Below are positions 1 to 64,000 of a DNA stretch of 64,000 nt, one piece after another (positions within the stretch are counted from its first letter, which is position 1; each line of letters opens with the position of its first letter). The stretch spans positions 1,364,501 to 1,428,500 of the forward strand of contig NZ_CP022707.1 in NCBI RefSeq assembly GCF_025340265.1, read 5' to 3'. Source of the stretch: Novosphingobium sp. 9. Lineage in GTDB: Bacteria; Pseudomonadota; Alphaproteobacteria; Sphingomonadales; Sphingomonadaceae. The notes below the pieces were generated by a model. That model did not search any database. It saw only the letters and a program-made list of their open reading frames with translations, and was not told where the DNA came from. Both the position numbers and the translations under genes were made by a program.

Positions 1-34
1 AGCATGGAAAACACCGGCACCTGGTAAGCCGAGT

Positions 35-69
35 GCAGGGCGACGAGGTGCACGACCTCGTCGCCCTGC
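35..69. repeat. Perfect 15-bp inverted repeat with 5-nt loop
   Basis: Arms at 35-49 and 55-69 are perfectly complementary around the loop gcacg. The repeat lies 6 bp beyond the stop codon of the minus-strand nhaA gene, where a terminator would sit. No T-run follows on the minus strand, so a Rho-independent terminator is not proven; an mRNA-stabilising 3' hairpin or a protein-binding palindrome is equally possible. Confidence 0.6.
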
Positions 70-75
70 GTTCGA

Positions 76-1307
76 TCAGGTTGAAGATGGAATCGAGGTC
101 ACTGTCGTAGCGATGGCTTGCTTTGCCCCGTGTGACGGCGTCAGTCGCAGGATCACATAACCCAGCAGGGCGGAAAGAACCGAACCGGTCAGTACGCCGA
201 GCTTGGCTTCCTCTACCAGATGAGGGTGATCGGGAAACGCCAGTGCAGCAATGAACAGGCTCATCGTGAAGCCGATCCCGCACAATACCGATAGGCCCCA
301 TAGCTGGACCCATGTCGTCCCGGCAGGGCGCGGGGCGATCCCCAGCCGGTCCGCCACGACGATGGCAGTGAATATGCCGACCTGCTTGCCGAGAAACAGG
401 CCTGCTGCCACGCCCAGCGGAACCGGGTCGAGCAGACCGGCCAGCCCGATACCGGCCAGCGCAACTCCAGCATTGGCAAATCCGAACAGCGGTACGATCA
501 CATAGCTGTTCCAGGGCACCAGGGCATGTTCCAGTCTGAGCAGCATCGAATCGCCCTTGAGCGGGCGCAGCGGAATGCAGAAAGCGGCGAGAACTCCGGC
601 GATGGTTGCATGGATTCCGGAATTGAGGACGCACAACCACAGCCCCAAGGCGAGCACCAGATAAGGCGAAGCGCTTGCCACGCCGCGTCGGTTGAGCAGG
701 ATCAGGCCGCCCAGACACAGGATCGCCCCCAAGGCCCAGGCCATGGCGATTTGTGCCGTGTAGAACAGCGCAATGATGAGTACCGCGCCCAGATCGTCGA
801 CGATGGCGACTGTAAGCAGGAACAGCCGCAGCGAGGGGGAATACGCTTGCCCAGCATGGCGAGCACGCCGACCGCGAATGCAATGTCGGTTGCCGCGGGT
901 ATCGCCCAGCCGCGCGGGATAGGTGCAGCGGAGCCCGCGAAGCCAAGATAGAGCAGTGCCGGCCCGGCCATGCCGGCCATTGCGGCCATCACCGGCAGTC
1001 GCCGTCGAGCCGGGTTGGAAAGGTCGCCATCGAGCACCTCGCGCTTGATCTCGAGGCCGACGACAAAGAAGAATATCGCCATAAGGCCGTCGTTGATCCA
1101 GGCATGCAGCGTATTCAGCGCGGCAAGTGGCATCCACGCAAATTCGTGATGGAAGATGTCATGGTAAGCGCCGGAGGCAGCGCTGTTCGCCATGATCATC
1201 GCCAATACCGCAACGGCGATCAGCATCAGGCCTGCTGATGCTTCGCCTCCCATTAACTTTGTGAAACCGCGCGCGAGCGTGTTGGCCAAGTGGCGGCGCG
1301 CAGTCAT
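76..1307 (-). pseudogene. nhaA: Na+/H+ antiporter NhaA, interrupted by a 1-nt frameshift
   Basis: NhaA is an inner-membrane antiporter that expels Na+ in exchange for protons. The N-terminal part, from ATG at 1307, carries typical NhaA sequence (GLMLIAVAVLAMIMANS, FFFVVGLEIKREVLDG, PAATDIAFAVGVLAMLGKR). The rest (SLRLFLLTVAIVDDLGAV through GIGFTMSLFIAALAF) continues in another minus-strand frame to the stop at 76. The switch falls at five Gs, 835-839. One extra base there gives an uninterrupted protein of about 410 residues, normal for the family, with the transport aspartates of the TDIAFA and IVDDLGA motifs intact. It may be a sequencing or assembly error, not a dead gene. The divergent neighbour is the NfrB-like gene. 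Confidence 0.85.
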
Positions 1308-1418
1308 ACAGTTGTCCTCGGGTAAATACTGAGTTCGAGATTCTGGTTCATTGTCCGCAGCCTACCGTGTGCTTCGGCAAAGGACCAGCATTGCGGGTTC
1401 TGAATCGTCGGGGGCGGC

Positions 1419-2894
1419 TTGGATACAGCGAACATCATTGGCGCGGCGCTGGCGGCCTTGCAGACGCTCGAGCGCGAATTGCTGTTGTTTTCCGCGTTCT
1501 GGGTTCTGGTTGGTGCCTTCGACGATCTGGTGGTGGACGGAATCTGGCTTTGGCTCAAGGTCCGCGGTCGTACCTTTGAGCACACGCTGCGGGCAGGTGA
1601 AGCGCAAGCGGAACTGCAAGGTCATGCTGCGGTGTTGATCGCTGCCTGGCAGGAAGCGCAGGTCATCGGGCACACGATAGCGCATGCGCGCTTGGCCTGG
1701 GCCCAATCGAATATGCGCCTTTATATCGGCTGTTATCCCAACGATGCGGACACCATTATGGCGGCGATGGCCGGTGCAGGGGGCGATGCACGGATACGAA
1801 TCGTGGTTCACGATCAACCGGGCCCCACCACAAAGGCCGATTGCCTCAACCGTCTTTATGTAGCGCTTTGTGCGGATGAGCGGGCGCAAGGCATGCGTTA
1901 TCGTGCTGTGCTGCTGCATGATTCCGAAGATATGGTACACCCGGCCGAACTGGCAGTGATCGATGCCGCGCTTGACCGGCTGGATTTTGTCCAACTCCCG
2001 GTCCGGCCCGAGCCGCAGGTCGGTTCACGCTGGGTGGCCGGGCATTATATCGACGAATTTGCAGAAGCGCACGGTAAGGCGATGGCGGTGCGCGATGCCG
2101 TTGGTGCGGGAATTCCCGCAGCGGGCGTGGGATGCGGGTTCTCTCGCCGTATGCTCGCGCGGATTGCCGAGCGGAGGCTACGCGACGGCGAATGCGGGCC
2201 GTTTGCGGCGGATTGCCTGACCGAGGACTATGAACTTGGGCTGCTGGTAGGGCGCGAGGGAGGAGCTGCAGGATTTCTGCGGATTCGGGACGAGACAGGT
2301 CAGCTTGTCGCCACCCGAGCCTATTTCCCGGCCTCGTTCGATGCCGCTATCCGTCAGAAGGCGCGCTGGGTCCATGGGATCGCGTTCCAGAGCTGGGAGC
2401 GGCTCGGCTGGGATCGCAGTATCGTCGATCGCTGGATGGCGTTGCGTGATCGAAAGGGGCCGATGACAGCTCTCGTCTTCGCCTGCGGCTACATGCTGGT
2501 GATTGTGGAAGCGTTGTTGGCCTATCCTCGCTCGCAGGGGCTGACGGCCATTTCGTCCCGGCCCCTGGTCATCGAGACAATACTCTGGGCTTGCATGATG
2601 GCGCTGGTTTGGCGCGGGCTGTTTCGTATCTGGTTCACCGCGCGCGAATATGGACTGCGCGAGGGCATGATGGCGATAGCGCGTATTCCGGTGGGCAATG
2701 CCATCGCCATTCTCGCGGCGCGTCGTGCCTTGCTCGCCTATGCACGCACACTTTATGGCCAAGCGGTGCGCTGGGACAAGACCGTCCATGATCGTCATCC
2801 CGTGCAGGCGCTTGCAGTGGATACGGGCCCTCCCAGGTGGAATGTGCATCCACGGCAGTCGCATCTGGCGTTCGTGCCGGGCGTCGCTGCATGA
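1419..2894 (+). CDS. NfrB-like membrane glycosyltransferase (GT2)
   Basis: Predicted processive family 2 glycosyltransferase in the inner membrane, related to E. coli NfrB. A hydrophobic segment (about residues 21-46) precedes a cytosolic catalytic domain with HDSED (167-171), TED (268-270) and a R-x-x-x-RWVHG acceptor-site motif (312-320). Three or four hydrophobic segments follow (about 349-371, 386-408, 427-447). At 491 residues it is much shorter than E. coli NfrB: it stops after the membrane region and lacks the C-terminal MshEN-type domain that binds cyclic di-GMP. The start is TTG; a stop lies seven codons upstream in frame and no ATG or GTG intervenes. Its stop overlaps the next gene by ATGA. 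The product glycan is unknown. Confidence 0.75.
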   Translation: MDTANIIGAALAALQTLERELLLFSAFWVLVGAFDDLVVDGIWLWLKVRGRTFEHTLRAGEAQAELQGHAAVLIAAWQEAQVIGHTIAHARLAWAQSNMRLYIGCYPNDADTIMAAMAGAGGDARIRIVVHDQPGPTTKADCLNRLYVALCADERAQGMRYRAVLLHDSEDMVHPAELAVIDAALDRLDFVQLPVRPEPQVGSRWVAGHYIDEFAEAHGKAMAVRDAVGAGIPAAGVGCGFSRRMLARIAERRLRDGECGPFAADCLTEDYELGLLVGREGGAAGFLRIRDETGQLVATRAYFPASFDAAIRQKARWVHGIAFQSWERLGWDRSIVDRWMALRDRKGPMTALVFACGYMLVIVEALLAYPRSQGLTAISSRPLVIETILWACMMALVWRGLFRIWFTAREYGLREGMMAIARIPVGNAIAILAARRALLAYARTLYGQAVRWDKTVHDRHPVQALAVDTGPPRWNVHPRQSHLAFVPGVAA

Positions 2895-4153
2895 TGGGCC
2901 GCAAGGGGCAGCCGATCCTTGTGATGGCGGCGTTGCTGTCCGGCTGGGTCGGGGGGCGTGCAATGAACTGGGAGAGCATTTCCGCTTCGGCAACGACGGA
3001 TAGTGTGCTTTCCGGGCGGCATCCGGAAAACGCGGCGTCTGCTGGAGCGGAGCGCGTAGCCTACACCATGGTCAGCGGCCCGCAATCCTACCGGGCAGGA
3101 AGCGACGGCGCGGCGTTCTCAGAAGCTGGCGATGAGCTGTTGGTGCAACCAAACCTCATCCCAATTCCGGCAGGTGCTCCCCGTTATTATTATGCGGACT
3201 CTCGTTGCAGAACATGTAGTGACGCCTCTGCAGGAGCGCCGATGGGTGTTCTGACACGCGGGTATTCCTCTATGCCTGCGGTAGAAGAATGGGGGCCGAG
3301 CGCAGCGATGTTCGCGCCGGCGAGGTATCGCGAAGAACGCCATTCTTTGGCCTCGGTGCGCGAAGTGGAGCCTGCTGTCGCAGTCCGGCGCGATTATCCT
3401 TCGATGCCGTCGTTGCTGGGACTCGATGCGCCGCCGAACGACGCGGAGCAGGCAAGTCGCGATCCATCTGGGGCCACGCCGAAAGCAGCAAAGCCGCGTC
3501 GCTGGTCGATGGATGCCTGGGCGTTCATGCGACGCGACGGCAATCTTCAGCTGGCCAATGGATTGCTTCCGGCGACTTACGGCGCGAACCAGATCGGCAG
3601 TGTACTGCGCTTTCGACTGATGCCGCGCAATCGTCTGCAACCGGCGCTCTACCTGCGTACCGACTCGACAACGGGCGCGGGGCGTTATGCTACGGTGGCG
3701 GCAGGCGTTTCGTTGCGGCCGCTGGAGCGTCTGCCGGTCACGATCGCGCTCGAAGGGCGCATGCTCGACGATACAACGGGACGGCACTATCAGCCCGCCG
3801 TGCTCGCAGTTACACAATTGCCGCGTTTCCGGCTGCCACATGGTTTGGCAGGCGATGTCTATGCGCAGGGCGGTTGGGTCGGTGGACGCTATGCCACGCC
3901 GTTTGCCGATGGACAGGTGCGGATCGATCATGGTTTGCTGACGCTGGGCAAGCTGGAGACGCGCATCGGCGCCGGGAGTTGGGGGGGCGTACAGCAGGGG
4001 GCTTCGCGCCTTGACGTGGGGCCAACGATGTCGATCTCCTTCCCGCTGACGCGGCGCGTGTTCGGACGCGCGGCAATCGACTGGCGGGTCAGGGCACTGG
4101 GTAATGCGCAGCCGGGCTCGGGGCCGGCACTGACGCTGTCAGCAGGGTTCTGA
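2891..4153 (+). CDS. NfrA C-terminal-domain-like outer-membrane protein
   Basis: 420 residues beginning with a hydrophobic, signal-peptide-like stretch (about 9-22). A low-complexity Ser/Pro/Ala linker follows, then a C-terminal domain from about residue 205 with alternating hydrophobic strands, ending in LTLSAGF, a typical outer-membrane beta-barrel end. It resembles the C-terminal domain of NfrA, the outer-membrane export partner of NfrB. The N-terminal TPR-rich part of E. coli NfrA is absent. The ATGA overlap with the upstream glycosyltransferase (2891-2894) implies translational coupling and a joint role in making and exporting a surface glycan. Earlier in-frame starts exist inside the upstream gene, but this one places the signal peptide at the N-terminus. 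Confidence 0.65.
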   Translation: MMGRKGQPILVMAALLSGWVGGRAMNWESISASATTDSVLSGRHPENAASAGAERVAYTMVSGPQSYRAGSDGAAFSEAGDELLVQPNLIPIPAGAPRYYYADSRCRTCSDASAGAPMGVLTRGYSSMPAVEEWGPSAAMFAPARYREERHSLASVREVEPAVAVRRDYPSMPSLLGLDAPPNDAEQASRDPSGATPKAAKPRRWSMDAWAFMRRDGNLQLANGLLPATYGANQIGSVLRFRLMPRNRLQPALYLRTDSTTGAGRYATVAAGVSLRPLERLPVTIALEGRMLDDTTGRHYQPAVLAVTQLPRFRLPHGLAGDVYAQGGWVGGRYATPFADGQVRIDHGLLTLGKLETRIGAGSWGGVQQGASRLDVGPTMSISFPLTRRVFGRAAIDWRVRALGNAQPGSGPALTLSAGF

Positions 4154-4290
4154 TCAGACGCTTGCATCCTCCGCCGAAACATGACGATGCGATAAAAATG
4201 CCAGCCGTTGCACAAGATCGGCGGCAAACCGATGGAAACCTCTTCAAGCCGCTTTCCTCGCCTTGCGCGCTGCGGTAGCGAAGAAGGTGC

Positions 4291-5205
4291 ATGGACGTTT
4301 ATCTTCCCATCGCCAATCTTTCCGTCAACGGGCTGATCATCGTCGGTCTGGGCGCGATTACCGGGCTGCTCTCCGGGATGTTCGGCGTGGGCGGGGGATT
4401 CCTGACGACGCCATTGATGATCTTCTACGGCATTCCGCCAACGGTCGCTGCCGCCTCTGCTGCCAGTCAGGTTACGGGGGCAAGCGTATCGGGCGTCTTC
4501 GCGCATTCGCGCCGGGGCAATGTGGACTATCACATGGGCGCGGTGATGGTGGTCGGCGGGATCATCGGCACCGGGATCGGTGCGGTGCTGTTCCGCCTGC
4601 TGCAGCAATGGGGGCAGATCGATACGGTCATCAACCTGCTCTATGTGCTGCTGCTCGGGTCGATCGGTTCGCTTATGGGACGCGAGAGCATCCAGTCGAT
4701 CCGGGCCGAACGCACCGGCGTGCCGATCGCCGCGAAGAAGCGCCGTCATCACCCGATTGTGGCGACATTGCCGCTGCGTTGGCGGTTCTATCGTTCGGGG
4801 CTCTACATTTCGCCGTTGGCGCCTCTCCTGCTGGGGATGGGAACGGGTATCCTGACAATGCTGATGGGCATCGGCGGCGGGTTCATCCTCGTGCCGGCGA
4901 TGCTCTACATTCTGGGCATGAGCGCGAATGTCGTGGTAGGCACTTCGCTGTTCCAGATCCTGTTCGTGACCATTGCCACCACGATGATGCATGCGATGAC
5001 CACCAAGGCGGTGGACATCGTACTGGCCTCGCTTTTGCTGTTCGGTTCGGTGACGGGCGCGCAACTCGGCGCGCAGTTCGCGCAGAAGGCAAGCCCGGTG
5101 AAGCTGCGCCTGATCCTTGCCGTGATCGTGCTGCTGGTGGCCGCACGAATGGCGATGGGATTGGGGTATCGACCGGACGATATCTACACCGTGGCCCCGC
5201 TATGA
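4291..5205 (+). CDS. TauE/SafE (TSUP) family transporter
   Basis: 304-residue polytopic inner-membrane protein of the TSUP family, whose members export sulfite, sulfoacetate or related organosulfur anions. The two-fold pseudo-repeat typical of the family is visible: a glycine-rich GMFGVGGGFLTTP loop near residue 30 and a second LMGIGGGFILVPA near residue 190, each followed by hydrophobic helices. A charged cytoplasmic loop (RAERTGV...KKRRHH, about 136-155) separates the halves. Its stop overlaps the start of the TIGR02186 gene by ATGA. The substrate cannot be read from sequence. Confidence 0.85.
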   Translation: MDVYLPIANLSVNGLIIVGLGAITGLLSGMFGVGGGFLTTPLMIFYGIPPTVAAASAASQVTGASVSGVFAHSRRGNVDYHMGAVMVVGGIIGTGIGAVLFRLLQQWGQIDTVINLLYVLLLGSIGSLMGRESIQSIRAERTGVPIAAKKRRHHPIVATLPLRWRFYRSGLYISPLAPLLLGMGTGILTMLMGIGGGFILVPAMLYILGMSANVVVGTSLFQILFVTIATTMMHAMTTKAVDIVLASLLLFGSVTGAQLGAQFAQKASPVKLRLILAVIVLLVAARMAMGLGYRPDDIYTVAPL

Positions 5206-5972
5206 GGCGCAGCGGCGCCTGCCAGCTTGCCCTTGCCGCGTTTGCCGTAGTCCTTCTGGGCGGCGCGCGCGATCCCATTCTCGTGCCGGAAATCTCGCAG
5301 CATGAAGTTGATCTGCAGCAGGGCTTCACCGGCACGGAACTGCTGCTGTTTGGCGCGATCCTCTCGCCTGACGGGCAGCGCGCGGCGCAGGATTACGATA
5401 TCGTGGTCGTGTTGAAAGGGCCGACCAGTTCCATCGTCGTGCGCGAGAAGCAGAAGGTCGCCGGAATCTGGATCAATGCCGCCAGCACCGAACTGCGATC
5501 GGCCCCGTCCTACTATGCGGTCGCTTCCAATCGCCCGATAGACCAGATCGTCGATGACAAGACGGCGGCGATCTACGAACTGGGTCTGAAATGGCTGCAA
5601 CTCTCGCCGATCGGGGCAATCGACCCGGAAGAGCAGGTCCGCTTCGCCAAGGGGCTGGTCGAACTCAATCGCAGCAATGGCCTGTACCGTGAGGAGGAAG
5701 GCGCGGTGAAGGTCAGCGAAGGCGTGCTCTATCAGGCGCGCATCGGATTACCTTCGCGCGTGCCGACAGGTGTCTATACCGCCGAGACGTTCGCCATTGC
5801 GCATGGGGTCGTTGTCGCCTCGGCCAGCAGTACCGTGGAAGTGCGCAAGCAGGGGATGGAGCGGGTCATCGCTGACTTCTCGCAGAAGGACGGCTTCCTC
5901 TATGGCTTGCTGGCGGTCGCGGTGTCGGTGGCGATGGGCTGGATCGCCGGTCGCCTGTTCTCCCGGCGATAG
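5202..5972 (+). CDS. TIGR02186-type membrane-anchored periplasmic protein
   Basis: 256 residues. A signal peptide covers about 1-22. A periplasmic beta-rich domain follows, with the family-like stretch GFTGTELLLFGAILSPDG near residue 43. One C-terminal membrane helix (about 229-250) ends in an arginine-rich tail, so it should be anchored with its domain in the periplasm. Proteins of this family usually sit next to a TSUP transporter, as here with an ATGA overlap, and probably assist it; the biochemical role is unknown. Confidence 0.75.
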   Translation: MRRSGACQLALAAFAVVLLGGARDPILVPEISQHEVDLQQGFTGTELLLFGAILSPDGQRAAQDYDIVVVLKGPTSSIVVREKQKVAGIWINAASTELRSAPSYYAVASNRPIDQIVDDKTAAIYELGLKWLQLSPIGAIDPEEQVRFAKGLVELNRSNGLYREEEGAVKVSEGVLYQARIGLPSRVPTGVYTAETFAIAHGVVVASASSTVEVRKQGMERVIADFSQKDGFLYGLLAVAVSVAMGWIAGRLFSRR

Positions 5973-6064
5973 TGCATTCAGGCGTTGTCCGATCGCCGAA
6001 TTAGGACGATCTTAACCGTGTGTGCGTAGCCCTCTGTCATAAAGATCAAGGGCGCGGTCACTTC

Positions 6065-7744
6065 ATGAATCAAATGCTTGGCGATGCCATTTCCTCACAG
6101 GCGCCTGCAGCGCAGGGCGACCCGGTCCGTCGACCGGTGGCGACTGCACTCGGGCCGATCGGTATTGTGCTGGGCATCGGCGGCGCAGGCAGCCGGGTCG
6201 CGCTGGACCTTGCCGCCATTCACTGTTGCCAGAGCGAGCTCGATCCCACGGTCGCGCTGGCAGGACAAGTCGGCAGCCAGATCAAGGTTCGCGTCGGTGG
6301 CGGGTGGTTGCTGGCCAGCGTGCGCAACCAGTCGCTCGATGCCAATGACAACGCCATGATCATCGCGGAAGTCGACTTTCTGGGTGAGGGCGAGGAAGAG
6401 CGTCTGACCGGACGGATGCACGCCTTCCGTCGCGGTGTGACCTGGTATCCGGTGCCCGGCGCCGAGGTCTATCCCGCCACCACCGCCGATCTTCGCCAGA
6501 TTTACGCCAGCGAGCATCACGCGGCGATCCAGATCGGCAATGTCTATCCCACCCGCGATATTCGCGCTGCGTTGAACGTCGATGCGCTGCTGGGCAAGCA
6601 CTTCGCGCTGCTGGGATCGACCGGCACCGGCAAGTCGACCAGTGCCGCGCTGATCCTGCACCGCATCTGTGACAGCGCGCCGCAGGGCCATGTCATCATG
6701 GTCGATCCGCACGGTGAATATGCGGCCGCGTTCAGGAACGACGGGCAGATTCTCGACGTCTCGAACCTGCAGATGCCCTACTGGCTGATGAACTTCGAGG
6801 AGCACTGCGAAGTGCTGCTGACCTCTCGCGGGGACCAGCGCCAGATCGATGCCGAGATCCTCGCCAAGTGCCTTCAGGAGGCGCGGGCGAAGAACCGGCT
6901 GGCCGAGCAGTTCGGCAAGGTCAGCGTCGATTCGCCGATCCCCTATCTGCTCTCCGACCTTGGGGCGATCCTCAACAACGAGATGGGCAAGCTCGACAAG
7001 GGGCACAACAGCGCGCCGTACCTGCGGATCAAGAACCGGCTGGACGAATTGCGCGGCGATCCGCGCTACCAGTTCCTGTTTTCCGGCATGCTGGTGGGCG
7101 ATACCATGGCCGAGTTCATCTCGCGCGTGTTCCGCCTGCCGTCGATGAGCCGCCCGATCTCGATCATCGACGTGTCCGGCGTGCCGTCCGAAATCACCGC
7201 CACCGTGGTCGCCGTGCTGAGCCGACTGGTCTTCGACTATGCGATCTGGGCGCGCGAGGAGCGGACCCAGCCGATCCTGCTGGTCTGCGAGGAAGCCCAC
7301 CGGTACGTTCCCAACGAGCGCAATGCCGATGGTTCCTCGGTCGGGCGCATTCTTTCGCGCATCGCCAAGGAAGGGCGCAAGTACGGCGTCGCGCTCGGCC
7401 TCATCACCCAGCGGCCTTCGGACCTTGCCGAGGGCGTGCTCTCGCAGTGCGGCACGATCATCGCCATGCGCCTCAACAACGAGCGCGATCAGGCCTTCGT
7501 GCGCGCCGCAATGCCCGAAGGCGCGCGCGGTTTCCTCGATTCGATCCCGGCGCTGCGCAACCGCGAATGCATCATCTGCGGCGAGGGCGTCTCGATCCCG
7601 ATGCGCGTGACCTTCGACGATCTGGAAGCGCATCGCCGCCCGGCCTCCGCCGATCCCTCGTTCGCGGCCTCGTGGCGCGAGAGCGGCGGCGAGGAAGAGG
7701 CCGTGCGCCGCACCGTCCAGCGCTGGCGCGCGCAGGGGCGTTAA
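6065..7744 (+). CDS. HerA-type ATPase (DUF87)
   Basis: 559-residue FtsK/HerA-superfamily ATPase, probably a DNA translocase. An N-terminal beta-barrel-like region is followed by Walker A GSTGTGKST (about 184-192), a DPHGEYA motif (about 215-221), Walker B ILLVCEEAHR (about 404-413) and the GLITQRPSDLAEGVLSQC segment typical of HerA. The start chosen is the ATG at 6065; an in-frame GTG lies at 6020. No NurA nuclease, SIR2 or methylase is adjacent, so this is a stand-alone copy in a housekeeping context rather than part of a recognisable defence module. Confidence 0.85.
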   Translation: MNQMLGDAISSQAPAAQGDPVRRPVATALGPIGIVLGIGGAGSRVALDLAAIHCCQSELDPTVALAGQVGSQIKVRVGGGWLLASVRNQSLDANDNAMIIAEVDFLGEGEEERLTGRMHAFRRGVTWYPVPGAEVYPATTADLRQIYASEHHAAIQIGNVYPTRDIRAALNVDALLGKHFALLGSTGTGKSTSAALILHRICDSAPQGHVIMVDPHGEYAAAFRNDGQILDVSNLQMPYWLMNFEEHCEVLLTSRGDQRQIDAEILAKCLQEARAKNRLAEQFGKVSVDSPIPYLLSDLGAILNNEMGKLDKGHNSAPYLRIKNRLDELRGDPRYQFLFSGMLVGDTMAEFISRVFRLPSMSRPISIIDVSGVPSEITATVVAVLSRLVFDYAIWAREERTQPILLVCEEAHRYVPNERNADGSSVGRILSRIAKEGRKYGVALGLITQRPSDLAEGVLSQCGTIIAMRLNNERDQAFVRAAMPEGARGFLDSIPALRNRECIICGEGVSIPMRVTFDDLEAHRRPASADPSFAASWRESGGEEEAVRRTVQRWRAQGR

Positions 7745-7753
7745 GTGGTTGTC

Positions 7754-7886
7754 TGAAAATGCTGGAACGGCATTTTCAGGATGCGGCACCGGCCCTCTCC
7801 CCCCCCTGCCTCCCAACGGTAGTATCCTGCGGGTGGCAGGGGGGGGAGAGGGCCGGTGCCGCGAAAAATTCGCATCACGCGAATTT
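7754..7886. repeat. Composite palindromic repeat element, copy 1
   Basis: Three consecutive hairpins. The first is 7754-7778 (9-bp arms tgaaaatgc/gcattttca). The second is a long GC-rich stem with arms 7783-7810 and 7835-7861 around a loop of about 24 nt. The third is 7864-7886 (9-bp arms aaaattcgc/gcgaatttt). The same architecture recurs at 49626-49756 with the central loop inverted. It lies between the convergent HerA and MATE genes. I read it as a non-coding dispersed element (REP/MITE-like) that may also serve as a 3' stabiliser or terminator. Confidence 0.8.
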
Positions 7887-7899
7887 TCAAACAGTCGCG

Positions 7900-9387
7900 T
7901 TAGGCACCGGACCTTTCCATCTTCGCGACATCGGCATGGCGCCGCCATGATCCGAAGCGGTAGTAGAGCCACGTCAGCCCGACCGAAGTGACCGATCCCA
8001 CCGGGAACGCCCACCAGATCGCCTCACCGCCAAGGTGCGGATAGGCGAGGGCGTAGAAGCCGAGGCGGGCCGGGAACAGCGCGATGGCCATGACCACCAT
8101 CGGCGCCACGACAGCGCCGTAAGAGCGCATCGTCCCCGAGAGGATCATCGTCACGCTCATGATAACGAACGAGACGGTGCAGATCACCTGAATGTGCCGC
8201 CCGATGGCGATGGCTGGGCTGCCGTGGCCGAGGAACAGCGCCAGCAGCGGGCGGTCGCACAGGACGATCAGCAGACCGAGAACGGCCGACATCGCCAGGT
8301 TGGCGAGGATGCCCACCCGCGTCACCTTGCCGATCCGCGCGTAGACCCCGGCGCCAAGGCACTGCGCGACCATCGCGCTGACCGCCGAGCCGACCGCGAA
8401 GGCAGGCATCTGCAGGTAGTTCCACAGTTGCAGCGAGGCGCCATAAGCGGCGGTCGTATCCAGCCCCTCGCGGTTGACGAGGCGGATCATGATCAGGCCT
8501 GCGGAACTGAACAGCAGCATCTGCGCGCCCATCGGCAGGCCCTTGGTGACAAGGAAGCGCAGCTCCGAAGCGCGCGGGATCAGATAGCCCAGTTCACGGC
8601 CCTTGAGGCGCAGCGGCAGGTCGCGGCGATAGACCATGGCGATGGTCCAGATCGCGGCGATCAGGCTGGCGGTGCCCGTGGCGATGGCCGAACCGGCGAT
8701 GCCAAGGCCGGGGATCGGTCCTGCCCCCCGGATCAGCAGCGGGTTGAGTACGGCGTCCAGCGTGACGGTGATGATCATCGTGTAGAGCGGCGTCTTCGAA
8801 TCGCCCACGCCGCGCAGGCCCATCGACAGCACGAGGCTGAGCGTGCTGAACGGCAGGGTGATGAAGATGACGCGCAAATAGGCCAGCGCATCGGCGCGGC
8901 TGGCCTCGGGCGTGGCCAGCGCGGTCAGCAGATCGGCGGAGAACCACGCGCCGATGGCGGAGCTGATGACGGCGACGATTACGCAAAAGCCGATCCCGGT
9001 GCCGAAGGTCACGCGTGCGCCGTCCAGATCGCGCCCACCGAAATGCTGGCCGACGCGCACGGTCGTCGCCATGCCGAAGCCGAACACGGCGGCGAACAGC
9101 ATGAACATCACTACGTTGGCATTCGCGGTGGCCGCCAGCGCGCCTTCGCCGAGCAGGCGCCCGACCCAGATCGAGTTGATCGAGCCGCTCAGCGTTTGCA
9201 GCACGTTGCCGATCAGCATCGGGATCGAGAAGGCCAGCAGCGTCGAGAGGATCGGGCCTTGCGTCAGGTCGCCCTTGCGCACTTGCGGCGCATTGGTGGG
9301 CGGGGCCTGCATCGGCGCCGCGCCTGCGGGCACGTCCGCGCGGCGCTCGACGGAATCGTCATCCACAAGGCCCGACGTGTCGCTCAT
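7900..9387 (-). CDS. MATE family efflux transporter
   Basis: 495-residue multidrug and toxin extrusion protein of the inner membrane, exchanging cationic drugs or metabolites for H+ or Na+. A polar N-terminal tail of about 45 residues precedes GPILSTLLAFSIPMLIGN, the family's typical first helix; about 12 hydrophobic segments follow, with the two-fold repeat visible (PMLIGNVLQTLSGSINS and LPMGAQMLLFSSAGLIM). The start at 9387 gives an ATGA overlap with the stop of queE, so the two are probably co-transcribed. The substrate is unknown. Confidence 0.85.
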   Translation of the reverse strand: MSDTSGLVDDDSVERRADVPAGAAPMQAPPTNAPQVRKGDLTQGPILSTLLAFSIPMLIGNVLQTLSGSINSIWVGRLLGEGALAATANANVVMFMLFAAVFGFGMATTVRVGQHFGGRDLDGARVTFGTGIGFCVIVAVISSAIGAWFSADLLTALATPEASRADALAYLRVIFITLPFSTLSLVLSMGLRGVGDSKTPLYTMIITVTLDAVLNPLLIRGAGPIPGLGIAGSAIATGTASLIAAIWTIAMVYRRDLPLRLKGRELGYLIPRASELRFLVTKGLPMGAQMLLFSSAGLIMIRLVNREGLDTTAAYGASLQLWNYLQMPAFAVGSAVSAMVAQCLGAGVYARIGKVTRVGILANLAMSAVLGLLIVLCDRPLLALFLGHGSPAIAIGRHIQVICTVSFVIMSVTMILSGTMRSYGAVVAPMVVMAIALFPARLGFYALAYPHLGGEAIWWAFPVGSVTSVGLTWLYYRFGSWRRHADVAKMERSGA

Positions 9388-10130
9388 GTTCCGCGCGTGT
9401 CGCCCCACAGGTGGATGTGCAGCCGGTCGGTGAAGCGCAGAGCGTGCGCGACGCAGGCGTCGGCCAGCCATTTCGAGCGTTCGCGCAGGATCGCGGCATT
9501 GCGGCCTTCGGGCATCACGAAGATCTTCTCGCCCGGAATGGCGTATTTCGTCTGAAGTGCGAGCACTTCGTCGAAGTCCGCAGGGCTGGCCACCACGAAC
9601 TTGAACAGCGCGCGCGGATCGGCGGTCCACGCCGCGAGCCGCTCGGGCAGCAGCGCGAGTTCCGCCGGGTTGCCGCTGTGCGACAGCTTGGGGCTGACGT
9701 TGAACTGGTGGACCAGCGGATCGAGCGCGGGGTGCGGCGCGACAGTGCCGTTGGTCTCGATCTCGACATGCATCCCGGCCCGCTTTTCGCCCAGCGCCGT
9801 GACCATGCGGGCAAGCGCGGCGCCTTGCAGCAGCGGTTCGCCGCCGGTCAGCACGAGGCGATCGGGCGGCAGATCGGCGACGGCCTGCGCCACCGCGTCC
9901 TCGTCCATGGCGAACTGGTTGGCGCGGCGTTCATAAATCTCGCCGTCGCGGTGGGGGCGATTGTCGCCCTCGAAGTGCCAGGTATAGGCGGTGTCGCACC
10001 ATTCGCAGGCGAGGTTGCAGCGCGAGAGGCGCACGAACGTGCTCGGGCGACCCATCGAGGCGCCTTCGCCCTGCAATGAGGCGAAGATCTCCGGCTCACC
10101 GGGATTGGTGGTGGCGAGCGTGAGTGTCAC
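9384..10130 (-). CDS. queE: 7-carboxy-7-deazaguanine synthase QueE
   Basis: Radical SAM enzyme converting 6-carboxytetrahydropterin to 7-carboxy-7-deazaguanine, a step towards queuosine. The cluster motif is CNLACEWCDTAY (cysteines at about 38, 42, 45), preceded by FASLQGEG and followed by LTGGEPLLQ and ETNGT, which bind SAM and substrate. I start at GTG 10130 because AGGGAG lies 7 nt upstream and the residual N-terminus is short, as in the family (248 residues). In-frame GTGs at 10154 and 10163 have no ribosome-binding site. No other queuosine gene is in the window. Confidence 0.87.
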   Translation of the reverse strand: MTLTLATTNPGEPEIFASLQGEGASMGRPSTFVRLSRCNLACEWCDTAYTWHFEGDNRPHRDGEIYERRANQFAMDEDAVAQAVADLPPDRLVLTGGEPLLQGAALARMVTALGEKRAGMHVEIETNGTVAPHPALDPLVHQFNVSPKLSHSGNPAELALLPERLAAWTADPRALFKFVVASPADFDEVLALQTKYAIPGEKIFVMPEGRNAAILRERSKWLADACVAHALRFTDRLHIHLWGDTRGT

Positions 10131-10281
10131 TGTGTCGCTCCCTGAAGTTGACACAGTTGACACGGTTCAGAAGACACAAACGAAAGGGCCGCCACCGGCG
10201 ACCCGTAAGGCACAAGAGAGGAGAAAAAGCGCGAGGTCATGTCTTGTCCTCTGGCAGACATGGGCGCGGTAGGAAAGCGCT

Positions 10282-10949
10282 CTATTCCGGGCGCTGTTCT
10301 CCGAGCGGGGCCATCACGATGCCCTGACGGCGGCGGCGATAGAGCAGCGTCCACAGCGCCAGCGCACCGATGCTGCCATAGCCGACCAGCGGCCCGACGC
10401 CGAGATAGGCGCCGAGCGGCAGCAGGCGATAGAGCAGCACGGACAGCGTAACCTCGCCGACCAGGCCCAGGCCCCAGACCCAGGTCATCGTCATGACCGT
10501 GCGGTGCAACTCGTCCGAACCGCGCATCGCCTCGAACCGGGCCAGCGATTCGGCGGATTCGCGTGCCATTGTCGCCCGCGCGATGGGGTAGAGCAGGGGC
10601 TTGCCGATCAGCGCCGAGATCAGAAAGGCAAAGCCGATGGTGCCTGTCACCGCCTTGTCGCGCAGCGCCACGAAGGCGGGCGATCCGCCCAGCATCGTCG
10701 CGATCAGGGCGAGGGCGATGCCCGCCAGCGAGACGCCGGCGATGGCATCGAGGCGCCGGTTGCGGATCAGGCCGCTGATCCCCAGACCAGCGGCGGCACC
10801 GTCGAGGCAACGAGCGCGCGGGTCATCCCCCAATGCGGCAGCGCCCCGTGATAGATCACCACCGGCGCGCCGATATTGACGGCGAGGTCCAGCGCAAAGG
10901 CGCCGAGCTTCGGCAGGGGCGAGCGATTGGCGGTCATGTCGGCGGGCAT
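10282..10949 (-). pseudogene. VC0807-like membrane protein, 1-nt frameshift
   Basis: Small polytopic inner-membrane protein resembling the VC0807 family, of unknown function. The N-terminus, starting at 10949 with GGAG 8 nt upstream, reads KLGAFALDLAVNIGAPVVIYH in one frame. The remainder (SGLIRNRRLDAIAGVSLAG... to the stop at 10282) continues in another. The switch is at four Cs, 10780-10783; one extra base restores about 222 residues. It is divergent from a TetR regulator with three operator-like repeats between them, suggesting it is the regulator's target. Frameshift as sequence error is favoured. Confidence 0.7.
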
Positions 10950-10963
10950 CGGGCGACTCCAAT

Positions 10964-11026
10964 GTTTACACCGTTATCATGACGTGCCATGCTAACAGCG
11001 TCAACATGAAAGTGAACGGTGTAAAC
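10964..11026. promoter_or_regulatory. Three TetR-type operator-like 15-mers
   Basis: Three 15-bp imperfect palindromes lie between the divergent VC0807-like and TetR genes: GTTTACACCGTTATC (10964-10978), GCTAACAGCGTCAAC (10991-11005) and GTGAACGGTGTAAAC (11012-11026). All fit G-N3-AC-N3-GT-N2-A/T-C. The outer two also form a perfect 14-bp inverted repeat with each other. Their place beside a TetR gene fits autoregulation plus control of the neighbour. This is inferred from pattern and position only. Confidence 0.65.
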
Positions 11027-11608
11027 ATGGCGGTCGACATGGCTGAAGACGTAGGCACGCGGCCTTATCATCACGGCGATCTGCGCGGCGCTTTGCTGGC
11101 CGAAGGCATGCGCCTGCTGACCACCCGCGATGCAGATGCCCTGTCGCTGCGCGAAGTCGCCCGCGCTGTGGGCGTGAGCGCAACCTCGGTCTATCGGCAC
11201 TTCCCCGATAAGCAGGCGCTGATGACCGCGCTGGCCCGCGAAGGGATCGCCCGGCTCGGTGCAGAGCAGCAGGTGGCAGCGGTGGCGGCGGGCGGCGGAA
11301 CCGCAGGCTTTGCTGCGACGGGCCGGGTCTATATCCGCTTTGCGCTGGAGAACCCGGCGCTGTTCCGCCTGATCTTCGCCTCGCCCGTGCTGGGCGAGCC
11401 CGGCGATCCGAACCGCAAGGACAGCGAGGCCGGGCTGCTGTTGCAGGCCCATGCGGCGGCGCTGGGCAGGGAGCAGGGGCGCGACGCGCATGTGCAGGCG
11501 ATCCGCAGCTGGTCGCTGGTTCATGGTCTGGCGATGCTGATGTTAGATGGCCAGATTCCGGCGGACTTGGATTTCGCCGACAGCCTGCTCGGGCAGGCCC
11601 CGGTTTAG
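11027..11608 (+). CDS. TetR/AcrR family transcriptional regulator
   Basis: About 193 residues. The N-terminal DNA-binding domain runs from RPYHHGDLRGALLAEG to LREVARAVGVSATSVYRHFPDKQALM, the classic TetR helix-turn-helix. The C-terminal ligand domain (YIRFALENPALFRLIFASP, SLVHGLAMLMLDG) resembles the WHG/TetR_C_33 type. In-frame ATGs at 10979, 11006, 11027 and 11039 are possible. I prefer 11027 because the earlier ones would place the operator-like repeats inside the gene, but no start has a good ribosome-binding site. Probably represses itself and the divergent membrane-protein gene. Confidence 0.85.
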   Translation: MAVDMAEDVGTRPYHHGDLRGALLAEGMRLLTTRDADALSLREVARAVGVSATSVYRHFPDKQALMTALAREGIARLGAEQQVAAVAAGGGTAGFAATGRVYIRFALENPALFRLIFASPVLGEPGDPNRKDSEAGLLLQAHAAALGREQGRDAHVQAIRSWSLVHGLAMLMLDGQIPADLDFADSLLGQAPV

Positions 11609-12108
11609 GTTCCGGGTCAGGCTTTGAGGGTGCGCCTGCCGATTGCTTTCCTGTTTGGACGTCCTGTCAAAGCGGGTGTCCGGGGGCATCGATGTATCTT
11701 TTCAGACACGATTCTCTGCAAGTCTGGATATCGGCGTCTTTGTCACGCCTGACGGATCGAGAGAAATTAGCAACATATCGGCAATTGATATGACATATGA
11801 TTTCGCGACACACCTGCGGCTTCAAAGCAACACGCGAGGATAGTGGCCGGATTGCGGCGGGTGTCGGCTGCAATTTTACGGCAACAAAATGAAAAGTGCG
11901 ATTGCAATAAAAAACCGAGCAGTTTTCAGTCGTCGAATTGTCACAATCGAACGGGTAAAGCGGGGGCAGCAGAGGGACGTAACCAGCTTGCCGCAACGGG
12001 GACACGATACCGGTAACGGGTCGGGCGGGACGGACGATCTGTCAGAAAATGCACAAGGCCAGCGCGCGGGGCACCTTGCGGGCGGCCGGATTTTTTGAGG
12101 TTTTTGCA
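11609..12108. other. Intergenic region upstream of TonB receptor
   Basis: 500 bp with lower GC than the surroundings. A 66-codon reading frame at 11643-11843 has no family resemblance and an unremarkable composition, so I do not call it a gene. The stretch presumably carries the promoter of the TonB receptor; I cannot assign -35/-10 boxes, a Fur box or a riboswitch with confidence. Confidence 0.5.
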
Positions 12109-14604
12109 ATGCTGAACAAACGCACTCTCGCCGCCGGCGCGGCGGGCGTCGCCATGGCCTGCGCCATGCTCGCGACCCCTGCGCTCGCCCAGTCCACCGG
12201 TTCGCTCGACTTCGACAACTCGATCGTTGTTACCGGCAAGACCGACAAGGGTATCGGCGGAATCCAGATCCCGGATTCGCCCAAGGCCAAGCAGGTTCTG
12301 ACCCAGGCCGTGATCGCGCGCGGCACGCCGGGCCAGTCGATCGACGATACCATCAACCTGATTCCGGGCGTCAGCTTCCAGAACTACGACGGCTACGGCT
12401 CGTCGGGCGGCAACCTGATGATCCGCGGTTTCGACGGCAGCCGCATTTCGCAGACCTTCGACGGTATCCCGCTGAACGACACCGGCAACTACGCGCTCTA
12501 TTCGGGCGAGCAGCTGGACCCGGAACTGATCGAGCAGGTCAACGTCAACCTCGGCACCACCGACGTCGACAGCCCGACCGCCTCGGCTTCGGGTTCGACG
12601 GTGAACTACCGCTCGGTCGATCCCACGCATGAGTTCGGCGCTCGCATGGTCGGCACGATGGGCAGCTACAACAAGCTGCGCCTGTTCGGCATGATCAACA
12701 CCGGCGATCTGAACGCCACCGGCACCCGCGCCTGGTTCTCGGCCTCCAAGGATACCTACGATGCCGTCTACGGCGGTGTCGGCAAGATGAACAAGGAGCA
12801 GTTCAACGGCAAGATCTACCAGCCGTTGGGCGACAACGGCGACTTCATTTCGCTCGCCGGCCACCTGGACATCAACCACAACAACTTCACTTCCGACTTC
12901 GCGCTGTCGAACGCCGCTTCGGTAGGCCTTCCCACCAGCGCCAAGGAAGCCAGGGATTACACGGTTCCGCGCTGCACGGCGGCAGCGGGTGTCGATGGCG
13001 AGACGGATACCGCAACGACTTGCGGCACCGCATGGGAATATCGCTGGAATCCTTCGAAGACCGCCAACATCCGCATGAACTCGAAGTTCACGCTGAACGA
13101 CAAGATGGTCCTGACGGTCGATCCTTACTATTCGTATACTACTGCGAATGGTGGCGGTACGGTGAAGGCGCAGGAGGGTGGCTACAACGCGGGTACGGCG
13201 ACTGATCCGAACTACATTGCCGGCTACATCGGCGGTACGCCCTATTTCAATGGCGTCGATCTGAACGGCGATGGCGATACAAAGGATCAGGTTCTGCTGG
13301 CCGCGCCCAGCCAGACGGTGACCAACCGCATCGGTGTGATCGCGTCGCTGCGCTACGACATCAGCACGAACCAGCATGTCCGCGTCGCCTATTCATACGA
13401 CCGCGGCAAGGTGCGCCAGACCGGCGAACTGTGCACGATGAATTCGAATGGCTTCGCCTCGGATTATTACTGCAACGGTTCGAACGCCCTGACCGACGTT
13501 TCGGGCAATGTGCTCGAAAAGCGTGACCGCACGACCTATTCGATCCTGCATCAGGTCTCGGGCGAGTACTCGGGCGACTTCGTGGACAACCGCCTGCACC
13601 TCGTTGCGGGTGTGCGCGTGCCGTTCTTCCGCCGCAACCTTCAGCAGAACTGCCTGACCACCAACGTCAGCGGTTCGGTCACCTGCTTCTCGTCGGACTC
13701 GGCCGATCAGGCGACCTACATTGCGGCGCTTGAGGCGGCGGGTACCGACTACGTGGCGCCGGGTCACAAGGAATACACCTATAGCAAGGTGCTTCCGAAC
13801 GTCGGCTTCACCTTCGACATCACCCAGGCGCTGCAGCTCAACGCCAACTACTCGAAGGGCATGCAGGTGCCGAGCTCGGACAACCTGTACACCAACGGGT
13901 ACTGGACCAACGACAACTACAATTCGCCCACGCCGGAGACGACCAACAACTTCGACCTCGGCCTGCGCTACACCACGGGTATCCTGCAGGCTTCGGTCGA
14001 TGGCTGGTACACGATCTTCCAGAACCGTCTGTCCACCGCCTACGATCCGGGTTCGGACACGTCGGTCTACACCAACCTGGGCCGCGTCGACCGCTACGGC
14101 ATCGACGGCACTCTGGCGGTGAAGCCGAGCAGCCACGTGATGGCCTATGTCTTCGGCTCGTACCTGTGGTCGAAGATCAAGGAAGACGTGCAGACGGGCA
14201 CGGACACTTACGCCGACACCAAGGGTAATATGGAAGGCGGCGTGCCGAGCTACACCTTCGGGGGCCGCGTCGAAGGCAACCTTGGTCCGGTCTCGCTGGG
14301 CGTGCAGGCCAAGCGCACCGGTTCGCGCTACTACAACAGCCTGAACAGCGCTGTGTACAGCGGCACCACCGAGATCTTCGCCGCCAAGGTGCCGGGCTAC
14401 ACGACGGTCGATCTCGACGCGCGTCTGAACCTGGGCTTCACCGGCATGGGCGACAAGACCTACCTGCAGTTCAACGTCACCAACCTGTTCAACAAGTTCT
14501 ACTACGGCGCCTTCTCGGATGCCGGCGTGTCGAACACGACGACGACCTATGCCTACCTCGGCGCCCCGCGCACCATCTCGGGTTCGATCAACTTCCAGTT
14601 CTGA
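12109..14604 (+). CDS. TonB-dependent outer-membrane receptor
   Basis: 831 residues. A signal peptide of about 27 residues ends ALA-Q. A TonB-box-like IVVTGK follows, then a plug domain (about 45-165, with IDDTINLIPGVSFQNYDG and NLMIRGFDGSRISQTFDG) and a large beta-barrel ending in a terminal Phe (ISGSINFQF). It imports an unidentified large nutrient or chelate across the outer membrane using TonB energy. It lacks an N-terminal STN signalling domain. The start at 12109 has GAGG 8 nt upstream; the reading frame extends 20 codons further but the signal peptide fixes the start. A strong terminator follows. Confidence 0.9.
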   Translation: MLNKRTLAAGAAGVAMACAMLATPALAQSTGSLDFDNSIVVTGKTDKGIGGIQIPDSPKAKQVLTQAVIARGTPGQSIDDTINLIPGVSFQNYDGYGSSGGNLMIRGFDGSRISQTFDGIPLNDTGNYALYSGEQLDPELIEQVNVNLGTTDVDSPTASASGSTVNYRSVDPTHEFGARMVGTMGSYNKLRLFGMINTGDLNATGTRAWFSASKDTYDAVYGGVGKMNKEQFNGKIYQPLGDNGDFISLAGHLDINHNNFTSDFALSNAASVGLPTSAKEARDYTVPRCTAAAGVDGETDTATTCGTAWEYRWNPSKTANIRMNSKFTLNDKMVLTVDPYYSYTTANGGGTVKAQEGGYNAGTATDPNYIAGYIGGTPYFNGVDLNGDGDTKDQVLLAAPSQTVTNRIGVIASLRYDISTNQHVRVAYSYDRGKVRQTGELCTMNSNGFASDYYCNGSNALTDVSGNVLEKRDRTTYSILHQVSGEYSGDFVDNRLHLVAGVRVPFFRRNLQQNCLTTNVSGSVTCFSSDSADQATYIAALEAAGTDYVAPGHKEYTYSKVLPNVGFTFDITQALQLNANYSKGMQVPSSDNLYTNGYWTNDNYNSPTPETTNNFDLGLRYTTGILQASVDGWYTIFQNRLSTAYDPGSDTSVYTNLGRVDRYGIDGTLAVKPSSHVMAYVFGSYLWSKIKEDVQTGTDTYADTKGNMEGGVPSYTFGGRVEGNLGPVSLGVQAKRTGSRYYNSLNSAVYSGTTEIFAAKVPGYTTVDLDARLNLGFTGMGDKTYLQFNVTNLFNKFYYGAFSDAGVSNTTTTYAYLGAPRTISGSINFQF

Positions 14605-14625
14605 TCGATATCCTGATCCGATACG

Positions 14626-14666
14626 AAAAGGGGGGAGGGGCCAGTCGGCTCCTCCCCCCCTTTTTT
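14626..14666 (+). terminator. Rho-independent terminator of the TonB receptor
   Basis: A-run, GC-rich stem (ggggggagg... / ...cctcccccc), short loop and six Ts, 22 bp after the receptor stop codon. The A/T flanks make it potentially bidirectional, serving the convergent phytase-like gene too. Confidence 0.9.
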
Positions 14667-14696
14667 GTGCCCGGTCCCAAAGTCCGGGCGCTTATC

Positions 14697-16244
14697 CTAG
14701 CGCGCAAGCGGCGGGAGCGTCAGGCGGTAGACCAGCACCACGTTGTCATTCACCCCGCTGCCGTGATCGCCCTTCAGCGAGGCGTCGAAGGCCATGCCGT
14801 CGACCATTCCGTTCTTCGCCTCGAAATCGTTGTCGTTGCCGATCAGCAGGAAGTAGTCGTTCGGCGTGGCGGGATCGAGCATCGGCAGCAGCCCCATCGC
14901 TTCCTGCTTTTCCGACAGCGTGGTCGGCGTCGAGGGCAGGGTATCGAGGTTCATGCCAAGGCGGCGCAGCTGTACGGGATTGAGCAGGTTGACCAGCTCT
15001 GCCTGCTGAACCGGCACGAGGCCCGAGACGACGTGGCCGCCGTGCGCGACCGCCTTCGTGCCGGTCTCGTACTGTGTGCCGGCAAGGTTGGAGGCGCCTC
15101 TGGTGTCGATCACCAGCACGCTCTTGAACACCGGCGTCTTCGAGGGCGAGCCGGTCGCGCCCCGTCCGATGCCGTCGCGCGCAAGGACGAGGAACTGGTG
15201 ATCGCTGAGCGCCACCATCTCGGACTGCGCGGCGGTATTGTTCGCCGCGCCGCCATCGCCCTCGTCGTTGTAGACCGGCAGTTCGACAAGGTAATGCCCG
15301 ACCGGCTTTTGCGGAGTGGCCGACTTGCCGATATCGTAGACCAGCATGCGGGTGACGTTGCGGGTCTGCTTTTCCTTGGGCGTGCTGTCCTGCACCGTGG
15401 CGGACTGGAGCATGGCGATGAGGTGCTTCCCGTCCGGCGTGATCGTCAGCGCTTCGAGGCCCTGATTGTTGCGGCGCCCGGTGTCCGGCGCCTTCACGCT
15501 GTTGAAGTCGATCCGGCCATCGGTGCGCGGCATCAGCGCGGGGACGGCGGGGATCACCCCGGTCAGGTGCCCGGCCGCGCTGAAGTGATAGATCGCGGCG
15601 GCATATTCGTCGGAGACGTAGAAGCTGCCGTCGGGTGCATAGGCAAGGCCCTCGGGATCGAGGCTGACGCGCCCCGCCGCCTCGCCGCGGGCGACGATGG
15701 GCATGGGAATGCCGTTCTGCATCACGACATTGTGCGCCGGGTCCATGCCCGTCATCGGCGTGCCCTTGGCGTCGCGCAGGAACAGCCCGCCCGCAGGGGT
15801 GAGCATGAGCTGGCTTTGCGAGGCGGTCGCCTGCGGCAGGTCGTCACTGCCGGTATAGGGCGTGAAACGGATCGTGAAGCGGTTCAGCCGGTCGCGGTAG
15901 TTCACCGTGCCTTTGACGTTGCCTACGTCGTTCGGTCCGCGATCGGGCAGGGTGGTGATCGTGCCGGTATAGCTGCCATCGGGCAGGCGCTTCCAGCTGG
16001 CCCGGTCCACCGCCATCGAGGAGAACGAGCCCAGCGTCTCGCCCGCGAAGTCGCGGCTGTCACCGCTGAGCCGCCCGACACCGACGAGGCCGTGGTTGAT
16101 GAACTGCACGCCGTCCAGCGTCACCGTCTCGTCGCCTGCGTGCATGTCGAGGTGCGGGGTCTGGTAGCTCGACGAATCCGCCAGCGCGGGAACGGCTGCC
16201 AGCAGCGAGAGGCAGGAGACGGCGGCGAGTGTTTTGGAGCGCAT
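14697..16244 (-). CDS. Secreted phytase-like esterase (PF13449 type)
   Basis: 515 residues with a clear signal peptide (about 1-22, ending ALA-D). The body resembles the 'esterase-like activity of phytase' beta-propeller family: DPEGLAYAPDGSFYVSDEY, NNQGLEALTITPDGKHL, QSEMVALSDHQFLVLARDG. Such proteins are periplasmic or extracellular and are thought to hydrolyse phosphoesters or lactone-like esters; the true substrate is not established. It lies directly downstream of an STN-type TonB receptor on the same strand (95 bp gap with a terminator-like hairpin), suggesting it processes the receptor's ligand. Confidence 0.75.
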   Translation of the reverse strand: MRSKTLAAVSCLSLLAAVPALADSSSYQTPHLDMHAGDETVTLDGVQFINHGLVGVGRLSGDSRDFAGETLGSFSSMAVDRASWKRLPDGSYTGTITTLPDRGPNDVGNVKGTVNYRDRLNRFTIRFTPYTGSDDLPQATASQSQLMLTPAGGLFLRDAKGTPMTGMDPAHNVVMQNGIPMPIVARGEAAGRVSLDPEGLAYAPDGSFYVSDEYAAAIYHFSAAGHLTGVIPAVPALMPRTDGRIDFNSVKAPDTGRRNNQGLEALTITPDGKHLIAMLQSATVQDSTPKEKQTRNVTRMLVYDIGKSATPQKPVGHYLVELPVYNDEGDGGAANNTAAQSEMVALSDHQFLVLARDGIGRGATGSPSKTPVFKSVLVIDTRGASNLAGTQYETGTKAVAHGGHVVSGLVPVQQAELVNLLNPVQLRRLGMNLDTLPSTPTTLSEKQEAMGLLPMLDPATPNDYFLLIGNDNDFEAKNGMVDGMAFDASLKGDHGSGVNDNVVLVYRLTLPPLAR

Positions 16245-16269
16245 GCGTGGTCCTAACGGCAGAAAACGG

Positions 16270-16311
16270 AAAAAGGCCTCTCTCCCGCCAGAGAAGGTGG
16301 GAGAGAGGCCT
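16270..16311 (-). terminator. Rho-independent terminator after STN-type TonB receptor
   Basis: Perfect 13-bp inverted repeat (arms 16274-16286 and 16299-16311) followed on the minus strand by a TTTT run. It lies between the receptor stop (16340) and the phytase-like start (16244), so the latter may rely on read-through or its own promoter. Confidence 0.75.
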
Positions 16312-16339
16312 GACAGGTCGATCGGTCAGTGTGAAGACA

Positions 16340-18952
16340 TCAGAACCCGGCGCTGAAGGTGCCGAAGAACTGGCGCGGGGCCGACGAGTGCGCGACGAGC
16401 ACGGTGCCGGTGGCATCGCTGGGCGCGAACACGCTGTTGTCGAAGTTGGCGACATAGCGCTTGTCGGTCAGGTTGGTGACGTTGAAGCCCAGCTTGGCGT
16501 GCTTGACCACGCCCACGTCGCCGAAGTCGTAGCTGACCCCCATGTCCAGCGTGGTGTAGCCGCCGAAGCTCTGGTCGTTGGTATAGGTGTAGTACCGGCG
16601 CCCGGTGTACTTGCCCTGCAACGAGGCCGAAAAGCCGCCGCCCTGCAGCGTCAGCACGCTGGAAATCATCGTCTTGGGCGTATCGACCTGCTGCTTGCCC
16701 TTGGTGTCATAGATCGTGCAGGTGGTGGTGCACCAGTTGAGATCCTGATCGTAAGTCGTCTTGTTCAGCGAAGCCGAGTTGTACCAGCTCACCCAGCTGC
16801 GCGGCTTCCACAGCACGCCCAGCTCCACGCCGCGGCTGGTGACGCTGCCGGCGTTGTGGAACGAGTTGCCGCAGCCCGGATTCTGCTGCTGGTTGGTGGG
16901 GCAGGGGTTGTACTGGAGCAGGCGGTTGTCGAACTTCACCCAGTAGCCCGCCAGCGAGACCTGCAGCGAACGGCTGACATAGCGATAGCCGCCCTCGACG
17001 CTCTTGGAGGTTTCGGGCTTCAGCGTGCTGCCCTGCGCATCCCACACGCTTTGCGTCACCGACTGCGGGCCGAGTTTGAAGCCACCCTGATACATTGCCA
17101 TGTTCTCGGAATAGCTGGCGTAGAGCTCATGCCCCTGCGCCACCTTCCAGTGGACGCCGACCTGCGGCAGGAAGTTGTCCTTGGCGATCAGCGTGCCGCT
17201 GGCGAACTGGGTCGAGGCAGGCGGCGGGGTGGCGGCAATGCCGTCCTCTGCATGCGCGGAGGAGCGCGAATAGCTGCTCTTGAACCCGAAATCGATGTTC
17301 AGCGCATCGTCGAAAAGCGAGACGGTATCCTGCGCATAGAACTGGCGGGTACGCCACGTCGTGCCCTGTACCCACTGTGCCGAGGTGGGCGTGCCGTCGA
17401 GGAACTGGCCGATGTCGAACGGGCCGGTGACGTTGGCCCAGATGTAGCGCGCGGCGCTGCTCTTGTTGTTCTCCATCCAGAACCCGGCCTCGAAGTGGTT
17501 GAAGGCCACGTCCCAGTCGACGTGGCCCAGCACGCCCGAGCGGTTGATGGTATAGCGCGTGTCGCGGATCTGCACCGGCACGTCGTCCGCCGTGGTGGTG
17601 GTGCCCTGTGTCGAAAGTCCGGCTATCCAGTTATTGCCGTCGCCCTTGTCCTCGTGGTGATAGACCTGGAGGTGCGCCGAAAGCGCCTTGGTGAAGGCAT
17701 AGTCGCCCGAGACGTAGAACAGCTCGTCGTTACGCAGGATCTGGCCATTGGTATAGGTAACGTCCGAGTTCTTCTGCGGCGAGGGCGCGGCGACGCAGGC
17801 GGTCGGCGTGGTCTTTACCGTACAGGCAGCAACGCCGAGGTAGGAATTCCAGTCCGGCGCATAGCCGCCCCAGTCCCAGCCGAGGCGCGAGATCATGTCC
17901 TTCGAGAGATAGGGATCGTCGGCCTGATTGGTGCGCGAAATGTCGCCGAACGCCGTGATCGAGCCGCCGTCGAACTCGTACTTCGCCTTGGCGTTCAGCT
18001 GCTTCTCGGTCGAAGTGCTCCAGTCGGCCTGATCGACGAACAGGTTCTGGCGGGCATACTGGCCCGAGATATAGGCCGAAAAGCCGCCGTGTTCGCCGGT
18101 GTCGAAGCGGATATAGGTGCGCGCGGCCTTCTCGCTGCCCACGGTCTGGCTGAAGTCCAGCCCCAGATCCTTTTTCGGATCGCTGCTGACATAGGTGATC
18201 GCGCCGCCAAGATTGCTGGTCGAGGCGATACCAAGCCCTGCGATACCGGTGGCAAGGTCGGCACTGCCGAGGTTCTCGGAAATCAGCGCGCGGCTGATGC
18301 TGAGGCCGTTGTAATTGTTGTACGACCCGTCGCCCAGCGGCATCCCGTCCAGCGTATAGCCAAGGTGCGTGGTACTGAAGCCGCGCACCTGCAGGCTCAT
18401 CGACTGTTCGTTGAGGCCCAGCGCGTCGATTGACTGCGCCATCACGCCCGGCAGGAAGTTCAGCGACTTCTGGAGGCTGCTGCCCGGCGGCAGGATGGCG
18501 AGGTTGGACGGCAGCAGGGTCGAGACCGAACGCGCCTGGCCGCTGCCGAGAACAACGATTTCGGCAGGAGCTGCGGGCGTGGAGGCATCCTCTTCAGCAG
18601 ACGCATCGGCACTGGATACATGCGCAGGGCGCGCGTCCGTGCTCTTGCTGTCGGCAACGACGACATAGGTGCCTGCCCCTGTCAGGCGGGCGGACAGGCC
18701 GGTGTTCGCCAGCATCCGGCGCAGCGCCTGATCGACGTTCATCGCGCCCGAGATCGCCTGCGTGCGGCGCCCCTGTGCGGCCTGGCCTGAGACCATGATC
18801 TGCACGTTCGCCTGTCGTGCGAACACGCGTACGGCGCTGGCTACATCCTGCGAAGGTACGTTGAACGTCGCCGCATGGGCTAGGGCGGGTGTCGCCATCG
18901 CGATGACGGACATGGCCGAGCCGATGGCGAGCCGACGAAACAGAGCTTGCAT
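16340..18952 (-). CDS. TonB-dependent transducer with N-terminal STN domain
   Basis: 870 residues: signal peptide (about 1-27), STN domain (about 28-100, FNVPSQDVASAVRVFARQA), linker, TonB box/plug (about 128-250: EIVVLGSG, SLQKSLNFLPGVMAQ, SLQVRGFSTTHLGYTLDGMP) and beta-barrel ending in FSAGF. The STN domain is the part that contacts an anti-sigma factor of the FecR type, so this receptor should both import its ligand and report its presence. FecI and FecR genes lie upstream on the same strand, separated by a small membrane-protein gene. The ligand is probably a siderophore or metal chelate, but this is inference. Confidence 0.9.
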   Translation of the reverse strand: MQALFRRLAIGSAMSVIAMATPALAHAATFNVPSQDVASAVRVFARQANVQIMVSGQAAQGRRTQAISGAMNVDQALRRMLANTGLSARLTGAGTYVVVADSKSTDARPAHVSSADASAEEDASTPAAPAEIVVLGSGQARSVSTLLPSNLAILPPGSSLQKSLNFLPGVMAQSIDALGLNEQSMSLQVRGFSTTHLGYTLDGMPLGDGSYNNYNGLSISRALISENLGSADLATGIAGLGIASTSNLGGAITYVSSDPKKDLGLDFSQTVGSEKAARTYIRFDTGEHGGFSAYISGQYARQNLFVDQADWSTSTEKQLNAKAKYEFDGGSITAFGDISRTNQADDPYLSKDMISRLGWDWGGYAPDWNSYLGVAACTVKTTPTACVAAPSPQKNSDVTYTNGQILRNDELFYVSGDYAFTKALSAHLQVYHHEDKGDGNNWIAGLSTQGTTTTADDVPVQIRDTRYTINRSGVLGHVDWDVAFNHFEAGFWMENNKSSAARYIWANVTGPFDIGQFLDGTPTSAQWVQGTTWRTRQFYAQDTVSLFDDALNIDFGFKSSYSRSSAHAEDGIAATPPPASTQFASGTLIAKDNFLPQVGVHWKVAQGHELYASYSENMAMYQGGFKLGPQSVTQSVWDAQGSTLKPETSKSVEGGYRYVSRSLQVSLAGYWVKFDNRLLQYNPCPTNQQQNPGCGNSFHNAGSVTSRGVELGVLWKPRSWVSWYNSASLNKTTYDQDLNWCTTTCTIYDTKGKQQVDTPKTMISSVLTLQGGGFSASLQGKYTGRRYYTYTNDQSFGGYTTLDMGVSYDFGDVGVVKHAKLGFNVTNLTDKRYVANFDNSVFAPSDATGTVLVAHSSAPRQFFGTFSAGF

Positions 18953-19115
18953 GAAATCCCCCGGAACTGATCGAGTTTGCAGTTTCGCTTCCTCGACGCG
19001 GGGGGCGGGCGTTTCCTTATTGCGGCTGCGAAATTTTTTGCGGGTTCATGTGGGGGCTTGATCCTAAGGCCGCGCGGACAAATTCTGATCGCCTGCAAAC
19101 GCCCAGTTGCTGACT

Positions 19116-19541
19116 TCAGCTGAAAACCTGCTCATGGCCTGTGGCGGAACTGTCTTGTCTCAACCAACCTCCTTGCCTGAGTAAGGCAAGCGAGATTAAC
19201 CACACTATAGGGCCTGCCAAAAGTGAGGCAAACAGCGCTGCCGATATACTAACGATGGTTGATTGCTGAGCTGTGCTGATGCGGATTAGACCTTGAACGA
19301 ATAGTATTCCTGAAAAGACGACAAATACGGGTGAAAATACGCGCCATATTGCCTGTGGGTCTAATGCGATGCGGAACGCGTAGCTGACCAGGCCAATGAC
19401 GGCGGTACTATCTATTATGTACCGAGTTCTATCGTAAAGGGACAGATTATCCAAAATCTTTGTCGTTTCAAATGGAATTACGAGCATCGACATGATGATT
19501 GCAAACAAGCACCAACGTTTGGATAGTCCATTTTTTTTCAT
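19116..19541 (-). CDS. Small hypothetical membrane protein in low-GC patch
   Basis: 141 residues with a basic N-terminus (MKKNGLSKRW) and about four hydrophobic helices (roughly 11-26, 43-62, 67-85, 97-122). I recognise no family. Its base composition is much more AT-rich than the flanking genes, as is the patch from about 19100 to 19690, which suggests recent acquisition or relaxed constraint. No ribosome-binding site is evident before the ATG. It separates FecR from the STN receptor, an order not usual for fec-type loci. Confidence 0.5.
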   Translation of the reverse strand: MKKNGLSKRWCLFAIIMSMLVIPFETTKILDNLSLYDRTRYIIDSTAVIGLVSYAFRIALDPQAIWRVFSPVFVVFSGILFVQGLIRISTAQQSTIVSISAALFASLLAGPIVWLISLALLRQGGWLRQDSSATGHEQVFS

Positions 19542-19694
19542 GGATTAGACTAAAGCAATTGAAGCTAAAAGAGTCGTTAAAGGTCTAAATTTGGCCCTGC
19601 GCTCCATCGTTTCCACGAAAAGCATTCTTCGTTCGAATGGCAACTACCTGCTCACTTCCGCCATTCAACAGACGTTGAGTTTGTTCGCGCTGCC

Positions 19695-20717
19695 TCAGGG
19701 CGCGATGACGATCCCGTCGGGTCCCTTGTGCGCCTGTGCGCCAAGGCTCATCGCGGCAGCGCTGGCGAAGCCTTCGGCATCGTCCATGCGGAACGAGCCG
19801 TAAAGGCTCTGGCGGCCGAGCGCCGGGCTGGCGACATGAACCTGCAAGCGGCTGTGGCGATTGATGTCGGCAACGGCACTGTCCAGCGTCTCGCCGTCGA
19901 GTTCGAGGCGACCGTCGCGCCAGGCCAGCATCCGGTCGATTTCGGCGGAGGCAACCGGCACGGGTCTGGGGGCCGGGCCATGGCCCGCGACTTTGGCAAA
20001 GCGCGCCCGCTGGCCGGTGACGAGCGTCAACTGCCCCATCGGTGAATCCACCCGGACCGAACCTTGGGTGACGAGCACATCGACCATGCCGTCGCTTGCA
20101 TCGTCGCTCACCTCGAACACGGTGCCAAGGTCGGTGACGGTCACGTTCCCGACGATCACCCGGAAAGGCCGCGCGGCGTTGTGCGTGGCATGGAACAGCG
20201 CCTTGCCCGCCAGCAGGTGCACGTCGCGATGCCCGGCATCGAAGGCCACGTCGATCCGGCTCTTGGCATCGATCGATACGGAGGAGCCATCGCTCAGCGC
20301 GACCGAGCGCAACTCGCCGATCTGGGTTTCGTATTTTTCGTCCGGCACGTGAAGCGTGACCACCGCGACGGCACAGGCCGCAAGTGCGGCGAGCGTACCG
20401 CCCGCCAGCGCCAGCCGCTTGCGCAGAGAAAAGCGCGCGGGCACGTCCATCGGTTCTTCCGCGGGCTCTTGGATATGTTCCGGTTCGGCTACCGGTTCGA
20501 ACAGGGCAAGCGTGGCCTGCGCGCGCAGCAGCGCCCCGGCGTGGCGGGCATCGCTGGCGCACCATTCCTGCAGACCCGGCGGCGTTTCATCCGGCGCGGC
20601 GTCGAGTTTTACGGCCCAGGCTGTCGCCTCGGCTTCCAGTACCTCAACCGATTTTCCGCTTCCGGTCGTCAATCTTCCAGTCTTCCTGCCAGTCTTCGCG
20701 CGCGTTCGCTCGGCCAT
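19695..20717 (-). CDS. FecR-type anti-sigma factor
   Basis: 340-residue inner-membrane sigma regulator. An N-terminal cytoplasmic DUF4880-like part (EATAWAVKLD...LQEWCASDARHAGALLRA, about 30-68) contacts the sigma factor. One membrane helix (about 101-122) leads to the periplasmic FecR domain (YETQIGELRSVALSDGSSVSIDAKSR region onwards; DLGTVFEVS; VLVTQGSVRV) and a C-terminal domain that meets the receptor STN domain. It overlaps the sigma gene by 74 bp; no later ATG or GTG precedes the conserved region, so the long overlap is probably real. Confidence 0.88.
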   Translation of the reverse strand: MAERTRAKTGRKTGRLTTGSGKSVEVLEAEATAWAVKLDAAPDETPPGLQEWCASDARHAGALLRAQATLALFEPVAEPEHIQEPAEEPMDVPARFSLRKRLALAGGTLAALAACAVAVVTLHVPDEKYETQIGELRSVALSDGSSVSIDAKSRIDVAFDAGHRDVHLLAGKALFHATHNAARPFRVIVGNVTVTDLGTVFEVSDDASDGMVDVLVTQGSVRVDSPMGQLTLVTGQRARFAKVAGHGPAPRPVPVASAEIDRMLAWRDGRLELDGETLDSAVADINRHSRLQVHVASPALGRQSLYGSFRMDDAEGFASAAAMSLGAQAHKGPDGIVIAP

Positions 20718-21243
20718 CGTCGGTTTCGCAGGCCCTCAGCGTGCGCTGTATCGCGCGAAGGGCCTTCTGAACATCGTTCTCGACGACATTTTCACTCACG
20801 CCAAGCCGTCTGGCGATATCCTTCTGCGACAGGCCCTCCACCCGTTTCCAGGTGAAGATCGTCCGGCACCGTTCGGGCAGCGTGGCCAGCAGCGCCTCGA
20901 CCAGCCCAAGCTGTTCGCGCGCGATGACCGCGGCCTCGACACCTGTCGTCCGATCCTCGACGAGCGAGGCGCCGCTTTCCGTAAAATCTTCGAGACGGAC
21001 CACCCGCGCGCGGCGCAGGCTGTCGCGCCAGGCGTTCTTGACGATCTGCATGAAGTAGGCGCCGGGGCGGTCGATATGCTCGACGCAGCGCAGCGTCGCG
21101 AGGCGGCAGTAGGCGTCCTGGATCAGGTCGTCGATGTCGCTTTCGCTGACGCCGAGGCGCCGCAGGGCCGCGCGGACCTTCGGTTCCTGCGGGATCACGT
21201 GAAGCGATACCCAGCGGATGATATGAGGCGGACAGATGGACAA
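20644..21243 (-). CDS. FecI-type ECF sigma factor
   Basis: 199 residues. Region 2 (about 22-95) includes DIDDLIQDAYCRLATLR and the promoter-melting segment GAYFMQIVKNAWRDSLRRAR. Region 4 (about 125-175) reads LPERCRTIFTWKRVEGLSQKDIARRLGVSENVVENDVQKAL, the FecI-like -35 recognition helix-turn-helix. It directs RNA polymerase to the receptor genes when released by FecR. The highly charged tail after residue 175 corresponds to the overlap with fecR. An alternative shorter start cannot be excluded. Confidence 0.9.
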   Translation of the reverse strand: MSICPPHIIRWVSLHVIPQEPKVRAALRRLGVSESDIDDLIQDAYCRLATLRCVEHIDRPGAYFMQIVKNAWRDSLRRARVVRLEDFTESGASLVEDRTTGVEAAVIAREQLGLVEALLATLPERCRTIFTWKRVEGLSQKDIARRLGVSENVVENDVQKALRAIQRTLRACETDDGRANAREDWQEDWKIDDRKRKIG

Positions 21244-21288
21244 GGCGCGGGCGTCTCCTGCCCGCGTATCTGGCCCTCGATTGCGAAA

Positions 21289-22173
21289 CTATCGTGACAG
21301 GAGGGGGCGTGACAGGAGGGGGCGTGACAGGAGGGAGCGTGACAGCAGCGCGGCAGGCACCGGAGGTATCCGGCTGGCGACCATCTGTTCGGTCCCGCGC
21401 TCGATCGACCACAGGATGCGATGCTCTGCAGGGTCCCAGGCGATGGCCTGCCCGTCGGTGACGGAGGCGATGGTCGTCACGTGCTCCAGCGTGTCGCCGG
21501 ATTTCGGCACGCGCAGCACGTAGATTTCGGGGCGGTCGTGCCCGGTCACGTAGAGTAGGCCGTCCTTGCCCCATGCCCCGCCCGAGGCGCTCTTCGGGGC
21601 CATGCGGGCAAGCACATCCGCCGGGAAATGCCATTGCCCGGTCTCGTGAAACTGGCGGTCGTAGCGGACGAGCAGCGTCGCGGTATGATCGCGGCCGGGT
21701 TCGCCACCGCGCCCGTCGTAGTTGGCATAGGCGGCCCACCAGTTGCCCGCATGGGGCAGGAACCACGTCAGCGATCCGTGGCCGTGGCCGAGATCGTGTA
21801 TGCGTTTATACGTAAGCGTTCTGGCGTCGAGCCAGAGCACCTGGCTGTGCATCGGCGTTGCCGGATAGTTGGAGAAGGCGCAGACCAGATCGCGGCCATT
21901 GATCACGCAGCTGTTGAGATGCGGAAAGCGGGCGGGGTCGCCGTTCCAGATCGCCAGCCGCTTGTGCGTTACCTTGTCATAGCGCGCCACGGTGCTGTTC
22001 GCGACGGCGTAGATCGAATCGCGGCTGGCGGCGACGCCCTGATGCGCTTCGGGCGCGCCGAGGCGTTCCGCTTCGACAGCAGCCAGCGGGACGTCTGCAC
22101 CTGCCTGTGCATCGGCAAGGGGCCCCCGCATGGCGACCAGAGTAACCGTCATCAGGGCGATGCGACGTGACAT
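21289..22173 (-). CDS. Secreted beta-propeller-like protein of unknown function
   Basis: About 294 residues starting at ATG 22173, with a signal-peptide-like start (RRIALMTVTLVAM, cleavage near ADA-QA). The body has repeated propeller-like strands (SRDSIYAVANSTVARYD, GLLYVTGHDRPEIYVLRV, DGQAIAWDPAEHRILWSIE). No specific family is recognised. The last 18 or so residues are built from a 15-bp tandem repeat giving LLSRP units. It lies 45 bp upstream of the FecI gene on the same strand and may belong to the same transcript. Confidence 0.65.
   Translation of the reverse strand: MSRRIALMTVTLVAMRGPLADAQAGADVPLAAVEAERLGAPEAHQGVAASRDSIYAVANSTVARYDKVTHKRLAIWNGDPARFPHLNSCVINGRDLVCAFSNYPATPMHSQVLWLDARTLTYKRIHDLGHGHGSLTWFLPHAGNWWAAYANYDGRGGEPGRDHTATLLVRYDRQFHETGQWHFPADVLARMAPKSASGGAWGKDGLLYVTGHDRPEIYVLRVPKSGDTLEHVTTIASVTDGQAIAWDPAEHRILWSIERGTEQMVASRIPPVPAALLSRSLLSRPLLSRPLLSR
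21294..21338. repeat. 15-bp tandem repeat, three units
   Basis: Units gtgacaggagggggc at 21294-21308 and 21309-21323 are identical; the third (21324-21338) differs by one base, and a degenerate fourth follows. The repeat lies at the 3' end of the propeller-like gene, and its period keeps the frame, adding five residues (LLSRP) per unit. It is a candidate for slippage-driven length variation. Confidence 0.85.
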
Positions 22174-22810
22174 CAGGCGCAAGTCTTTGTCCTTCCACAG
22201 TCTTGCCGGGCCTTGCGGAATCTCGGCTGCAGCGGCGTGTATCTGGGAGGGTGATTGCGCGGGCGCAAGGCGCCAGCATGACAGCGCGGATGGGGCAGGT
22301 TCGCAGGCGGAGGGGCGGTGGGGGCGACGCAGCGCAACGTGCGTGCAATTTTGACGCAATGTGCAAGGCCCTGCGCGGCATTGTCGGAAAGCCCGAGGAA
22401 CCGTTCCGTGATGCCGTAAATCGGTCGATGCAGGGCGCTTGCGGGGCATTCTGATCGCAGGCGACGAAATAGTTGTCAGGCGCGGGGATGAGCGGCGGAC
22501 AGCGCCTCGCGATCGGTTGTTTCAGTCAAGTCCCGGCGCAGGCGCATCGCGGGCGAAGTGCAAGCGTAGCGGTCTCTGCGCGCATCAAAGTTACAAATGT
22601 TCCGGAGTATGGCGATTTATGCGCAAGACAGCGTGCGCATTGCGGCAAGATGCTTGCTGCAAATTTGACCACCTTTTTACAAGGCCGGGCACGCATCCGA
22701 AAAGAACCCGAAACGCGAGAGCAGGGCGCGATGACGCCTCGCCCGTGAAAGCACGAAAACATGCCAAGGGGAGGCCGCTGGATCAGGGCGCAGCAAAACA
22801 TGGGGTGGAC
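22174..22810. other. Divergent intergenic region before third TonB receptor
   Basis: 637 bp between the propeller-like gene (minus) and a TonB receptor (plus). The receptor's frame stays open through part of it, but the signal peptide at 22811 marks the true start. I see no convincing small gene, hairpin or riboswitch; it should hold two divergent promoters, possibly FecI-dependent. Confidence 0.5.
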
Positions 22811-25261
22811 ATGCAAAACCGACTTCTGACCACGACTTTCCTGTCGAGCCTGGGCCTTGCGGCTCTTTTCCTGTCCGCCAGCGCGCACGCGGCGGATGCT
22901 CCCGCGACGGCATCCGCTCCGGCGACGGATGGCGATGCCGATGGTGACGGGAAGACACCTTCGGCGCCGATCGTCGTCACTGGTGCGCGCGATATCGCGG
23001 GGATCGTCGTCAAGACGGACAGCGCGACGGTGTTCGGCCTCGATACGCCGTTGGTCGATACGCCGCGCTCGATCACCGAGATCTCGGACAAGCTGCTCTC
23101 GCGCTACAACATCAAGACCGTGTACGATTTCACGGCCGTGGCAGCGGGTACCTATACCGGCAGCTACTTCGGCGTGCCGGGCGCCATCGCCATTCGCGGT
23201 TCGGTGGCCGACAACTACTTCAACGGCTTCCAGGGCATCACCAACTTCGCCAACTTCCCGACGCCGGTGGATGCCAGCTCGAACATCGAGATCGTGCGCG
23301 GCCCGCCCTCGCCGATCTATGGCGCGGGTCAGGTCGGCGGTTTCCTGAACTTCGTGCCCAAGAGCGCGCAGGGGGACAAGACCAAGTACGTCGAGCAGTT
23401 GACCGGTGACGTCACCGCCACTTACGGCAGCTACCAGCAGCGCGAGGCGACCGCGAACGTCTCGATCCCGGTCAAGCTGGGCGGCAACGACGGCGGTCTG
23501 GCGCTCTACGGAAAGATCGAGGATTCGCACAGCTTCTACCGGGGCATGCACCCCAGGTCGCAGATCGGGCAGGCGACCTATTCGACCGACCTAGGCAGCA
23601 AGCTCTCGCTCTCCGTCACCTACCAGTACCTGCATTCCGATGGCTATCTGAAGAACATCGGCTGGAACCGTGTAACGCAGGACCTGATCGACAATCAGGA
23701 ATATATCTCGGGCAAGCCGATTGCCCAGATCGTTGCGCCGGGCGCCGATTTCATCACCAAGGATCAGTTCTACGCCAAGACCGGGGGCAGCACGATCGGC
23801 TTCTATGCGCCGTCGATCGGAGTGAACTACACGCCGAACGACTATACCGAGCTTGATCCCGCGACGGTGAAGACGGTCAAGCTCTCGCCGCGCGACACGA
23901 TGCTCGATCCCGAATACGATATCAACGAGGCACATACGCACACCGCCTATGCCGGGTTGAACTATACCTTCGACGATGACAGCGTTCTGAAGTTCGAGAG
24001 CTTCTTCAACACCCTGAACAGCCGCAACTACCAGAGTTACGGCTTTGCCACCGTGTTCGACGCCTGGGTGGCCGAGCAGCGCATGAGCTACAAGTTCAAC
24101 GTCGATGCCGGGCAGTTCCACCTCCAGACCATCGTCGGCGGCAGCTATCGCCACTCGCACTCGCACGATCTGGGGAGCCTGGACGATTTCGTGATCTCCG
24201 AGGATCGTCGCGACATCTCGGCAGGGGCAACGGCGGACGACCGCTTCAACGATCCGTTCCTGACGCCGGGCTATCAATGGGCCACCTCGATCACCAGCAA
24301 GATCGACGATTTCGCCGCCTTCATGGTCAGCAATGCGACATGGGGCCACCTTGGCCTGACGGTGGGCGCGCGCTTCGACAACTACGATGTCCACGCGATC
24401 AACACCGGCACCGAAGTCGCTGGTGTCTACACGCCCTATCACGCCACGAAGGCGCCGTTCACCTACAACGGCAGCCTCAGCTACTCGCTGCCGTGGTTCA
24501 CGGTCTATGCGACTTATGCCAAGGCCTATTCGCTGAACCTGTCGCAGGGCGGCGCGGTGAACCCGGATCTGGTGGAGGACAACTCGTTCCTTGGCGGCTC
24601 GAAGCTGAAGGAGGCGGGGATCAAGACCTCGCAGTTCGGTGGGCGGCTGTTTGCCTCGCTCGACGTCTACGAGCAGCGCCGCAGCTATCTCTCCACCCCG
24701 GCGACAGGCGATCCGACCGTCTCGGAACTGCGCAGCCGCGGTGTGGAAGGCGAGTTGCGCTGGCTGGTCACGCCGCGCTTCGGCCTGACCGCGACGGGCG
24801 CCTACCAGAAGACCAAGCAGATGCCGACCGATGGCGCCGGCACCTTCATCACGATGCCTTCGTGCCTGACCAATGCGGGCTGCACGGCGGGCTATGGCGG
24901 CTATACCTATACGCTTACCAACTATGTCGGGCTGACCAACGGGTATTATCTGCACTCGACGCCCAAATACACCGGCAGCCTGTTCGCGACCTATGATGCG
25001 AAAGGTCACTGGGGGCTGACGGCGGGCGTTCAGTATGCAGGGAAAACCGGGGGCTTCCTGCCCGATGCCATCGTGCTGCCGTCCTATGCGCTGGTAAAGG
25101 TCGGCGCCTATGCGGTGGCGGGGCCGTTCCGGCTGGACCTCAACGTCGATAACCTGACCGACAAGCTCTACTTCATCGCCAACAGCGATACCGATGCGAA
25201 CGCCAACGTGCTGCCGGGGATCGGCCGCACCGTTCACGCCAAGCTGACGTATTCGTTCTGA
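22811..25261 (+). CDS. TonB-dependent siderophore-type receptor
   Basis: 816 residues. Signal peptide about 1-27 (LGLAALFLSASAHA-A). An acidic linker follows, then a TonB box (PIVVTGARD), a plug with siderophore-receptor features (DTPRSITEISDKLLSRYNIKT-like segment, IAIRGSVADNYFNGFQG, IEIVRGPPSPIYGAGQVGG) and a barrel ending in TYSF. The DTPRSI and GPPSPIYG motifs are typical of ferric-siderophore receptors. It lacks an STN domain. It faces away from the FecIR genes and may still belong to their regulon. Confidence 0.9.
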   Translation: MQNRLLTTTFLSSLGLAALFLSASAHAADAPATASAPATDGDADGDGKTPSAPIVVTGARDIAGIVVKTDSATVFGLDTPLVDTPRSITEISDKLLSRYNIKTVYDFTAVAAGTYTGSYFGVPGAIAIRGSVADNYFNGFQGITNFANFPTPVDASSNIEIVRGPPSPIYGAGQVGGFLNFVPKSAQGDKTKYVEQLTGDVTATYGSYQQREATANVSIPVKLGGNDGGLALYGKIEDSHSFYRGMHPRSQIGQATYSTDLGSKLSLSVTYQYLHSDGYLKNIGWNRVTQDLIDNQEYISGKPIAQIVAPGADFITKDQFYAKTGGSTIGFYAPSIGVNYTPNDYTELDPATVKTVKLSPRDTMLDPEYDINEAHTHTAYAGLNYTFDDDSVLKFESFFNTLNSRNYQSYGFATVFDAWVAEQRMSYKFNVDAGQFHLQTIVGGSYRHSHSHDLGSLDDFVISEDRRDISAGATADDRFNDPFLTPGYQWATSITSKIDDFAAFMVSNATWGHLGLTVGARFDNYDVHAINTGTEVAGVYTPYHATKAPFTYNGSLSYSLPWFTVYATYAKAYSLNLSQGGAVNPDLVEDNSFLGGSKLKEAGIKTSQFGGRLFASLDVYEQRRSYLSTPATGDPTVSELRSRGVEGELRWLVTPRFGLTATGAYQKTKQMPTDGAGTFITMPSCLTNAGCTAGYGGYTYTLTNYVGLTNGYYLHSTPKYTGSLFATYDAKGHWGLTAGVQYAGKTGGFLPDAIVLPSYALVKVGAYAVAGPFRLDLNVDNLTDKLYFIANSDTDANANVLPGIGRTVHAKLTYSF

Positions 25262-25268
25262 TGGAGGC

Positions 25269-25299
25269 GGCGCCGGAATCCCTGCAGGGTTTCGGCGCC
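25269..25299. terminator. Possible bidirectional terminator hairpin
   Basis: Inverted repeat ggcgccg (25269-25275) / cggcgcc (25293-25299) enclosing the palindrome ccctgcaggg, between convergent genes (receptor stop 25261, next stop 25310). T-runs are weak on both sides. Confidence 0.45.
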
Positions 25300-25309
25300 G
25301 TCGCGCTTA

Positions 25310-25612
25310 TTATGCCGAGGGTTTGCTGGCGATGCGCATCGCCAGCAGCGAGACCAGCAGGCTGGCGGGCAGGGCCAGCGTGGCATAGGCGCACAGCACC
25401 GCAAGGCCGGTGACGCCGGTATAGCCCGCCGCGCCGCCGACGGTGGCAAACAGGTAGGACACCGCGATCACCGGCACGGCCAGCGTGCCCAGAACGATTG
25501 CCAAAGACCGCCACTTCGATGTCAGCAGGCGAACCATCGCATAGACGAGCGCGAATGTCGGCAGCACCAGCGCCAGCGCCATTGCGAGCAGGTTCAGAGT
25601 GGCGTTGAGCAT
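25310..25612 (-). CDS. Small three-helix membrane protein, unknown
   Basis: 100 residues, almost wholly hydrophobic, with about three transmembrane helices (roughly 5-28, 36-58, 63-92). No family recognised. The gene is supported by a strong ribosome-binding site (GGAGG 8 nt before the ATG at 25612) and by normal codon usage. It is convergent with the siderophore-type receptor and lies downstream of the AraC gene on the same strand (124 bp gap). Confidence 0.65.
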   Translation of the reverse strand: MLNATLNLLAMALALVLPTFALVYAMVRLLTSKWRSLAIVLGTLAVPVIAVSYLFATVGGAAGYTGVTGLAVLCAYATLALPASLLVSLLAMRIASKPSA

Positions 25613-25736
25613 CGGTAAGGCCTCCTTGGTGCGAGCGGTTCGCAGCAGCGAGGCTCAAGCGGCGCTTCTGGCGAGGCCCGCGCAGCAACGCAACGGGTAA
25701 ATTGCCCTATCCGGCTCCGATAGCCCTATCTTGCGC

Positions 25737-26642
25737 CTATCTGGCCCGCGCAAAATCGCGTGAGGGTGGGGCGCCGAACTGGCGCGCATATTCCCGACTG
25801 AACTGCGAGGCGCTTTCGTAGCCGACCGCAAAGGCCGCGCGCGCCGCGTCGTGGCTGTTCGACAGCAATTGCCGCGCGGCCTGAAGCCGCAGGGTCTTCT
25901 GGTATTGCAGCGGGCTGAGGCCGGTTGCCGCCTTGAAGTGGCGATGGAAGGTCGGCACGCTCATTCCGGCGATCTCAGCCAGTGTCTCGATCCGCAGCGT
26001 CTGGTCGAAGCGGTCGCGCACGGTGGCGACGGCGCGGCGCACACGCGAGAGACGGCTGTCCTCGCGCCCGATCTGGCGCAGCAAGGGGCCGTGGCCGCTG
26101 CACAGCAGGCGATAGAGCACCTCGCGCTCGCGCCCCGCGCCCAGCACGCCGATGTCCTCAGGCCGGTCGAGCAGCGCGAGTAGGGAGTCCCAGGCGATGA
26201 GCAGTTCGCGCGTCACCGGCGCGACCCCGAACCCGGCAAGCGGCGTGGTGGGAGGCTCCGGCGGCATCTGCGCCAGCACCGAGCCGAGCATCTCGAAATC
26301 GATGCGCAGTGCGGTGACGACATAGGGCTCTTCCGGCGTCGCCTCCATGATGCAGCCCATCGCGGGCACTTCCATCGAGGCGAGGAAGCAACTCGCGCTG
26401 TCATAGCGCAGCACGCGGCTGCCCACCGTCACCTGCTTGGCGCCTTGCAGGACGAGGCAGATCATCGGCTGGTAGACACCCGGCATCTGTTCGCCCGGCG
26501 TGCGGGAGGCGGCGATGGAGAGGCGCGGAACTGCGGTCTCCAGCTGCGTTTCGTCGGCGCCGTCGCGCGTGTGGCGCAGCACGCGTTCGCGCATGGGGCT
26601 GAGCAGGTCGGCAAGATCGGTCATGAGCCCGAACATCGGCAT
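25737..26642 (-). CDS. AraC-family regulator (AraC_N type)
   Basis: About 301 residues. The N-terminal cupin-like AraC_N domain (PGVYQPMICLVLQGAKQVTV, FLASMEVPAMG; about 50-200) binds an effector. The C-terminal double helix-turn-helix (about 205-300: TLAEIAGMSVPTFHRHFKAA, FAVGYESASQFSREYARQFG) binds DNA. It resembles YqhC, which activates an adjacent aldehyde reductase gene, and here the divergent neighbour is a short-chain dehydrogenase. The start is uncertain: ATGs at 26642, 26636 and 26624 are all possible. Direct repeats lie just upstream. Confidence 0.87.
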   Translation of the reverse strand: MPMFGLMTDLADLLSPMRERVLRHTRDGADETQLETAVPRLSIAASRTPGEQMPGVYQPMICLVLQGAKQVTVGSRVLRYDSASCFLASMEVPAMGCIMEATPEEPYVVTALRIDFEMLGSVLAQMPPEPPTTPLAGFGVAPVTRELLIAWDSLLALLDRPEDIGVLGAGREREVLYRLLCSGHGPLLRQIGREDSRLSRVRRAVATVRDRFDQTLRIETLAEIAGMSVPTFHRHFKAATGLSPLQYQKTLRLQAARQLLSNSHDAARAAFAVGYESASQFSREYARQFGAPPSRDFARAR

Positions 26643-26661
26643 TCGCACCCGCACGCGCAAG

Positions 26662-26702
26662 GCGTTTGAGAGGATTGGGCAAGCGCTTGAGACGATCGGG
26701 CA
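26662..26702. promoter_or_regulatory. Two 20-bp direct repeats, likely AraC-type binding sites
   Basis: gcgtttgagaggattgggca (26662-26681) and gcgcttgagacgatcgggca (26683-26702) match at 17 of 20 positions and are offset by 21 bp, two helical turns, so both lie on the same DNA face. They sit between the divergent AraC gene and the dehydrogenase, 92 bp before the latter's start. The arrangement fits tandem AraC-family half-sites. Confidence 0.7.
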
Positions 26703-26794
26703 CCGGGCTTGCGCCGGTATCGTCCATATCCGGGGCAAGGCTGCCCCCAGCCAGAACGGGCAAGGCAGGTGGCCGCAATGGAAAGGATATGACG

Positions 26795-27760
26795 ATGAGC
26801 ACACAGTTCGGCGCAGCTTCCACTACCGATGACGTACTGGCAGGCGTGGACCTCAAGGGGCGCCGCGTACTGGTGACGGGCGCCTCGGCAGGTCTGGGTG
26901 TCGAGACCTGCCGGGCGCTGGCCGCGCATGGCGCCGATGTGGTCGGCGCGGTACGCAATCTGGCCAAGGGCGAGGCGGCAACCGCTGCCGTGCGCGCCGC
27001 TGCCGAAGCCTCGGGCGGCAGTTTCGCGCTGATCGAGCTGGACCTCGCCTCGCTGGCCAGCGTGCGCGCGGCAACCGACGCACTGGTGGCGTCAGGGACG
27101 CCGTTCGATCTGGTGATCGCCAATGCTGGCGTCATGGCCGCGCCGTTCGGGCGCACGGTCGATGGCTTCGAGACGCAGTTCGGCACCAACCATCTTGGGC
27201 ACTTCGTGTTCGTCAACCGCATTGCCGGGTTGATCCGCGAGGGCGGGCGGCTGGTGAACCTGTCCTCGGCAGGGCACCGCTTCAGCGATGTCGATCTGGT
27301 CGATCCGAACTACGATACGACGCCTTACGATCCGTGGCAGGCCTATGGCCGTTCGAAGACCGCCAACGTGCTGTTTGCGCTGGAGTTCGACCGTCGCCAT
27401 GCTCCGCGCGGCGTCCGGGCAACGGCGGTGCATCCGGGCGGCATCCTCGAAACCGAACTGGCGCGGCATCTGGGCGAAGGCGAGGTCGAGGCGCTGGTGA
27501 CCTCGCTGGACGAGCGCAACGCCGCCGCAGGTCTGCCGAAATTCCAGCTCAAAACGATCCCCCAGGGCGCGGCGACCTCGGTCTGGGCAGGCGTGGTCGC
27601 TTCGGCGGATGACGTCGGCGGTCACTACTGCGAGGATTGCCATGTGGCCGAAGTCCACGAGGGCGAAAGCATGGACGGCGTGCGCGCCTATGCGCTCGAT
27701 CCCGAGAAGGCGAAGGCGCTGTGGGCGCGCAGCGAGGAACTGGTGGGCGAGACGTTCTGA
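26795..27760 (+). CDS. Short-chain dehydrogenase/reductase (WW-oxidoreductase-like)
   Basis: 321-residue NAD(P)-dependent SDR. Cofactor motif TGASAGLGVE (about 29-38), NAG motif in IANAGVMAAPFG, FGTNHLGHF, catalytic Ser in VNLSSAGHR, and the YGRSKTAN Tyr/Lys pair. The spacing and the extended C-terminal part match the WW-domain-oxidoreductase or retinol-dehydrogenase-like branch, often acting on aldehydes, ketones or lipophilic alcohols. The start at 26795 has AAGGA 7 nt upstream; the ATG at 26789 is too close to that site. Probably activated by the divergent AraC protein. Confidence 0.88.
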   Translation: MSTQFGAASTTDDVLAGVDLKGRRVLVTGASAGLGVETCRALAAHGADVVGAVRNLAKGEAATAAVRAAAEASGGSFALIELDLASLASVRAATDALVASGTPFDLVIANAGVMAAPFGRTVDGFETQFGTNHLGHFVFVNRIAGLIREGGRLVNLSSAGHRFSDVDLVDPNYDTTPYDPWQAYGRSKTANVLFALEFDRRHAPRGVRATAVHPGGILETELARHLGEGEVEALVTSLDERNAAAGLPKFQLKTIPQGAATSVWAGVVASADDVGGHYCEDCHVAEVHEGESMDGVRAYALDPEKAKALWARSEELVGETF

Positions 27761-27802
27761 TCGGCTTGCTCTGATCCACAGATCGCCGACGGCAGACAAA
27801 CG

Positions 27803-27830
27803 AAAGGCGCGGACCGAAACCCGCGCCTTT
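27803..27830. terminator. Bidirectional terminator between dehydrogenase and fbp
   Basis: 10-bp stem aaaggcgcgg / ccgcgccttt (27803-27830, flanking bases extend it) between the convergent genes ending at 27760 and 27859. T-containing sequence follows on both strands, stronger on the minus strand. Confidence 0.7.
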
Positions 27831-27858
27831 CCTGTCTGGCGGTGATCGCGGGTAAGCG

Positions 27859-28878
27859 TCAGGCCCCGGCGAGCGCGCCCTCGGCTTCGGCCAGCACCTT
27901 CACATGCTCGCTGTCGCCCAGCATCAGGCCGACGCGCTGGTGCAGGCCGGTGGGCTGCACGTCGAGGATGCGGGTGGTGCCGTCGATCGAGGTGCCGCCC
28001 GCCTGTTCGATCAGGAAGCTCATCGGGTTGGCTTCATACAGCAGGCGCAGGCGCGCCTTGCCCGGCGTGCGGTGGTCGGCGGGATAGAGGAACACGCCGC
28101 CGCGCTTCAGGATGCGGTGGACGTCGGCCACCATCGAGCCGGTCCAGCGCATGTTGAACTCGCGACCGCATGGCCCGGTGCCGTCGGTCAGGCGCTCGTC
28201 GATGTAGCGGGTGACGGCGGGCGACCACTGCGGGCGGCGCGCCATGTTGATGGCGATCTCGCAGTTGCCCGAGGGGATCTTGATCGGCCCGTCGGTCATG
28301 ATCCAGGCGCCAAGCTCACGGTCGAGCGTGAACTCGTAGACGCCGGTGCCGATGGTCAGCACGAGCTGCGTCTGCGGTCCGTAGATCGCATAGCCGGCGG
28401 CGACCTGCGAGGTGCCGGGCTGGAGGAAATCCTCCTCGCGCACTTCGCGCCCGGCGCATTCTTCGGGCGCGCGCAGCACCGAGAAGATCGTGCCCACCGA
28501 CAGGTTCACATCGACATTGCTCGACCCGTCGATCGGATCGTAGACCAGCAGGTATTCGCCGCGAGGGAAGCGGTTGGGGATGGGGTGGATGGTGTCCATT
28601 TCCTCGGACGCCATGCCGCCCAGATGGCCGCCCCATTCATTGGCCTCGACCAGCAGTTCGTTGGCCAGCACGTCCAGCTTCTTCTGGACTTCGCCCTGCA
28701 CATTCTCGGTGCCCAGGCTGCCCAGCACGCCGCCGAGCGCACCCTTGCCGATAGCATGGTTGATCGTCTTGCAGGCGCGCGCGACAGTCTCGATCAGCAG
28801 GCGCAGTTCGGGCGGGCAGGTGGAATCGGGGCGGCGCTGCTCTTCCAGCAGGAAGCGGGTGAGAGTGGTCGGTTTCAT
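27859..28878 (-). CDS. fbp: Fructose-1,6-bisphosphatase class 1
   Basis: 339-residue cytosolic enzyme hydrolysing fructose 1,6-bisphosphate to fructose 6-phosphate, needed for gluconeogenesis. Metal- and phosphate-binding motifs are present: SEEMD (91-95) and [11 protein letters not shown] (113-123). The substrate-binding [24 protein letters not shown] region and the GGTSIDG motif also fit class 1 enzymes. In this window it complements the glyoxylate-shunt genes for growth on C2 compounds, though it is not linked to them. Monocistronic by position. Confidence 0.95.
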
Positions 28879-29451
28879 GAAGACTTCCCTTGCCTTTTGC
28901 CGATCATGCGTCGGCCGATGTGCCGTGTTTCAGGACGTCGATCATGCGGCTCAGGCCGATTATGCTGCATCGCATTCACATGCCTATGCAGCGTTTCCAT
29001 CGGCTGTATGTCGCACGAAAACGGTGTTCAGAGCGTGTGCGGCGGTAACGTGACTGCTGTAAAGCCTAAATCGCCCCGCTGCCATGGAAACGCGTTTTTC
29101 CGTGGTTTTCCTTCGAGAGCATACATGAAAAAACCCGCAGTTCAGCGTCCGCCTCTTCGATCACGGTGTCCCGCGCCGAGGGGCAGGGCAGGGGCACCGG
29201 GCGGATGGTGCATTTCCGTAGCTTGTGCCTTCACCTACTGTAATTCCCGATTGTCGGATGTCGTCACCGCAATGAAACAGGCTCTATATTCAGCGTGACA
29301 AAATGCGGGTTTCTACATAAACATGCTGCGCTGCGGAAGAAATCGGCGGCATGCTTGTACCGGGCGGCAGGTTCAAGGAGCGTCTATACATCGTTCCGCA
29401 AGCAAAATGAATTCGTTGCGGTGTTCCGTATCCTTTTTGAGAGCGTTTAGC
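28879..29451. other. Intergenic region, fbp to 2OG oxygenase
   Basis: 573 bp between divergent genes. Short frames here (for example one starting at 29125) have no coding character. I see no clear hairpin with a T-run, riboswitch or repeat. It should hold the fbp promoter and that of the oxygenase. Confidence 0.5.
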
Positions 29452-30267
29452 ATGGTTGCACGAGTAGACCTGACCAACCTTGGTCGTCATGATGTCGAGG
29501 CACTGGCGCAGGCTTACAAGTCGGCACAGCCTTTCCCGAATATGTATATCGACAATTTCTTCGAGACGGAAATCCTGGATCAGATTCTGGACGAATTCGT
29601 CACGCATCCCGGTGAAATGGAAGCCAGCACCTACAATACGCTTCTCAAACGGCGCCAGTCCAACCTGAATGTCATGGGGCCGGTGACCCGCGCGCTGATC
29701 GAGGACATGCATTCTCCGGCGTTCATCCGGTTTCTGGAGAAGGTCACGGGCATCAAGGGGCTTATCCCCGATCCCTTCCTGTTCGGCGGTGGCACCCATG
29801 AGATCGGCACGGGCGGTTTTCTCAAGCTGCATACCGACTTCAACTGGCACAAGCGACTGAACCTGCACCGCCGCGTCAACCTGCTGCTTTATCTCAACAA
29901 GGACTGGCAGCCGGAGTGGAATGGCGCGCTGGAACTGTGGGATGCCAAGGTCCAGACGAAGGGCGCGGAGATCAGCCCGATCTTCAATCGTCTCGCCCTG
30001 TTCTCGACCACCGACGAATCCTATCATGGCCATCCCGAACCGCTGGCGTGCCCCGAAGGGCAGAGCCGCAAGTCGATCGCGCTGTATTACTATACGGCCG
30101 AGCGCCCCAAGAACGATACGCAGTTCGGCAAGTCCACCCAGACCAACTGGCGCGCCAAGCCGGGTGAGCAGTTCGATGTCAATCCCGTGCGCTACGCCGT
30201 CGCGCAGACGCTGCTGCGCTTCCCGATCGGGCGCAAGGTCGCGCGCATGCTGGGCAAGAACCTCTAG
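29452..30267 (+). CDS. 2OG-Fe(II) oxygenase (prolyl-hydroxylase-like)
   Basis: 271 residues. The facial triad is visible: H127-x-D129 in FLKLHTDFNW and a distal His at 192 or 194 in YHGHPEPL, followed by Arg206 (GQSRKSIALYYY) for the 2-oxoglutarate carboxylate. The RVNLLLYLNKDW segment is typical of the prolyl 4-hydroxylase-like 2OG-FeII_Oxy_3 family. The enzyme should hydroxylate a protein, nucleic acid or small-molecule substrate that cannot be identified. It has no functional neighbours; a tRNA gene follows on the other strand. Confidence 0.8.
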   Translation: MVARVDLTNLGRHDVEALAQAYKSAQPFPNMYIDNFFETEILDQILDEFVTHPGEMEASTYNTLLKRRQSNLNVMGPVTRALIEDMHSPAFIRFLEKVTGIKGLIPDPFLFGGGTHEIGTGGFLKLHTDFNWHKRLNLHRRVNLLLYLNKDWQPEWNGALELWDAKVQTKGAEISPIFNRLALFSTTDESYHGHPEPLACPEGQSRKSIALYYYTAERPKNDTQFGKSTQTNWRAKPGEQFDVNPVRYAVAQTLLRFPIGRKVARMLGKNL

Positions 30268-30317
30268 CCGCGGTCGCTGACAGGATACCGGGGGAACGGA
30301 AGGTCGAGGAAGGAAAA

Positions 30318-30392
<75 letters not shown>

Positions 30393-30471
30393 GCTTGGTT
30401 CGCTGCCCTTATCAAGCCTTTCGCCTGTGGGCCAGAGCGATAATGCGTAAAAATGGATCGGCGCGAGCCCG

Positions 30472-31113
30472 TCACGATGGCGGAACTTCGTGCCGGGCCT
30501 GCCAATCGGCGAAACTGGGGCGATCCATGCTGAACAGGTCGGTCTGGCGCGAATACCAGCCGCCGCCGTGCATGCGGGCGACAAGGTTCAGGCCCAGCGT
30601 ATCGACATAGAGTTTCTCGGCATCGATCAGGTGGTCCTTGATATGGAAGCGCTGCACTTCCCCCAGCGCAATTGTCACCGTGCCCGCCTCGACCGTCTGG
30701 AACAGACGGCACTCCATCGCCACCGGCGCATCGATCAGACGCGGCGGCGCGACGACGCTGGAAGGCGCTGTGGCAAGGCCGGCCATGTCGATCTCGTCGT
30801 ATTCGGGCGGTGCATCGATGCAGGTGAGGTTCATGGCCCCGGCCATCGCCTCGCTGACGAGGTGGACGACGAACTCGCCGGTCTCCAGGATGTTGGCGGG
30901 CGTGTCCTTGTGGGTGCCATCGGGGCGGCGCATCATGCCCACGACCAGCAGCGGCGGATTGCCGCCCATCGCGTTGAAGAAGCTGAACGGCGCGCAGTTG
31001 CGCCTGCCATCCGCCGTCTGCGTGGTGATCCATGCGATCGGGCGGGGGGTGACGCTGGAGGCGAGCAGCTTGTAGCGGTCTGGTCCCGCCATCTGCGTGA
31101 AGTCGAATTCCAA
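30472..31113 (-). CDS. Flavin reductase-like FMN-binding protein
   Basis: About 213 residues of the split-barrel flavin reductase-like family (DIM6/NTAB-like): YKLLASSVTPRPIAWITT, NCAPFSFFNAMGGNPPLLVVG, DTPANILETGEFVVHLVSE. Such proteins bind FMN and reduce flavins or act as oxidoreductases of unknown substrate. I chose TTG at 31113, which has AGGAG 6 nt upstream, over the in-frame TTG at 31128. The downstream neighbour is the tRNA-Thr gene. Confidence 0.8.
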   Translation of the reverse strand: MEFDFTQMAGPDRYKLLASSVTPRPIAWITTQTADGRRNCAPFSFFNAMGGNPPLLVVGMMRRPDGTHKDTPANILETGEFVVHLVSEAMAGAMNLTCIDAPPEYDEIDMAGLATAPSSVVAPPRLIDAPVAMECRLFQTVEAGTVTIALGEVQRFHIKDHLIDAEKLYVDTLGLNLVARMHGGGWYSRQTDLFSMDRPSFADWQARHEVPPS

Positions 31114-31150
31114 GGCGCTCTCCTGCAAGGTGTTTCTATACTGATGTGGG

Positions 31151-32052
31151 TCAGGCGGCGCCGAAGGTCCAGCCCTCGGTCCGGGCGATGTCGGCGGTCA
31201 TGCCGATGGGGTGCCAAAGGCCTGCGTCTTGTGAGGCCTTGCGCAGCCACGCGGCGGTGATCAGCGCATCGGCGCTGTGATCGTCGATCGGGCCGGTGCC
31301 GCCGAGGCCCTGCGAGCCGAGCGTCTCCAGCGCGGTGTCGAGCATCGTCCGGTCGGTCACTTTGGCGCGCGAGGCGGTGCGCCCGGCAGCCACAGCGGCC
31401 AGCGTCGTATAGATTTCCGTCACCACCGAGCCTTCGCGCGGCAGCGGGTCGATGGGCCAGACCGGCAGGGCGCCGCCCAGCCGATGCAGCATCCGCATCC
31501 CGGAAAGGCTCGATTTGCCGACTTGTGCGGCGCCTACGAGGTTGAAGTTAGAGTAAGGCTTGCACCCGGCGAGGGCCTGCGCCGCTTCGGTCACGCGCAG
31601 GCGACCGCGCCGATGCGTAGCGTCGGGAAGATGGAAACGTTCGCCCTCACGCCCGCCGTGTCGCCGGAAATAGGCGCTCAGCACCGGGTGATCGACGAAG
31701 CTGGAGACTGAGAGGTGGGGATCGCCCGCGCAGGTCGCTTCCACAAGCGCCCAGAGCGCGCGGGCATCGGCGGGGCTCTCCGCCCAGCCCGGAAAGAACG
31801 CCGCGGTATCGGCGAAGGGCAGCGAGATGCCGAGGTCGAGCCCAACCAGCGTATCGCGCGGCAGCCGGTGCAGCAGCAGGTCGAGCACGCCCCGCGCGAC
31901 CAGTACCGGTGATCGGCAGGCGTCAGCAGGCGGGGAGCACGGGCAGAGGCCTCGCCCCCCGCAGCATCGCAGATCGCAACGGCGATGCCTTTCTGGCGAG
32001 GGCCGAGCGCGCCTGACCAGTCGATCGCCATGAAGTGCGAGAACCGCGACAT
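31151..32052 (-). pseudogene. DUF429-like protein, 1-nt frameshift
   Basis: The N-terminus (FMAIDWSGALGPRQKGIAVAI) resembles the start of DUF429 proteins, predicted RNase H-like nucleases of unknown role. It runs in one frame to about 31894, while the rest (LDLLLHRLPRDTLVGLDLGISLPF... HSADALITAAWLRKAS to the stop at 31151) lies in another. The switch is at four Cs, 31890-31893; one extra base restores about 300 residues. The DHSADALITAAWL segment is a conserved late motif of the family. It begins 16 bp after the rarA stop and probably shares its transcript. The break is likely a sequence error. Confidence 0.65.
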
Positions 32053-32068
32053 GCCGGAGTGCGGGCGC

Positions 32069-33394
32069 TTATCCGCCGCGCCGCTCGGAGCGCAGCTTGG
32101 CCCAGTAGTCCAGCCGCCTCTTCAGGTCGCGCTCGAACCCGCGCTCGTTGGGCTGGTAGAAGTCCTGAGGGGGCACATCGTCGGGCCAGTAGTTGTCGCC
32201 CGAAAACGCGTCGGGCTGGTCGTGATCGTAGTGATAGGCCGCGCCGTAGCCCAGATCCTTCATCATCTTGGTCGGCGCGTTGAGGATGTTCATTGGCGGC
32301 GGCACCGATCCGGTCTGCCGGGCAAGGTCCATCGCCGCGGCCTTGGCGAGATAGGACGCGTTCGACTTGGGGGCGCTGGCGCAATAGACCACCGCCTGCG
32401 CCAGCGGCAGTTCGCCCTCGGGCAGGCCGAGGAACTCGAAAGACTGCTTGGCCGCCATCACCTGCACCATCGCCTGCGGGTCGGCGAGGCCGATGTCCTC
32501 GCTGGCGATCGCGGCAAGGCGGCGCAGGATGTAGAGCGGCTCCTCGCCCGCCACCAGCATGCGCGCCATGTAATAGAGCGCGGCCTGCGGATCGGACCCG
32601 CGCACCGATTTGTGGAAGGCGGAAATCAGGTTGTAGTGCCCGTCGCGGTCCTTGTCATACACCGCCATGCGGCGTTGCAGGAACTTGCCGAGCGCGGCGG
32701 GAGTAAGCGGTTCCTCGATCCCGGCGGCATAGAGCGTCTCTGCCTGGTTGAGCAGGAAACGCCCGTCGCCATCCGCCGTCGAGATCAGCGCGTCGCGCGC
32801 CTCGGGATCGAGCGGCAGCGGACCTGCCAGCGCTTCGGCCTTGTCGAGCAGGGTGCCCAGTGCCTCGGGCGTCAGGCGGTGGAGCACCAGTACCTGTGCG
32901 CGGCTGAGCAGTGCGGCGTTGAGCGCGAAGCTGGGGTTCTCGGTCGTCGCGCCCACCAGCGTTACCGTCCCGCGCTCGACGAAGGGCAGGAAACCGTCCT
33001 GCTGGGCGCGGTTGAAGCGGTGAATTTCGTCAACGAACAGTAGCGTGCGCTGCCCGGCCTTCGCAGCAACATCGGCCTCGGCAAAGGCCTTCTTGAGGTC
33101 GGCGACGCCCGAGAATACGGCCGAAACGGCGGCAAAGCGCATGCCCACGGCGGCCGCGAGCAGGCGCGCGGTGCTAGTCTTGCCGGTGCCGGGCGGCCCC
33201 CACAGGATCATCGAGGACAGGCGCCCCGCTGCGACCATCCGCCCGATCGCGCCTTCGGGGCCGGTCAGATGCTCCTGCCCGACAACATCGTCCAGCGTGC
33301 GCGGGCGCAGCCGGTCGGCCAGCGGCGCATCCTCGCGCGGGGTGTCGTCGGTGCTGCCGGAAGAGGGCAGGGCATCGGGGAACAGGTCGGACAT
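32069..33394 (-). CDS. rarA: Replication-associated recombination protein RarA (MgsA)
   Basis: 441-residue AAA+ ATPase acting at stalled or gapped replication forks. Walker A GPPGTGKT (66-73), Walker [10 protein letters not shown] (120-128), sensor 1 GATTENPSF, and the C-terminal tetramerisation region ([27 protein letters not shown]) are all present at the expected spacing. Length is normal. The start at 33394 is supported by the short N-terminal SSB-interaction-like peptide MSDLFPD. Confidence 0.95.
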
Positions 33395-33520
33395 CGTCTT
33401 TATCTAGCGACGATACGCAAAGATTGCACCGGCTTGCGGGCCAGCGTAATCAGATGGGCGTAGTCGGGGCAGTGGAAAACCGCTGCCGACGGATGCGAGC
33501 AACGGGGAAGAGGATAGGCC

Positions 33521-33958
33521 ATGGGGCTGCAGACGCGTGTGCGTGCGGGTTGGGGGTACTGGCTGGTGGCCGTGCTGGCGCTCTTGTGGAACGCCTTCGG
33601 CTGTCTGGACTTCTGGATGACGTTGACGCGCGACCCCGCCTATATGGCGCAGATGCCGCCCGATATGATCGACTGGCTGAATGCAGCGCCTGCGTGGATC
33701 TATGCCACATGGGCGGCGGGCGTGGGCGGCGGCGTGCTGGGGGCACTGCTGCTGCTGGCCCGCTCTCGCTGGGCGATCGGGGCTTTCGCGATCTCGCTGG
33801 TGGGACTGGCTGTCAATCAGGCGTGGCAACTGACTGGCGACATGCCCGCCTCGATGCACAGCCCCGGCAATCTGGCGATGACCGCGACGATCTGGGTCGT
33901 CGCGGTGGCATTGCTGTGGTTTTCGGTGCGGATGCGCGCGCGTGGCGTGCTGCGCTGA
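33521..33958 (+). CDS. Four-helix hypothetical membrane protein
   Basis: 145 residues with four predicted membrane helices (about 11-32, 56-82, 87-106, 118-137) and a short loop with DPAYMAQMPPDMIDWLN between the first two. A ribosome-binding site (AGAGGA) lies about 6 nt before the ATG. No family with known function is recognised. The convergent glycosyltransferase gene starts 3 bp after its stop. Confidence 0.75.
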   Translation: MGLQTRVRAGWGYWLVAVLALLWNAFGCLDFWMTLTRDPAYMAQMPPDMIDWLNAAPAWIYATWAAGVGGGVLGALLLLARSRWAIGAFAISLVGLAVNQAWQLTGDMPASMHSPGNLAMTATIWVVAVALLWFSVRMRARGVLR

Positions 33959-33961
33959 CGA

Positions 33962-35119
33962 TTAGCGCGGGGCGCGAGCCTTCTGGCGCAGCAGGCGAAC
34001 GTAGGTATCGGCCACGGCCTGATTGATGCGGTCCCAACTGAATTCGAGGCTGCGCGCCTCGCCTGCGGCACCATGGGCGGCGCGCAGGGCGGGGTCTTCG
34101 ATATAGGCGCGGATCGCCTCGGCCATCTGGTGGATCGCACCCGGCGGCAGCAGGCGCCCCGAAACGCGATCGTCGACAAGGCTCTGGCTGCCGGTCGCGG
34201 CGGCGGCGACCACGGGCAGTCCGCAGGCCATGGCTTCCAGAGTGACGTTGCCGAAGGTCTCCGTCACCGACGGGTTGAACAGCATGTCCATCGAGGCGAC
34301 CGCGCGGCCAAGGTCTGCGCCCTGCTGGAAGCCCACGAAAGCGGCACCGGGAACGCGCTCCTCGAACCAGTCGCGCGCGGGGCCTTCACCGATCACCAGC
34401 ACGCGATAGGGAATGCCGCGCTCGCGCAGTTCGTCGAGGGTATCGGCGAAGACGTCGAGGCCCTTTTCCATGACCAGGCGCCCCAGGAAGCCGATGGCGA
34501 TCTCGTGGTCGGCGATGCCGTGACTGCGGCGCCACGCCAGATCGCGGCGGCCGGAATGGAAGATCTCGCGATCCACGCCGCGCGACCAGATCGACACGTC
34601 ATAGTTCATGCGCTGCTCGCGCAGCACTTGCGCCATAGATTCGGACGGGGCCACCAGCGCATCGCAGCGGCGGTAGAACCGGCGCAGTGCCGCTTCCATC
34701 ACCGGCTCCAGCCAGGCCATGTTGTAGTAGCGAAGGTACGTCTCGAAACGGGTATGGACCGAGGCGAGCACCGGCAGGTCGCGGTCACGCGCCCAGGTCA
34801 GCGCCTGATGGGCGACCGGATCGGGCGAGGAGACATGCACCACGTTGGGCGCGAAGGTGGCGAGGTCGCGCCGGGCCTTGCCCGAGATCGAGAGTGGGAA
34901 GCGATATTCCGAACGCGTCGGGATCGGAACCGCGCGTACGCCGACAAGGTCGCCGGTCGGTTCGAACGCAGGATTGGCGACGGTCGGGGCGTAGACGCGC
35001 ACTTGCGCACCCTGACGCAGCAGATAGCCGACAAGGCGGTTGAGGGCCTGGTTGGCGCCGTCGCGAACGTAATTGTAGTTGCCCGAGAACAGGGCGATGC
35101 GAAGGTCGGCGGTATTCAT
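33962..35119 (-). CDS. Glycosyltransferase family 4
   Basis: 385-residue GT-B retaining glycosyltransferase. The N-terminal Rossmann half begins with RIALFSGNYNYVRDGANQAL; the C-terminal GT4 domain has GFLGRLVMEKGLDVFADTL and the E-x7-E motif region (TETFGNVTLEAMACGLPVVA). Close relatives transfer mannose or sugars to phospholipid or diacylglycerol acceptors (PimB/MgtA-like), but the acceptor is not deducible. The start at 35119 places the Rossmann motif at residue 7. Confidence 0.85.
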   Translation of the reverse strand: MNTADLRIALFSGNYNYVRDGANQALNRLVGYLLRQGAQVRVYAPTVANPAFEPTGDLVGVRAVPIPTRSEYRFPLSISGKARRDLATFAPNVVHVSSPDPVAHQALTWARDRDLPVLASVHTRFETYLRYYNMAWLEPVMEAALRRFYRRCDALVAPSESMAQVLREQRMNYDVSIWSRGVDREIFHSGRRDLAWRRSHGIADHEIAIGFLGRLVMEKGLDVFADTLDELRERGIPYRVLVIGEGPARDWFEERVPGAAFVGFQQGADLGRAVASMDMLFNPSVTETFGNVTLEAMACGLPVVAAAATGSQSLVDDRVSGRLLPPGAIHQMAEAIRAYIEDPALRAAHGAAGEARSLEFSWDRINQAVADTYVRLLRQKARAPR

Positions 35120-35257
35120 ACGCGCGTCCCATAGCGGCCCGTCGCCCGCTTGGCGAGGCGGCACGGTGTCCGCAATGGTATGCAGGGCGACACGATTGTG
35201 GATCGTTGCAAATTCGTCACGTACTCGGAGACCGGGCCGGAGTGGCCGATATGAACA

Positions 35258-35288
35258 AGGCCCCCGTATCGCACCGATACGGGGGCCT
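35258..35288 (-). terminator. Hairpin terminator for the Tyr/Arg-rich protein gene
   Basis: Perfect 13-bp stem (35258-35270 / 35276-35288) with loop gcacc, 85 bp after the minus-strand gene ending at 35373. A modest T-rich tail (TTGTTCAT) follows on the minus strand. Confidence 0.6.
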
Positions 35289-35372
35289 GAGTATTCTTGA
35301 GGTTACGCACTTGGGGATTCGCCGGGTTGATTTCCCGGTCGGTCTGATCCTGTGTGTTCCTGCTGCCAGCGC

Positions 35373-35879
35373 TTAGCGGCGCCAGTGGCCGCGGTCGTGG
35401 TCGTCATGGCCGTGGTTCCAGGCACCGCGGTCGTGACCGCGATCCCAGTCGCGGCGGTCATGGCCGCGATCCCAGCCGGGGCCGCGTCCACGGTCCCAGC
35501 CCGGACCGCGCTGCCAGCCGCGCGGTTCGCCATACCAGCGACCGCTGTAGTAGTGATCGCGATAGTACGGCGCGTAATAGCGGTCATAGTAGCGATCCTG
35601 ATAGTAGCGGCGGGGTGCACCGTCGTAATAATAGTAGTAGCCGGGACGGCCCTCGACGCGCACATAGTGACGGCGGGCATAGTAGTCGCGATCGTAGTAA
35701 TAGCGATCGCCACGGTCGGCGATGGCGGCGCCCACGGCAAGGCCGAGGATACCGGCGCCAATGGCGATGCCGGTGTTATCGCGATGGCGATAGGGCTGGG
35801 CCATGGCAGGCGTCACGGCGGTCAGCGCGGTCGCGGCCAGTACCGTCGAAAGACCGATCTTGGTGAGTAGCGTCTTCAT
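35373..35879 (-). CDS. Secreted Tyr/Arg/Asp-rich glycine-zipper protein (paralogue 2)
   Basis: 168 residues: signal peptide (about 1-27, AMA-Q), a short glycine-rich hydrophobic helix (IAIGAGILGLAVGAAIA, about 38-54) and a long tail dominated by Tyr, Arg, Asp, Gly and Trp in repeats such as RYYYDRDYYARR and WDRGHDRRDWDRGHDRG. A strong GGAAGGGAG precedes the start. The helix resembles glycine-zipper or RcnB-like small periplasmic proteins. It is a paralogue of the neighbouring gene at 36210-36602, sharing signal peptide, helix and composition. Function unknown; envelope association is inferred. Confidence 0.75.
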   Translation of the reverse strand: MKTLLTKIGLSTVLAATALTAVTPAMAQPYRHRDNTGIAIGAGILGLAVGAAIADRGDRYYYDRDYYARRHYVRVEGRPGYYYYYDGAPRRYYQDRYYDRYYAPYYRDHYYSGRWYGEPRGWQRGPGWDRGRGPGWDRGHDRRDWDRGHDRGAWNHGHDDHDRGHWRR

Positions 35880-36111
35880 AATCTGTGCTCCCTTCCGTTG
35901 CCAGTCCGAGTACGGCGCGTCGGCGGGCGAACCTTGTGTAGGTGTGATGTCCAAATGGGGTTCGTCCAGTGAACCCCAACTTAACCTTGCGACAATCTGC
36001 GACAAATCGAGGGGCGTGTTGCGCCAGTCTGTTGTTCGCCATCGTTTCGATGGTGCTGTCGTCGTCTTGGCGGGGCGCGAAAGCTCATGGTTTCAGCGTC
36101 TTCGCGAGGCA

Positions 36112-36152
36112 GCGCCCGGTTCCCGCAGTAGGGGAGAACGGGAACCGGGCGC
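36112..36152. repeat. 14-bp perfect inverted repeat
   Basis: Arms gcgcccggttcccg (36112-36125) and cgggaaccgggcgc (36139-36152), downstream of the minus-strand gene ending at 36210 and upstream of the next. A second stem of about 8-10 bp lies at about 36161-36199. They probably act as attenuator or terminator between the two paralogues; no T-run is present. Confidence 0.55.
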
Positions 36153-36209
36153 CTCGTGAGCCGGGGGGAAGTCGGGCTAACCCTGTCTTCCCCGGCTCCT
36201 CAGGAGGGG

Positions 36210-36602
36210 TCAGTAACCGCGACGGTAGTTGTCGTAGTTGCGGCCATAGCCGTCGCGGTGGAAGCGGGCGTAATCGTCGCGCGAGTGGCGGCCACCGTCA
36301 CGGTCCCAGTAGTAGCCGTCGCGATAGTACCAGCCGTCGGTATAGACGGGTTCGGCATAGACCGGCTCGGCATAGCCGCTGTCGTAATAGCGGTCGTCGC
36401 GGTAGTGGTCGCGGTTCGAGGACGAGGCGGCGATGGCGCCGACGGCGAGGCCAAGGATGCCCGCGCCAATGGCGACGGCGGCGGTGTTGTCGCCCCGGCC
36501 GTGATATCCGCCGTAAGGGTGTGCCATCGCGGGGGTTGCGGTAGCAACGACAGCAGTGGCGGCAAGGGCGGTGGCGAGGGTCGCCTTCCGGAAAATGGTC
36601 AT
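36210..36602 (-). CDS. Secreted Tyr/Arg/Asp-rich glycine-zipper protein (paralogue 1)
   Basis: 130 residues: signal peptide (about 1-27, AMA-H), the same glycine-rich helix as its neighbour (AVAIGAGILGLAVGAIAA, about 42-59) and a Tyr/Asp/Arg-rich tail (NRDHYRDDRYYDSGYAEPVY). A short internal repeat AEPVYAEPVY is visible. The tail is shorter and less Trp/His-rich than that of paralogue 2. The two genes are in tandem on the minus strand about 330 bp apart, pointing to duplication followed by tail divergence. Confidence 0.75.
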   Translation of the reverse strand: MTIFRKATLATALAATAVVATATPAMAHPYGGYHGRGDNTAAVAIGAGILGLAVGAIAASSSNRDHYRDDRYYDSGYAEPVYAEPVYTDGWYYRDGYYWDRDGGRHSRDDYARFHRDGYGRNYDNYRRGY

Positions 36603-36908
36603 GGTCGAAACTCCTTCCTATTGCGAGCCCGGCGATAAGGCCGGGGAGCGGACGGGCCGGTCCGGATGACCGGGGTTTCGTCCGTTGTCGAAGATGCTTC
36701 TAGGCGAGTCTCGCTGAACGGGATTGGAGCAAGTCTGGCAGTTTCCGTTCAGGTTTGTATATCTGTGTATGAACAGAAGCGCGCCTTGCGAGGACGGGAG
36801 GAGACTTCGTGCACGTGCTGCGCGCAAACGAAAGAGGGCGCGAAGCCGAAGCCTCGCGCCCTCTTGTCTGTCATCGCCGCTCAAGCGCCGATATCGGAAC
36901 GGCTGGGA
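36603..36908. other. Intergenic region with typA terminator
   Basis: 306 bp. Apart from the terminator at 36832-36865 it shows no gene. The part near 36603-36760 should carry the promoter of the Tyr/Arg-rich paralogue. Confidence 0.5.
36832..36865 (-). terminator. Rho-independent terminator of typA
   Basis: 12-bp perfect stem (36832-36843 / 36854-36865) with a 10-nt loop, followed on the minus strand by a T-rich tail (TTTCGTTT), 43 bp after the typA stop. Confidence 0.8.
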
Positions 36909-38738
36909 TCAGTCGTTCTTCTTGCGGCTCTGCTTCTTGCGCTCGTTCGGATCGAGGATCGCCTTGCGCAGACGGACCGACTGCGGGGTGACTTCGACCA
37001 TCTCGTCGTCGTCGATGTAGGCGATGGCCTGCTCCAGCGTCATCACGCGCGGCGGGGTGAGGCGGATGGCGTCGTCCTTGCCGGTCGAACGGAAGTTCGT
37101 CAGCTGCTTCGACTTCATCGGGTTGACTTCGAGATCGTCGGTCTTGGCGTTCTCGCCGATCAGCATGCCCTCGTAGATCTTCTCCTGGGGCTTGATGAAC
37201 AGCACGCCGCGATCTTCGAGCGAGTTCAGCGCGTAGCCGACGGCCTCACCGGTGCAGTTCGAGATCAGCACGCCGTTCTGGCGGCCTTCGATCGGACCCT
37301 TGTGGCTGTCGTACTTCTCGAACAGGCGGTTCATGATGCCGGTGCCGCGCGTGTCCGAAAGGAACTCGCCGTGGTAGCCGATCAGGCCGCGCGAAGGGGC
37401 CGAGAAGGTGATGCGGGTCTTGCCCGAGCCCGACGGACGCATGTCGGTCAGTTCGGCCTTGCGGCGCTGCATCTTCTCGACGACCGTGCCCGAGTGCTCG
37501 TCGTCCACGTCGATCACGACGGTTTCGTAAGGCTCGGTGCGGCCACCGTTCTCGTCGGTGCCGAACAGCACGCGGGGACGGCTGATGCCCAGTTCGAAAC
37601 CTTCGCGGCGCATCGTCTCGATGACGACGCCAAGCTGAAGCTCGCCGCGCCCGGCGACTTCGAAGCTGTCCTTGTCAGCCGATTCGGTGACGCGGATGGC
37701 GACGTTGGTTTCCGCTTCGCGCATCAGGCGGTCGCGGATCATGCGGCTCGTCACCTTGTCGCCTTCGCGGCCCGCGAGCGGCGAGTCGTTTACGGCAAAG
37801 CGCATGGCGAGGGTCGGCGGATCGATCGGCTGAGCCTTGATCGGCACAGTGACCTGCGGATCGGCGATGGTGTTGGCGACGGTCGCCTTCTCAAGGCCGG
37901 CCAGCGCGATGATGTCACCGGCGCGCGCTTCGTCCACGGGAACGCGGTCGAGGCCACGGAACGAGAGCACCTTGGTGGCGCGGCCCACTTCGATGACCTT
38001 GCCGTCCATGTCGAGGGCGCGGATCGGGTCGTTGACCTTCAGCGTGCCCGACTGGACGCGGCCGGTCAGCACGCGGCCCATGAAGTTGTCGCGGTCCAGC
38101 AGCGTCGCCAGGAACGAGAACGGCGCATCGACGTCGAGATCGGGCGCGGGAACGTGCTCGACGATCTTCTCGAACAGCGGGGTCAGGGTGCCTTCGCGCA
38201 GGTCCGGATCGTAGCTGGCGTAGCCGTTGCGGCCCGAGGCGTAGAGCACCGGGAAGTCGAGCTGCTCGTCGTTGGCGTCGAGGCTGACGAAGAGGTCGAA
38301 CACTTCGTCGAGCACTTCGGCGTGACGGCCATCGGGACGGTCGATCTTGTTGACGACGACGATCGGCTTGAGGCCGAGGCCCAGCGCCTTGCCGGTCACG
38401 AACTTGGTCTGCGGCATCGCGCCTTCCGACGAGTCGACCAGCAGAACGACGCCGTCGACCATCGAGAGGATGCGCTCGACTTCGGCACCGAAGTCGGCGT
38501 GGCCGGGGGTGTCGACGATGTTGATGCGATAGCCGTTCCACTCGATCGAGGTCGGCTTCGCGAGAATGGTGATCCCGCGCTCCTTTTCGAGGTCGTTGGA
38601 GTCCATCGCGCGCTCTTCGACGCGCTGGTTGTCGCGGAAGGTGCCGGACTGGCGGAACAGCTGGTCGACGAGCGTGGTCTTGCCATGGTCGACGTGCGCA
38701 ATAATCGCGATATTGCGCAAGGGAAGCGGGGCGGACAT
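36909..38738 (-). CDS. typA: GTP-binding protein TypA/BipA
   Basis: 609-residue translational GTPase related to EF-G, which binds ribosomes and is involved in 50S assembly and stress adaptation. G1 AHVDHGKTT (about 14-22), switch and G2 region RGITILAK, G3 DTPGHADF, G4 NKIDRPDGR, then domains II, III and V and the BipA-specific C-terminal domain ([29 protein letters not shown]). Ends in a basic tail. The ATG at 38738 gives the family-standard [19 protein letters not shown] start; the frame extends upstream without meaning. Confidence 0.95.
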
Positions 38739-39048
38739 GCGTTTTGCCTTCGGTATGGAGGGGCAGGACGGTGCGTCGCTGCACCGCAAAATCCGCGCGC
38801 CCTTAGCGCAAGAGTGCCTGCACGGCAAGTCCGGGGCGGCGGGGCGCTCCCGACAGGGACGGGCCAAAAAGGCTGCGGTCGGGCGTGGGCGGCGGCATCG
38901 GGGCGCTGTCCTCTGGCTCCCCCGCGATGTTGCGCTTGCGTGATACGATTCGGAAATGCTTTGAAATTTCGGGTGCCTTGTGAAACAACTTCGCGCTGAG
39001 AAAGGCCATCGCCCAAGATGGCCTTGTCGCACGAACGGGGGAAAGATC
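38739..39048. other. Divergent promoter region, typA and RDD pair
   Basis: 310 bp separating typA (minus) from the first RDD gene (plus). No gene, repeat or clear hairpin seen; should hold both promoters. Confidence 0.5.
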
Positions 39049-39531
39049 ATGGTGCCTTACGGCGGTTTCTGGTGGCGGGTCCTCGCCTATTTCATCGACG
39101 CGATCGTGATGCAGGTGGTGATGAGTGTCCTGGGCGCCATCATGGGCGTTGGAATCGGTCTGGGTTCGGTAATGGGCGGCATGGACCAGACCGGCGCGAA
39201 CTTCGCCATCATCGCCCTGACGACCAGCATCAGTCTGGTGCTCAGCTGGCTCTACTTCGCAATCATGGAAAGTTCGCCCACACAAGGCACGCTGGGCAAG
39301 ATGGCAGTCGGTCTGGTCGTGACGGACGAGTTTGGCCAGCGCATCGGCTTCGGCAGGGCGACCGGGCGCTATTTCGCCAAGATCCTCTCCAGCCTGATCC
39401 TGTGCATCGGCTACATCATGGTCGCCTTCACCGAGCGCAAGCAGGGCCTGCACGACATCGTGGCGCGCACGCTCGTCTACAAGACGCGCGATCCGAAGCT
39501 GGTCGCGATGGATGAGCGGGTGTTTGCGTAA
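39049..39531 (+). CDS. RDD family membrane protein (paralogue 1)
   Basis: 160 residues. The N-terminus PYGGFWWRVLAYFIDAIV has the conserved R and D residues of the RDD domain in the first helix; the second part (SSPTQGTLGKMAVGLVVTDEFGQRIGFGRATGRYFAKILS) is the family's conserved loop and third helix. About four hydrophobic helices. GGGGGAAAG precedes the ATG. RDD proteins are poorly understood; some act in Na+/H+ exchange or ion homeostasis. Followed 11 bp later by a paralogue. Confidence 0.85.
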   Translation: MVPYGGFWWRVLAYFIDAIVMQVVMSVLGAIMGVGIGLGSVMGGMDQTGANFAIIALTTSISLVLSWLYFAIMESSPTQGTLGKMAVGLVVTDEFGQRIGFGRATGRYFAKILSSLILCIGYIMVAFTERKQGLHDIVARTLVYKTRDPKLVAMDERVFA

Positions 39532-39542
39532 GGGGCATGCAA

Positions 39543-40034
39543 ATGTCGCCTTACGGAGGGTTCTGGTGGCGCGTGCTGGCTGCCGCCGTGGATGGGCTGG
39601 TGCTCCTTGCGCTGGGCACCGTGCTGCGGCTTGCGCTGGGCGACGGATACCCGCCCTTATGGACGCGGGTCGGTGGTTCCGTCGTCCATTTGGCTGCGCT
39701 TCTCAAGCGGACCGGCCTGCTGTTGCTGCTGCACTGGCTCTATTATGCGCTAACGGAGAGCTCTTCATGGCAGGCGACGCTCGGCAAGCTGGCGGTTGGG
39801 TTGGTCGTGACCGACGAGGCTGGCCGCAGGATCAGTTTTGCCCGTGGCACCGGGCGCTATTTCGCCAAGGTGCTCTCCGGGCTGGCTTTGTGCGTTGGTT
39901 ACCTGATGGTCGCTTTCACACAGCGCAAGCGTGGATTGCACGATATTCTGGCTGGAACGCTTGTTTTCAGGACGCGTGATCCGCACCTCTTGGGCCTGAA
40001 TGGTTGCAGTTTTCGCGTGAAGGGGGAGCGATGA
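39543..40034 (+). CDS. RDD family membrane protein (paralogue 2)
   Basis: 163 residues, colinear with the preceding gene: SPYGGFWWRVLAAAVDGLVLL, then SSSWQATLGKLAVGLVVTDEAGRRISFARGTGRYFAKVLSG. The first extracellular or cytoplasmic loop is shorter and differs. I start at 39543 because AGGGG lies 7 nt upstream and it aligns with the paralogue; ATG 39537 is too close. The tandem arrangement suggests a recent duplication and perhaps a heteromer. Confidence 0.82.
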   Translation: MSPYGGFWWRVLAAAVDGLVLLALGTVLRLALGDGYPPLWTRVGGSVVHLAALLKRTGLLLLLHWLYYALTESSSWQATLGKLAVGLVVTDEAGRRISFARGTGRYFAKVLSGLALCVGYLMVAFTQRKRGLHDILAGTLVFRTRDPHLLGLNGCSFRVKGER

Positions 40035-40145
40035 AGTTTCGGCAAAGCGTGCATTTCGCCGCGCTTTGCGGTTGCAAACAATTGCTTTGCTGCATGTGGG
40101 CGACGCTATGCCCTATCTGGAAGGATTGAAGACGGGACGTTCCAG

Positions 40146-41453
40146 ATGACTATCAATTACCGCAGCTTCGGGTTTCAGGTGCTTGTCGGCATGGTCGCAG
40201 GGCTTGCGCTCGGTGTGGCCGCGCGGGCGATCGGACCGGCTGGCGGCGGTGATCTGAACTGGCTGGCGGTGACGCTGAAGACGTTGGGCAGCGTCTTCGT
40301 CACGCTGCTGAAGGCGGTGGTGCCGCCGCTGGTGTTCACCGCCATCGTCGCCTCGATCGCCAACTTGCGCGCGCTCGACAATGCCGCGCGGTTGGCGGGG
40401 CAGACGCTGCTGTGGTTCGCGATCACCGCGCTGATCGCGGTGTCCATCGGCATCGCCATCGGCCTCGTGTTCCAGCCGGGCGTGGGCATCGGCCCTGCCG
40501 CAACGCCGCCGACACGCCCCGATTCGGTGGGCGGCTGGCTCGACTTCCTGACAGGTCTCGTCCCCGGCAACAGCCTCGCGCTGACCGGCTCCAGCAAGCT
40601 GACGGCGGACGGCGGCGTGTCCACCAGCCTCTCGTTCAACGTGCTGCAACTCCTGGTAATCTCCATCGCGGTGGGCCTCGCGACACTGAAAGTGGGCGAA
40701 AAGGCCGAGCCGTTCCTCGCCTTCGTGCGCTCGTTCCTGGCGGTGGTCCGCGCGATCCTGGGCTGGATCATCCGCCTGACGCCGATCGGATCGGCCGCGT
40801 TGATCGGCACGGCGGTCGCGACCTATGGCTGGGAAGCGCTGGCGCGTCTGGGCACGTTCACCGCGACGATCTACCTCGGCCTCGCGCTGGTGCTGCTGGT
40901 GGTCTATCCGCTGCTGCTGCTGGCCCATGGCCTGAGCCCGCGCGCGTTCTTCGCCAAGGCCTGGCCGGCGATCCAGCTGGGCTTCGTCTCGCGCTCGTCG
41001 GTCGGCACCATGCCCGTCACCGAGACCGTGACCGAGCGCCTTGGCGTTGAGAAGGGCTATGCCGCCTTCGCGATCCCGCTGGCCTCGACCACCAAGATGG
41101 ACGGCTGCGCCTCGATCTATCCGGCGCTCTCGGCGATTTTCGTGGCGGGCTTCTACGGCATCCATCTGGCGCCGATCGACTATCTGCTGATCGTGTTCGT
41201 CTCGGTCGTCGGCTCGGCGGCGACGGCGGGGCTGACCGGCGCGGTGGTGATGCTCACGCTCACGCTCTCGACGCTGGGCCTGCCGCTGGAGGGCGCAGGG
41301 CTACTGCTCGCCATCGACCCGATCCTCGACATGGGGCGCACGGCGGTGAACGTGGCAGGGCAGGTGCTGGTCGCCACGCTCGTCGCCAAGCGCGAGGGCA
41401 TTCTGGACGAGGGCGCTTACAACGGTGCTGCTGGAGAATTGGCGGCTGCCTAG
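40146..41453 (+). CDS. Dicarboxylate/cation:sodium symporter (DAACS)
   Basis: 435-residue DctA/GltP-type transporter. About eight helices and two re-entrant hairpins; family motifs SRSSVGTMPVTETV (serine-rich hairpin), STTKMDGCASIYPALSAIFVA and DPILDMGRTAVNVAGQ are clear. Such proteins take up C4-dicarboxylates or acidic amino acids with Na+ or H+. No two-component regulator is adjacent. A repeat element lies immediately after its stop. Confidence 0.88.
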   Translation: MTINYRSFGFQVLVGMVAGLALGVAARAIGPAGGGDLNWLAVTLKTLGSVFVTLLKAVVPPLVFTAIVASIANLRALDNAARLAGQTLLWFAITALIAVSIGIAIGLVFQPGVGIGPAATPPTRPDSVGGWLDFLTGLVPGNSLALTGSSKLTADGGVSTSLSFNVLQLLVISIAVGLATLKVGEKAEPFLAFVRSFLAVVRAILGWIIRLTPIGSAALIGTAVATYGWEALARLGTFTATIYLGLALVLLVVYPLLLLAHGLSPRAFFAKAWPAIQLGFVSRSSVGTMPVTETVTERLGVEKGYAAFAIPLASTTKMDGCASIYPALSAIFVAGFYGIHLAPIDYLLIVFVSVVGSAATAGLTGAVVMLTLTLSTLGLPLEGAGLLLAIDPILDMGRTAVNVAGQVLVATLVAKREGILDEGAYNGAAGELAAA

Positions 41454-41500
41454 AGCATTTTCTGATCAGGCGGATCACCTGATGACTCGGAAAATGCGGC
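41451..41500. repeat. Small palindromic repeat (REP-like)
   Basis: Nested inverted repeats right after the symporter stop codon: outer arms gcattttc (41455-41462) / gaaaatgc (41490-41497), inner arms atcagg (41465-41470) / cctgat (41478-41483). The tagagcattttc start resembles dispersed alphaproteobacterial repeats; only one copy was seen in this window. Confidence 0.6.
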
Positions 41501-41654
41501 AAACCGCATTAGCTTTCGGTGCCTGATTATTCAGGACTTTGTGACAGCGCCGGGAACTGAAATTCCGTCTATGCCGTTCCCCCTGCATATGGCGCGCAAG
41601 CCTCGCGCGCCGCAGCGTCTGCGGGCTTTTTGCTGCAGCGCTGGCGGGAGACGG

Positions 41655-41951
41655 ATGATGTACGAATTCCAGTCGGAAACGGTCGCGAGCGAAGTGACTG
41701 TGCGCGTCGATCACGGTGTTTCACACGGCGATGCTGCACCTGTCTCCAGCAAGAAATCGCGCGCGATCCCCGACGAGTTCGTGCAGGACACGCTCCATGC
41801 CTCCAGCCTGCTGCAACGCTCGGCGCTGGGCCTGCTCGGCAATGCCGACTGGACGCGGCGCTTTGCCAGCGATGCGCAGAACATGGCCGACCTGCTGCGC
41901 GCGATGGGCTTCGTCGGTGTGCCGGGTGCGGTGACGCTTCCGCGTGGTTAA
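41655..41951 (+). CDS. Small hypothetical cytosolic protein
   Basis: 98 residues, charged and without membrane helices. GGGAG lies 4 nt before the ATG at 41655 and 7 nt before the adjacent ATG at 41658. The C-terminal half (LHASSLLQRSALGLLGNADWTRRFASDAQNMADLLRAMGF) looks amphipathic and helical. No family recognised. Codon usage matches the neighbours. Convergent with copB, 53 bp apart. Confidence 0.6.
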   Translation: MMYEFQSETVASEVTVRVDHGVSHGDAAPVSSKKSRAIPDEFVQDTLHASSLLQRSALGLLGNADWTRRFASDAQNMADLLRAMGFVGVPGAVTLPRG

Positions 41952-42004
41952 GGCGTTTTCGAGCCGCTTCGGCCCGCAACTCTCGCCGCGGGCCGAACGT
42001 ATCT

Positions 42005-42994
42005 TCAGAACCAGGCGCGAATGCCGATCACGGCGACGGGCCGGTCGGGATCATCGCCACTGGCGCGCATATAGTCAGCCGTCCGCCCGAAGCTCTTCTG
42101 CCATTCCACCCCCACGTAAGGTGCGAATTCACGGGCGACCTCGTAGCGCAGGCGCAGGCCCGCTTCGAGTGAGGTGAGCCCCGCGCCGGTGCGCAGGTTC
42201 GGCATGTCCTGCGCCGAGACATTCGCCTCGATGCGCGGTTGCAGGATCAGGCGCTGGGTCACGCGGATGTCGTGATCGGCCTCGATCCGTCCGGTCAGCT
42301 CGCCATGGGTGGAGAGGAACGCGCGAGCTTCCACGTCGAACATGTAGGGCGCCAGGCCCTCGATCCCGACCGTGGCCTGCGTGCGGTTCGGGCCGGGCGC
42401 GATCACCTCGCGCACGCCTGCCTGCGCATCGAACCACGGGCCGATGGCATGGCTCCAGAGGGCCTGAACCTCGGCGCTGTCGAGCCCGCCGTGGAAGGCC
42501 GCCTCGCCCTCGCTCTTGATCCACAGACGGTCGGTATCGCCGCCGGTGCGGGCATCGGCTTCCCATGCCCAGCCGTCTGTGCCTTTCCCAGACTGGGCCT
42601 CCAGCCGGTCGAGCAGGACCATGGTGGAGGGCATCGAGCCCATCTCGTGCATCATCGCCATGCGCGCGCTGGCCATTTCACCCGCCGGATAGAACGCATC
42701 GGCAGCGTGCGCCGGGCCGGAGAGCGCAACGGGTGGGGGCGGGCCTTGCTTCGGTTCTGTCGCGGGTGAGGCAGGCATATCCATGCCATCCATCTCCGAC
42801 ATGTCGTGCGAAGGAGCCGGTGACGCAGGCGGTTTAGGCCCGGCGTGCCCGGCATGGTCGTGGCCGCCCATGTCCATCCCCGACATATCCATGCCCGCCA
42901 TGTCGTCCATCGACGTTTGATCCCCCGAGGTCTGCGCCATAGCGGAAACCGGAAGCGCCCAGCAGGCCCCGGCGAGCAGCAGAGCGCGGATCAT
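42005..42994 (-). CDS. copB: Copper resistance protein B (outer membrane)
   Basis: 329 residues. Signal peptide about 1-20 (AMA-Q). A Met/His/Asp-rich copper-binding stretch (about 27-75, MDDMAGMDMSGMDMGGHDHAGH) is followed by a beta-barrel (about 115-329) with CopB features: DAQAGVREVIAPGPNRTQATVGIEGLAPY, LILQPRIEANVS, SLEAGLRLRYEVAREFAPYVGVEW, terminal Phe. It binds or sequesters copper at the outer membrane. The start overlaps the copA stop by ATGA, so the two are translationally coupled. Confidence 0.92.
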   Translation of the reverse strand: MIRALLLAGACWALPVSAMAQTSGDQTSMDDMAGMDMSGMDMGGHDHAGHAGPKPPASPAPSHDMSEMDGMDMPASPATEPKQGPPPPVALSGPAHAADAFYPAGEMASARMAMMHEMGSMPSTMVLLDRLEAQSGKGTDGWAWEADARTGGDTDRLWIKSEGEAAFHGGLDSAEVQALWSHAIGPWFDAQAGVREVIAPGPNRTQATVGIEGLAPYMFDVEARAFLSTHGELTGRIEADHDIRVTQRLILQPRIEANVSAQDMPNLRTGAGLTSLEAGLRLRYEVAREFAPYVGVEWQKSFGRTADYMRASGDDPDRPVAVIGIRAWF

Positions 42995-44775
42995 GCGGCG
43001 CCTCCATCCATCGGACGCACCGAGACGACGTTGAACATCCCGGCCATCATGTGCAGCAGCAGATGGCAGTGGAACGCCCAGTCGCCCGGCGCATCGGCGG
43101 TAAGGTCGAACGCCGCATAGCCGCCCGGCAGCACGTTGACGGTGTGCTTGCGCGGCGCCCGGTTGCCCTTGCCGTTGGCAAGATCGAACAGGAAACCGTG
43201 CAGGTGGATCGGATGGGTCATCATCGTCAGGTTGACCAGTTTGAAGCGAACTCTTTCTCCGCGTTCGAGGCGGATCGGCTGGGTCATGTGCGAGAATTTG
43301 CGCCCATCGAACGACCACATGTAGCGCGCCATGTTGCCGGTCAGGTAGACGACGATCTCGCGCGTCGGTGCAGTGACGTCGGCGCGCGGTTCTGGCGCTT
43401 CGAGATCGGTGTAGACGAGCACGCGGTGGTCGACATGTTCGAGGCCGAGGCCCCGGTCGCCCATGCGATCGGCAGGCATCGGCGCGATCATGTCGACACC
43501 GGGATTGAGATCGATGCCGGGCGCATTGGCGGGATCGCGCATTGTCATCGAGCCATGGTCCATCTCCATGTGCGACATGCCGCTCATGCCCTGCATATCC
43601 CCCATATCGCCCATGCCCATGTCGCGCATGGTGAGGCGAGGGGGCTTGCGCAACGCTGGCACCGGCGCGGTCATGCCGGGACGCGTCGCGAGTGTCGCGA
43701 GGGCCATGCCGGAGCGGTCGATGCTCTCGGCCACGAGGGTATAGGCGCGGTCCTGCGGGGTCACGATCACGTCGTAGGTTTCGGCAACGCCGATCTGTAT
43801 CTCGTCGGTCTCGACCGGCTTCACGTCGCTGCCGTCCGCCGCGATCACGGTCAGCGGCAGGTCGGAGATGCGCAGGTTGAAGATCGTCATCGCCGAGGCG
43901 TTGATGATGCGCAGCCGCACGCGTTCCCCTGCGCGGAACAGCCCGGTCCAGTTGGCGAGCGGATCGTGCCCGTTGACGAGATAGGTATAGGTGGACCCGG
44001 TCACGTCGGCGATGTCGGTGGGCGACATGCGCGTGCGACTCCAGCGCAGCCGGTCGGACAGCGGCATCGGCTTGCCCGAGGGGCTTTGCGTCAGCGTCTG
44101 CTGCTGGAAGTTGAACACATCGGGATCGACCTTCAGCTTGTGGAGCATGGCCATGGGCGACAGCGCGCTCCAGTCCGAGAGGACGAGGATCATCTCGCGG
44201 TCGCTCGCTACGCGCTCGGGCCCGGCGGGGTCGATCACCAGCGGGCCGATCAGGCCGGTGCCTTCCTGTCCGCCCGAGTGGCTGTGATACCAGTAGGTGC
44301 CCGACTGGTGCACCGGGAAGCGATAGCGGAAGGTCTCGCCGGGGCGGATGCCGGGGAACGAGAGGCCCGGAACGCCGTCCATCTGGAACGGCAGCACCAG
44401 CCCGTGCCAGTGGATCGAGCTGTCCTCGTCGAGATGGTTGGTGACGTCGATGGCGGCGTCCTGCCCTTCGCGAAGGCGGATCAGCGGGCCGGGGACGGTG
44501 CCGTTGACGCAGGTCGCCTGCATCGTGCGGCGCCCGACGATGAAGGGCGTGCGGGCGATGGTGAGGGCGATGTGCTCGCCCGAGAGCGTGCCATCGGCGG
44601 TGTTCATAGGCATCGGCCCGTTCGTCATGGGCCCGCCTGTCATCGGTATCGTGTGGTGGGAATGGTCGGTCTGGGCCATGGCCCAGCGCGGCAGCAGCAG
44701 CGAGGCGCCCAGCGCTCCGCCGATGGCTCCGGCGCGGCCCAGCAGGGCGCGCCGGTCGAATGCGGTATCGGTCAT
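42991..44775 (-). CDS. copA: Multicopper oxidase CopA
   Basis: 594-residue periplasmic cuprous oxidase. The N-terminus has a twin-arginine signal (RRALLGRAGAIGGALGAS, about 8-25). All copper-site motifs are present: HWHG (type 2/3), WYHSHSGGQ, HPIHLHG, and HCHLLLHMMAGM with the type 1 ligands. A Met-rich insert (about 408-440, MGMGDMGDMQGMSGMSHMEM) fits CopA. GAGGAC lies about 7 nt upstream of the ATG at 44775. It oxidises Cu(I) and detoxifies copper together with CopB. Confidence 0.95.
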   Translation of the reverse strand: MTDTAFDRRALLGRAGAIGGALGASLLLPRWAMAQTDHSHHTIPMTGGPMTNGPMPMNTADGTLSGEHIALTIARTPFIVGRRTMQATCVNGTVPGPLIRLREGQDAAIDVTNHLDEDSSIHWHGLVLPFQMDGVPGLSFPGIRPGETFRYRFPVHQSGTYWYHSHSGGQEGTGLIGPLVIDPAGPERVASDREMILVLSDWSALSPMAMLHKLKVDPDVFNFQQQTLTQSPSGKPMPLSDRLRWSRTRMSPTDIADVTGSTYTYLVNGHDPLANWTGLFRAGERVRLRIINASAMTIFNLRISDLPLTVIAADGSDVKPVETDEIQIGVAETYDVIVTPQDRAYTLVAESIDRSGMALATLATRPGMTAPVPALRKPPRLTMRDMGMGDMGDMQGMSGMSHMEMDHGSMTMRDPANAPGIDLNPGVDMIAPMPADRMGDRGLGLEHVDHRVLVYTDLEAPEPRADVTAPTREIVVYLTGNMARYMWSFDGRKFSHMTQPIRLERGERVRFKLVNLTMMTHPIHLHGFLFDLANGKGNRAPRKHTVNVLPGGYAAFDLTADAPGDWAFHCHLLLHMMAGMFNVVSVRPMDGGAA

Positions 44776-44863
44776 CTGTCTGTCCTCTCCGGTCGCACAG
44801 CGGCGCCGGGATGAGCATCTTCGTGTCCGGCGCGCCTTTAGGGGCGGGCCGGGATGTCGAGGC

Positions 44864-45289
44864 TCAGGACAGTCGCGGTGGGGGAGGATCGAGCGCGGCG
44901 GGACGGCGCAGGGCAAGGGCGGGAAGCGCGCGCGTTTCGGGGGCAAGCGGATCGAGTTGCGCCGGAATCGCGCTCGGCAGATCGGGCACGGTCACGCCCG
45001 CTGCCATCAGGCACGAGGCGAGGCAGTGCAGCGTTGCCGCCGCATCGTGGTGCATGTCGCCGGGAGAGGTGTCGTCGCAGCAGGGCGCGCGGGTCTCTTC
45101 GGACGCCATCGTGTGATGGCCGTGGGGCGCCATATCCATCGGTCCCATCTGCATCGGCGCCGCGCCCGCAAAGGCAGGGGCCAGCGCCAGCAGTAGTGCG
45201 CACAGCGCCATGACCAGCGCAACCGCCACCCGAACACCAGGCAGGCACGTGGGCGCGCTGCGGATCGGGGAAGGGCAGGCGATGCTCAC
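44864..45289 (-). CDS. Small Cys/His/Met-rich exported protein upstream of copA
   Basis: About 141 residues from GTG at 45289 (start uncertain; GTG 45229 and ATG 45211 are alternatives with no better ribosome-binding site). A hydrophobic signal-like helix ends near AFAGAAP and is followed by MQMGPMDMAPHGHHTM and a Cys/His cluster (APCCDD, DMHHD, LHCLASCLM). A final Pro-rich tail follows. The Met/His/Cys richness and position 88 bp before copA suggest a copper-binding accessory, comparable to small DUF2946-like proteins. No family assignment is certain. Confidence 0.6.
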   Translation of the reverse strand: MSIACPSPIRSAPTCLPGVRVAVALVMALCALLLALAPAFAGAAPMQMGPMDMAPHGHHTMASEETRAPCCDDTSPGDMHHDAAATLHCLASCLMAAGVTVPDLPSAIPAQLDPLAPETRALPALALRRPAALDPPPPRLS

Positions 45290-45317
45290 GCGAGGGATGA
45301 TCCTGAAACGAAAAACC

Positions 45318-45376
45318 GGGAGCGCTGATCGAAAGACGAGGGGCGGCAACTGCCCTCGGCCCGATCAGGCGCTCCC
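45318..45376 (-). terminator. Rho-independent terminator of glcB
   Basis: Long stem with arms 45318-45331 and 45362-45376 (one bulged base) enclosing a second small hairpin, followed on the minus strand by GGTTTTTCG. It lies about 80 bp after the glcB stop and separates the glyoxylate genes from the copper genes. Confidence 0.75.
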
Positions 45377-45458
45377 AGTGTAGCGCCGGTGTTCCGCTGC
45401 TCGCAAGGGGCTTGGCGCAAGCGGTCCGGCATCCCCGGTTCGTTATCGGGGGCCCCGG

Positions 45459-47624
45459 TTATTGCCCGGTGGTATTGCTGTCCTTCAGATCGCGTCGGAA
45501 CGCGTGAAGCAGGGGCTCGGTATAGCCGTTGGGCTGGTGCGTACCCTCGAAGATCAGCGCGTGGGCGGCCCGGAAGGCAAGGCTCGTACATTCATGACCC
45601 GACATCGCGCGATAGGCCGGATCGCCCCCGTTCTGGCCATCGACCTTGCGGGCCATGCGTCGCAGCGAATCCTCGACCTGACTGGCGGAGATCACCCCGT
45701 GGAGCAGCCAGTTGGCGATATGCTGCGAGGAAATGCGCAGCGTCGCGCGGTCCTCCATCAGGCCGACGTCGTGGATATCGGGCACCTTGGAGCAGCCGAC
45801 GCCCTGATCGATCCAGCGCACGACATAGCCCAGGATCCCCTGCACGTTGTTGTCCAGTTCCTCCCAGATTTCCTCGGCCTGCCAGCAGCGGTCCATCGCC
45901 AGCGGTGCTTCCAGCAGGGTATCGAGCGAGGCTACCGGCTCGGCGGCGCGGGCCTGCTGGCGCGCGGCCACGTCGCAGCGGTGGTAGTGCGTCGCGTGCA
46001 GCGTGGCTGCGGTGGGCGAGGGCACCCAGGCAGTGCTGGCCCCGCTCATCGGGTGGGCCTGCTTCTCGGCCAGCATCGCGTGCATCCGGTCGGGTGCGGC
46101 CCACATGCCCTTGCCGATCTGCGCATGCCCTGCAAAGCCGCTGGCAAGGCCGATCTGGACGTTGCGATCCTCGTAGGCCCTGATCCATTCCGCCTGCCGG
46201 ATGCCGCTCTTTCGGCGCATCGGGCCTGCCAGCATTGAGGTGTGGATCTCGTCGCCAGTGCGGTCGAGAAAGCCGGTGTTGATGAAGAACACCCGGTCCT
46301 TCACCGCATGGATGCAGGCGGCGAGGTTGGCGCTGGTGCGCCGCTCCTCGTCCATCACGCCGATGCGGATGGTGTGGCGCGGCAGGCCGAGTATGTCCTC
46401 GACCGCATCGAACACGGCATCGGCAAAGGCGCACTCCGCAGGCCCGTGCATCTTGGGCTTGACGATATAGATCGCCCCCTTGCGACTGTTGCGGATGGAC
46501 CCGCTGCCCCGGATATCGTGGAGCGCGATCAGGCTGGTGATCGCCGCATCGAGCAGGCCCTCGAACGCCTCGCTCCCGTCCGGCAGGCGCATCGCGGGCG
46601 TGGTCATCAGGTGGCCGACATTGCGGACCAGCAGCAGGCTGCGCCCCGGCAGGACGAACGTCTCGCCTGCCGCCGTGGCATAAGTACGATCCCCGGAAAG
46701 CTTGCGCTCGATCAGGGTATCGCCCTTGACGAAGTGGGCGGTCAGATCGCCGCGCATCAGCCCCAGCCAGCCGCGATAGGCGGCAACCTTGTCCTCGGCA
46801 TCGACTGCCGCGACCGAGTCCTCCAGATCGACGATGGTGGAGAGCGCGCTTTCGAGCAGCACGTCGGCGATGCCTGCCGGGTCGATCCGGCCGACCGGAT
46901 GCGCCGGATCGATCACCAGTTCGATATGCAGGCCGTGGCGGCGCAGCAGCAGGTTGCTGCCGCTGCGCCCGGCCAGTTGCGACGGATCGGCGAGTTGGGG
47001 TTCGCCGCCGGTCCAACCGGCCCACGAGCCCTCGCGAAGCGGGGCGGCTTCGTCGAGGAAAGCTTTCGCCCAGGCGATCACCCGCTGGCCGCGCGCCCGG
47101 TCAAAGGCGCCGTGCGGCGGCGGCGCGCCGTCCAGCGCGTCGGTGCCGTAGAGCGCATCGTAGAGGCTTCCCCACCGCGCATTGGCTGCGTTGAGGACGA
47201 AGCGCGCGTTGAGCACCGGCACGACCAGTTGCGGCCCTGCCAGCGTGGCGATCTCGGGATCGAGGCCCGATGTGCCGATCGTGAAAGGTGCAGGTTCCGG
47301 CGCCAGATAGCCGATCTCTTCCAGAAAGGCGCGCGGGGCACCGGTTCCCGCGCCGGGATGAGCGCGATGCCACTGGTCGATCTGGTGCTGGAGGCTGTCG
47401 CGCGTTTCCAGCAGGGTTCGGTTTTCCGGCGTGAAGCGCGCCATCAGATCGGCCAGCCCCTGCCAGAAGGCCTCGGGCGCGATCCCGGTGCCGGGCAGCG
47501 CGTCCTCCTCCACGAAGCGGGCGAGTTCGTCCGCTACGTGGAGCCCTGCGCGAGAGACGAGGTGCTCGGTCTCGAAGGGGGCATCGGGGCGTGCGCCGGA
47601 TGCAAGAGTTGCGCTGGTGGCCAT
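45459..47624 (-). CDS. glcB: Malate synthase G
   Basis: 721-residue cytosolic enzyme condensing glyoxylate with acetyl-CoA to malate, the second step of the glyoxylate shunt. Visible motifs: [68 protein letters not shown], and [10 protein letters not shown]. Length and internal order match the G isoform. I start at 47624 ([10 protein letters not shown]) because AGAGG lies about 9 nt upstream; the ATG at 47633 directly abuts that site. Same strand and order as aceA, with a 50-residue ORF between. Confidence 0.95.
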
Positions 47625-47682
47625 GGCTTTCATCCTCTCTTGGTCGGTTTTTGCTCTTTTACAGGGCTTTATCGGACGCTGC

Positions 47683-47835
47683 TTATCGAACTCGGCCCAG
47701 CCGGTGCAGCAAGTGCGCGTACTTCGAGGATTCCGGCAACTCGCCGATCTCGCGCGCATAGTGCGCGACAGCGGTGCGCAGCAGCTGGAAATCCTCGGTC
47801 GAGAAGACCGCGCGGGCACGTTGGGGTTCAGTCAT
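47683..47835 (-). CDS. 50-residue ORF between aceA and glcB
   Basis: A 51-codon frame, ATG at 47835 to TAA at 47683, with a perfect AAGGAG 8 nt upstream. The product (starting [20 protein letters not shown], ending LLHRLGRVR) is charged, probably helical, with [18 protein letters not shown] in the middle. Codon usage is GC3-rich like the neighbours. It sits 54 bp after the isocitrate lyase stop and 58 bp before malate synthase, so it is probably co-transcribed. Function unknown; a small regulator of the shunt enzymes is conceivable. Confidence 0.8.
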
Positions 47836-47889
47836 GTCTAGTCTCCTTCTTCTTCGGTGGGGTTGTCAATTGAGGTATTCGCGCACAAT

Positions 47890-49485
47890 TCACGCCGCGA
47901 ACTGGTTCATCGTGTTGTCGGCACCGCCCGCCTTGAGTGCGGCTTCGCCGGCGAAGTATTCCTTGTGGTCGTCGCCGATGTCGGAGCCGGCCATGTTCTG
48001 GTGCTTCACGCAGGCGATGCCCTGGCGGATCTCCTGACGCTGCACGCCCTTGACGTAGCCGAGCATGCCCGCCTCGCCGAAGTACTCCCGCGCCAGATTG
48101 TCGGTCGAAAGCGCGGCGGTGTGGTACGTCGGCAGGGTGATGAGGTGGTGGAAGATCCCCGCCTCGCGCGCCGCGTCCTTCTGGAAGGTGCGGATGCGCT
48201 CGTCGGCTTCCTGCCCCAGTTCGGTGCCGTCGTAGTCCACGCTCATCAGCTTCGCCCGGTCGTAGCCCGACAGGTCGCGGCCTTCCGTGGCCCACCGGTC
48301 GTAGACCTGCTGGCGGAAGTTCAGCGTCCAGTTGAAGCTGGGCGAGTTGTTGTAGACCAGCTTGGCATTGGGGATCACCTCGCGGATGCGGCTGACCATC
48401 CCGCCGATCTGGCCAATGTGCGGCTTCTCGGTTTCGATCCACAACAGATCCGCGCCGTTCTGGAGCGCGGTGATGCAATCCAGCACGCAGCGGTCCTCGC
48501 CGGTTCCGGGGCGGAACTGATAGAGGTTCGAGGCGAGGCGCCGGGGGCGCATCAGCTGCCCGTCGCGGGTGATCAGTACATCGCCGTTGCCGATATCCGA
48601 CGGCGCCACCGGCTCGCAATCGAGGAAGCGATTGTAGGCATCGCCAAGGTCGCCCGGCTCGCGCGTGAAGGCGATCTGCTTGGTCAGCCCCGCGCCCAGC
48701 GAGTCGGTGCGCGCCACGATCACGCCGTCATCGACGCCGAGTTCGAGGAAGGCATAGCGGACCGCGCGAATCTTCGCGAGGAAGTCCTCGTGCGGGACGG
48801 TGACCTTGCCGTCCTGATGGCCGCACTGCTTCTCGTCCGAGACCTGGTTCTCGATCTGGATCGCGCAGGCGCCGGCCTCGATCATGCGGCGGGCGAGCAG
48901 ATAGGTCGCCTCGGCATTGCCGAAGCCCGCGTCGATATCGGCGATGATCGGCACGACATGGGTTTCATGCGTGTCGATCGCGTGTTCGAGACGCCTGGCC
49001 TCCATCTCGTCACCCGCCTCGCGCGCCTTGTCGAGATCGCGGAACAGCAGGCCCAACTCGCGCGCATCGGCCTGGCGCAGGAAGGTGTAAAGCTCCTCGA
49101 TCAGCGCAGGAACGCTGGTCTTCTCATGCATCGACTGGTCGGGCAGCGGGCCGAACTGGCTGCGCAGCGCTGCGATCATCCACCCCGAAAGATAGAGGTA
49201 GCGGCCCTTGGTGGTGCCGAAGTGCTTCTTGATCGCGATCAGCTTCTGCTGGCCGATGAAGCCGTGCCAGCAGCCGAGTGACTGGGTGTAGGCCGCCGGG
49301 TCCGCATCGTAGGCGGCCATGTCGCGGCGCATGATCGCGGCGGTGTGGCGCGCGATGTCGAGCCCGGTGCGGAAGCGGTTCTGCGCCCGCATGCGGGTGG
49401 CCGCCTCCGCGTCGATCGCCTGCCACGGCGCGCCGTTCCCGGCGATCAGCGAGGCAAGGCTGGTGATGTCGGTCTGGTAGGTCAT
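47890..49485 (-). CDS. aceA: Isocitrate lyase
   Basis: 531-residue enzyme cleaving isocitrate to succinate and glyoxylate, first step of the glyoxylate shunt. The catalytic loop is EKQCGHQDGK (nucleophilic Cys); metal- and substrate-binding sequences IADIDAGFGN, IQIENQVSDEKQ, IVARTDSLGAG and NNSPSFNWT are present. Length fits the longer (about 530 residue) subfamily. The start at 49485 gives MTYQTDITSLASLI. Divergent from a RamB/ScfR-type regulator, with a candidate operator and a repeat element between. Confidence 0.95.
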   Translation of the reverse strand: MTYQTDITSLASLIAGNGAPWQAIDAEAATRMRAQNRFRTGLDIARHTAAIMRRDMAAYDADPAAYTQSLGCWHGFIGQQKLIAIKKHFGTTKGRYLYLSGWMIAALRSQFGPLPDQSMHEKTSVPALIEELYTFLRQADARELGLLFRDLDKAREAGDEMEARRLEHAIDTHETHVVPIIADIDAGFGNAEATYLLARRMIEAGACAIQIENQVSDEKQCGHQDGKVTVPHEDFLAKIRAVRYAFLELGVDDGVIVARTDSLGAGLTKQIAFTREPGDLGDAYNRFLDCEPVAPSDIGNGDVLITRDGQLMRPRRLASNLYQFRPGTGEDRCVLDCITALQNGADLLWIETEKPHIGQIGGMVSRIREVIPNAKLVYNNSPSFNWTLNFRQQVYDRWATEGRDLSGYDRAKLMSVDYDGTELGQEADERIRTFQKDAAREAGIFHHLITLPTYHTAALSTDNLAREYFGEAGMLGYVKGVQRQEIRQGIACVKHQNMAGSDIGDDHKEYFAGEAALKAGGADNTMNQFAA

Positions 49486-49570
49486 CGGGCACTCTCTTGT
49501 TGCGAGAAACTGTGCCTCGGGAGGTGCCACGGGTTTGTGCGGAGCGACATGCGTTGCGGTGTGGAGATGT

Positions 49571-49603
49571 CAAACTTTACAAAACTGGATTGTAATGTTG
49601 TAA
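49571..49603. promoter_or_regulatory. Candidate RamB-type operator upstream of aceA
   Basis: AAACTTTACAAAACT (49572-49586) followed by two TTGTAA half-sites (49590-49595 and 49598-49603); TTTACAA and the first TTGTAA form an inverted repeat. From memory, corynebacterial RamB binds AAAACTTTGCAAA-like boxes, so the match is suggestive. It lies 86-118 bp upstream of the aceA start and faces the regulator gene. Confidence 0.6.
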
Positions 49604-49625
49604 TGATGTGAACAGCTATTTGCTG

Positions 49626-49756
49626 GAAAATGCCTGAAGGGGGCATTTCAGTTCGGCACCAGCCCTCTCCCCCACCCTACCACCCGCAGGATATTACCGT
49701 TGGGTGGTAGGGTGGGGAGAGGGCCGGTGCCGCCCAAATTCGGCTGCGCCGAATTT
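49626..49756. repeat. Composite palindromic repeat element, copy 2
   Basis: Same three-hairpin design as 7754-7886: a small hairpin with a gaaaatgcc arm, a long GC-rich stem (tcggcacc...gccggtgccg) and a third hairpin aaattcggc/gccgaattt (49736-49756). The central loop is the reverse complement of that in copy 1 with one difference. It sits between the candidate aceA operator and the regulator start, separating them by about 180 bp. Confidence 0.8.
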
Positions 49757-49779
49757 GCAAACCAGACCGGGAGTAACCG

Positions 49780-51180
49780 ATGGCGCGCAAGTCGATCTAT
49801 ATGGGGCCGCGCCTGAAGCGGGTGCGGCGCGATCTGGGGCTGACGCAGGCGGACATGGCCGAAGGGCTGGAGATTTCTGCCTCCTACGTCGCGCTGATGG
49901 AGCGCAACCAGCGCCCGGTGACGGCGGAATTGCTGCTGAAGCTGGCGGCGAACTACCGCATCGACATTGCCGATCTGGTCGATGGTGGCACCGACGAAGC
50001 CTCGGCGCGGTTGCAGGCGGTGCTCAAGGAGCCGATGTTCGCGGACATCGACCTGCCCGCGCTCGACGTGGAGGACATCGCCACCAGCTATCCGGGGTTC
50101 GCCGAGGCGCTGCTGCGGCTGCACACCTCCTATCGCGAGGAGCAGCTGGCGCTCGCCGCCCGGCGCGAAGGCGAGGGGGAGGGTGGCGCGGCGCCTGCCA
50201 GCGATCCGGTGGCCGAATCGCGCGCCTTTTTGGCCTCGCGCCGCAACTGCTTCCCGGCGATCGACGACCACGCGACCGAGGTCGCGCAGGAGACGCCGGG
50301 GATCGAGGCTCTCGTCGCGCGGCTGGAGCAGCGCCACCGCCTGACGGTGCGCTTCGTCGATCCCGCCACGATCATGGGCGCGCGGCGCTGGCACGATGCC
50401 CATCGCGGGCAGCTGTTCGTCAGCCACCTGCTGGATGCGTCGGCGCGGCGTTTCCAGCTGGCGATCCAGCTGGCGCTGCTGGAGGCGACGCCGGTCATCA
50501 CGGCGGCCTTGCGCGAAGGGACGTTCTCCAATGCCAATGCTCGGGTGATGACGCGCCGCGCGCTCGTCAACTACTGGGCCGGGGCTTTCGCGATGCCCTA
50601 CCGCACGTTCCTGCGCGCGGCGCGGCGCACCCGCTGCGATCTGGAAGCGCTGGGGCGCGAGTTCGGCGCCAGTTTCGAGCAGGTCGCCCATCGCCTGACC
50701 ACGCTCCAGAAACCCGGAGAGGAAGGCGTGCCGTTCTTCTTCGTGCGGGTGGATGCGGCGGGCAATGTCACCAAGCGGCTCGACGGCGCGGGCTTTCCCT
50801 TCGCGCACCATGGCGGCGGCTGCCCCTTGTGGAACGTGCACGAGAGCTTTGCCGAGCCCGCGCGAGTCCGTGCGCAGCGGATCGAACTGCCCGACGGGCA
50901 GCGCTTCGTCTCCATCGCGCGCACGGTCGAGGCGGGCGGCGGCAGTTACGAGACGCCGCGCCTGCGCCGGGCGGTGGCGCTGGCCTGCGCGGAGGAGCAT
51001 CTGGACCGGCTGGTCTATGCCGATGCGCTGACAGGCGCGGCGCCGACGCCCATCGGTGTCGCCTGCCGCCTGTGCCATCGCCCGCACTGCATCGCGCGCT
51101 CGGCCCCGCCGATCGGGCGCGAACTGCGCTCGGACAAGTACCGCGAGAGCGGCGTGCCGTTCGCCTTCGCATCGGATTGA
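49780..51180 (+). CDS. RamB/ScfR-type regulator (XRE HTH + DUF2083)
   Basis: 466 residues. N-terminal XRE helix-turn-helix (about 8-65: GPRLKRVRRDLGLTQADMAEGLEISASYVALMERN), a central IrrE-like domain (about 180-300) in which the HExxH metallopeptidase motif is replaced by RRFQLAIQLALLE, and a C-terminal Cys-rich DUF2083 domain (GGGCPLWNVHESFAEP; GVACRLCHRPHCIARSAPPIG). This family, called short-chain fatty acyl-CoA regulator or RamB, controls acetate and propionate use, including isocitrate lyase. Divergence from aceA supports that role here. Confidence 0.85.
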   Translation: MARKSIYMGPRLKRVRRDLGLTQADMAEGLEISASYVALMERNQRPVTAELLLKLAANYRIDIADLVDGGTDEASARLQAVLKEPMFADIDLPALDVEDIATSYPGFAEALLRLHTSYREEQLALAARREGEGEGGAAPASDPVAESRAFLASRRNCFPAIDDHATEVAQETPGIEALVARLEQRHRLTVRFVDPATIMGARRWHDAHRGQLFVSHLLDASARRFQLAIQLALLEATPVITAALREGTFSNANARVMTRRALVNYWAGAFAMPYRTFLRAARRTRCDLEALGREFGASFEQVAHRLTTLQKPGEEGVPFFFVRVDAAGNVTKRLDGAGFPFAHHGGGCPLWNVHESFAEPARVRAQRIELPDGQRFVSIARTVEAGGGSYETPRLRRAVALACAEEHLDRLVYADALTGAAPTPIGVACRLCHRPHCIARSAPPIGRELRSDKYRESGVPFAFASD

Positions 51181-51186
51181 GGCCGG

Positions 51187-52584
51187 CTATTCGCCTTCGG
51201 CCCCTTCCTCAGGCACCAGCTCGGGGATCGCCAGCACGACCAGCAGGCCCTTGTGGTCGGGCAGGTTCTCCAGCCGGATCGTGCCGCCGCTGAGCGCCAT
51301 GGCCTTGGCGGCGATCGAGAGGCCAAGGCCGCTGCCGCTGGTGCTGCCTTCGCCGCGCTCGAAACGATGCATCAGCCGTTCGCGGTCGGCCTCGGGCACG
51401 CCGGGGCCGCGATCGGCAATGCCAATGGTCAGACGGTCGAGGTTGCGGGTCACGGCGATGTCGATCCGCCCGCCTTCGCGGGCATGTTTGGCGGCATTGT
51501 CGATCACGGCGGCGACGGCGATCTGGAGCGCTGCCGGATCGCAGCGCCAGCGCACGATGCGGTCTGGCGCGACGGTGAACTCCATTGCATCGGGCGGCAG
51601 TTCGATCAGCTTTTCGGCGACGACTTCGGCGATCAGCTGGTGCACGTCCACCGAGCGGCTGGAAACGACCGTCGAATCGAGCCGCGCCAGCGTGAGCAGC
51701 CCGTCGATCAGGTGATTGGCGCGGTCTACCGTGGCGATCAGGCGCGTCGTCTCCTCGGTGGTGGCGAGCGGGGCGGTGCGGCGCAGCAGTTGCGCCTGCG
51801 CGCGGATCGCGGCGAGCGGCGTGCGTAACTCGTGGGCCACATCGTCGGTAAAGGCCTGCTCGCGCTCGTAGGCCTTGTCCAGCCGCACGAACAGCTTGTT
51901 GAGCGCGACGATCAGTGTGCCAAGATCGCGCGACCATTCGCGCGGGCGCAGCGGTTGCAGATCGGCCAGCGAACGCGCGCCCAGCGTCGTGGCAAGGCGC
52001 TGCACTTCGTACAGGCTGCGGCGCAGCGTCCACCACAGGACGACCATGCTGGCCGCGATCAGGGCGATCAGCGGAATGGCCAGTTCGCGCAGGACGCGTG
52101 AGGGGGAAATCTCGCGGATTTCCTGCCGTTCCGCCACGACGATCAGCAGGCGGGGATCGTGCCCGACAAGGCCGTAGCTGCGCCAGTGATCCCCTACCGC
52201 CTTGAAATTATGAAGGCCGGGGCGGCGGGGGACTTTGGCAATGGGCGCACCCCAGCCGGACTGGGCGACCGGCTGATCCTCCCAGAACACCGCGAACATG
52301 CACCAGTCGTAGGAGGCGTGGAACGCCTGGCGCTCGGAGGGCGACAGCAGCGGGTCGCCGCCGCCTTGCAGGCCGCGGCCGTTGGCGACGATCTCGCCCG
52401 CCACATCGTCCTGCATCAGCATATAGAGCAGGCGCGAGGCGTTGACGAGCTGCGCATCCGAAGCGCGACCGATCTCGTGATCGGCGACGACATAGAGGAT
52501 CGCGCCCATGCCAAGGCCGGTCAGCGCCAGCAGGATCAGTACGCGGCGATAGAGCCGGATGGTGAGCGAGGAGCGCAGCTTCAT
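51187..52584 (-). CDS. Sensor histidine kinase (QseC/TctE-like)
   Basis: 465-residue inner-membrane kinase. Helix 1 (about 13-34), periplasmic sensor (about 35-165), helix 2 (about 167-187), HAMP-like linker, HisKA domain with phospho-acceptor His251 (AFTDDVAHELRTPLAAIRAQ), and HATPase with N box VIDNAAKHAREGG, G1 IADRGPGVPE and G2 GSGLGLSIA. The signal is unknown. The start overlaps the regulator's stop by ATGA, so the pair is coupled. Confidence 0.92.
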   Translation of the reverse strand: MKLRSSLTIRLYRRVLILLALTGLGMGAILYVVADHEIGRASDAQLVNASRLLYMLMQDDVAGEIVANGRGLQGGGDPLLSPSERQAFHASYDWCMFAVFWEDQPVAQSGWGAPIAKVPRRPGLHNFKAVGDHWRSYGLVGHDPRLLIVVAERQEIREISPSRVLRELAIPLIALIAASMVVLWWTLRRSLYEVQRLATTLGARSLADLQPLRPREWSRDLGTLIVALNKLFVRLDKAYEREQAFTDDVAHELRTPLAAIRAQAQLLRRTAPLATTEETTRLIATVDRANHLIDGLLTLARLDSTVVSSRSVDVHQLIAEVVAEKLIELPPDAMEFTVAPDRIVRWRCDPAALQIAVAAVIDNAAKHAREGGRIDIAVTRNLDRLTIGIADRGPGVPEADRERLMHRFERGEGSTSGSGLGLSIAAKAMALSGGTIRLENLPDHKGLLVVLAIPELVPEEGAEGE

Positions 52585-53249
52585 GTCTGGCTGCCGCCCA
52601 CCATGTAGCCAAGCCCGCGCGCGGTGCGGATGAAATCGCGCCCGAACTTGCGGCGCAGCGCCGAGATCGCGACTTCGACGGTGTTCGATTCGACCCAGTG
52701 GTCCTGATCGTACAGCTCGCCTTCGAGGTCCGCTTTCGAGACGAAGCGGCGGGCGCGGCGCATCAGCAGGGCCAGCACCCGGTATTCCTTGGCAGTGATC
52801 GCCACCGGCTCGCCCGCCAGCAGCGCGACGTGTCCGGTAAAGTCGAGCGTGACATCGCCCACACTCAGGCTGTCGGCCTGTCGCCGGTCGGTACGGCGCA
52901 GCTGCGAACGGATGCGCGCGGCCAGTTCCTCCAGATCGACAGGCTTCACCACATAGTCGTCGGCGCCCGCATCGAGTCCGGCGACGCGATGCTGCGTGCG
53001 GTCGAAGGCGGTGATGATGATCACCGGCACGGCATTGCCTTCGCCGCGCAGGGTCTTGAGCACATCGATTCCCGACAGACGTGGAAGGCCGATGTCCAGC
53101 AACAGCACGTCGTAGGGATTGACGCTGGCCGCCTCCAGCACATCGTCGCCGCGCGTAAAAAGATCCACGACGTACCCGTCCAGCTCCAGTGCGCGTTTCA
53201 TGGCGCTGCCGAGGTCGGGATCGTCTTCGGCTACGAGCAGGCGGGGCAG
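52581..53249 (-). CDS. OmpR-family response regulator, apparent CTG start
   Basis: About 222 residues if begun at CTG 53249. Receiver: acidic pair in LLVAEDDPDLG (Asp9, Asp10), phospho-acceptor Asp52 (DVLLLDIGLP), Lys102 (YVVKPVD). The C-terminal winged helix (about 130-222) ends FIRTARGLGYMVGG. The first in-frame ATG (53201) would delete strand 1 and the acidic pocket, which cannot give a working receiver. Upstream the frame has no ATG, GTG or TTG before a TAA, but CTG at 53249 has GGAG 8 nt before it. Alternative: a missing C in the run at 53243-53246 would join a GTG start. Coupled to the kinase. Confidence 0.85.
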   Translation of the reverse strand: MPRLLVAEDDPDLGSAMKRALELDGYVVDLFTRGDDVLEAASVNPYDVLLLDIGLPRLSGIDVLKTLRGEGNAVPVIIITAFDRTQHRVAGLDAGADDYVVKPVDLEELAARIRSQLRRTDRRQADSLSVGDVTLDFTGHVALLAGEPVAITAKEYRVLALLMRRARRFVSKADLEGELYDQDHWVESNTVEVAISALRRKFGRDFIRTARGLGYMVGGSQT

Positions 53250-53311
53250 GGCACGGACTCCGATGGGAAAGGTCTGCGATTATCGCGGGTTGTGCCGGGT
53301 ATGCCAGCTTC

Positions 53312-53334
53312 GCGGGGGATCGCCAATCCCCCGC
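53312..53334. repeat. 9-bp inverted repeat upstream of response regulator
   Basis: gcgggggat (53312-53320) / atcccccgc (53326-53334), loop cgcca. It lies 63 bp upstream of the regulator's CTG start and could form a leader hairpin or be a dimeric binding site. No T-run. Confidence 0.45.
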
Positions 53335-53411
53335 CCCAATCACCGGATGACGCGCCGCGCGCGAATGAGGGTAAGCGGGAAAAGTTGCATCTGAAACTGT
53401 CTTTTTTGTGT

Positions 53412-53431
53412 CATCAGCTTCGCATCAGCTT
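53412..53431. promoter_or_regulatory. Direct repeat CATCAGCTT x2, 11-bp period
   Basis: catcagctt at 53412-53420 and again at 53423-53431. Perfect nonamer direct repeats offset by 11 bp are the classic layout for OmpR/PhoB-type regulators, and one is encoded on the left. The site is about 160 bp upstream of that gene and 95 bp upstream of the kinase/flippase operon, so it could control either. Confidence 0.6.
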
Positions 53432-53525
53432 GGCGGCGTAGAGCGCCTCAACGGCCCCGGTGAAGGGCCGCGCGCCAATGCCTGCGAAAGTCGCCGGGCC
53501 AGCGCCAGTAACGGCATAAAAGAAC

Positions 53526-54299
53526 ATGACAGTACAGCAGTCGCCCAGCGAGATCGCCCTTCGCACGCCGCTCGATACCGGCCTCACCTTCACGCCCGCC
53601 CGCGCCGAGACGGGCCTTGCCCCGTGCGTCGCGCTGATCGGCTGCGACGGTTCCGGCAAGTCCACGCTGGCGCGCGATCTGGTGACACTGCTCGATCGCC
53701 GTGCGCCGACGCGCTCGGTCTACCTCGGGCTGGGGACGGGCGACCTTGGTCGCCGCATCGGGGAGATGCCGGTGATCGGCGCATTTGCCGAACGGTTCCT
53801 GACCGGCAAGGCGAAGAAGGCGCACGACAATCCCGAAAAGCGCCTGCCCGGCCTTGGCACGGCGATGGCGATGTTCGGCCTCTCGCTGGTGCGCCGCCGC
53901 CGTTTCCAGCAGGCGCTGGCCCTGCGCCGGCAGGGTGTGACCGTCATTACCGACCGCTATCCGCAGGCCGAAGTCCCCGGCAGCTTCGACGGGCCGGGCC
54001 TGTCGTGGCTGCGTCGCGGCACCCCCGCAGTGGAGCGCCTCGCCCAGCGCGAGCGCCAGCTCTATCGCGACATGGCCGCTTATCGCCCGAGCGTGGTGAT
54101 CCGCCTGAATGTCGATGTCGATACCGCCATCGCTCGCAAGGCCGATCACGAGCGCGCGCTTCTGGAAAAGAAGATCGCGGTGGTCCCCACGCTGCGCTTT
54201 GCAGGCGCGCAGATCGTCGATGTCGATGCCACGCGGCCTTATGGCGAAGTGCTGGAATCGGTGCTCGCGGTGCTGCGCCGCCACGGCATCGAGGCCTGA
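53526..54299 (+). CDS. Thymidylate-kinase-like P-loop kinase 1
   Basis: 257 residues. After a 30-residue polar N-terminus comes Walker A GCDGSGKST (39-47), then a TMPK-type DR(Y/F) motif in ITDRYPQAEVPG, and a lid-like region ARKADHERALLEKKIAVVP. C-terminal FAGAQIVDVDATRP. The fold family contains thymidylate kinase, but the middle region (LGLGTGDLGRRIGEMPVIG, GSFDGPGLSWLRRG) differs from true Tmk, so a sugar, lipid or other phosphate acceptor is likely. First gene of a four-gene cassette; paralogous to the next. Confidence 0.72.
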   Translation: MTVQQSPSEIALRTPLDTGLTFTPARAETGLAPCVALIGCDGSGKSTLARDLVTLLDRRAPTRSVYLGLGTGDLGRRIGEMPVIGAFAERFLTGKAKKAHDNPEKRLPGLGTAMAMFGLSLVRRRRFQQALALRRQGVTVITDRYPQAEVPGSFDGPGLSWLRRGTPAVERLAQRERQLYRDMAAYRPSVVIRLNVDVDTAIARKADHERALLEKKIAVVPTLRFAGAQIVDVDATRPYGEVLESVLAVLRRHGIEA

Positions 54300-54371
54300 G
54301 CGTACACAACCTGACGACAGGTATGGCATCGGCAGGTGACGGCTGCGCCGGTTTGCGATAACGGGCGCAGC

Positions 54372-55073
54372 ATGAAGGCAACTCCTCTTCCGCCGCTGAT
54401 CGCGGTCGTCGGGTGCGATGGCTCCGGCAAGTCCACCGTGACCGAGGTTCTGCGCGACTGGCTGGCCGAAACCCGCCCCGCGCAGATCTGTCACCTTGGC
54501 AAGCAGTCCGGCAATATCGGGCGCCAGATCGCGCGCCTGCCGATGTTCGGACGAAAGCTGGACAAGTCGATCCATTCGCGCGCGCAGAAGGCGCAGACGG
54601 ACAAGGGGCCGGGGCTGGCGACGGCGTTGGTGATCTATGGCTTCTCGATGCGCCGGGTGCGCCGCTTCGCGCGGATGATGCGCCTGCGCCGCGCGGGCAA
54701 CACGATCATCGCGGACCGGTTTCCGCAGCTCAAGGTGCCGGGGCCGATGGACGGCCTGGGCCTTGCCGGGGCGTCCGACAGCGGTCCGGTCGGCGTGCTC
54801 AAGCGCATGGAATATCGCCGTTATGCGGCGATGGTGGCGAACCGGCCCGATCTGGTGATCCGCCTCAACGTTTCGCTGGAGGTGGCTCTGGCGCGCAAGC
54901 CCGATCATCGCCCGTCCTCGCTGGCCCGCAAGGTGGCCGACGTGCCGCGCCTGACGTTCGAGGGCGCGCCGATCGTCGACATCAGCGCCGATCAGCCGCT
55001 GGAGCAGGTGCTCGCACAGGCCAAGGCGGCGATCACCGCGAAGCTCATCGAACTCGGGAGCCCGGCTGCGTGA
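54372..55073 (+). CDS. Thymidylate-kinase-like P-loop kinase 2
   Basis: 233 residues, paralogue of the preceding gene. Walker A GCDGSGKST (14-22), GKQSGNIGRQIARLPMFG matching the LGLGTGDLGRRIGEMPVIG region, IIADRFPQLKVPGPMDGLGL, lid-like ARKPDHRPSSLARKVADVP and FEGAPIVDISADQP. It lacks the 25-residue N-terminal extension of kinase 1. An in-frame GTG at 54336 would add 12 residues. The stop overlaps the flippase start by GTGA. The two kinases probably act on related intermediates or as a heterodimer; substrate unknown. Confidence 0.72.
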   Translation: MKATPLPPLIAVVGCDGSGKSTVTEVLRDWLAETRPAQICHLGKQSGNIGRQIARLPMFGRKLDKSIHSRAQKAQTDKGPGLATALVIYGFSMRRVRRFARMMRLRRAGNTIIADRFPQLKVPGPMDGLGLAGASDSGPVGVLKRMEYRRYAAMVANRPDLVIRLNVSLEVALARKPDHRPSSLARKVADVPRLTFEGAPIVDISADQPLEQVLAQAKAAITAKLIELGSPAA

Positions 55074-56425
55074 GCAGAAGCCTCAATCCCAAGCACTGGT
55101 TTTCCGATGGCGTGTTCCGCGCCATCGTGCGCAATGCCTCCTACCTCGGCTCGGGCAAGCTCATGGGCGCGCTGCTGGGGCTGATCGCGCTGGCCTGCGC
55201 GGGGCGCGGGCTGACCCCGGCGCTGTTCGGTACGCTGGTGATCGTCCACAGCTATGCCAATGGCGTGGGTGCGCTGGTGAAGTTCCAGACCTGGCAGTTC
55301 ATCGTGCGCTACGGCACCCCGGCCTTCGGGCGCGGCGCCATCGACGAATTGAAGGACGTTACCGGTTTCGCCTTCGGGCTGGACCTTGCCAGCGGGCTGA
55401 TCGGCATGGCGGGCGGCATGATCCTGCTGCCGTTCCTGGGCGAGTGGCTGAGCATTCCCGCCGCCGACATGAACCTGGCGCTGTTCTACTGCACCCTGAT
55501 CCCGACGATGACGGCGGCGACGCCCACCGGCATCCTGCGCGTGCTCGACCGGTTCGACCAGATCGCGCTGCAGCAGCTTGTTACCCCGATCCTGCGCGCC
55601 GTCGGCGGCCTGATCTCGTATTTCGGGCATCTGGGTTTCCCCGGCTTCGTCCTCACCTGGTATGTCGGCGACCTTGCCGGAGACCTGTGCCTGTGGGCGA
55701 TGTCGGTGGTCGAACTGCGCCGCCGGGGCATCCGCGGCGCGCTGCGTCCCGGCCTGATGGGGCCGGGCAAGCGCATCGCGGGCGCCTGGGACTTCGTGTG
55801 GACCACCAACTTCGCGCATTCGATCTGGGCCGCATGGGGGCCGGTCAGCAACCTGATCGTCGGCGCGCTGCTGGGGCCTGCTAGCGCGGGCCTGTTCAAG
55901 ATCGCCGCGACCTTCTTCGATTCGGCGAGCAAGCCTGCCGATCTGCTGTCGCGCAGCTTCTATCCCGAGATCATGCGCCTCGATCCCTCCAGCCGCCACC
56001 CCTGGCAGCTGGCGATCCGCAGCGCGCTGATGTCCGGCGCAATGGGCTTCGTGATCCTGCTGGTGGTGATCCTGGGCGGTGAGCCGGTGATCGCGGCGGT
56101 ATTCGGCAAGCGTTATCTTGCCGCCTACGACCTGCTCCAGCTGATGACCGCCTCGCTGATCGTGACGATGGCGAGCTTCCCGCTCGAATCGCTGCTCTAC
56201 ATGGCCGGGCGCCAGCGCGCGGCGCTGTTCGCGCAAGGTGCGGCGGCGGCAGGCTATGCGGTGCTGCTGTTCGTGCTGATCCACCTGTTCGGCGTGACCG
56301 GGGCGGGGCTTGCCTATGTCGGCGGGGTCATGCTCAACGCGCTGTTCATGCTGATCCCGACCTGGGATGCCTACCGCAAGCGGGCGAGCCTCAGCCATGA
56401 GCCGGTGCAGGAAGCGCCTGCATGA
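55070..56425 (+). CDS. Wzx-type flippase / polysaccharide biosynthesis protein
   Basis: 451-residue polytopic membrane protein of the MOP superfamily, about 12-14 helices beginning ASYLGSGKLMGALLGLIALACAGRGLTPALFG, the typical start of O-antigen or oligosaccharide flippases. Such proteins move lipid-linked glycans across the inner membrane. The GTG start at 55070 overlaps the kinase 2 stop and has GGGAG 9 nt upstream; its own stop overlaps the next gene by ATGA. No glycosyltransferase or polymerase is adjacent, which is unusual. Confidence 0.85.
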   Translation: MSRSLNPKHWFSDGVFRAIVRNASYLGSGKLMGALLGLIALACAGRGLTPALFGTLVIVHSYANGVGALVKFQTWQFIVRYGTPAFGRGAIDELKDVTGFAFGLDLASGLIGMAGGMILLPFLGEWLSIPAADMNLALFYCTLIPTMTAATPTGILRVLDRFDQIALQQLVTPILRAVGGLISYFGHLGFPGFVLTWYVGDLAGDLCLWAMSVVELRRRGIRGALRPGLMGPGKRIAGAWDFVWTTNFAHSIWAAWGPVSNLIVGALLGPASAGLFKIAATFFDSASKPADLLSRSFYPEIMRLDPSSRHPWQLAIRSALMSGAMGFVILLVVILGGEPVIAAVFGKRYLAAYDLLQLMTASLIVTMASFPLESLLYMAGRQRAALFAQGAAAAGYAVLLFVLIHLFGVTGAGLAYVGGVMLNALFMLIPTWDAYRKRASLSHEPVQEAPA

Positions 56426-57246
56426 CCGCGCGCGCCTATCCGCCGCAGGTGATGGCGGCGATGTTCGAGGCGGTGGAGATGAACGACGTGGTCGATCCCG
56501 TCGTCAGCCTTCCCGATCCGCTTCCCATCGCCTGCACCGAGGCGGATATCCGGGGCTGCTTCGCGCTGTGCCGCCAGTTCTGGGAAGAGGGCGCACCGCG
56601 CGCCGAGATCGCGCAACTGCTCGGCACGCTGATGGCCAGCGGCGATCTGCCGCGCGAATCGCGGGTGCGCTACAAGCATATCCGCGCCAGCTACAAGCAG
56701 TTGCGCTTCGCCTCTGTGCTCTATGGCAAGCGGCACAAGGCGCCGCTGCTGTTTCGCTGGACGGTGGCCTTGATGGGGCACTTGCAGGATGCCTTCCGCA
56801 ATGGGCGGCGCATGACGGTGCTGGGCCATGTTCTGCTGCTGCGCCTGCTGGTGACATGGCCGGTCTGGGCGCTCGTGCGGCGCGAGATCGACCGGATAGA
56901 GCTGGACGATGCTGCCGGGTTCCTCGCCTTCCGCCGCGCCGAGTTCGCTAAACTTCGCCGCTGGACCGAAGGCGGGCATCCCACCGGCCACGTCTTTCAC
57001 ATGATGCGCAAGGTGGTGAGCCGGCAGGTCTCGTTCTACGATTCCTGGCGCACCATCGCGCCGGACGAGGATCGCTATCGCATGTCGCGCTTTCTGAGTG
57101 CGATCAACGGCTTGATGGGCAGTCTTCATGACGATCTGGTGGAGCAGACCTGCAAGGGCCTGCGCGACTACCACCGCGACGACGTGGCCTTGCCCGAGGA
57201 TATCGACCAGCGGCTGCGCACGCTCGTAACCGCGCTGCCAGCCTAA
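56422..57246 (+). CDS. Unknown helical protein, last gene of kinase/flippase cassette
   Basis: 274 residues, rich in charged amphipathic helices and conserved-looking basic runs (RVRYKHIRASYKQLRFASVLYGKRHKAP; MMRKVVSRQVSFYDSWRTI). One moderately hydrophobic stretch (about 131-151, LGHVLLLRLLVTWPVWALV) could associate with the membrane. No family is recognised; the abundance of Arg/Lys/His on helices recalls phosphate-binding helical domains such as CHAD, but I cannot claim homology. Coupled to the flippase by ATGA, so a shared function is likely. Confidence 0.7.
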   Translation: MTARAYPPQVMAAMFEAVEMNDVVDPVVSLPDPLPIACTEADIRGCFALCRQFWEEGAPRAEIAQLLGTLMASGDLPRESRVRYKHIRASYKQLRFASVLYGKRHKAPLLFRWTVALMGHLQDAFRNGRRMTVLGHVLLLRLLVTWPVWALVRREIDRIELDDAAGFLAFRRAEFAKLRRWTEGGHPTGHVFHMMRKVVSRQVSFYDSWRTIAPDEDRYRMSRFLSAINGLMGSLHDDLVEQTCKGLRDYHRDDVALPEDIDQRLRTLVTALPA

Positions 57247-57257
57247 GTAACAGGGGC

Positions 57258-57953
57258 TTAGAGCGCCTCCAGCCACTCCGCGATCATCGCGCGGCCTGCC
57301 TCGACAGCGCCGGGGCCGTGTTTGGCGTAAGCGTTGCGCAGGCAGCAGGCGGTCTGCCCGGTCTTGGCGAAATCGTCCGGCCAGGCATCGACCCAGGTGT
57401 CGAAGCGCGGGTCGAGGCCCATCTCGGCATGGAACTGCAAGGCCAGCAGATGTTCACCGCGCCGGAAGGCCTGATGCGCGTAAAGGTCGCTGCTCGCCAG
57501 ATGCTCGACGTTCGGGGGCGGGGTGAAAGTGTCGCCATGCCAGTGCAGCACCGGCACGTTGCGCAAGTGACGCAGCGGACCGCTCGCCCCGGCATCGGAC
57601 AGCGCGACGGGGTGAAAGCCCACTTCCTTGGCCGGGCCGCGATAGACCTCGGCGCCCAGCGCCGCCGCCACGATCTGTGCGCCGAAGCACACGCCCAGCG
57701 TCGCGCGGCCGCTTTCGATGCGGGCGCTGACCTGCCGGATCTGCGGGGCGATCCACGCGTGATGGTCCTGCTCGTAGACGCTCATCGGCGCGCCCATCAT
57801 GATCAGCAGGTCGGGCGCGGACAGGTCCATCGCGGCGAAGGCCGGATCGGTCACGTCCACGCGATCGAGCACATAGCCTGCCGCCTCGATCGGCGCGCGG
57901 TAGCCGGCGATGCCCTCGTGCGGGACATGGCGGACGACCAGCGCAGACTTCAT
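57258..57953 (-). CDS. Class I glutamine amidotransferase-like protein
   Basis: 231 residues. The triad is visible: nucleophile Cys89 in LGVCFGAQ, His175 and Glu177 in LQFHAEM. Fold order matches GMP-synthase-type GATase1 domains that stand alone and often act in glutamine-dependent amidation or as gamma-glutamyl hydrolases of polyamine or amino-acid catabolism. GGAG lies 7 nt before the ATG at 57953. No partner synthetase is adjacent. Confidence 0.85.
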   Translation of the reverse strand: MKSALVVRHVPHEGIAGYRAPIEAAGYVLDRVDVTDPAFAAMDLSAPDLLIMMGAPMSVYEQDHHAWIAPQIRQVSARIESGRATLGVCFGAQIVAAALGAEVYRGPAKEVGFHPVALSDAGASGPLRHLRNVPVLHWHGDTFTPPPNVEHLASSDLYAHQAFRRGEHLLALQFHAEMGLDPRFDTWVDAWPDDFAKTGQTACCLRNAYAKHGPGAVEAGRAMIAEWLEAL

Positions 57954-58085
57954 CGGCAAACTCCGGCGGGTAGGGTGTTTAACTCTATCACATGAGTTGA
58001 GATATTGCAGGCTTGCCGGTATGTCCACCCTGCTTCTATCGGAGCGGATTGCCTTTTTGGCCGGGTGGTTGGGGATTTTCGACGA

Positions 58086-59327
58086 ATGACGCGTGCACAA
58101 CTGGTCCTTGCCTCGCTGGTGGCAGGCGTGATCGCGGGCGTGGCCTTGCGCTGGAGCGATGTGCCCGCGCTGGTGAGCGTGGCCCGCACGCTGCTGCCGC
58201 TGGGGCAGATGTGGGTCCATGCGCTGCAGATGACGTTGATCCCGCTGGTCTTCGCGATGATCGTCCACGGCGTCGCCAGCGCGGTGCAGCAGGGACGCGG
58301 CGGGCGGCTGATCGGACTGACACTGGTCGTCTTCCTGGTCGCGATGGCGGTCGCTGCCGCCATCGGCACGGTGATGACCGAGGCGGCGCTACACATCTGG
58401 CCGCTGCCCTCGCACGCGCTCGACAGCCTGCTGGCGGGGCAGAAGCCCGATGCGGTGCCCTCGCTTGCCGACCAGTTGCTGGCCATCGTCCCGATCAACC
58501 CGGTGGCGGCCGCTGCCGGAGGGCAGATCTTCCCGCTGGTGGTGTTCGGCCTCGCTTTCGGCGCCGCCATCGCCACGCTCTCGCGTGAGGCGGACGGCGG
58601 CGAGCCGGTGGTGATGCGCGTGCTCTCGCAGATCGCCCAGGCGATGATGAAGATCGTCGACTGGGTGCTGATGGCCGCGCCGCTCGGCATTTTCCTGCTG
58701 GCGATCGGGCTGGGGCTGGACTCCGGCTTCGGCGTCGCGCGGGTGCTCGGCGTGTTCATCGCGCTGTGCTTTGCGACAACGATCGTGATGACGGCGCTGT
58801 GCTATGTCGTGGTGCGGGTGGCGGGCCTTGGCAGCCTGAAGCGCTTCGCCAGCGCCATCGCGCCTGCACAGGCACTGGCGGCGGGCAGTTCCTCGTCGAT
58901 GGCGGCGACGCCTGCGATGATCGAGGCGGCGGTCGACCGGCTCGGCATTTCGGAGGACGTCGCGGGGCTGGTGATCCCGCTGGCGGTCTCGATCTTCCGC
59001 CTCGGCACCGCAGCGCACGCCGTCGCCGCTGTGCTTGTCGCCGCGCATGCCGTGGGGATCGAGCCGGGGCCGCTGCAACTGGTGCTGGCAGGCGTCGCGG
59101 TGGTGCTGGGCACGATCTCGGGCGCAGGGCTTCCCGGCGCGGCGGTGATCTATGCGATCTATGGCCCCGGCATCCAGTTCCTGGGCGCGCCGATGGCGAT
59201 CCTGCCGCTCTACGTGGCGGTGATCGCGCTGCCCGATCCGATCATCACCTTGTGCAGTGTGACCGGAGACCTCACCGCCGCCGCACTGGTGGACCGGCTA
59301 ATCCGGGGCAGGGCGGCGGAGGGATGA
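58086..59327 (+). CDS. Dicarboxylate/cation symporter family protein 2
   Basis: 413 residues of the DAACS family, more diverged than the copy at 40146. Helices begin LVLASLVAGVIAGVAL; the serine-rich hairpin is AAGSSSSMAATPAMIEA and the substrate and Na+ region is IPLAVSIFRLGTAAHAVAA followed by SGAGLPGAAVIYAI; the usual D-x-x-R-T-x-x-N motif is replaced by DPIITLCSVTGDL, suggesting a different substrate or coupling. GGGGA lies about 11 nt before the ATG. Divergent from the glutamine amidotransferase. Confidence 0.82.
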   Translation: MTRAQLVLASLVAGVIAGVALRWSDVPALVSVARTLLPLGQMWVHALQMTLIPLVFAMIVHGVASAVQQGRGGRLIGLTLVVFLVAMAVAAAIGTVMTEAALHIWPLPSHALDSLLAGQKPDAVPSLADQLLAIVPINPVAAAAGGQIFPLVVFGLAFGAAIATLSREADGGEPVVMRVLSQIAQAMMKIVDWVLMAAPLGIFLLAIGLGLDSGFGVARVLGVFIALCFATTIVMTALCYVVVRVAGLGSLKRFASAIAPAQALAAGSSSSMAATPAMIEAAVDRLGISEDVAGLVIPLAVSIFRLGTAAHAVAAVLVAAHAVGIEPGPLQLVLAGVAVVLGTISGAGLPGAAVIYAIYGPGIQFLGAPMAILPLYVAVIALPDPIITLCSVTGDLTAAALVDRLIRGRAAEG

Positions 59328-59753
59328 TCCTTCGGGAGCCGTTCTATGCCGCGTGGAAAAATGCGGATAGTATGTTAGCACCCCTTAGCGGACATATCCT
59401 CTCTCCTCTTCAGGGGAGAGATACGAAGGCTTGGCAGCTTGCTGCCTAGCCGTAGTTGAGAGGGGCTTATGCCGGGTATTCCCCTCTCCCAACCCTCTCC
59501 CCTGAAGGGGAGAGGGCTTATGCCGCTCCCCACTCTTCTTCGCCATTCAGTGTGCGGCAAATTCGTCCACGCCACCGTTCAAGCGCCTTTCGGAAGGTTG
59601 CGACCCGATAAGGCTGCGTTCTCGGGCGAGGCATCGGCGTCGCTCCATCCGTTCCTGACGACAACCCGCGAGGGGCGCGCGGATGGAGCGAGCACCGATG
59701 CCTGTTTCCGGTAAACGGGGCGCGGCTTTCCACCGTCACCCCGTTTCCTGAGG
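59328..59753. repeat. Repeat-rich intergenic region
   Basis: 426 bp without a gene. It contains several palindromes built on ctctcc/ggagag (about 59399-59518, including ccctctcccctgaaggggagaggg), the direct repeat ggcttatgccg, and a long imperfect hairpin (59630-59651 / 59680-59702). It ends with a small stem aaacgggg/ccccgttt (59713-59746) that could terminate the minus-strand adh gene. Looks like a cluster of REP/MITE-type elements. Confidence 0.7.
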
Positions 59754-60785
59754 TCAGGCGGTGAGGTCCATCACCACGCGGCCTTCGATCTGGCCCTTGT
59801 GCATGCGATCGAAGATCGTGTTGATGTCCTCGATCTTGGCGGTTTCGATGGTGGCCTTGACCTTGCCGTCGGCGGCAAAGTCGAGCGATTCCTGAAGGTC
59901 GTTGCGGGTGCCGACGATCGAGCCGCGCACGGTGATGCCGTTCAGGACCATGCCGAAGATGTTGAGCGGGAAGTCGCCCGGCGGCAGGCCGTTAAGCGCC
60001 ACGGTGCCGCCGCGTGCCACCACGTTCACCGCCTGCGCGAAGGCCTTTTCGCTCACCGCCGTCACCAGCACGCCGTTGACGCCGCCGCCGGTCTCCTTCT
60101 TGATGACCGTTTCGGGATCCTCGTGCAGTGCGTTGACGGTGATCGTCGCGCCCAGTTTCTTCGCCAGTTCCAGCTTCTTGTCGTCGATATCGATGGCCGC
60201 GACGTTGAGGCCCATCGCCTTGGCATATTGCACCGCCATGTGGCCGAGGCCGCCGATGCCGCTGATCGCCACATAGTCACCCGGCTTGGTGTCGGTCATC
60301 TTCAGGCCCTTGTAGACCGTGACGCCCGCGCAGAGCACCGGGGCGATCTCGTTGAAGCCGATGTTGTCGGGCAGGTGGCCGACATAGTTGGGATCGGCGA
60401 TCACGTAGTCTGCAAAGCCGCCGTTCACCGAGTAGCCGGTGTTGAGCTGTTCGACGCACAGGGTTTCCCAGCCGCCCATGCAGTGTACGCAGTGGCCGCA
60501 GGCCGAATAGAGCCACGGCACGCCCACGCGATCGCCCTCCTTGACGTGCTTCACGCCCGCGCCGACCTGGCTGACGAAGCCCACGCCTTCGTGGCCGGGA
60601 ATGAACGGGGGATTGGGCTTGACCGGCCAGTCGCCCTCGGCGGCGTGAAGGTCGGTGTGGCACACGCCCGAGGCCTGGATGGCCACCTGGATCTGGCCGG
60701 GGCCGACTTCGGGAACGGGAACCTCGTCAATGGTGAGCGGCTTGCCGAACTCGCGGACGACGGCAGCTTTCATTGTCTTGGCCAT
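59754..60785 (-). CDS. Zinc-dependent alcohol dehydrogenase (AdhP-type)
   Basis: 343-residue NAD-dependent medium-chain dehydrogenase oxidising primary alcohols. Catalytic zinc ligands Cys42 (SGVCHTD) and His65-Glu66 (PGHEGVG), structural zinc cysteines 96, 99, 102 and 110 ([17 protein letters not shown]), and the Rossmann [17 protein letters not shown]. Length matches class I bacterial AdhP. AGGAGAGAG precedes the start. Monocistronic by position. Confidence 0.92.
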
Positions 60786-60882
60786 TTCATCTCTCTCCTT
60801 GTTGCGTGCCTCTGGCGGGGCAGCGTGGGGAGGAGGTTAGGCGCTCTGGCAAACGAGGGAATAGGACCGGGAGGGCGATGGC

Positions 60883-60917
60883 CCCCAAGCTGTCCCGGTG
60901 GTGAGACAGCTTGAGGG
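60883..60917. repeat. Hairpin downstream of NADH dehydrogenase gene
   Basis: ccccaagctgtc (60883-60894) pairs with gacagcttg-a-ggg (60905-60917), one bulge, between the ndh-like stop and the adh start, both minus strand. No T-run; terminator or regulatory hairpin. Confidence 0.45.
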
Positions 60918-60947
60918 CGATGTATTCGGCAGGCCGCGCGCTCTTCC

Positions 60948-62287
60948 TCAGTGCAGCTTCAGGCGCGGGCGCACGATGCGGTTGACGTGGCCGACCACGA
61001 TCAGCGCGGAGCCCTTGATCCAGCCGTGGATCGCCAGAAGATGCATGCGATAGAGCGAGGCATAGACGAAGCGCGCGATGCGCCCCTCCACCGCCATCGC
61101 CCCGCCGACGAGCGAGCCCATCAGGTTGCCGACCGTCGAATAGCGGCTGAGCGAGACGAGCGAGCCCTTGTCGCGATAGACGAAGTCCACCGGCTGGCGG
61201 CTGGACATCAGACGGGCGAGGTTCTCGTAGACGGTTGCCGCCATCTGGTGCGCGGCCTGTGCGCGCGGGGGCACCGGACGCTCGTTGCCGGGCAGGATGC
61301 ACAAGGCGCAGTCGCCCATCGCGAAGACCCGGTCGTCCACCGTGCTCTGCAACGTGGGACGCACCACGATCTGGCCGCCGCGCGCGGTTTCCAGCTCGCC
61401 CAGCTGGCCCGCGATCGGCGCGGCCTTCACACCCGCCGCCCAGACTTCCAGGTCGGACGCGATCTGTTCGCCATTGGCCAGCACCATGGCATCGCGCGTT
61501 ACCTCGGTGACGGCGGTGCCGGTGAGGATACGCACGCCCAGCTTTTCGAGTTCGGCGTGGGCATCGGCGGCGAGGCGTTCGGGCAGGGCAGGCAAGATGC
61601 GCGGGCCTGCCTCGATCAGCGTGACCTGCAGGCGGCTGGCATCGAAGACTTCGAGGCCGTAATAGGCCAGCGCCTCGGCGGCGTTGAACAGTTCGGCGGA
61701 CAGTTCCACCCCGGTTGCGCCCGCGCCGACGATGGAGATGCGCACGTGTGCGTCGGCACCCGGATCGTCGGTCAGCGCGCGCGAGACGCGCAGGCAATGG
61801 TCGAGCAGCTTGTCGCGGAAGCGGTCGGCCTGTTTGCGGCTGTCGAGGAAGATGCAGTTCTCTTGCACGCCCGGTGTGCCGAAATCGTTGGTGACGGAGC
61901 CATAGGCGAGCACGAGGTAGTCATAGCGGATGCGGTGGCGGGCAATGATCTCGCGCCCGTCCTCGTCGATCAGCGGGGCGATCACGATCTCGCGCGCGGC
62001 GCTGTCCACGCCTTCGAGCGTACCGTTGAAGAAGCGATAGCCGAAGCGGTGGCAGTGGGCGCGGTAGCCCACCTCGTCGATATTGGCATCGAGCGCGCCG
62101 GTGGCGACTTCGTGCAGCAGCGGCTTCCAGATATGGGTGCGGTTGCGCTCGACAAGGATGATGTCGTGATGCTTGCGGCCAAAGCGCTTGCCCAGTTTCG
62201 CGGCCAGTTCCAGCCCGGCTGCACCACCGCCGACGATCACGATCTGGGTTTTGCGGGGGCGGTATCGTCGGCCATCGGCAAGCTCAT
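60948..62287 (-). pseudogene. Type II NADH dehydrogenase (NDH-2 family), 1-nt frameshift at N-terminus
   Basis: FAD-dependent NAD(P)H:quinone oxidoreductase of the membrane surface. The body, open from GTG 62240, has FAD motif VGGGAAGLELA, second Rossmann SIVGAGATGVELSAEL and VFAMGDCA, and an amphipathic C-terminus. The natural N-terminus appears to be ATG 62287 (MSLPMADDTAPAKP), whose frame shifts at the three Gs 62246-62248; adding one base gives ...AKPQIVIVGGGAAG and about 446 residues. GTG 62240 lacks a ribosome-binding site and would trim the first beta strand. Probably a sequence error in a working gene. Confidence 0.8.
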
Positions 62288-62438
62288 CGGCTAGAGGGCA
62301 GTTACCGGCGCCACGCGAACGCCGGGCACAAGGGGCTCTAGCTCAATGCTTTGCAGATCGTAACGTTCCGGATCGTCCATCCGCGTGCAAACTGTCTCTT
62401 CGCAGTTGCAGCATTCGCGGGTGGCGATGCGGGAACCT

Positions 62439-63293
62439 TCAGCGCTGCGCCTGTTGCAGCAGTCGGCGGGCGCGCTCTACCACCGGGCGGTCCACCATCG
62501 CGCCGTCGAGCGCGACGGCGCTGCCGCCTGCCGCCGCATCCGCCGCGACGATCCGGCGCGCGCGGTCCAGTTCGGCTTCGGACGGCGCGAGCGCTGCGGC
62601 GACCGGGGCCAGCTGTGCGGGGTGGATGCACATCTTGGCAGTGAAGCCCAGCGCGCGGGCGACGCGCATCGCGGCTTCGTTCAGGGGAACATTGCGGAAG
62701 TCGGGCGTCACGCTGTCGACCGGGGCCGCGATCCCGGCGGCGCGGCTGGCAATGGCCAGACGCAGGCGCAGCGGGTCGAAGGCGCGATCCGTGGCGTTCG
62801 CGTCGCCCGAGGGCAGGTCGAGGTCGAGCGCAAGGTCGATGGTGCCGATGGCAAGCCGCACCACGCCGGGCACGCGGGCGAGCGCTTCGGGATCGGCAGC
62901 GCCCGCGGCGCTCTCGACCAACGCCAGCACCGGCACACGCGCGGCAAGCTCCACCAGCGCCGGGTCGTCGGCGCGGGCCTTGGGCATCATCACGCCGGTG
63001 AGGTTCGGATGCCCTGCGAGCACGGCGTCGGCGGCGAACCATGGCGTGTCCGAGGCATTGAGGCGCACCATCGCGCGGCCGCCCGCATCGAGCCAGCTGC
63101 GCACGGCTTCGCGTGCGGCGTCCTTTTCGGCGGGCGGCACTGCGTCTTCGAGATCGAGGATCGCAAGGTCGGCGCCGCTGCCCCCCGCCTTGTCGAAGCG
63201 GTCGGCGCGGTTGCCGGGCACGAACAGGAAGTGGCGCGCGGCGCTGATCGTCTCGATGACCTGTGCGGTGTCCGACATGCCGGGATTATGCAT
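62439..63293 (-). CDS. CoA ester lyase (HpcH/HpaI, CitE-like)
   Basis: About 284 residues of the CitE/Mcl TIM-barrel family, which cleaves or forms (3S)-malyl-CoA, citramalyl-CoA and similar esters. Motifs: RHFLFVPGNRADRFDKA, ILDLEDAVPPAEKDAAR, VRLNASDTPWF, LALVESAAGAADPEAL, and the C-terminal GFTAKMCIHPAQL. The start could be ATG 63308, 63293 or 63278; the first two overlap or abut the CoA-transferase stop. The linkage to a CaiB-type CoA-transferase suggests breakdown of a dicarboxylic or branched acid through its CoA ester. Confidence 0.85.
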   Translation of the reverse strand: MHNPGMSDTAQVIETISAARHFLFVPGNRADRFDKAGGSGADLAILDLEDAVPPAEKDAAREAVRSWLDAGGRAMVRLNASDTPWFAADAVLAGHPNLTGVMMPKARADDPALVELAARVPVLALVESAAGAADPEALARVPGVVRLAIGTIDLALDLDLPSGDANATDRAFDPLRLRLAIASRAAGIAAPVDSVTPDFRNVPLNEAAMRVARALGFTAKMCIHPAQLAPVAAALAPSEAELDRARRIVAADAAAGGSAVALDGAMVDRPVVERARRLLQQAQR

Positions 63294-63300
63294 GGGCCTG

Positions 63301-64000
63301 TCAGACATGGGCAAGGCCGATCTCGGCAAGGATCGCGGCGGTGTGTTCGCCGGGCGCGGGATCGGGTCCATGCGGGCATCGCTCTGGCCGGGGGGAAGCA
63401 GCGCGGGCACGGGGCCTGCTTCGGTCATCACCTCGCGCCAGCGGTTGCGCGCCTCCAGCTGGCGGTGCGACCACAGTCCGGCCATGTCGTTGACGTGGGC
63501 ATTGGCGATCTGCGCCTTGTCGAGCGCGGCCAGAACGTCCTCGGCGGCCATGGCGCCCAGCACTTCCCCGATGATCGCGCCCAGCTCCGCACGGTTGGCA
63601 GAGCGGGCCGAGTTGGGGGAAAAGCGTGGATCGGTCGCAAGGTCCGGCTGGCCGAGGACATGTGCGCAGAACGAGGCCCATTCGCGCTCGTTCTGGATGC
63701 CGAACATCACTTCGCCATCGGCGGCGGGGAAGGGGCCGTAAGGGTAGATCGTCGCGTGGTAGGCGCCGTTGCGCGGCGGCTGCGCGGCGCCTTCGAAGGC
63801 GTAGTACAGCGGGAAGCCCATCCACTCGGCCATCGCCTCCAGCATCGAGACGTCGATGTGGCGGCCCTTGCCGGTGCGCCCGCGCTCGATCAGCGCGGCG
63901 AGGATGTTGGTGTAGGCGTACATGCCCGCCGCGATATCGGCGATCGAGCAGCCCGCCTTCACCACCTCGTCAGGCGTGCCGGTCACCGAGAGGAAGCCCG
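63301..64000 (-). pseudogene. CaiB/BaiF CoA-transferase, partial (runs off window), 1-nt frameshift
   Basis: Class III CoA-transferase moving CoA between acyl groups; only the C-terminal part is in the window, the start lies beyond 64000. Seen: CSIADIAAGMYAYTNILAAL, GRHIDVSMLEAMAEWM, PFPAADGEVMFGIQNEREW, and NAHVNDMAGLWSHRQL. Near the end the frame shifts: after MDPIP the expected APGEHTAAILAEIGLAHV lies in another frame, reached by adding one base to the three Gs at 63358-63360. Without that the frame would run on into the lyase gene as a false fusion. Likely sequence error. Confidence 0.8.

What the first reader, a model, noticed from the sequence alone, without database searches (positions are those of the whole stretch)
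53526..57246. Cassette of two thymidylate-kinase-like proteins, a flippase and an unknown helical protein
Four genes in one direction, the last three joined by GTGA and ATGA overlaps. Two paralogous P-loop kinases with identical GCDGSGKST, DR(Y/F)PQ and ARKxDH motifs precede a Wzx-type flippase and a basic helical protein of no known family. No glycosyltransferase or polymerase is present. This suggests phosphorylation of a lipid-linked glycan or carrier coupled to its export, which I do not recognise as a described pathway.
Basis: partly seen in the sequence, partly recalled or inferred. Interest (0 to 1): 0.8.

Follow-up and report, generated by a model that had tools for sequence, protein, structure and literature searches.

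The report
Sphingolipid-linked kinase and flippase cassette
Four neighbouring genes, two unusual kinases, a lipid flippase and a protein shaped like known phosphate-chain binders, match a little-studied Escherichia coli gene set that sits beside the genes for making sphingolipids, so they probably decorate and move a negatively charged sphingolipid towards the cell surface.

Summary
In detail: K1 (53526-54299), K2 (54372-55073), MOP flippase (55070-56425) and p4 (56422-57246), with GTGA and ATGA overlaps. The 'unknown' p4 is a diverged CHAD-fold protein (the polyphosphate-binding fold) with basic residues invariant in 60 of 60 aligned homologues. K1 and K2 have the thymidylate-kinase fold without the dTMP-site motif. 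The cassette is homologous to E. coli yghT/S/R/Q plus an unnamed p4. In 29 of 30 gamma-type loci it lies with serine palmitoyltransferase (Spt) and other ceramide genes, usually with second LptF/LptG genes. In 294 Enterobacteriaceae genomes p4 and Spt occur in the same 26. E. coli K-12 lacks this block beside an IS5; BL21(DE3) keeps it. The own genome and 20 of 20 further alphaproteobacterial genomes with cassette genes have Spt, but in 0 of 24 alpha loci nearby. In 13 of 17 four-gene alpha loci a two-component system diverges from K1. Best reading: phosphorylation, binding and flipping of an anionic sphingolipid; the link is strong in gammaproteobacteria, only consistent in alphas, and the chemistry is inferred. 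Boldest reading: an oligophosphate chain on ceramide. My paper searches found no link of these genes to sphingolipids.

The parts
53526..54299 (+). K1, TMPK-fold P-loop kinase, nearest E. coli relatives YghS and YghR
54372..55073 (+). K2, TMPK-fold P-loop kinase of the YghT lineage (fold inferred from K1)
   Evidence: 50% identical to E. coli YghT; YghT/K2 clade with 100/98 support, 11 rows
55070..56425 (+). MOP-superfamily flippase, homologue of E. coli YghQ
   Evidence: 50% identical over 444 columns to the full-length E. coli SCU-301 protein; PF01943 37.4 bits
56422..57246 (+). p4, diverged CHAD-fold protein
52581..53243 (-). OmpR-type response regulator, divergent from K1; start codon uncertain (no ATG/GTG/TTG before the receiver motif)
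   Evidence: PF00072 and PF00486; regulator 74-85% identical in 12 other loci; frame read
51187..52581 (-). Sensor histidine kinase, best NCBIfam matches QseC and PmrB, both below cut-off
   Evidence: (59-74% identity in the same 12 loci)

Best explanation
The cassette is an accessory module for tailoring and flipping an anionic sphingolipid. Kinases of two kinds (K2/YghT-like and K1/YghS-YghR-like) phosphorylate a ceramide-derived head group at the inner leaflet, probably adding to an existing phosphate as NMP-type kinases do. The CHAD-like p4 holds the phosphorylated head group through its basic groove. The MOP flippase (YghQ-like) turns the lipid over the inner membrane. A second LptF/LptG set, present in most of the gamma-type versions examined, would carry it on to the outer membrane. 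In Novosphingobium-type genomes a divergent QseC/PmrB-like two-component system probably controls the module. Shown here: gene order, homology, predicted folds, conserved basic residues, physical linkage (gamma type) and co-occurrence with Spt and the ceramide genes. Inferred: the substrate, the reaction, the direction of flipping, p4 binding and the regulation.
For: Of 30 gamma-type loci, 29 hold Spt, ACP, CerR-like epimerase and fatty acyl-AMP ligase in the fetched stretch, 28 yghO (cerS), 26 LptG2, 25 LptF2, 29 the flippase. E. coli Spt passes NCBIfam serine palmitoyltransferase, 599 against 500 bits. In 294 Enterobacteriaceae genomes p4 is in 26 and Spt in the same 26, in 25 of them within 6 kb on one contig; at order level Spt is in only 2 of 197. 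The own genome (363 bits) and 20 of 20 further alpha genomes (18 with p4, 2 with only a kinase relative) have a true Spt at 356-388 bits, the next match being 191 or less. Gene order differs between the gamma, Rhodanobacteraceae, sphingomonad and Acetobacter-type versions, yet the parts stay together. Two genomes of the family here called f9 (probably Acetobacteraceae, inferred) have a PAP2 lipid phosphatase between kinase and p4, an Acetobacter plasmid has an LptF/LptG permease two genes from p4, and several gamma-type clusters have DgkA- or DAGK-type lipid kinases. By motif spacing p4 keeps the register of CtCHAD His253/Arg256/Arg260 as K85/R88/K92 (PMC6537752, passages read).
Against: In 0 of 24 alpha loci, the window included, is Spt in the stretch; in the own genome it lies about 540 kb away. 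The cassette is not needed for sphingolipids: p4 was found in only 4 of 99 genomes of the own family, and one genome of the order sample around E. coli has Spt without p4. Two extra p4 copies in the Enterobacteriaceae sample have no Spt on their contig. Some alpha versions sit among glycosyltransferases. Linked genes in related genomes are not independent, so the 26-of-26 match overstates the evidence. p4 fails the Pfam CHAD threshold, and its first repeat aligns with CHAD only weakly (E 0.013). No substrate was tested.
Confidence: 0.6

Rival explanations
1. Phosphoglycan or phospho-glycosphingolipid: the kinases phosphorylate a sugar on a lipid carrier (undecaprenyl or glycosyl-ceramide), and the Wzx-like flippase exports it. 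This is.
For: MOP flippase; glycosyltransferases near some alpha versions (L079, L071, L081, L032, L063); a weak CDP-glycerol glycerophosphotransferase match in L079, 19.2 against 22.1 bits; a GT2 gene after LptG2 in a Klebsiella plasmid copy and in L041; the PAP2 protein's best NCBIfam match is an undecaprenyl-diphosphatase, far below cut-off.
Against: No glycosyltransferase in the window cassette or in the annotated E. coli clusters; the tight link in gamma-type loci is to ceramide genes.
Confidence: 0.2
2. Inorganic polyphosphate handling: the TMPK-fold kinases make or use polyphosphate (compare PPK2, which has a thymidylate-kinase-like architecture), and p4 is a polyphosphate-binding regulator of sphingolipid export or of the envelope.
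For: CHAD fold with conserved basic residues; biomining archaea carry CHAD in a conserved context whose figure legend lists PPX, SixA and a dTMP kinase (PMC10892726, passages and that legend read); PPK2 resembles thymidylate kinase in architecture (PMC8776046, passages read).
Against: No PPK2 family among the Pfam hits of K1 or K2; a dedicated flippase and the ceramide linkage are not needed for soluble polyphosphate.
Confidence: 0.12
3. Spare dTMP or other nucleotide kinases beside an unrelated polysaccharide flippase.
For: Automatic names 'dTMP kinase' and 'thymidylate kinase'; K2 just passes Pfam Thymidylate_kin, 27.6 against 27 bits.
Against: The own genome has a canonical Tmk with DRYLDSSRAYQ; 0 of 54 aligned cassette-type kinases have DR[YFH]xxSxxA[YF]Q; the five scanned (K1, K2, YghT, YghS, YghR) are below the dTMP kinase equivalog cut-off of 83 bits (best 30.9); conserved association with p4, flippase and ceramide genes.
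Confidence: 0.04

Closest known systems
E. coli yghT-yghS-yghR-yghQ and the unnamed next CDS (ECD_RS14865 in BL21(DE3))
   Same: Homologous kinases, flippase (50%) and p4 (39%); same order flippase-p4
   Different: E. coli has three kinases, clusters with spt/ACP/epimerase/FAAL/yghO and LptF/LptG, and no matching two-component system was found in the locus; K-12 lacks the p4-to-FAAL block, with an IS5 in its place. I found no functional study of these genes in the papers searched
Caulobacter phosphosphingolipid locus CC_1168-CC_1152 (CPG/CPG2; CpgB ceramide kinase, CpgD, LptC2/F2/G2, potential flippase CC_1166)
   Same: Ceramide genes with a lipid kinase, second Lpt genes and a proposed flippase; anionic sphingolipid (PMC11324152 sections 4, 8 part 1, 9, 13; PMC10331486 abstract, opening text and section 7; PMC12275187 passages)
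   Different: CpgB shares the GGDG motif of sphingosine-kinase-type enzymes, not the TMPK fold; no TMPK-like pair or CHAD protein is described in the parts I read. CC_1166 was not compared with the flippase here
CHAD domain proteins (PF05235)
   Same: Predicted fold, two helical repeats, basic-residue register
   Different: p4 is below the Pfam cut-off, the first-repeat His is Lys, and it sits with a flippase
Thymidylate kinase and PPK2
   Same: P-loop kinase fold, DR motif (PPK2 only from passages of PMC8776046)
   Different: DR[YF]PQ in 53 of 54 and no SxxAYQ segment in 54 of 54

Membership tests
CHAD domain (PF05235) | Score over the Pfam gathering threshold | tested here: not met
   Window p4: no CHAD hit at E 1 or better; 4 of 62 aligned members hit CHAD, best E 0.0031; the family search found no CHAD in the own genome
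CHAD domain (PF05235) | CHAD helical fold | tested here: met
CHAD domain (PF05235) | Conserved basic residues that contact polyphosphate (CtCHAD H253, R256, R260) | tested here: met
   HMM-HMM alignment puts H193/R196 in register with the second CHAD repeat; K85/R88/K92/R95 align with CHAD repeats in low-confidence alignments (E 0.013 for the alternative one). Correspondence to the CtCHAD numbers is by motif spacing. All are invariant in 60 of 60; the first His is Lys
CHAD domain (PF05235) | Polyphosphate binding | not testable with these tools
   needs a binding assay
Thymidylate kinase | TMPK fold | tested here: met
Thymidylate kinase | DRxxxSxxAYQ segment and equivalog score | tested here: not met
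   0 of 54 aligned kinases, against the own canonical Tmk, which has it; TIGR00041 21.9 (K1) and 27.7 (K2) bits against 83.25
Polyphosphate kinase 2 | Match to the PPK2 family | tested here: inconclusive
   not among the Pfam hits of K1 and K2 at E 1 or better; fold not compared directly
MOP/Wzx-type flippase | Polysacc_synt family score | tested here: met
   PF01943 37.4 against 28.2 bits, PF13440 26.4 against 23
Caulobacter-type CPG system | CpgB-type (DAGK_cat/GGDG) ceramide kinase in the unit | tested here: not met
   window kinases are TMPK-fold; a DAGK_cat protein was recognised only in the P. veronii locus among the loci compared (family). The rest of the own genome was not searched for CpgB
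Sphingolipid pathway component | Mutants change sphingolipids | not testable with these tools
   linkage and co-occurrence only

The most novel reading that the evidence does not exclude
The kinases extend a phosphate on ceramide into a di- to oligophosphate chain, which a CHAD protein holds and a dedicated flippase moves outwards: a lipid-anchored polyphosphate, made by some sphingomonads and by the roughly three quarters of complete E. coli genomes that carry the genes.
Probability: 0.18. Interest if true: 0.93.

Novelty: new variant of a known kind. Interest (0 to 1): 0.78.

Why it matters
It gives a testable role to orphan E. coli genes (yghQ/R/S/T and p4) and links them to bacterial sphingolipids. 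How sphingolipids cross the inner membrane is open: a 2024 paper states that no flippase or lipid transporter had been identified by its authors (PMC11087976, passages read), and another that transport from the inner to the outer membrane is not known (PMC11324152 section 4). A candidate flippase, a candidate phosphate-binding partner and a new class of candidate lipid kinase are named here. All are annotated without a break in the laboratory strain BL21(DE3), so the question can be tested at once. It also corrects the automatic name 'dTMP kinase' for this kinase family.

Tried and rejected
Rejected: dTMP kinase duplicates (no dTMP-site motif, canonical Tmk elsewhere). A longer recalled thymidylate-kinase signature was dropped as a test because it also missed the own canonical Tmk; a shorter motif, taken from the canonical enzyme's own segment and recall, was used instead. 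The first HMM-HMM run against CHAD domains gave E 0.11 (local) and 0.57 (global) because many CHAD domains were read on the wrong strand. After orientation 20 of 25 loci were kept (open frame and an HxxR-type motif required, which favours CHAD-like rows). It then gave E 1.2e-4 (probability 55%), against 0.2 for the reversed p4 alignment; the global mode of that run aligned only 15 columns (E 0.23). Sequence search of solved structures found no CHAD relative of p4. A hydropathy count on the flippase gave only 5 strong segments and was not used. The order-level survey was nearly uninformative for p4 (1 of 197, the centre itself). In the own family kinase matches were in 15 of 99 genomes, but 9 of these were weak, P-loop-sized matches; 6 were strong. 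Around the own spt only Spt and an adjacent ACP were recognised with the E. coli references. Paper searches: yghQ with sphingolipid, 0 papers; six ceramide-oligophosphate terms, 0 papers; sphingolipid, thymidylate kinase, serine palmitoyltransferase and Escherichia coli: one paper held all four, on Arabidopsis (15 of 220 listed); ceramide with LptF/LptG: 2 papers, one the Caulobacter paper; other listings. The library lacks most subscription papers, among them two that I tried to open.
Full report
What is there. The window (C1:1364501-1428500 of a 4.39 Mb, two-contig genome) holds K1, K2, a MOP flippase and p4 exactly as described, with GTGA and ATGA overlaps. Divergent from K1 lies an OmpR-type response regulator followed by a sensor kinase. 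Downstream, on the other strand, comes a glutamine amidotransferase-like gene.

Where it occurs. p4 has 242 relatives at E 0.001 or better, 120 of them listed; K1 has 1256. I annotated 24 alphaproteobacterial loci with p4 (window included; L033 dropped as a duplicate of L019; kinase-only loci L020, L022, L023 not counted) and 30 gamma-type loci: 29, one of whose records is titled Martelella alba, plus a Pseudomonas plasmid. E. coli L066 and the plasmids L069 and L070 were used as references and not counted. Alpha: all four genes in 17 of 24. The rest are three f9-family loci with both kinases and p4 (f9 is unnamed, probably Acetobacteraceae), one locus with K2, flippase and p4, one Acetobacter plasmid with flippase, p4 and one kinase, and two lone p4 genes, one of them a second p4 in the own genome. 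Several loci share a genome. Thirteen of the 17 four-gene loci, the window included, also carry the two-component system beside K1, at 59-85% identity in the twelve others; three further loci (L020, L021, L055) have only weak matches near 30%. p4 is rare: 4 of 99 genomes in the own family and 4 of 299 in the phylum sample, the own genome counted both times.

The link to sphingolipids. E. coli SCU-301 reads yghT < > yghS-yghR-flippase-p4-YtfJ-LptF-LptG, then spt-ACP-epimerase-fatty acyl-AMP ligase and yghO. Published work assigns the last five to dihydroceramide synthesis in E. coli BL21(DE3), Caulobacter and relatives (PMC9386255, passages read). In my 30 gamma-type loci Spt, ACP, CerR-like and acyl-AMP ligase genes are each in 29; the exception, L038, starts at a contig end. 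In 294 Enterobacteriaceae genomes p4 occurs in 26 and Spt (E 1e-90 or better) in the same 26; 25 have both within 6 kb on one contig, one has them on different contigs, and two extra p4 copies have no Spt on theirs. A Fisher test gives 8e-38, but the genomes share ancestry, so read it as complete co-occurrence, not as a probability. In an order-level sample of 197, p4 is in 1 (the centre) and Spt in 2, so Spt also occurs without p4. Of 5426 complete E. coli genomes 4103 have p4, 4088 spt and 4579 yghR; whether these are the same genomes was not checked. In K-12 an IS5 lies between a shortened yghQ and yghO, where the genes from p4 to the acyl-AMP ligase would be, which explains why the remaining genes are orphans there. 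BL21(DE3) has the whole set annotated.

In alphaproteobacteria the cassette stands apart from spt (0 of 24 loci); sphingolipid genes are scattered in Sphingomonadales also according to PMC11324152 section 9. Still, the own genome (363 bits) and 20 of 20 further whole genomes, 18 with p4 and 2 (G083, G048) with only a kinase relative, have one clear Spt at 356-388 bits; three plasmid records, searched alone, have none. Since Spt is expected in most sphingomonads (recalled, not measured), this is consistent rather than strong.

Neighbours that speak for a phosphorylated lipid: a PAP2 lipid phosphatase between kinase and p4 in two f9 genomes; an LptF/LptG permease near p4 on an Acetobacter plasmid; DgkA-type lipid kinases in several gamma-type clusters and a DAGK_cat protein in the Pseudomonas one. 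Neighbours that speak for sugars: glycosyltransferases in L071, L079, L081, L032 and L063, and a weak glycerophosphotransferase match in L079.

How it most likely works. Shown: homology, predicted folds, conserved residues, linkage. Inferred: the two kinds of kinase phosphorylate a ceramide-derived head group; p4 binds it; the flippase moves it outwards; LptF2/G2, where present, pass it on; in Novosphingobium the two-component system sets the level. Since TMPK-type enzymes phosphorylate a phosphate and CHAD binds phosphate chains, an oligophosphate head group is the boldest reading that the data allow. Nothing here shows it.

What is new. Phosphosphingolipids, their ceramide kinase CpgB (GGDG motif; PMC10331486 abstract, opening text and section 7), CpgD (PMC12275187, passages) and second Lpt genes are known in Caulobacter, where a potential flippase CC_1166 is proposed (PMC11324152). 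In the sections and passages I read, no TMPK-type kinase or CHAD protein appears in this role; 'thymidylate' occurs 0 times in the main text of PMC11324152 and of PMC9386255. Twenty-four papers hold at least one of yghO/Q/R/S/T (listing only, some of them unrelated text matches); none holds both yghQ and sphingolipid.

Noticed in passing
G000:C2:763082-763897 (L016:10077-10895): A second p4 in the own genome (55% identical) without recognised kinases or flippase in the fetched stretch, beside a TonB-dependent receptor gene.
   Followed up: partly
L020:9799-10764 and P0185: Relatives of K1 with an N-terminal stretch that looks membrane-spanning before the kinase domain, which hints at a membrane-bound substrate (read by eye, not tested).
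   Followed up: no
L022:956-5154: A K1 relative close to a MobA-like nucleotidyltransferase, a D-Ala-D-Ala-ligase-like ATP-grasp protein and an SGNH-like protein, in a genome with Spt.
   Followed up: partly
L069 and L070: Ceramide plus yghTSRQ-p4-LptFG clusters on plasmids of Klebsiella michiganensis (typed as conjugative) and Rahnella aquatilis: the module travels.
   Followed up: no
L034, L035, L036, L062, L072: An Asp/Asn beta-hydroxylase-family gene after yghR in Rhodanobacteraceae and P. veronii clusters, perhaps a ceramide acyl-chain hydroxylase.
   Followed up: partly
window 52581-53243: The response regulator frame has no ATG, GTG or TTG ahead of its receiver motif; a rare start codon seems needed.
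   Followed up: partly
PMC10892726, figure 2 legend: Biomining archaea: the figure on the CHAD gene context lists PPX, SixA and a dTMP kinase, a possible distant parallel of the kinase-CHAD pair.
   Followed up: no
P0017 and P0128 (Novosphingobium sp. BL-8H): A cassette-carrying strain whose sphingolipids have been profiled by LC-MS/MS (PMC13318209, passages read); the text mentions neither kinase nor flippase, and many masses in its sphingolipid cluster are called unknown.
   Followed up: partly
L031:7057-7830: The K1 frame is in two pieces in this metagenome-assembled genome; sequencing error or real loss not decided.
   Followed up: no
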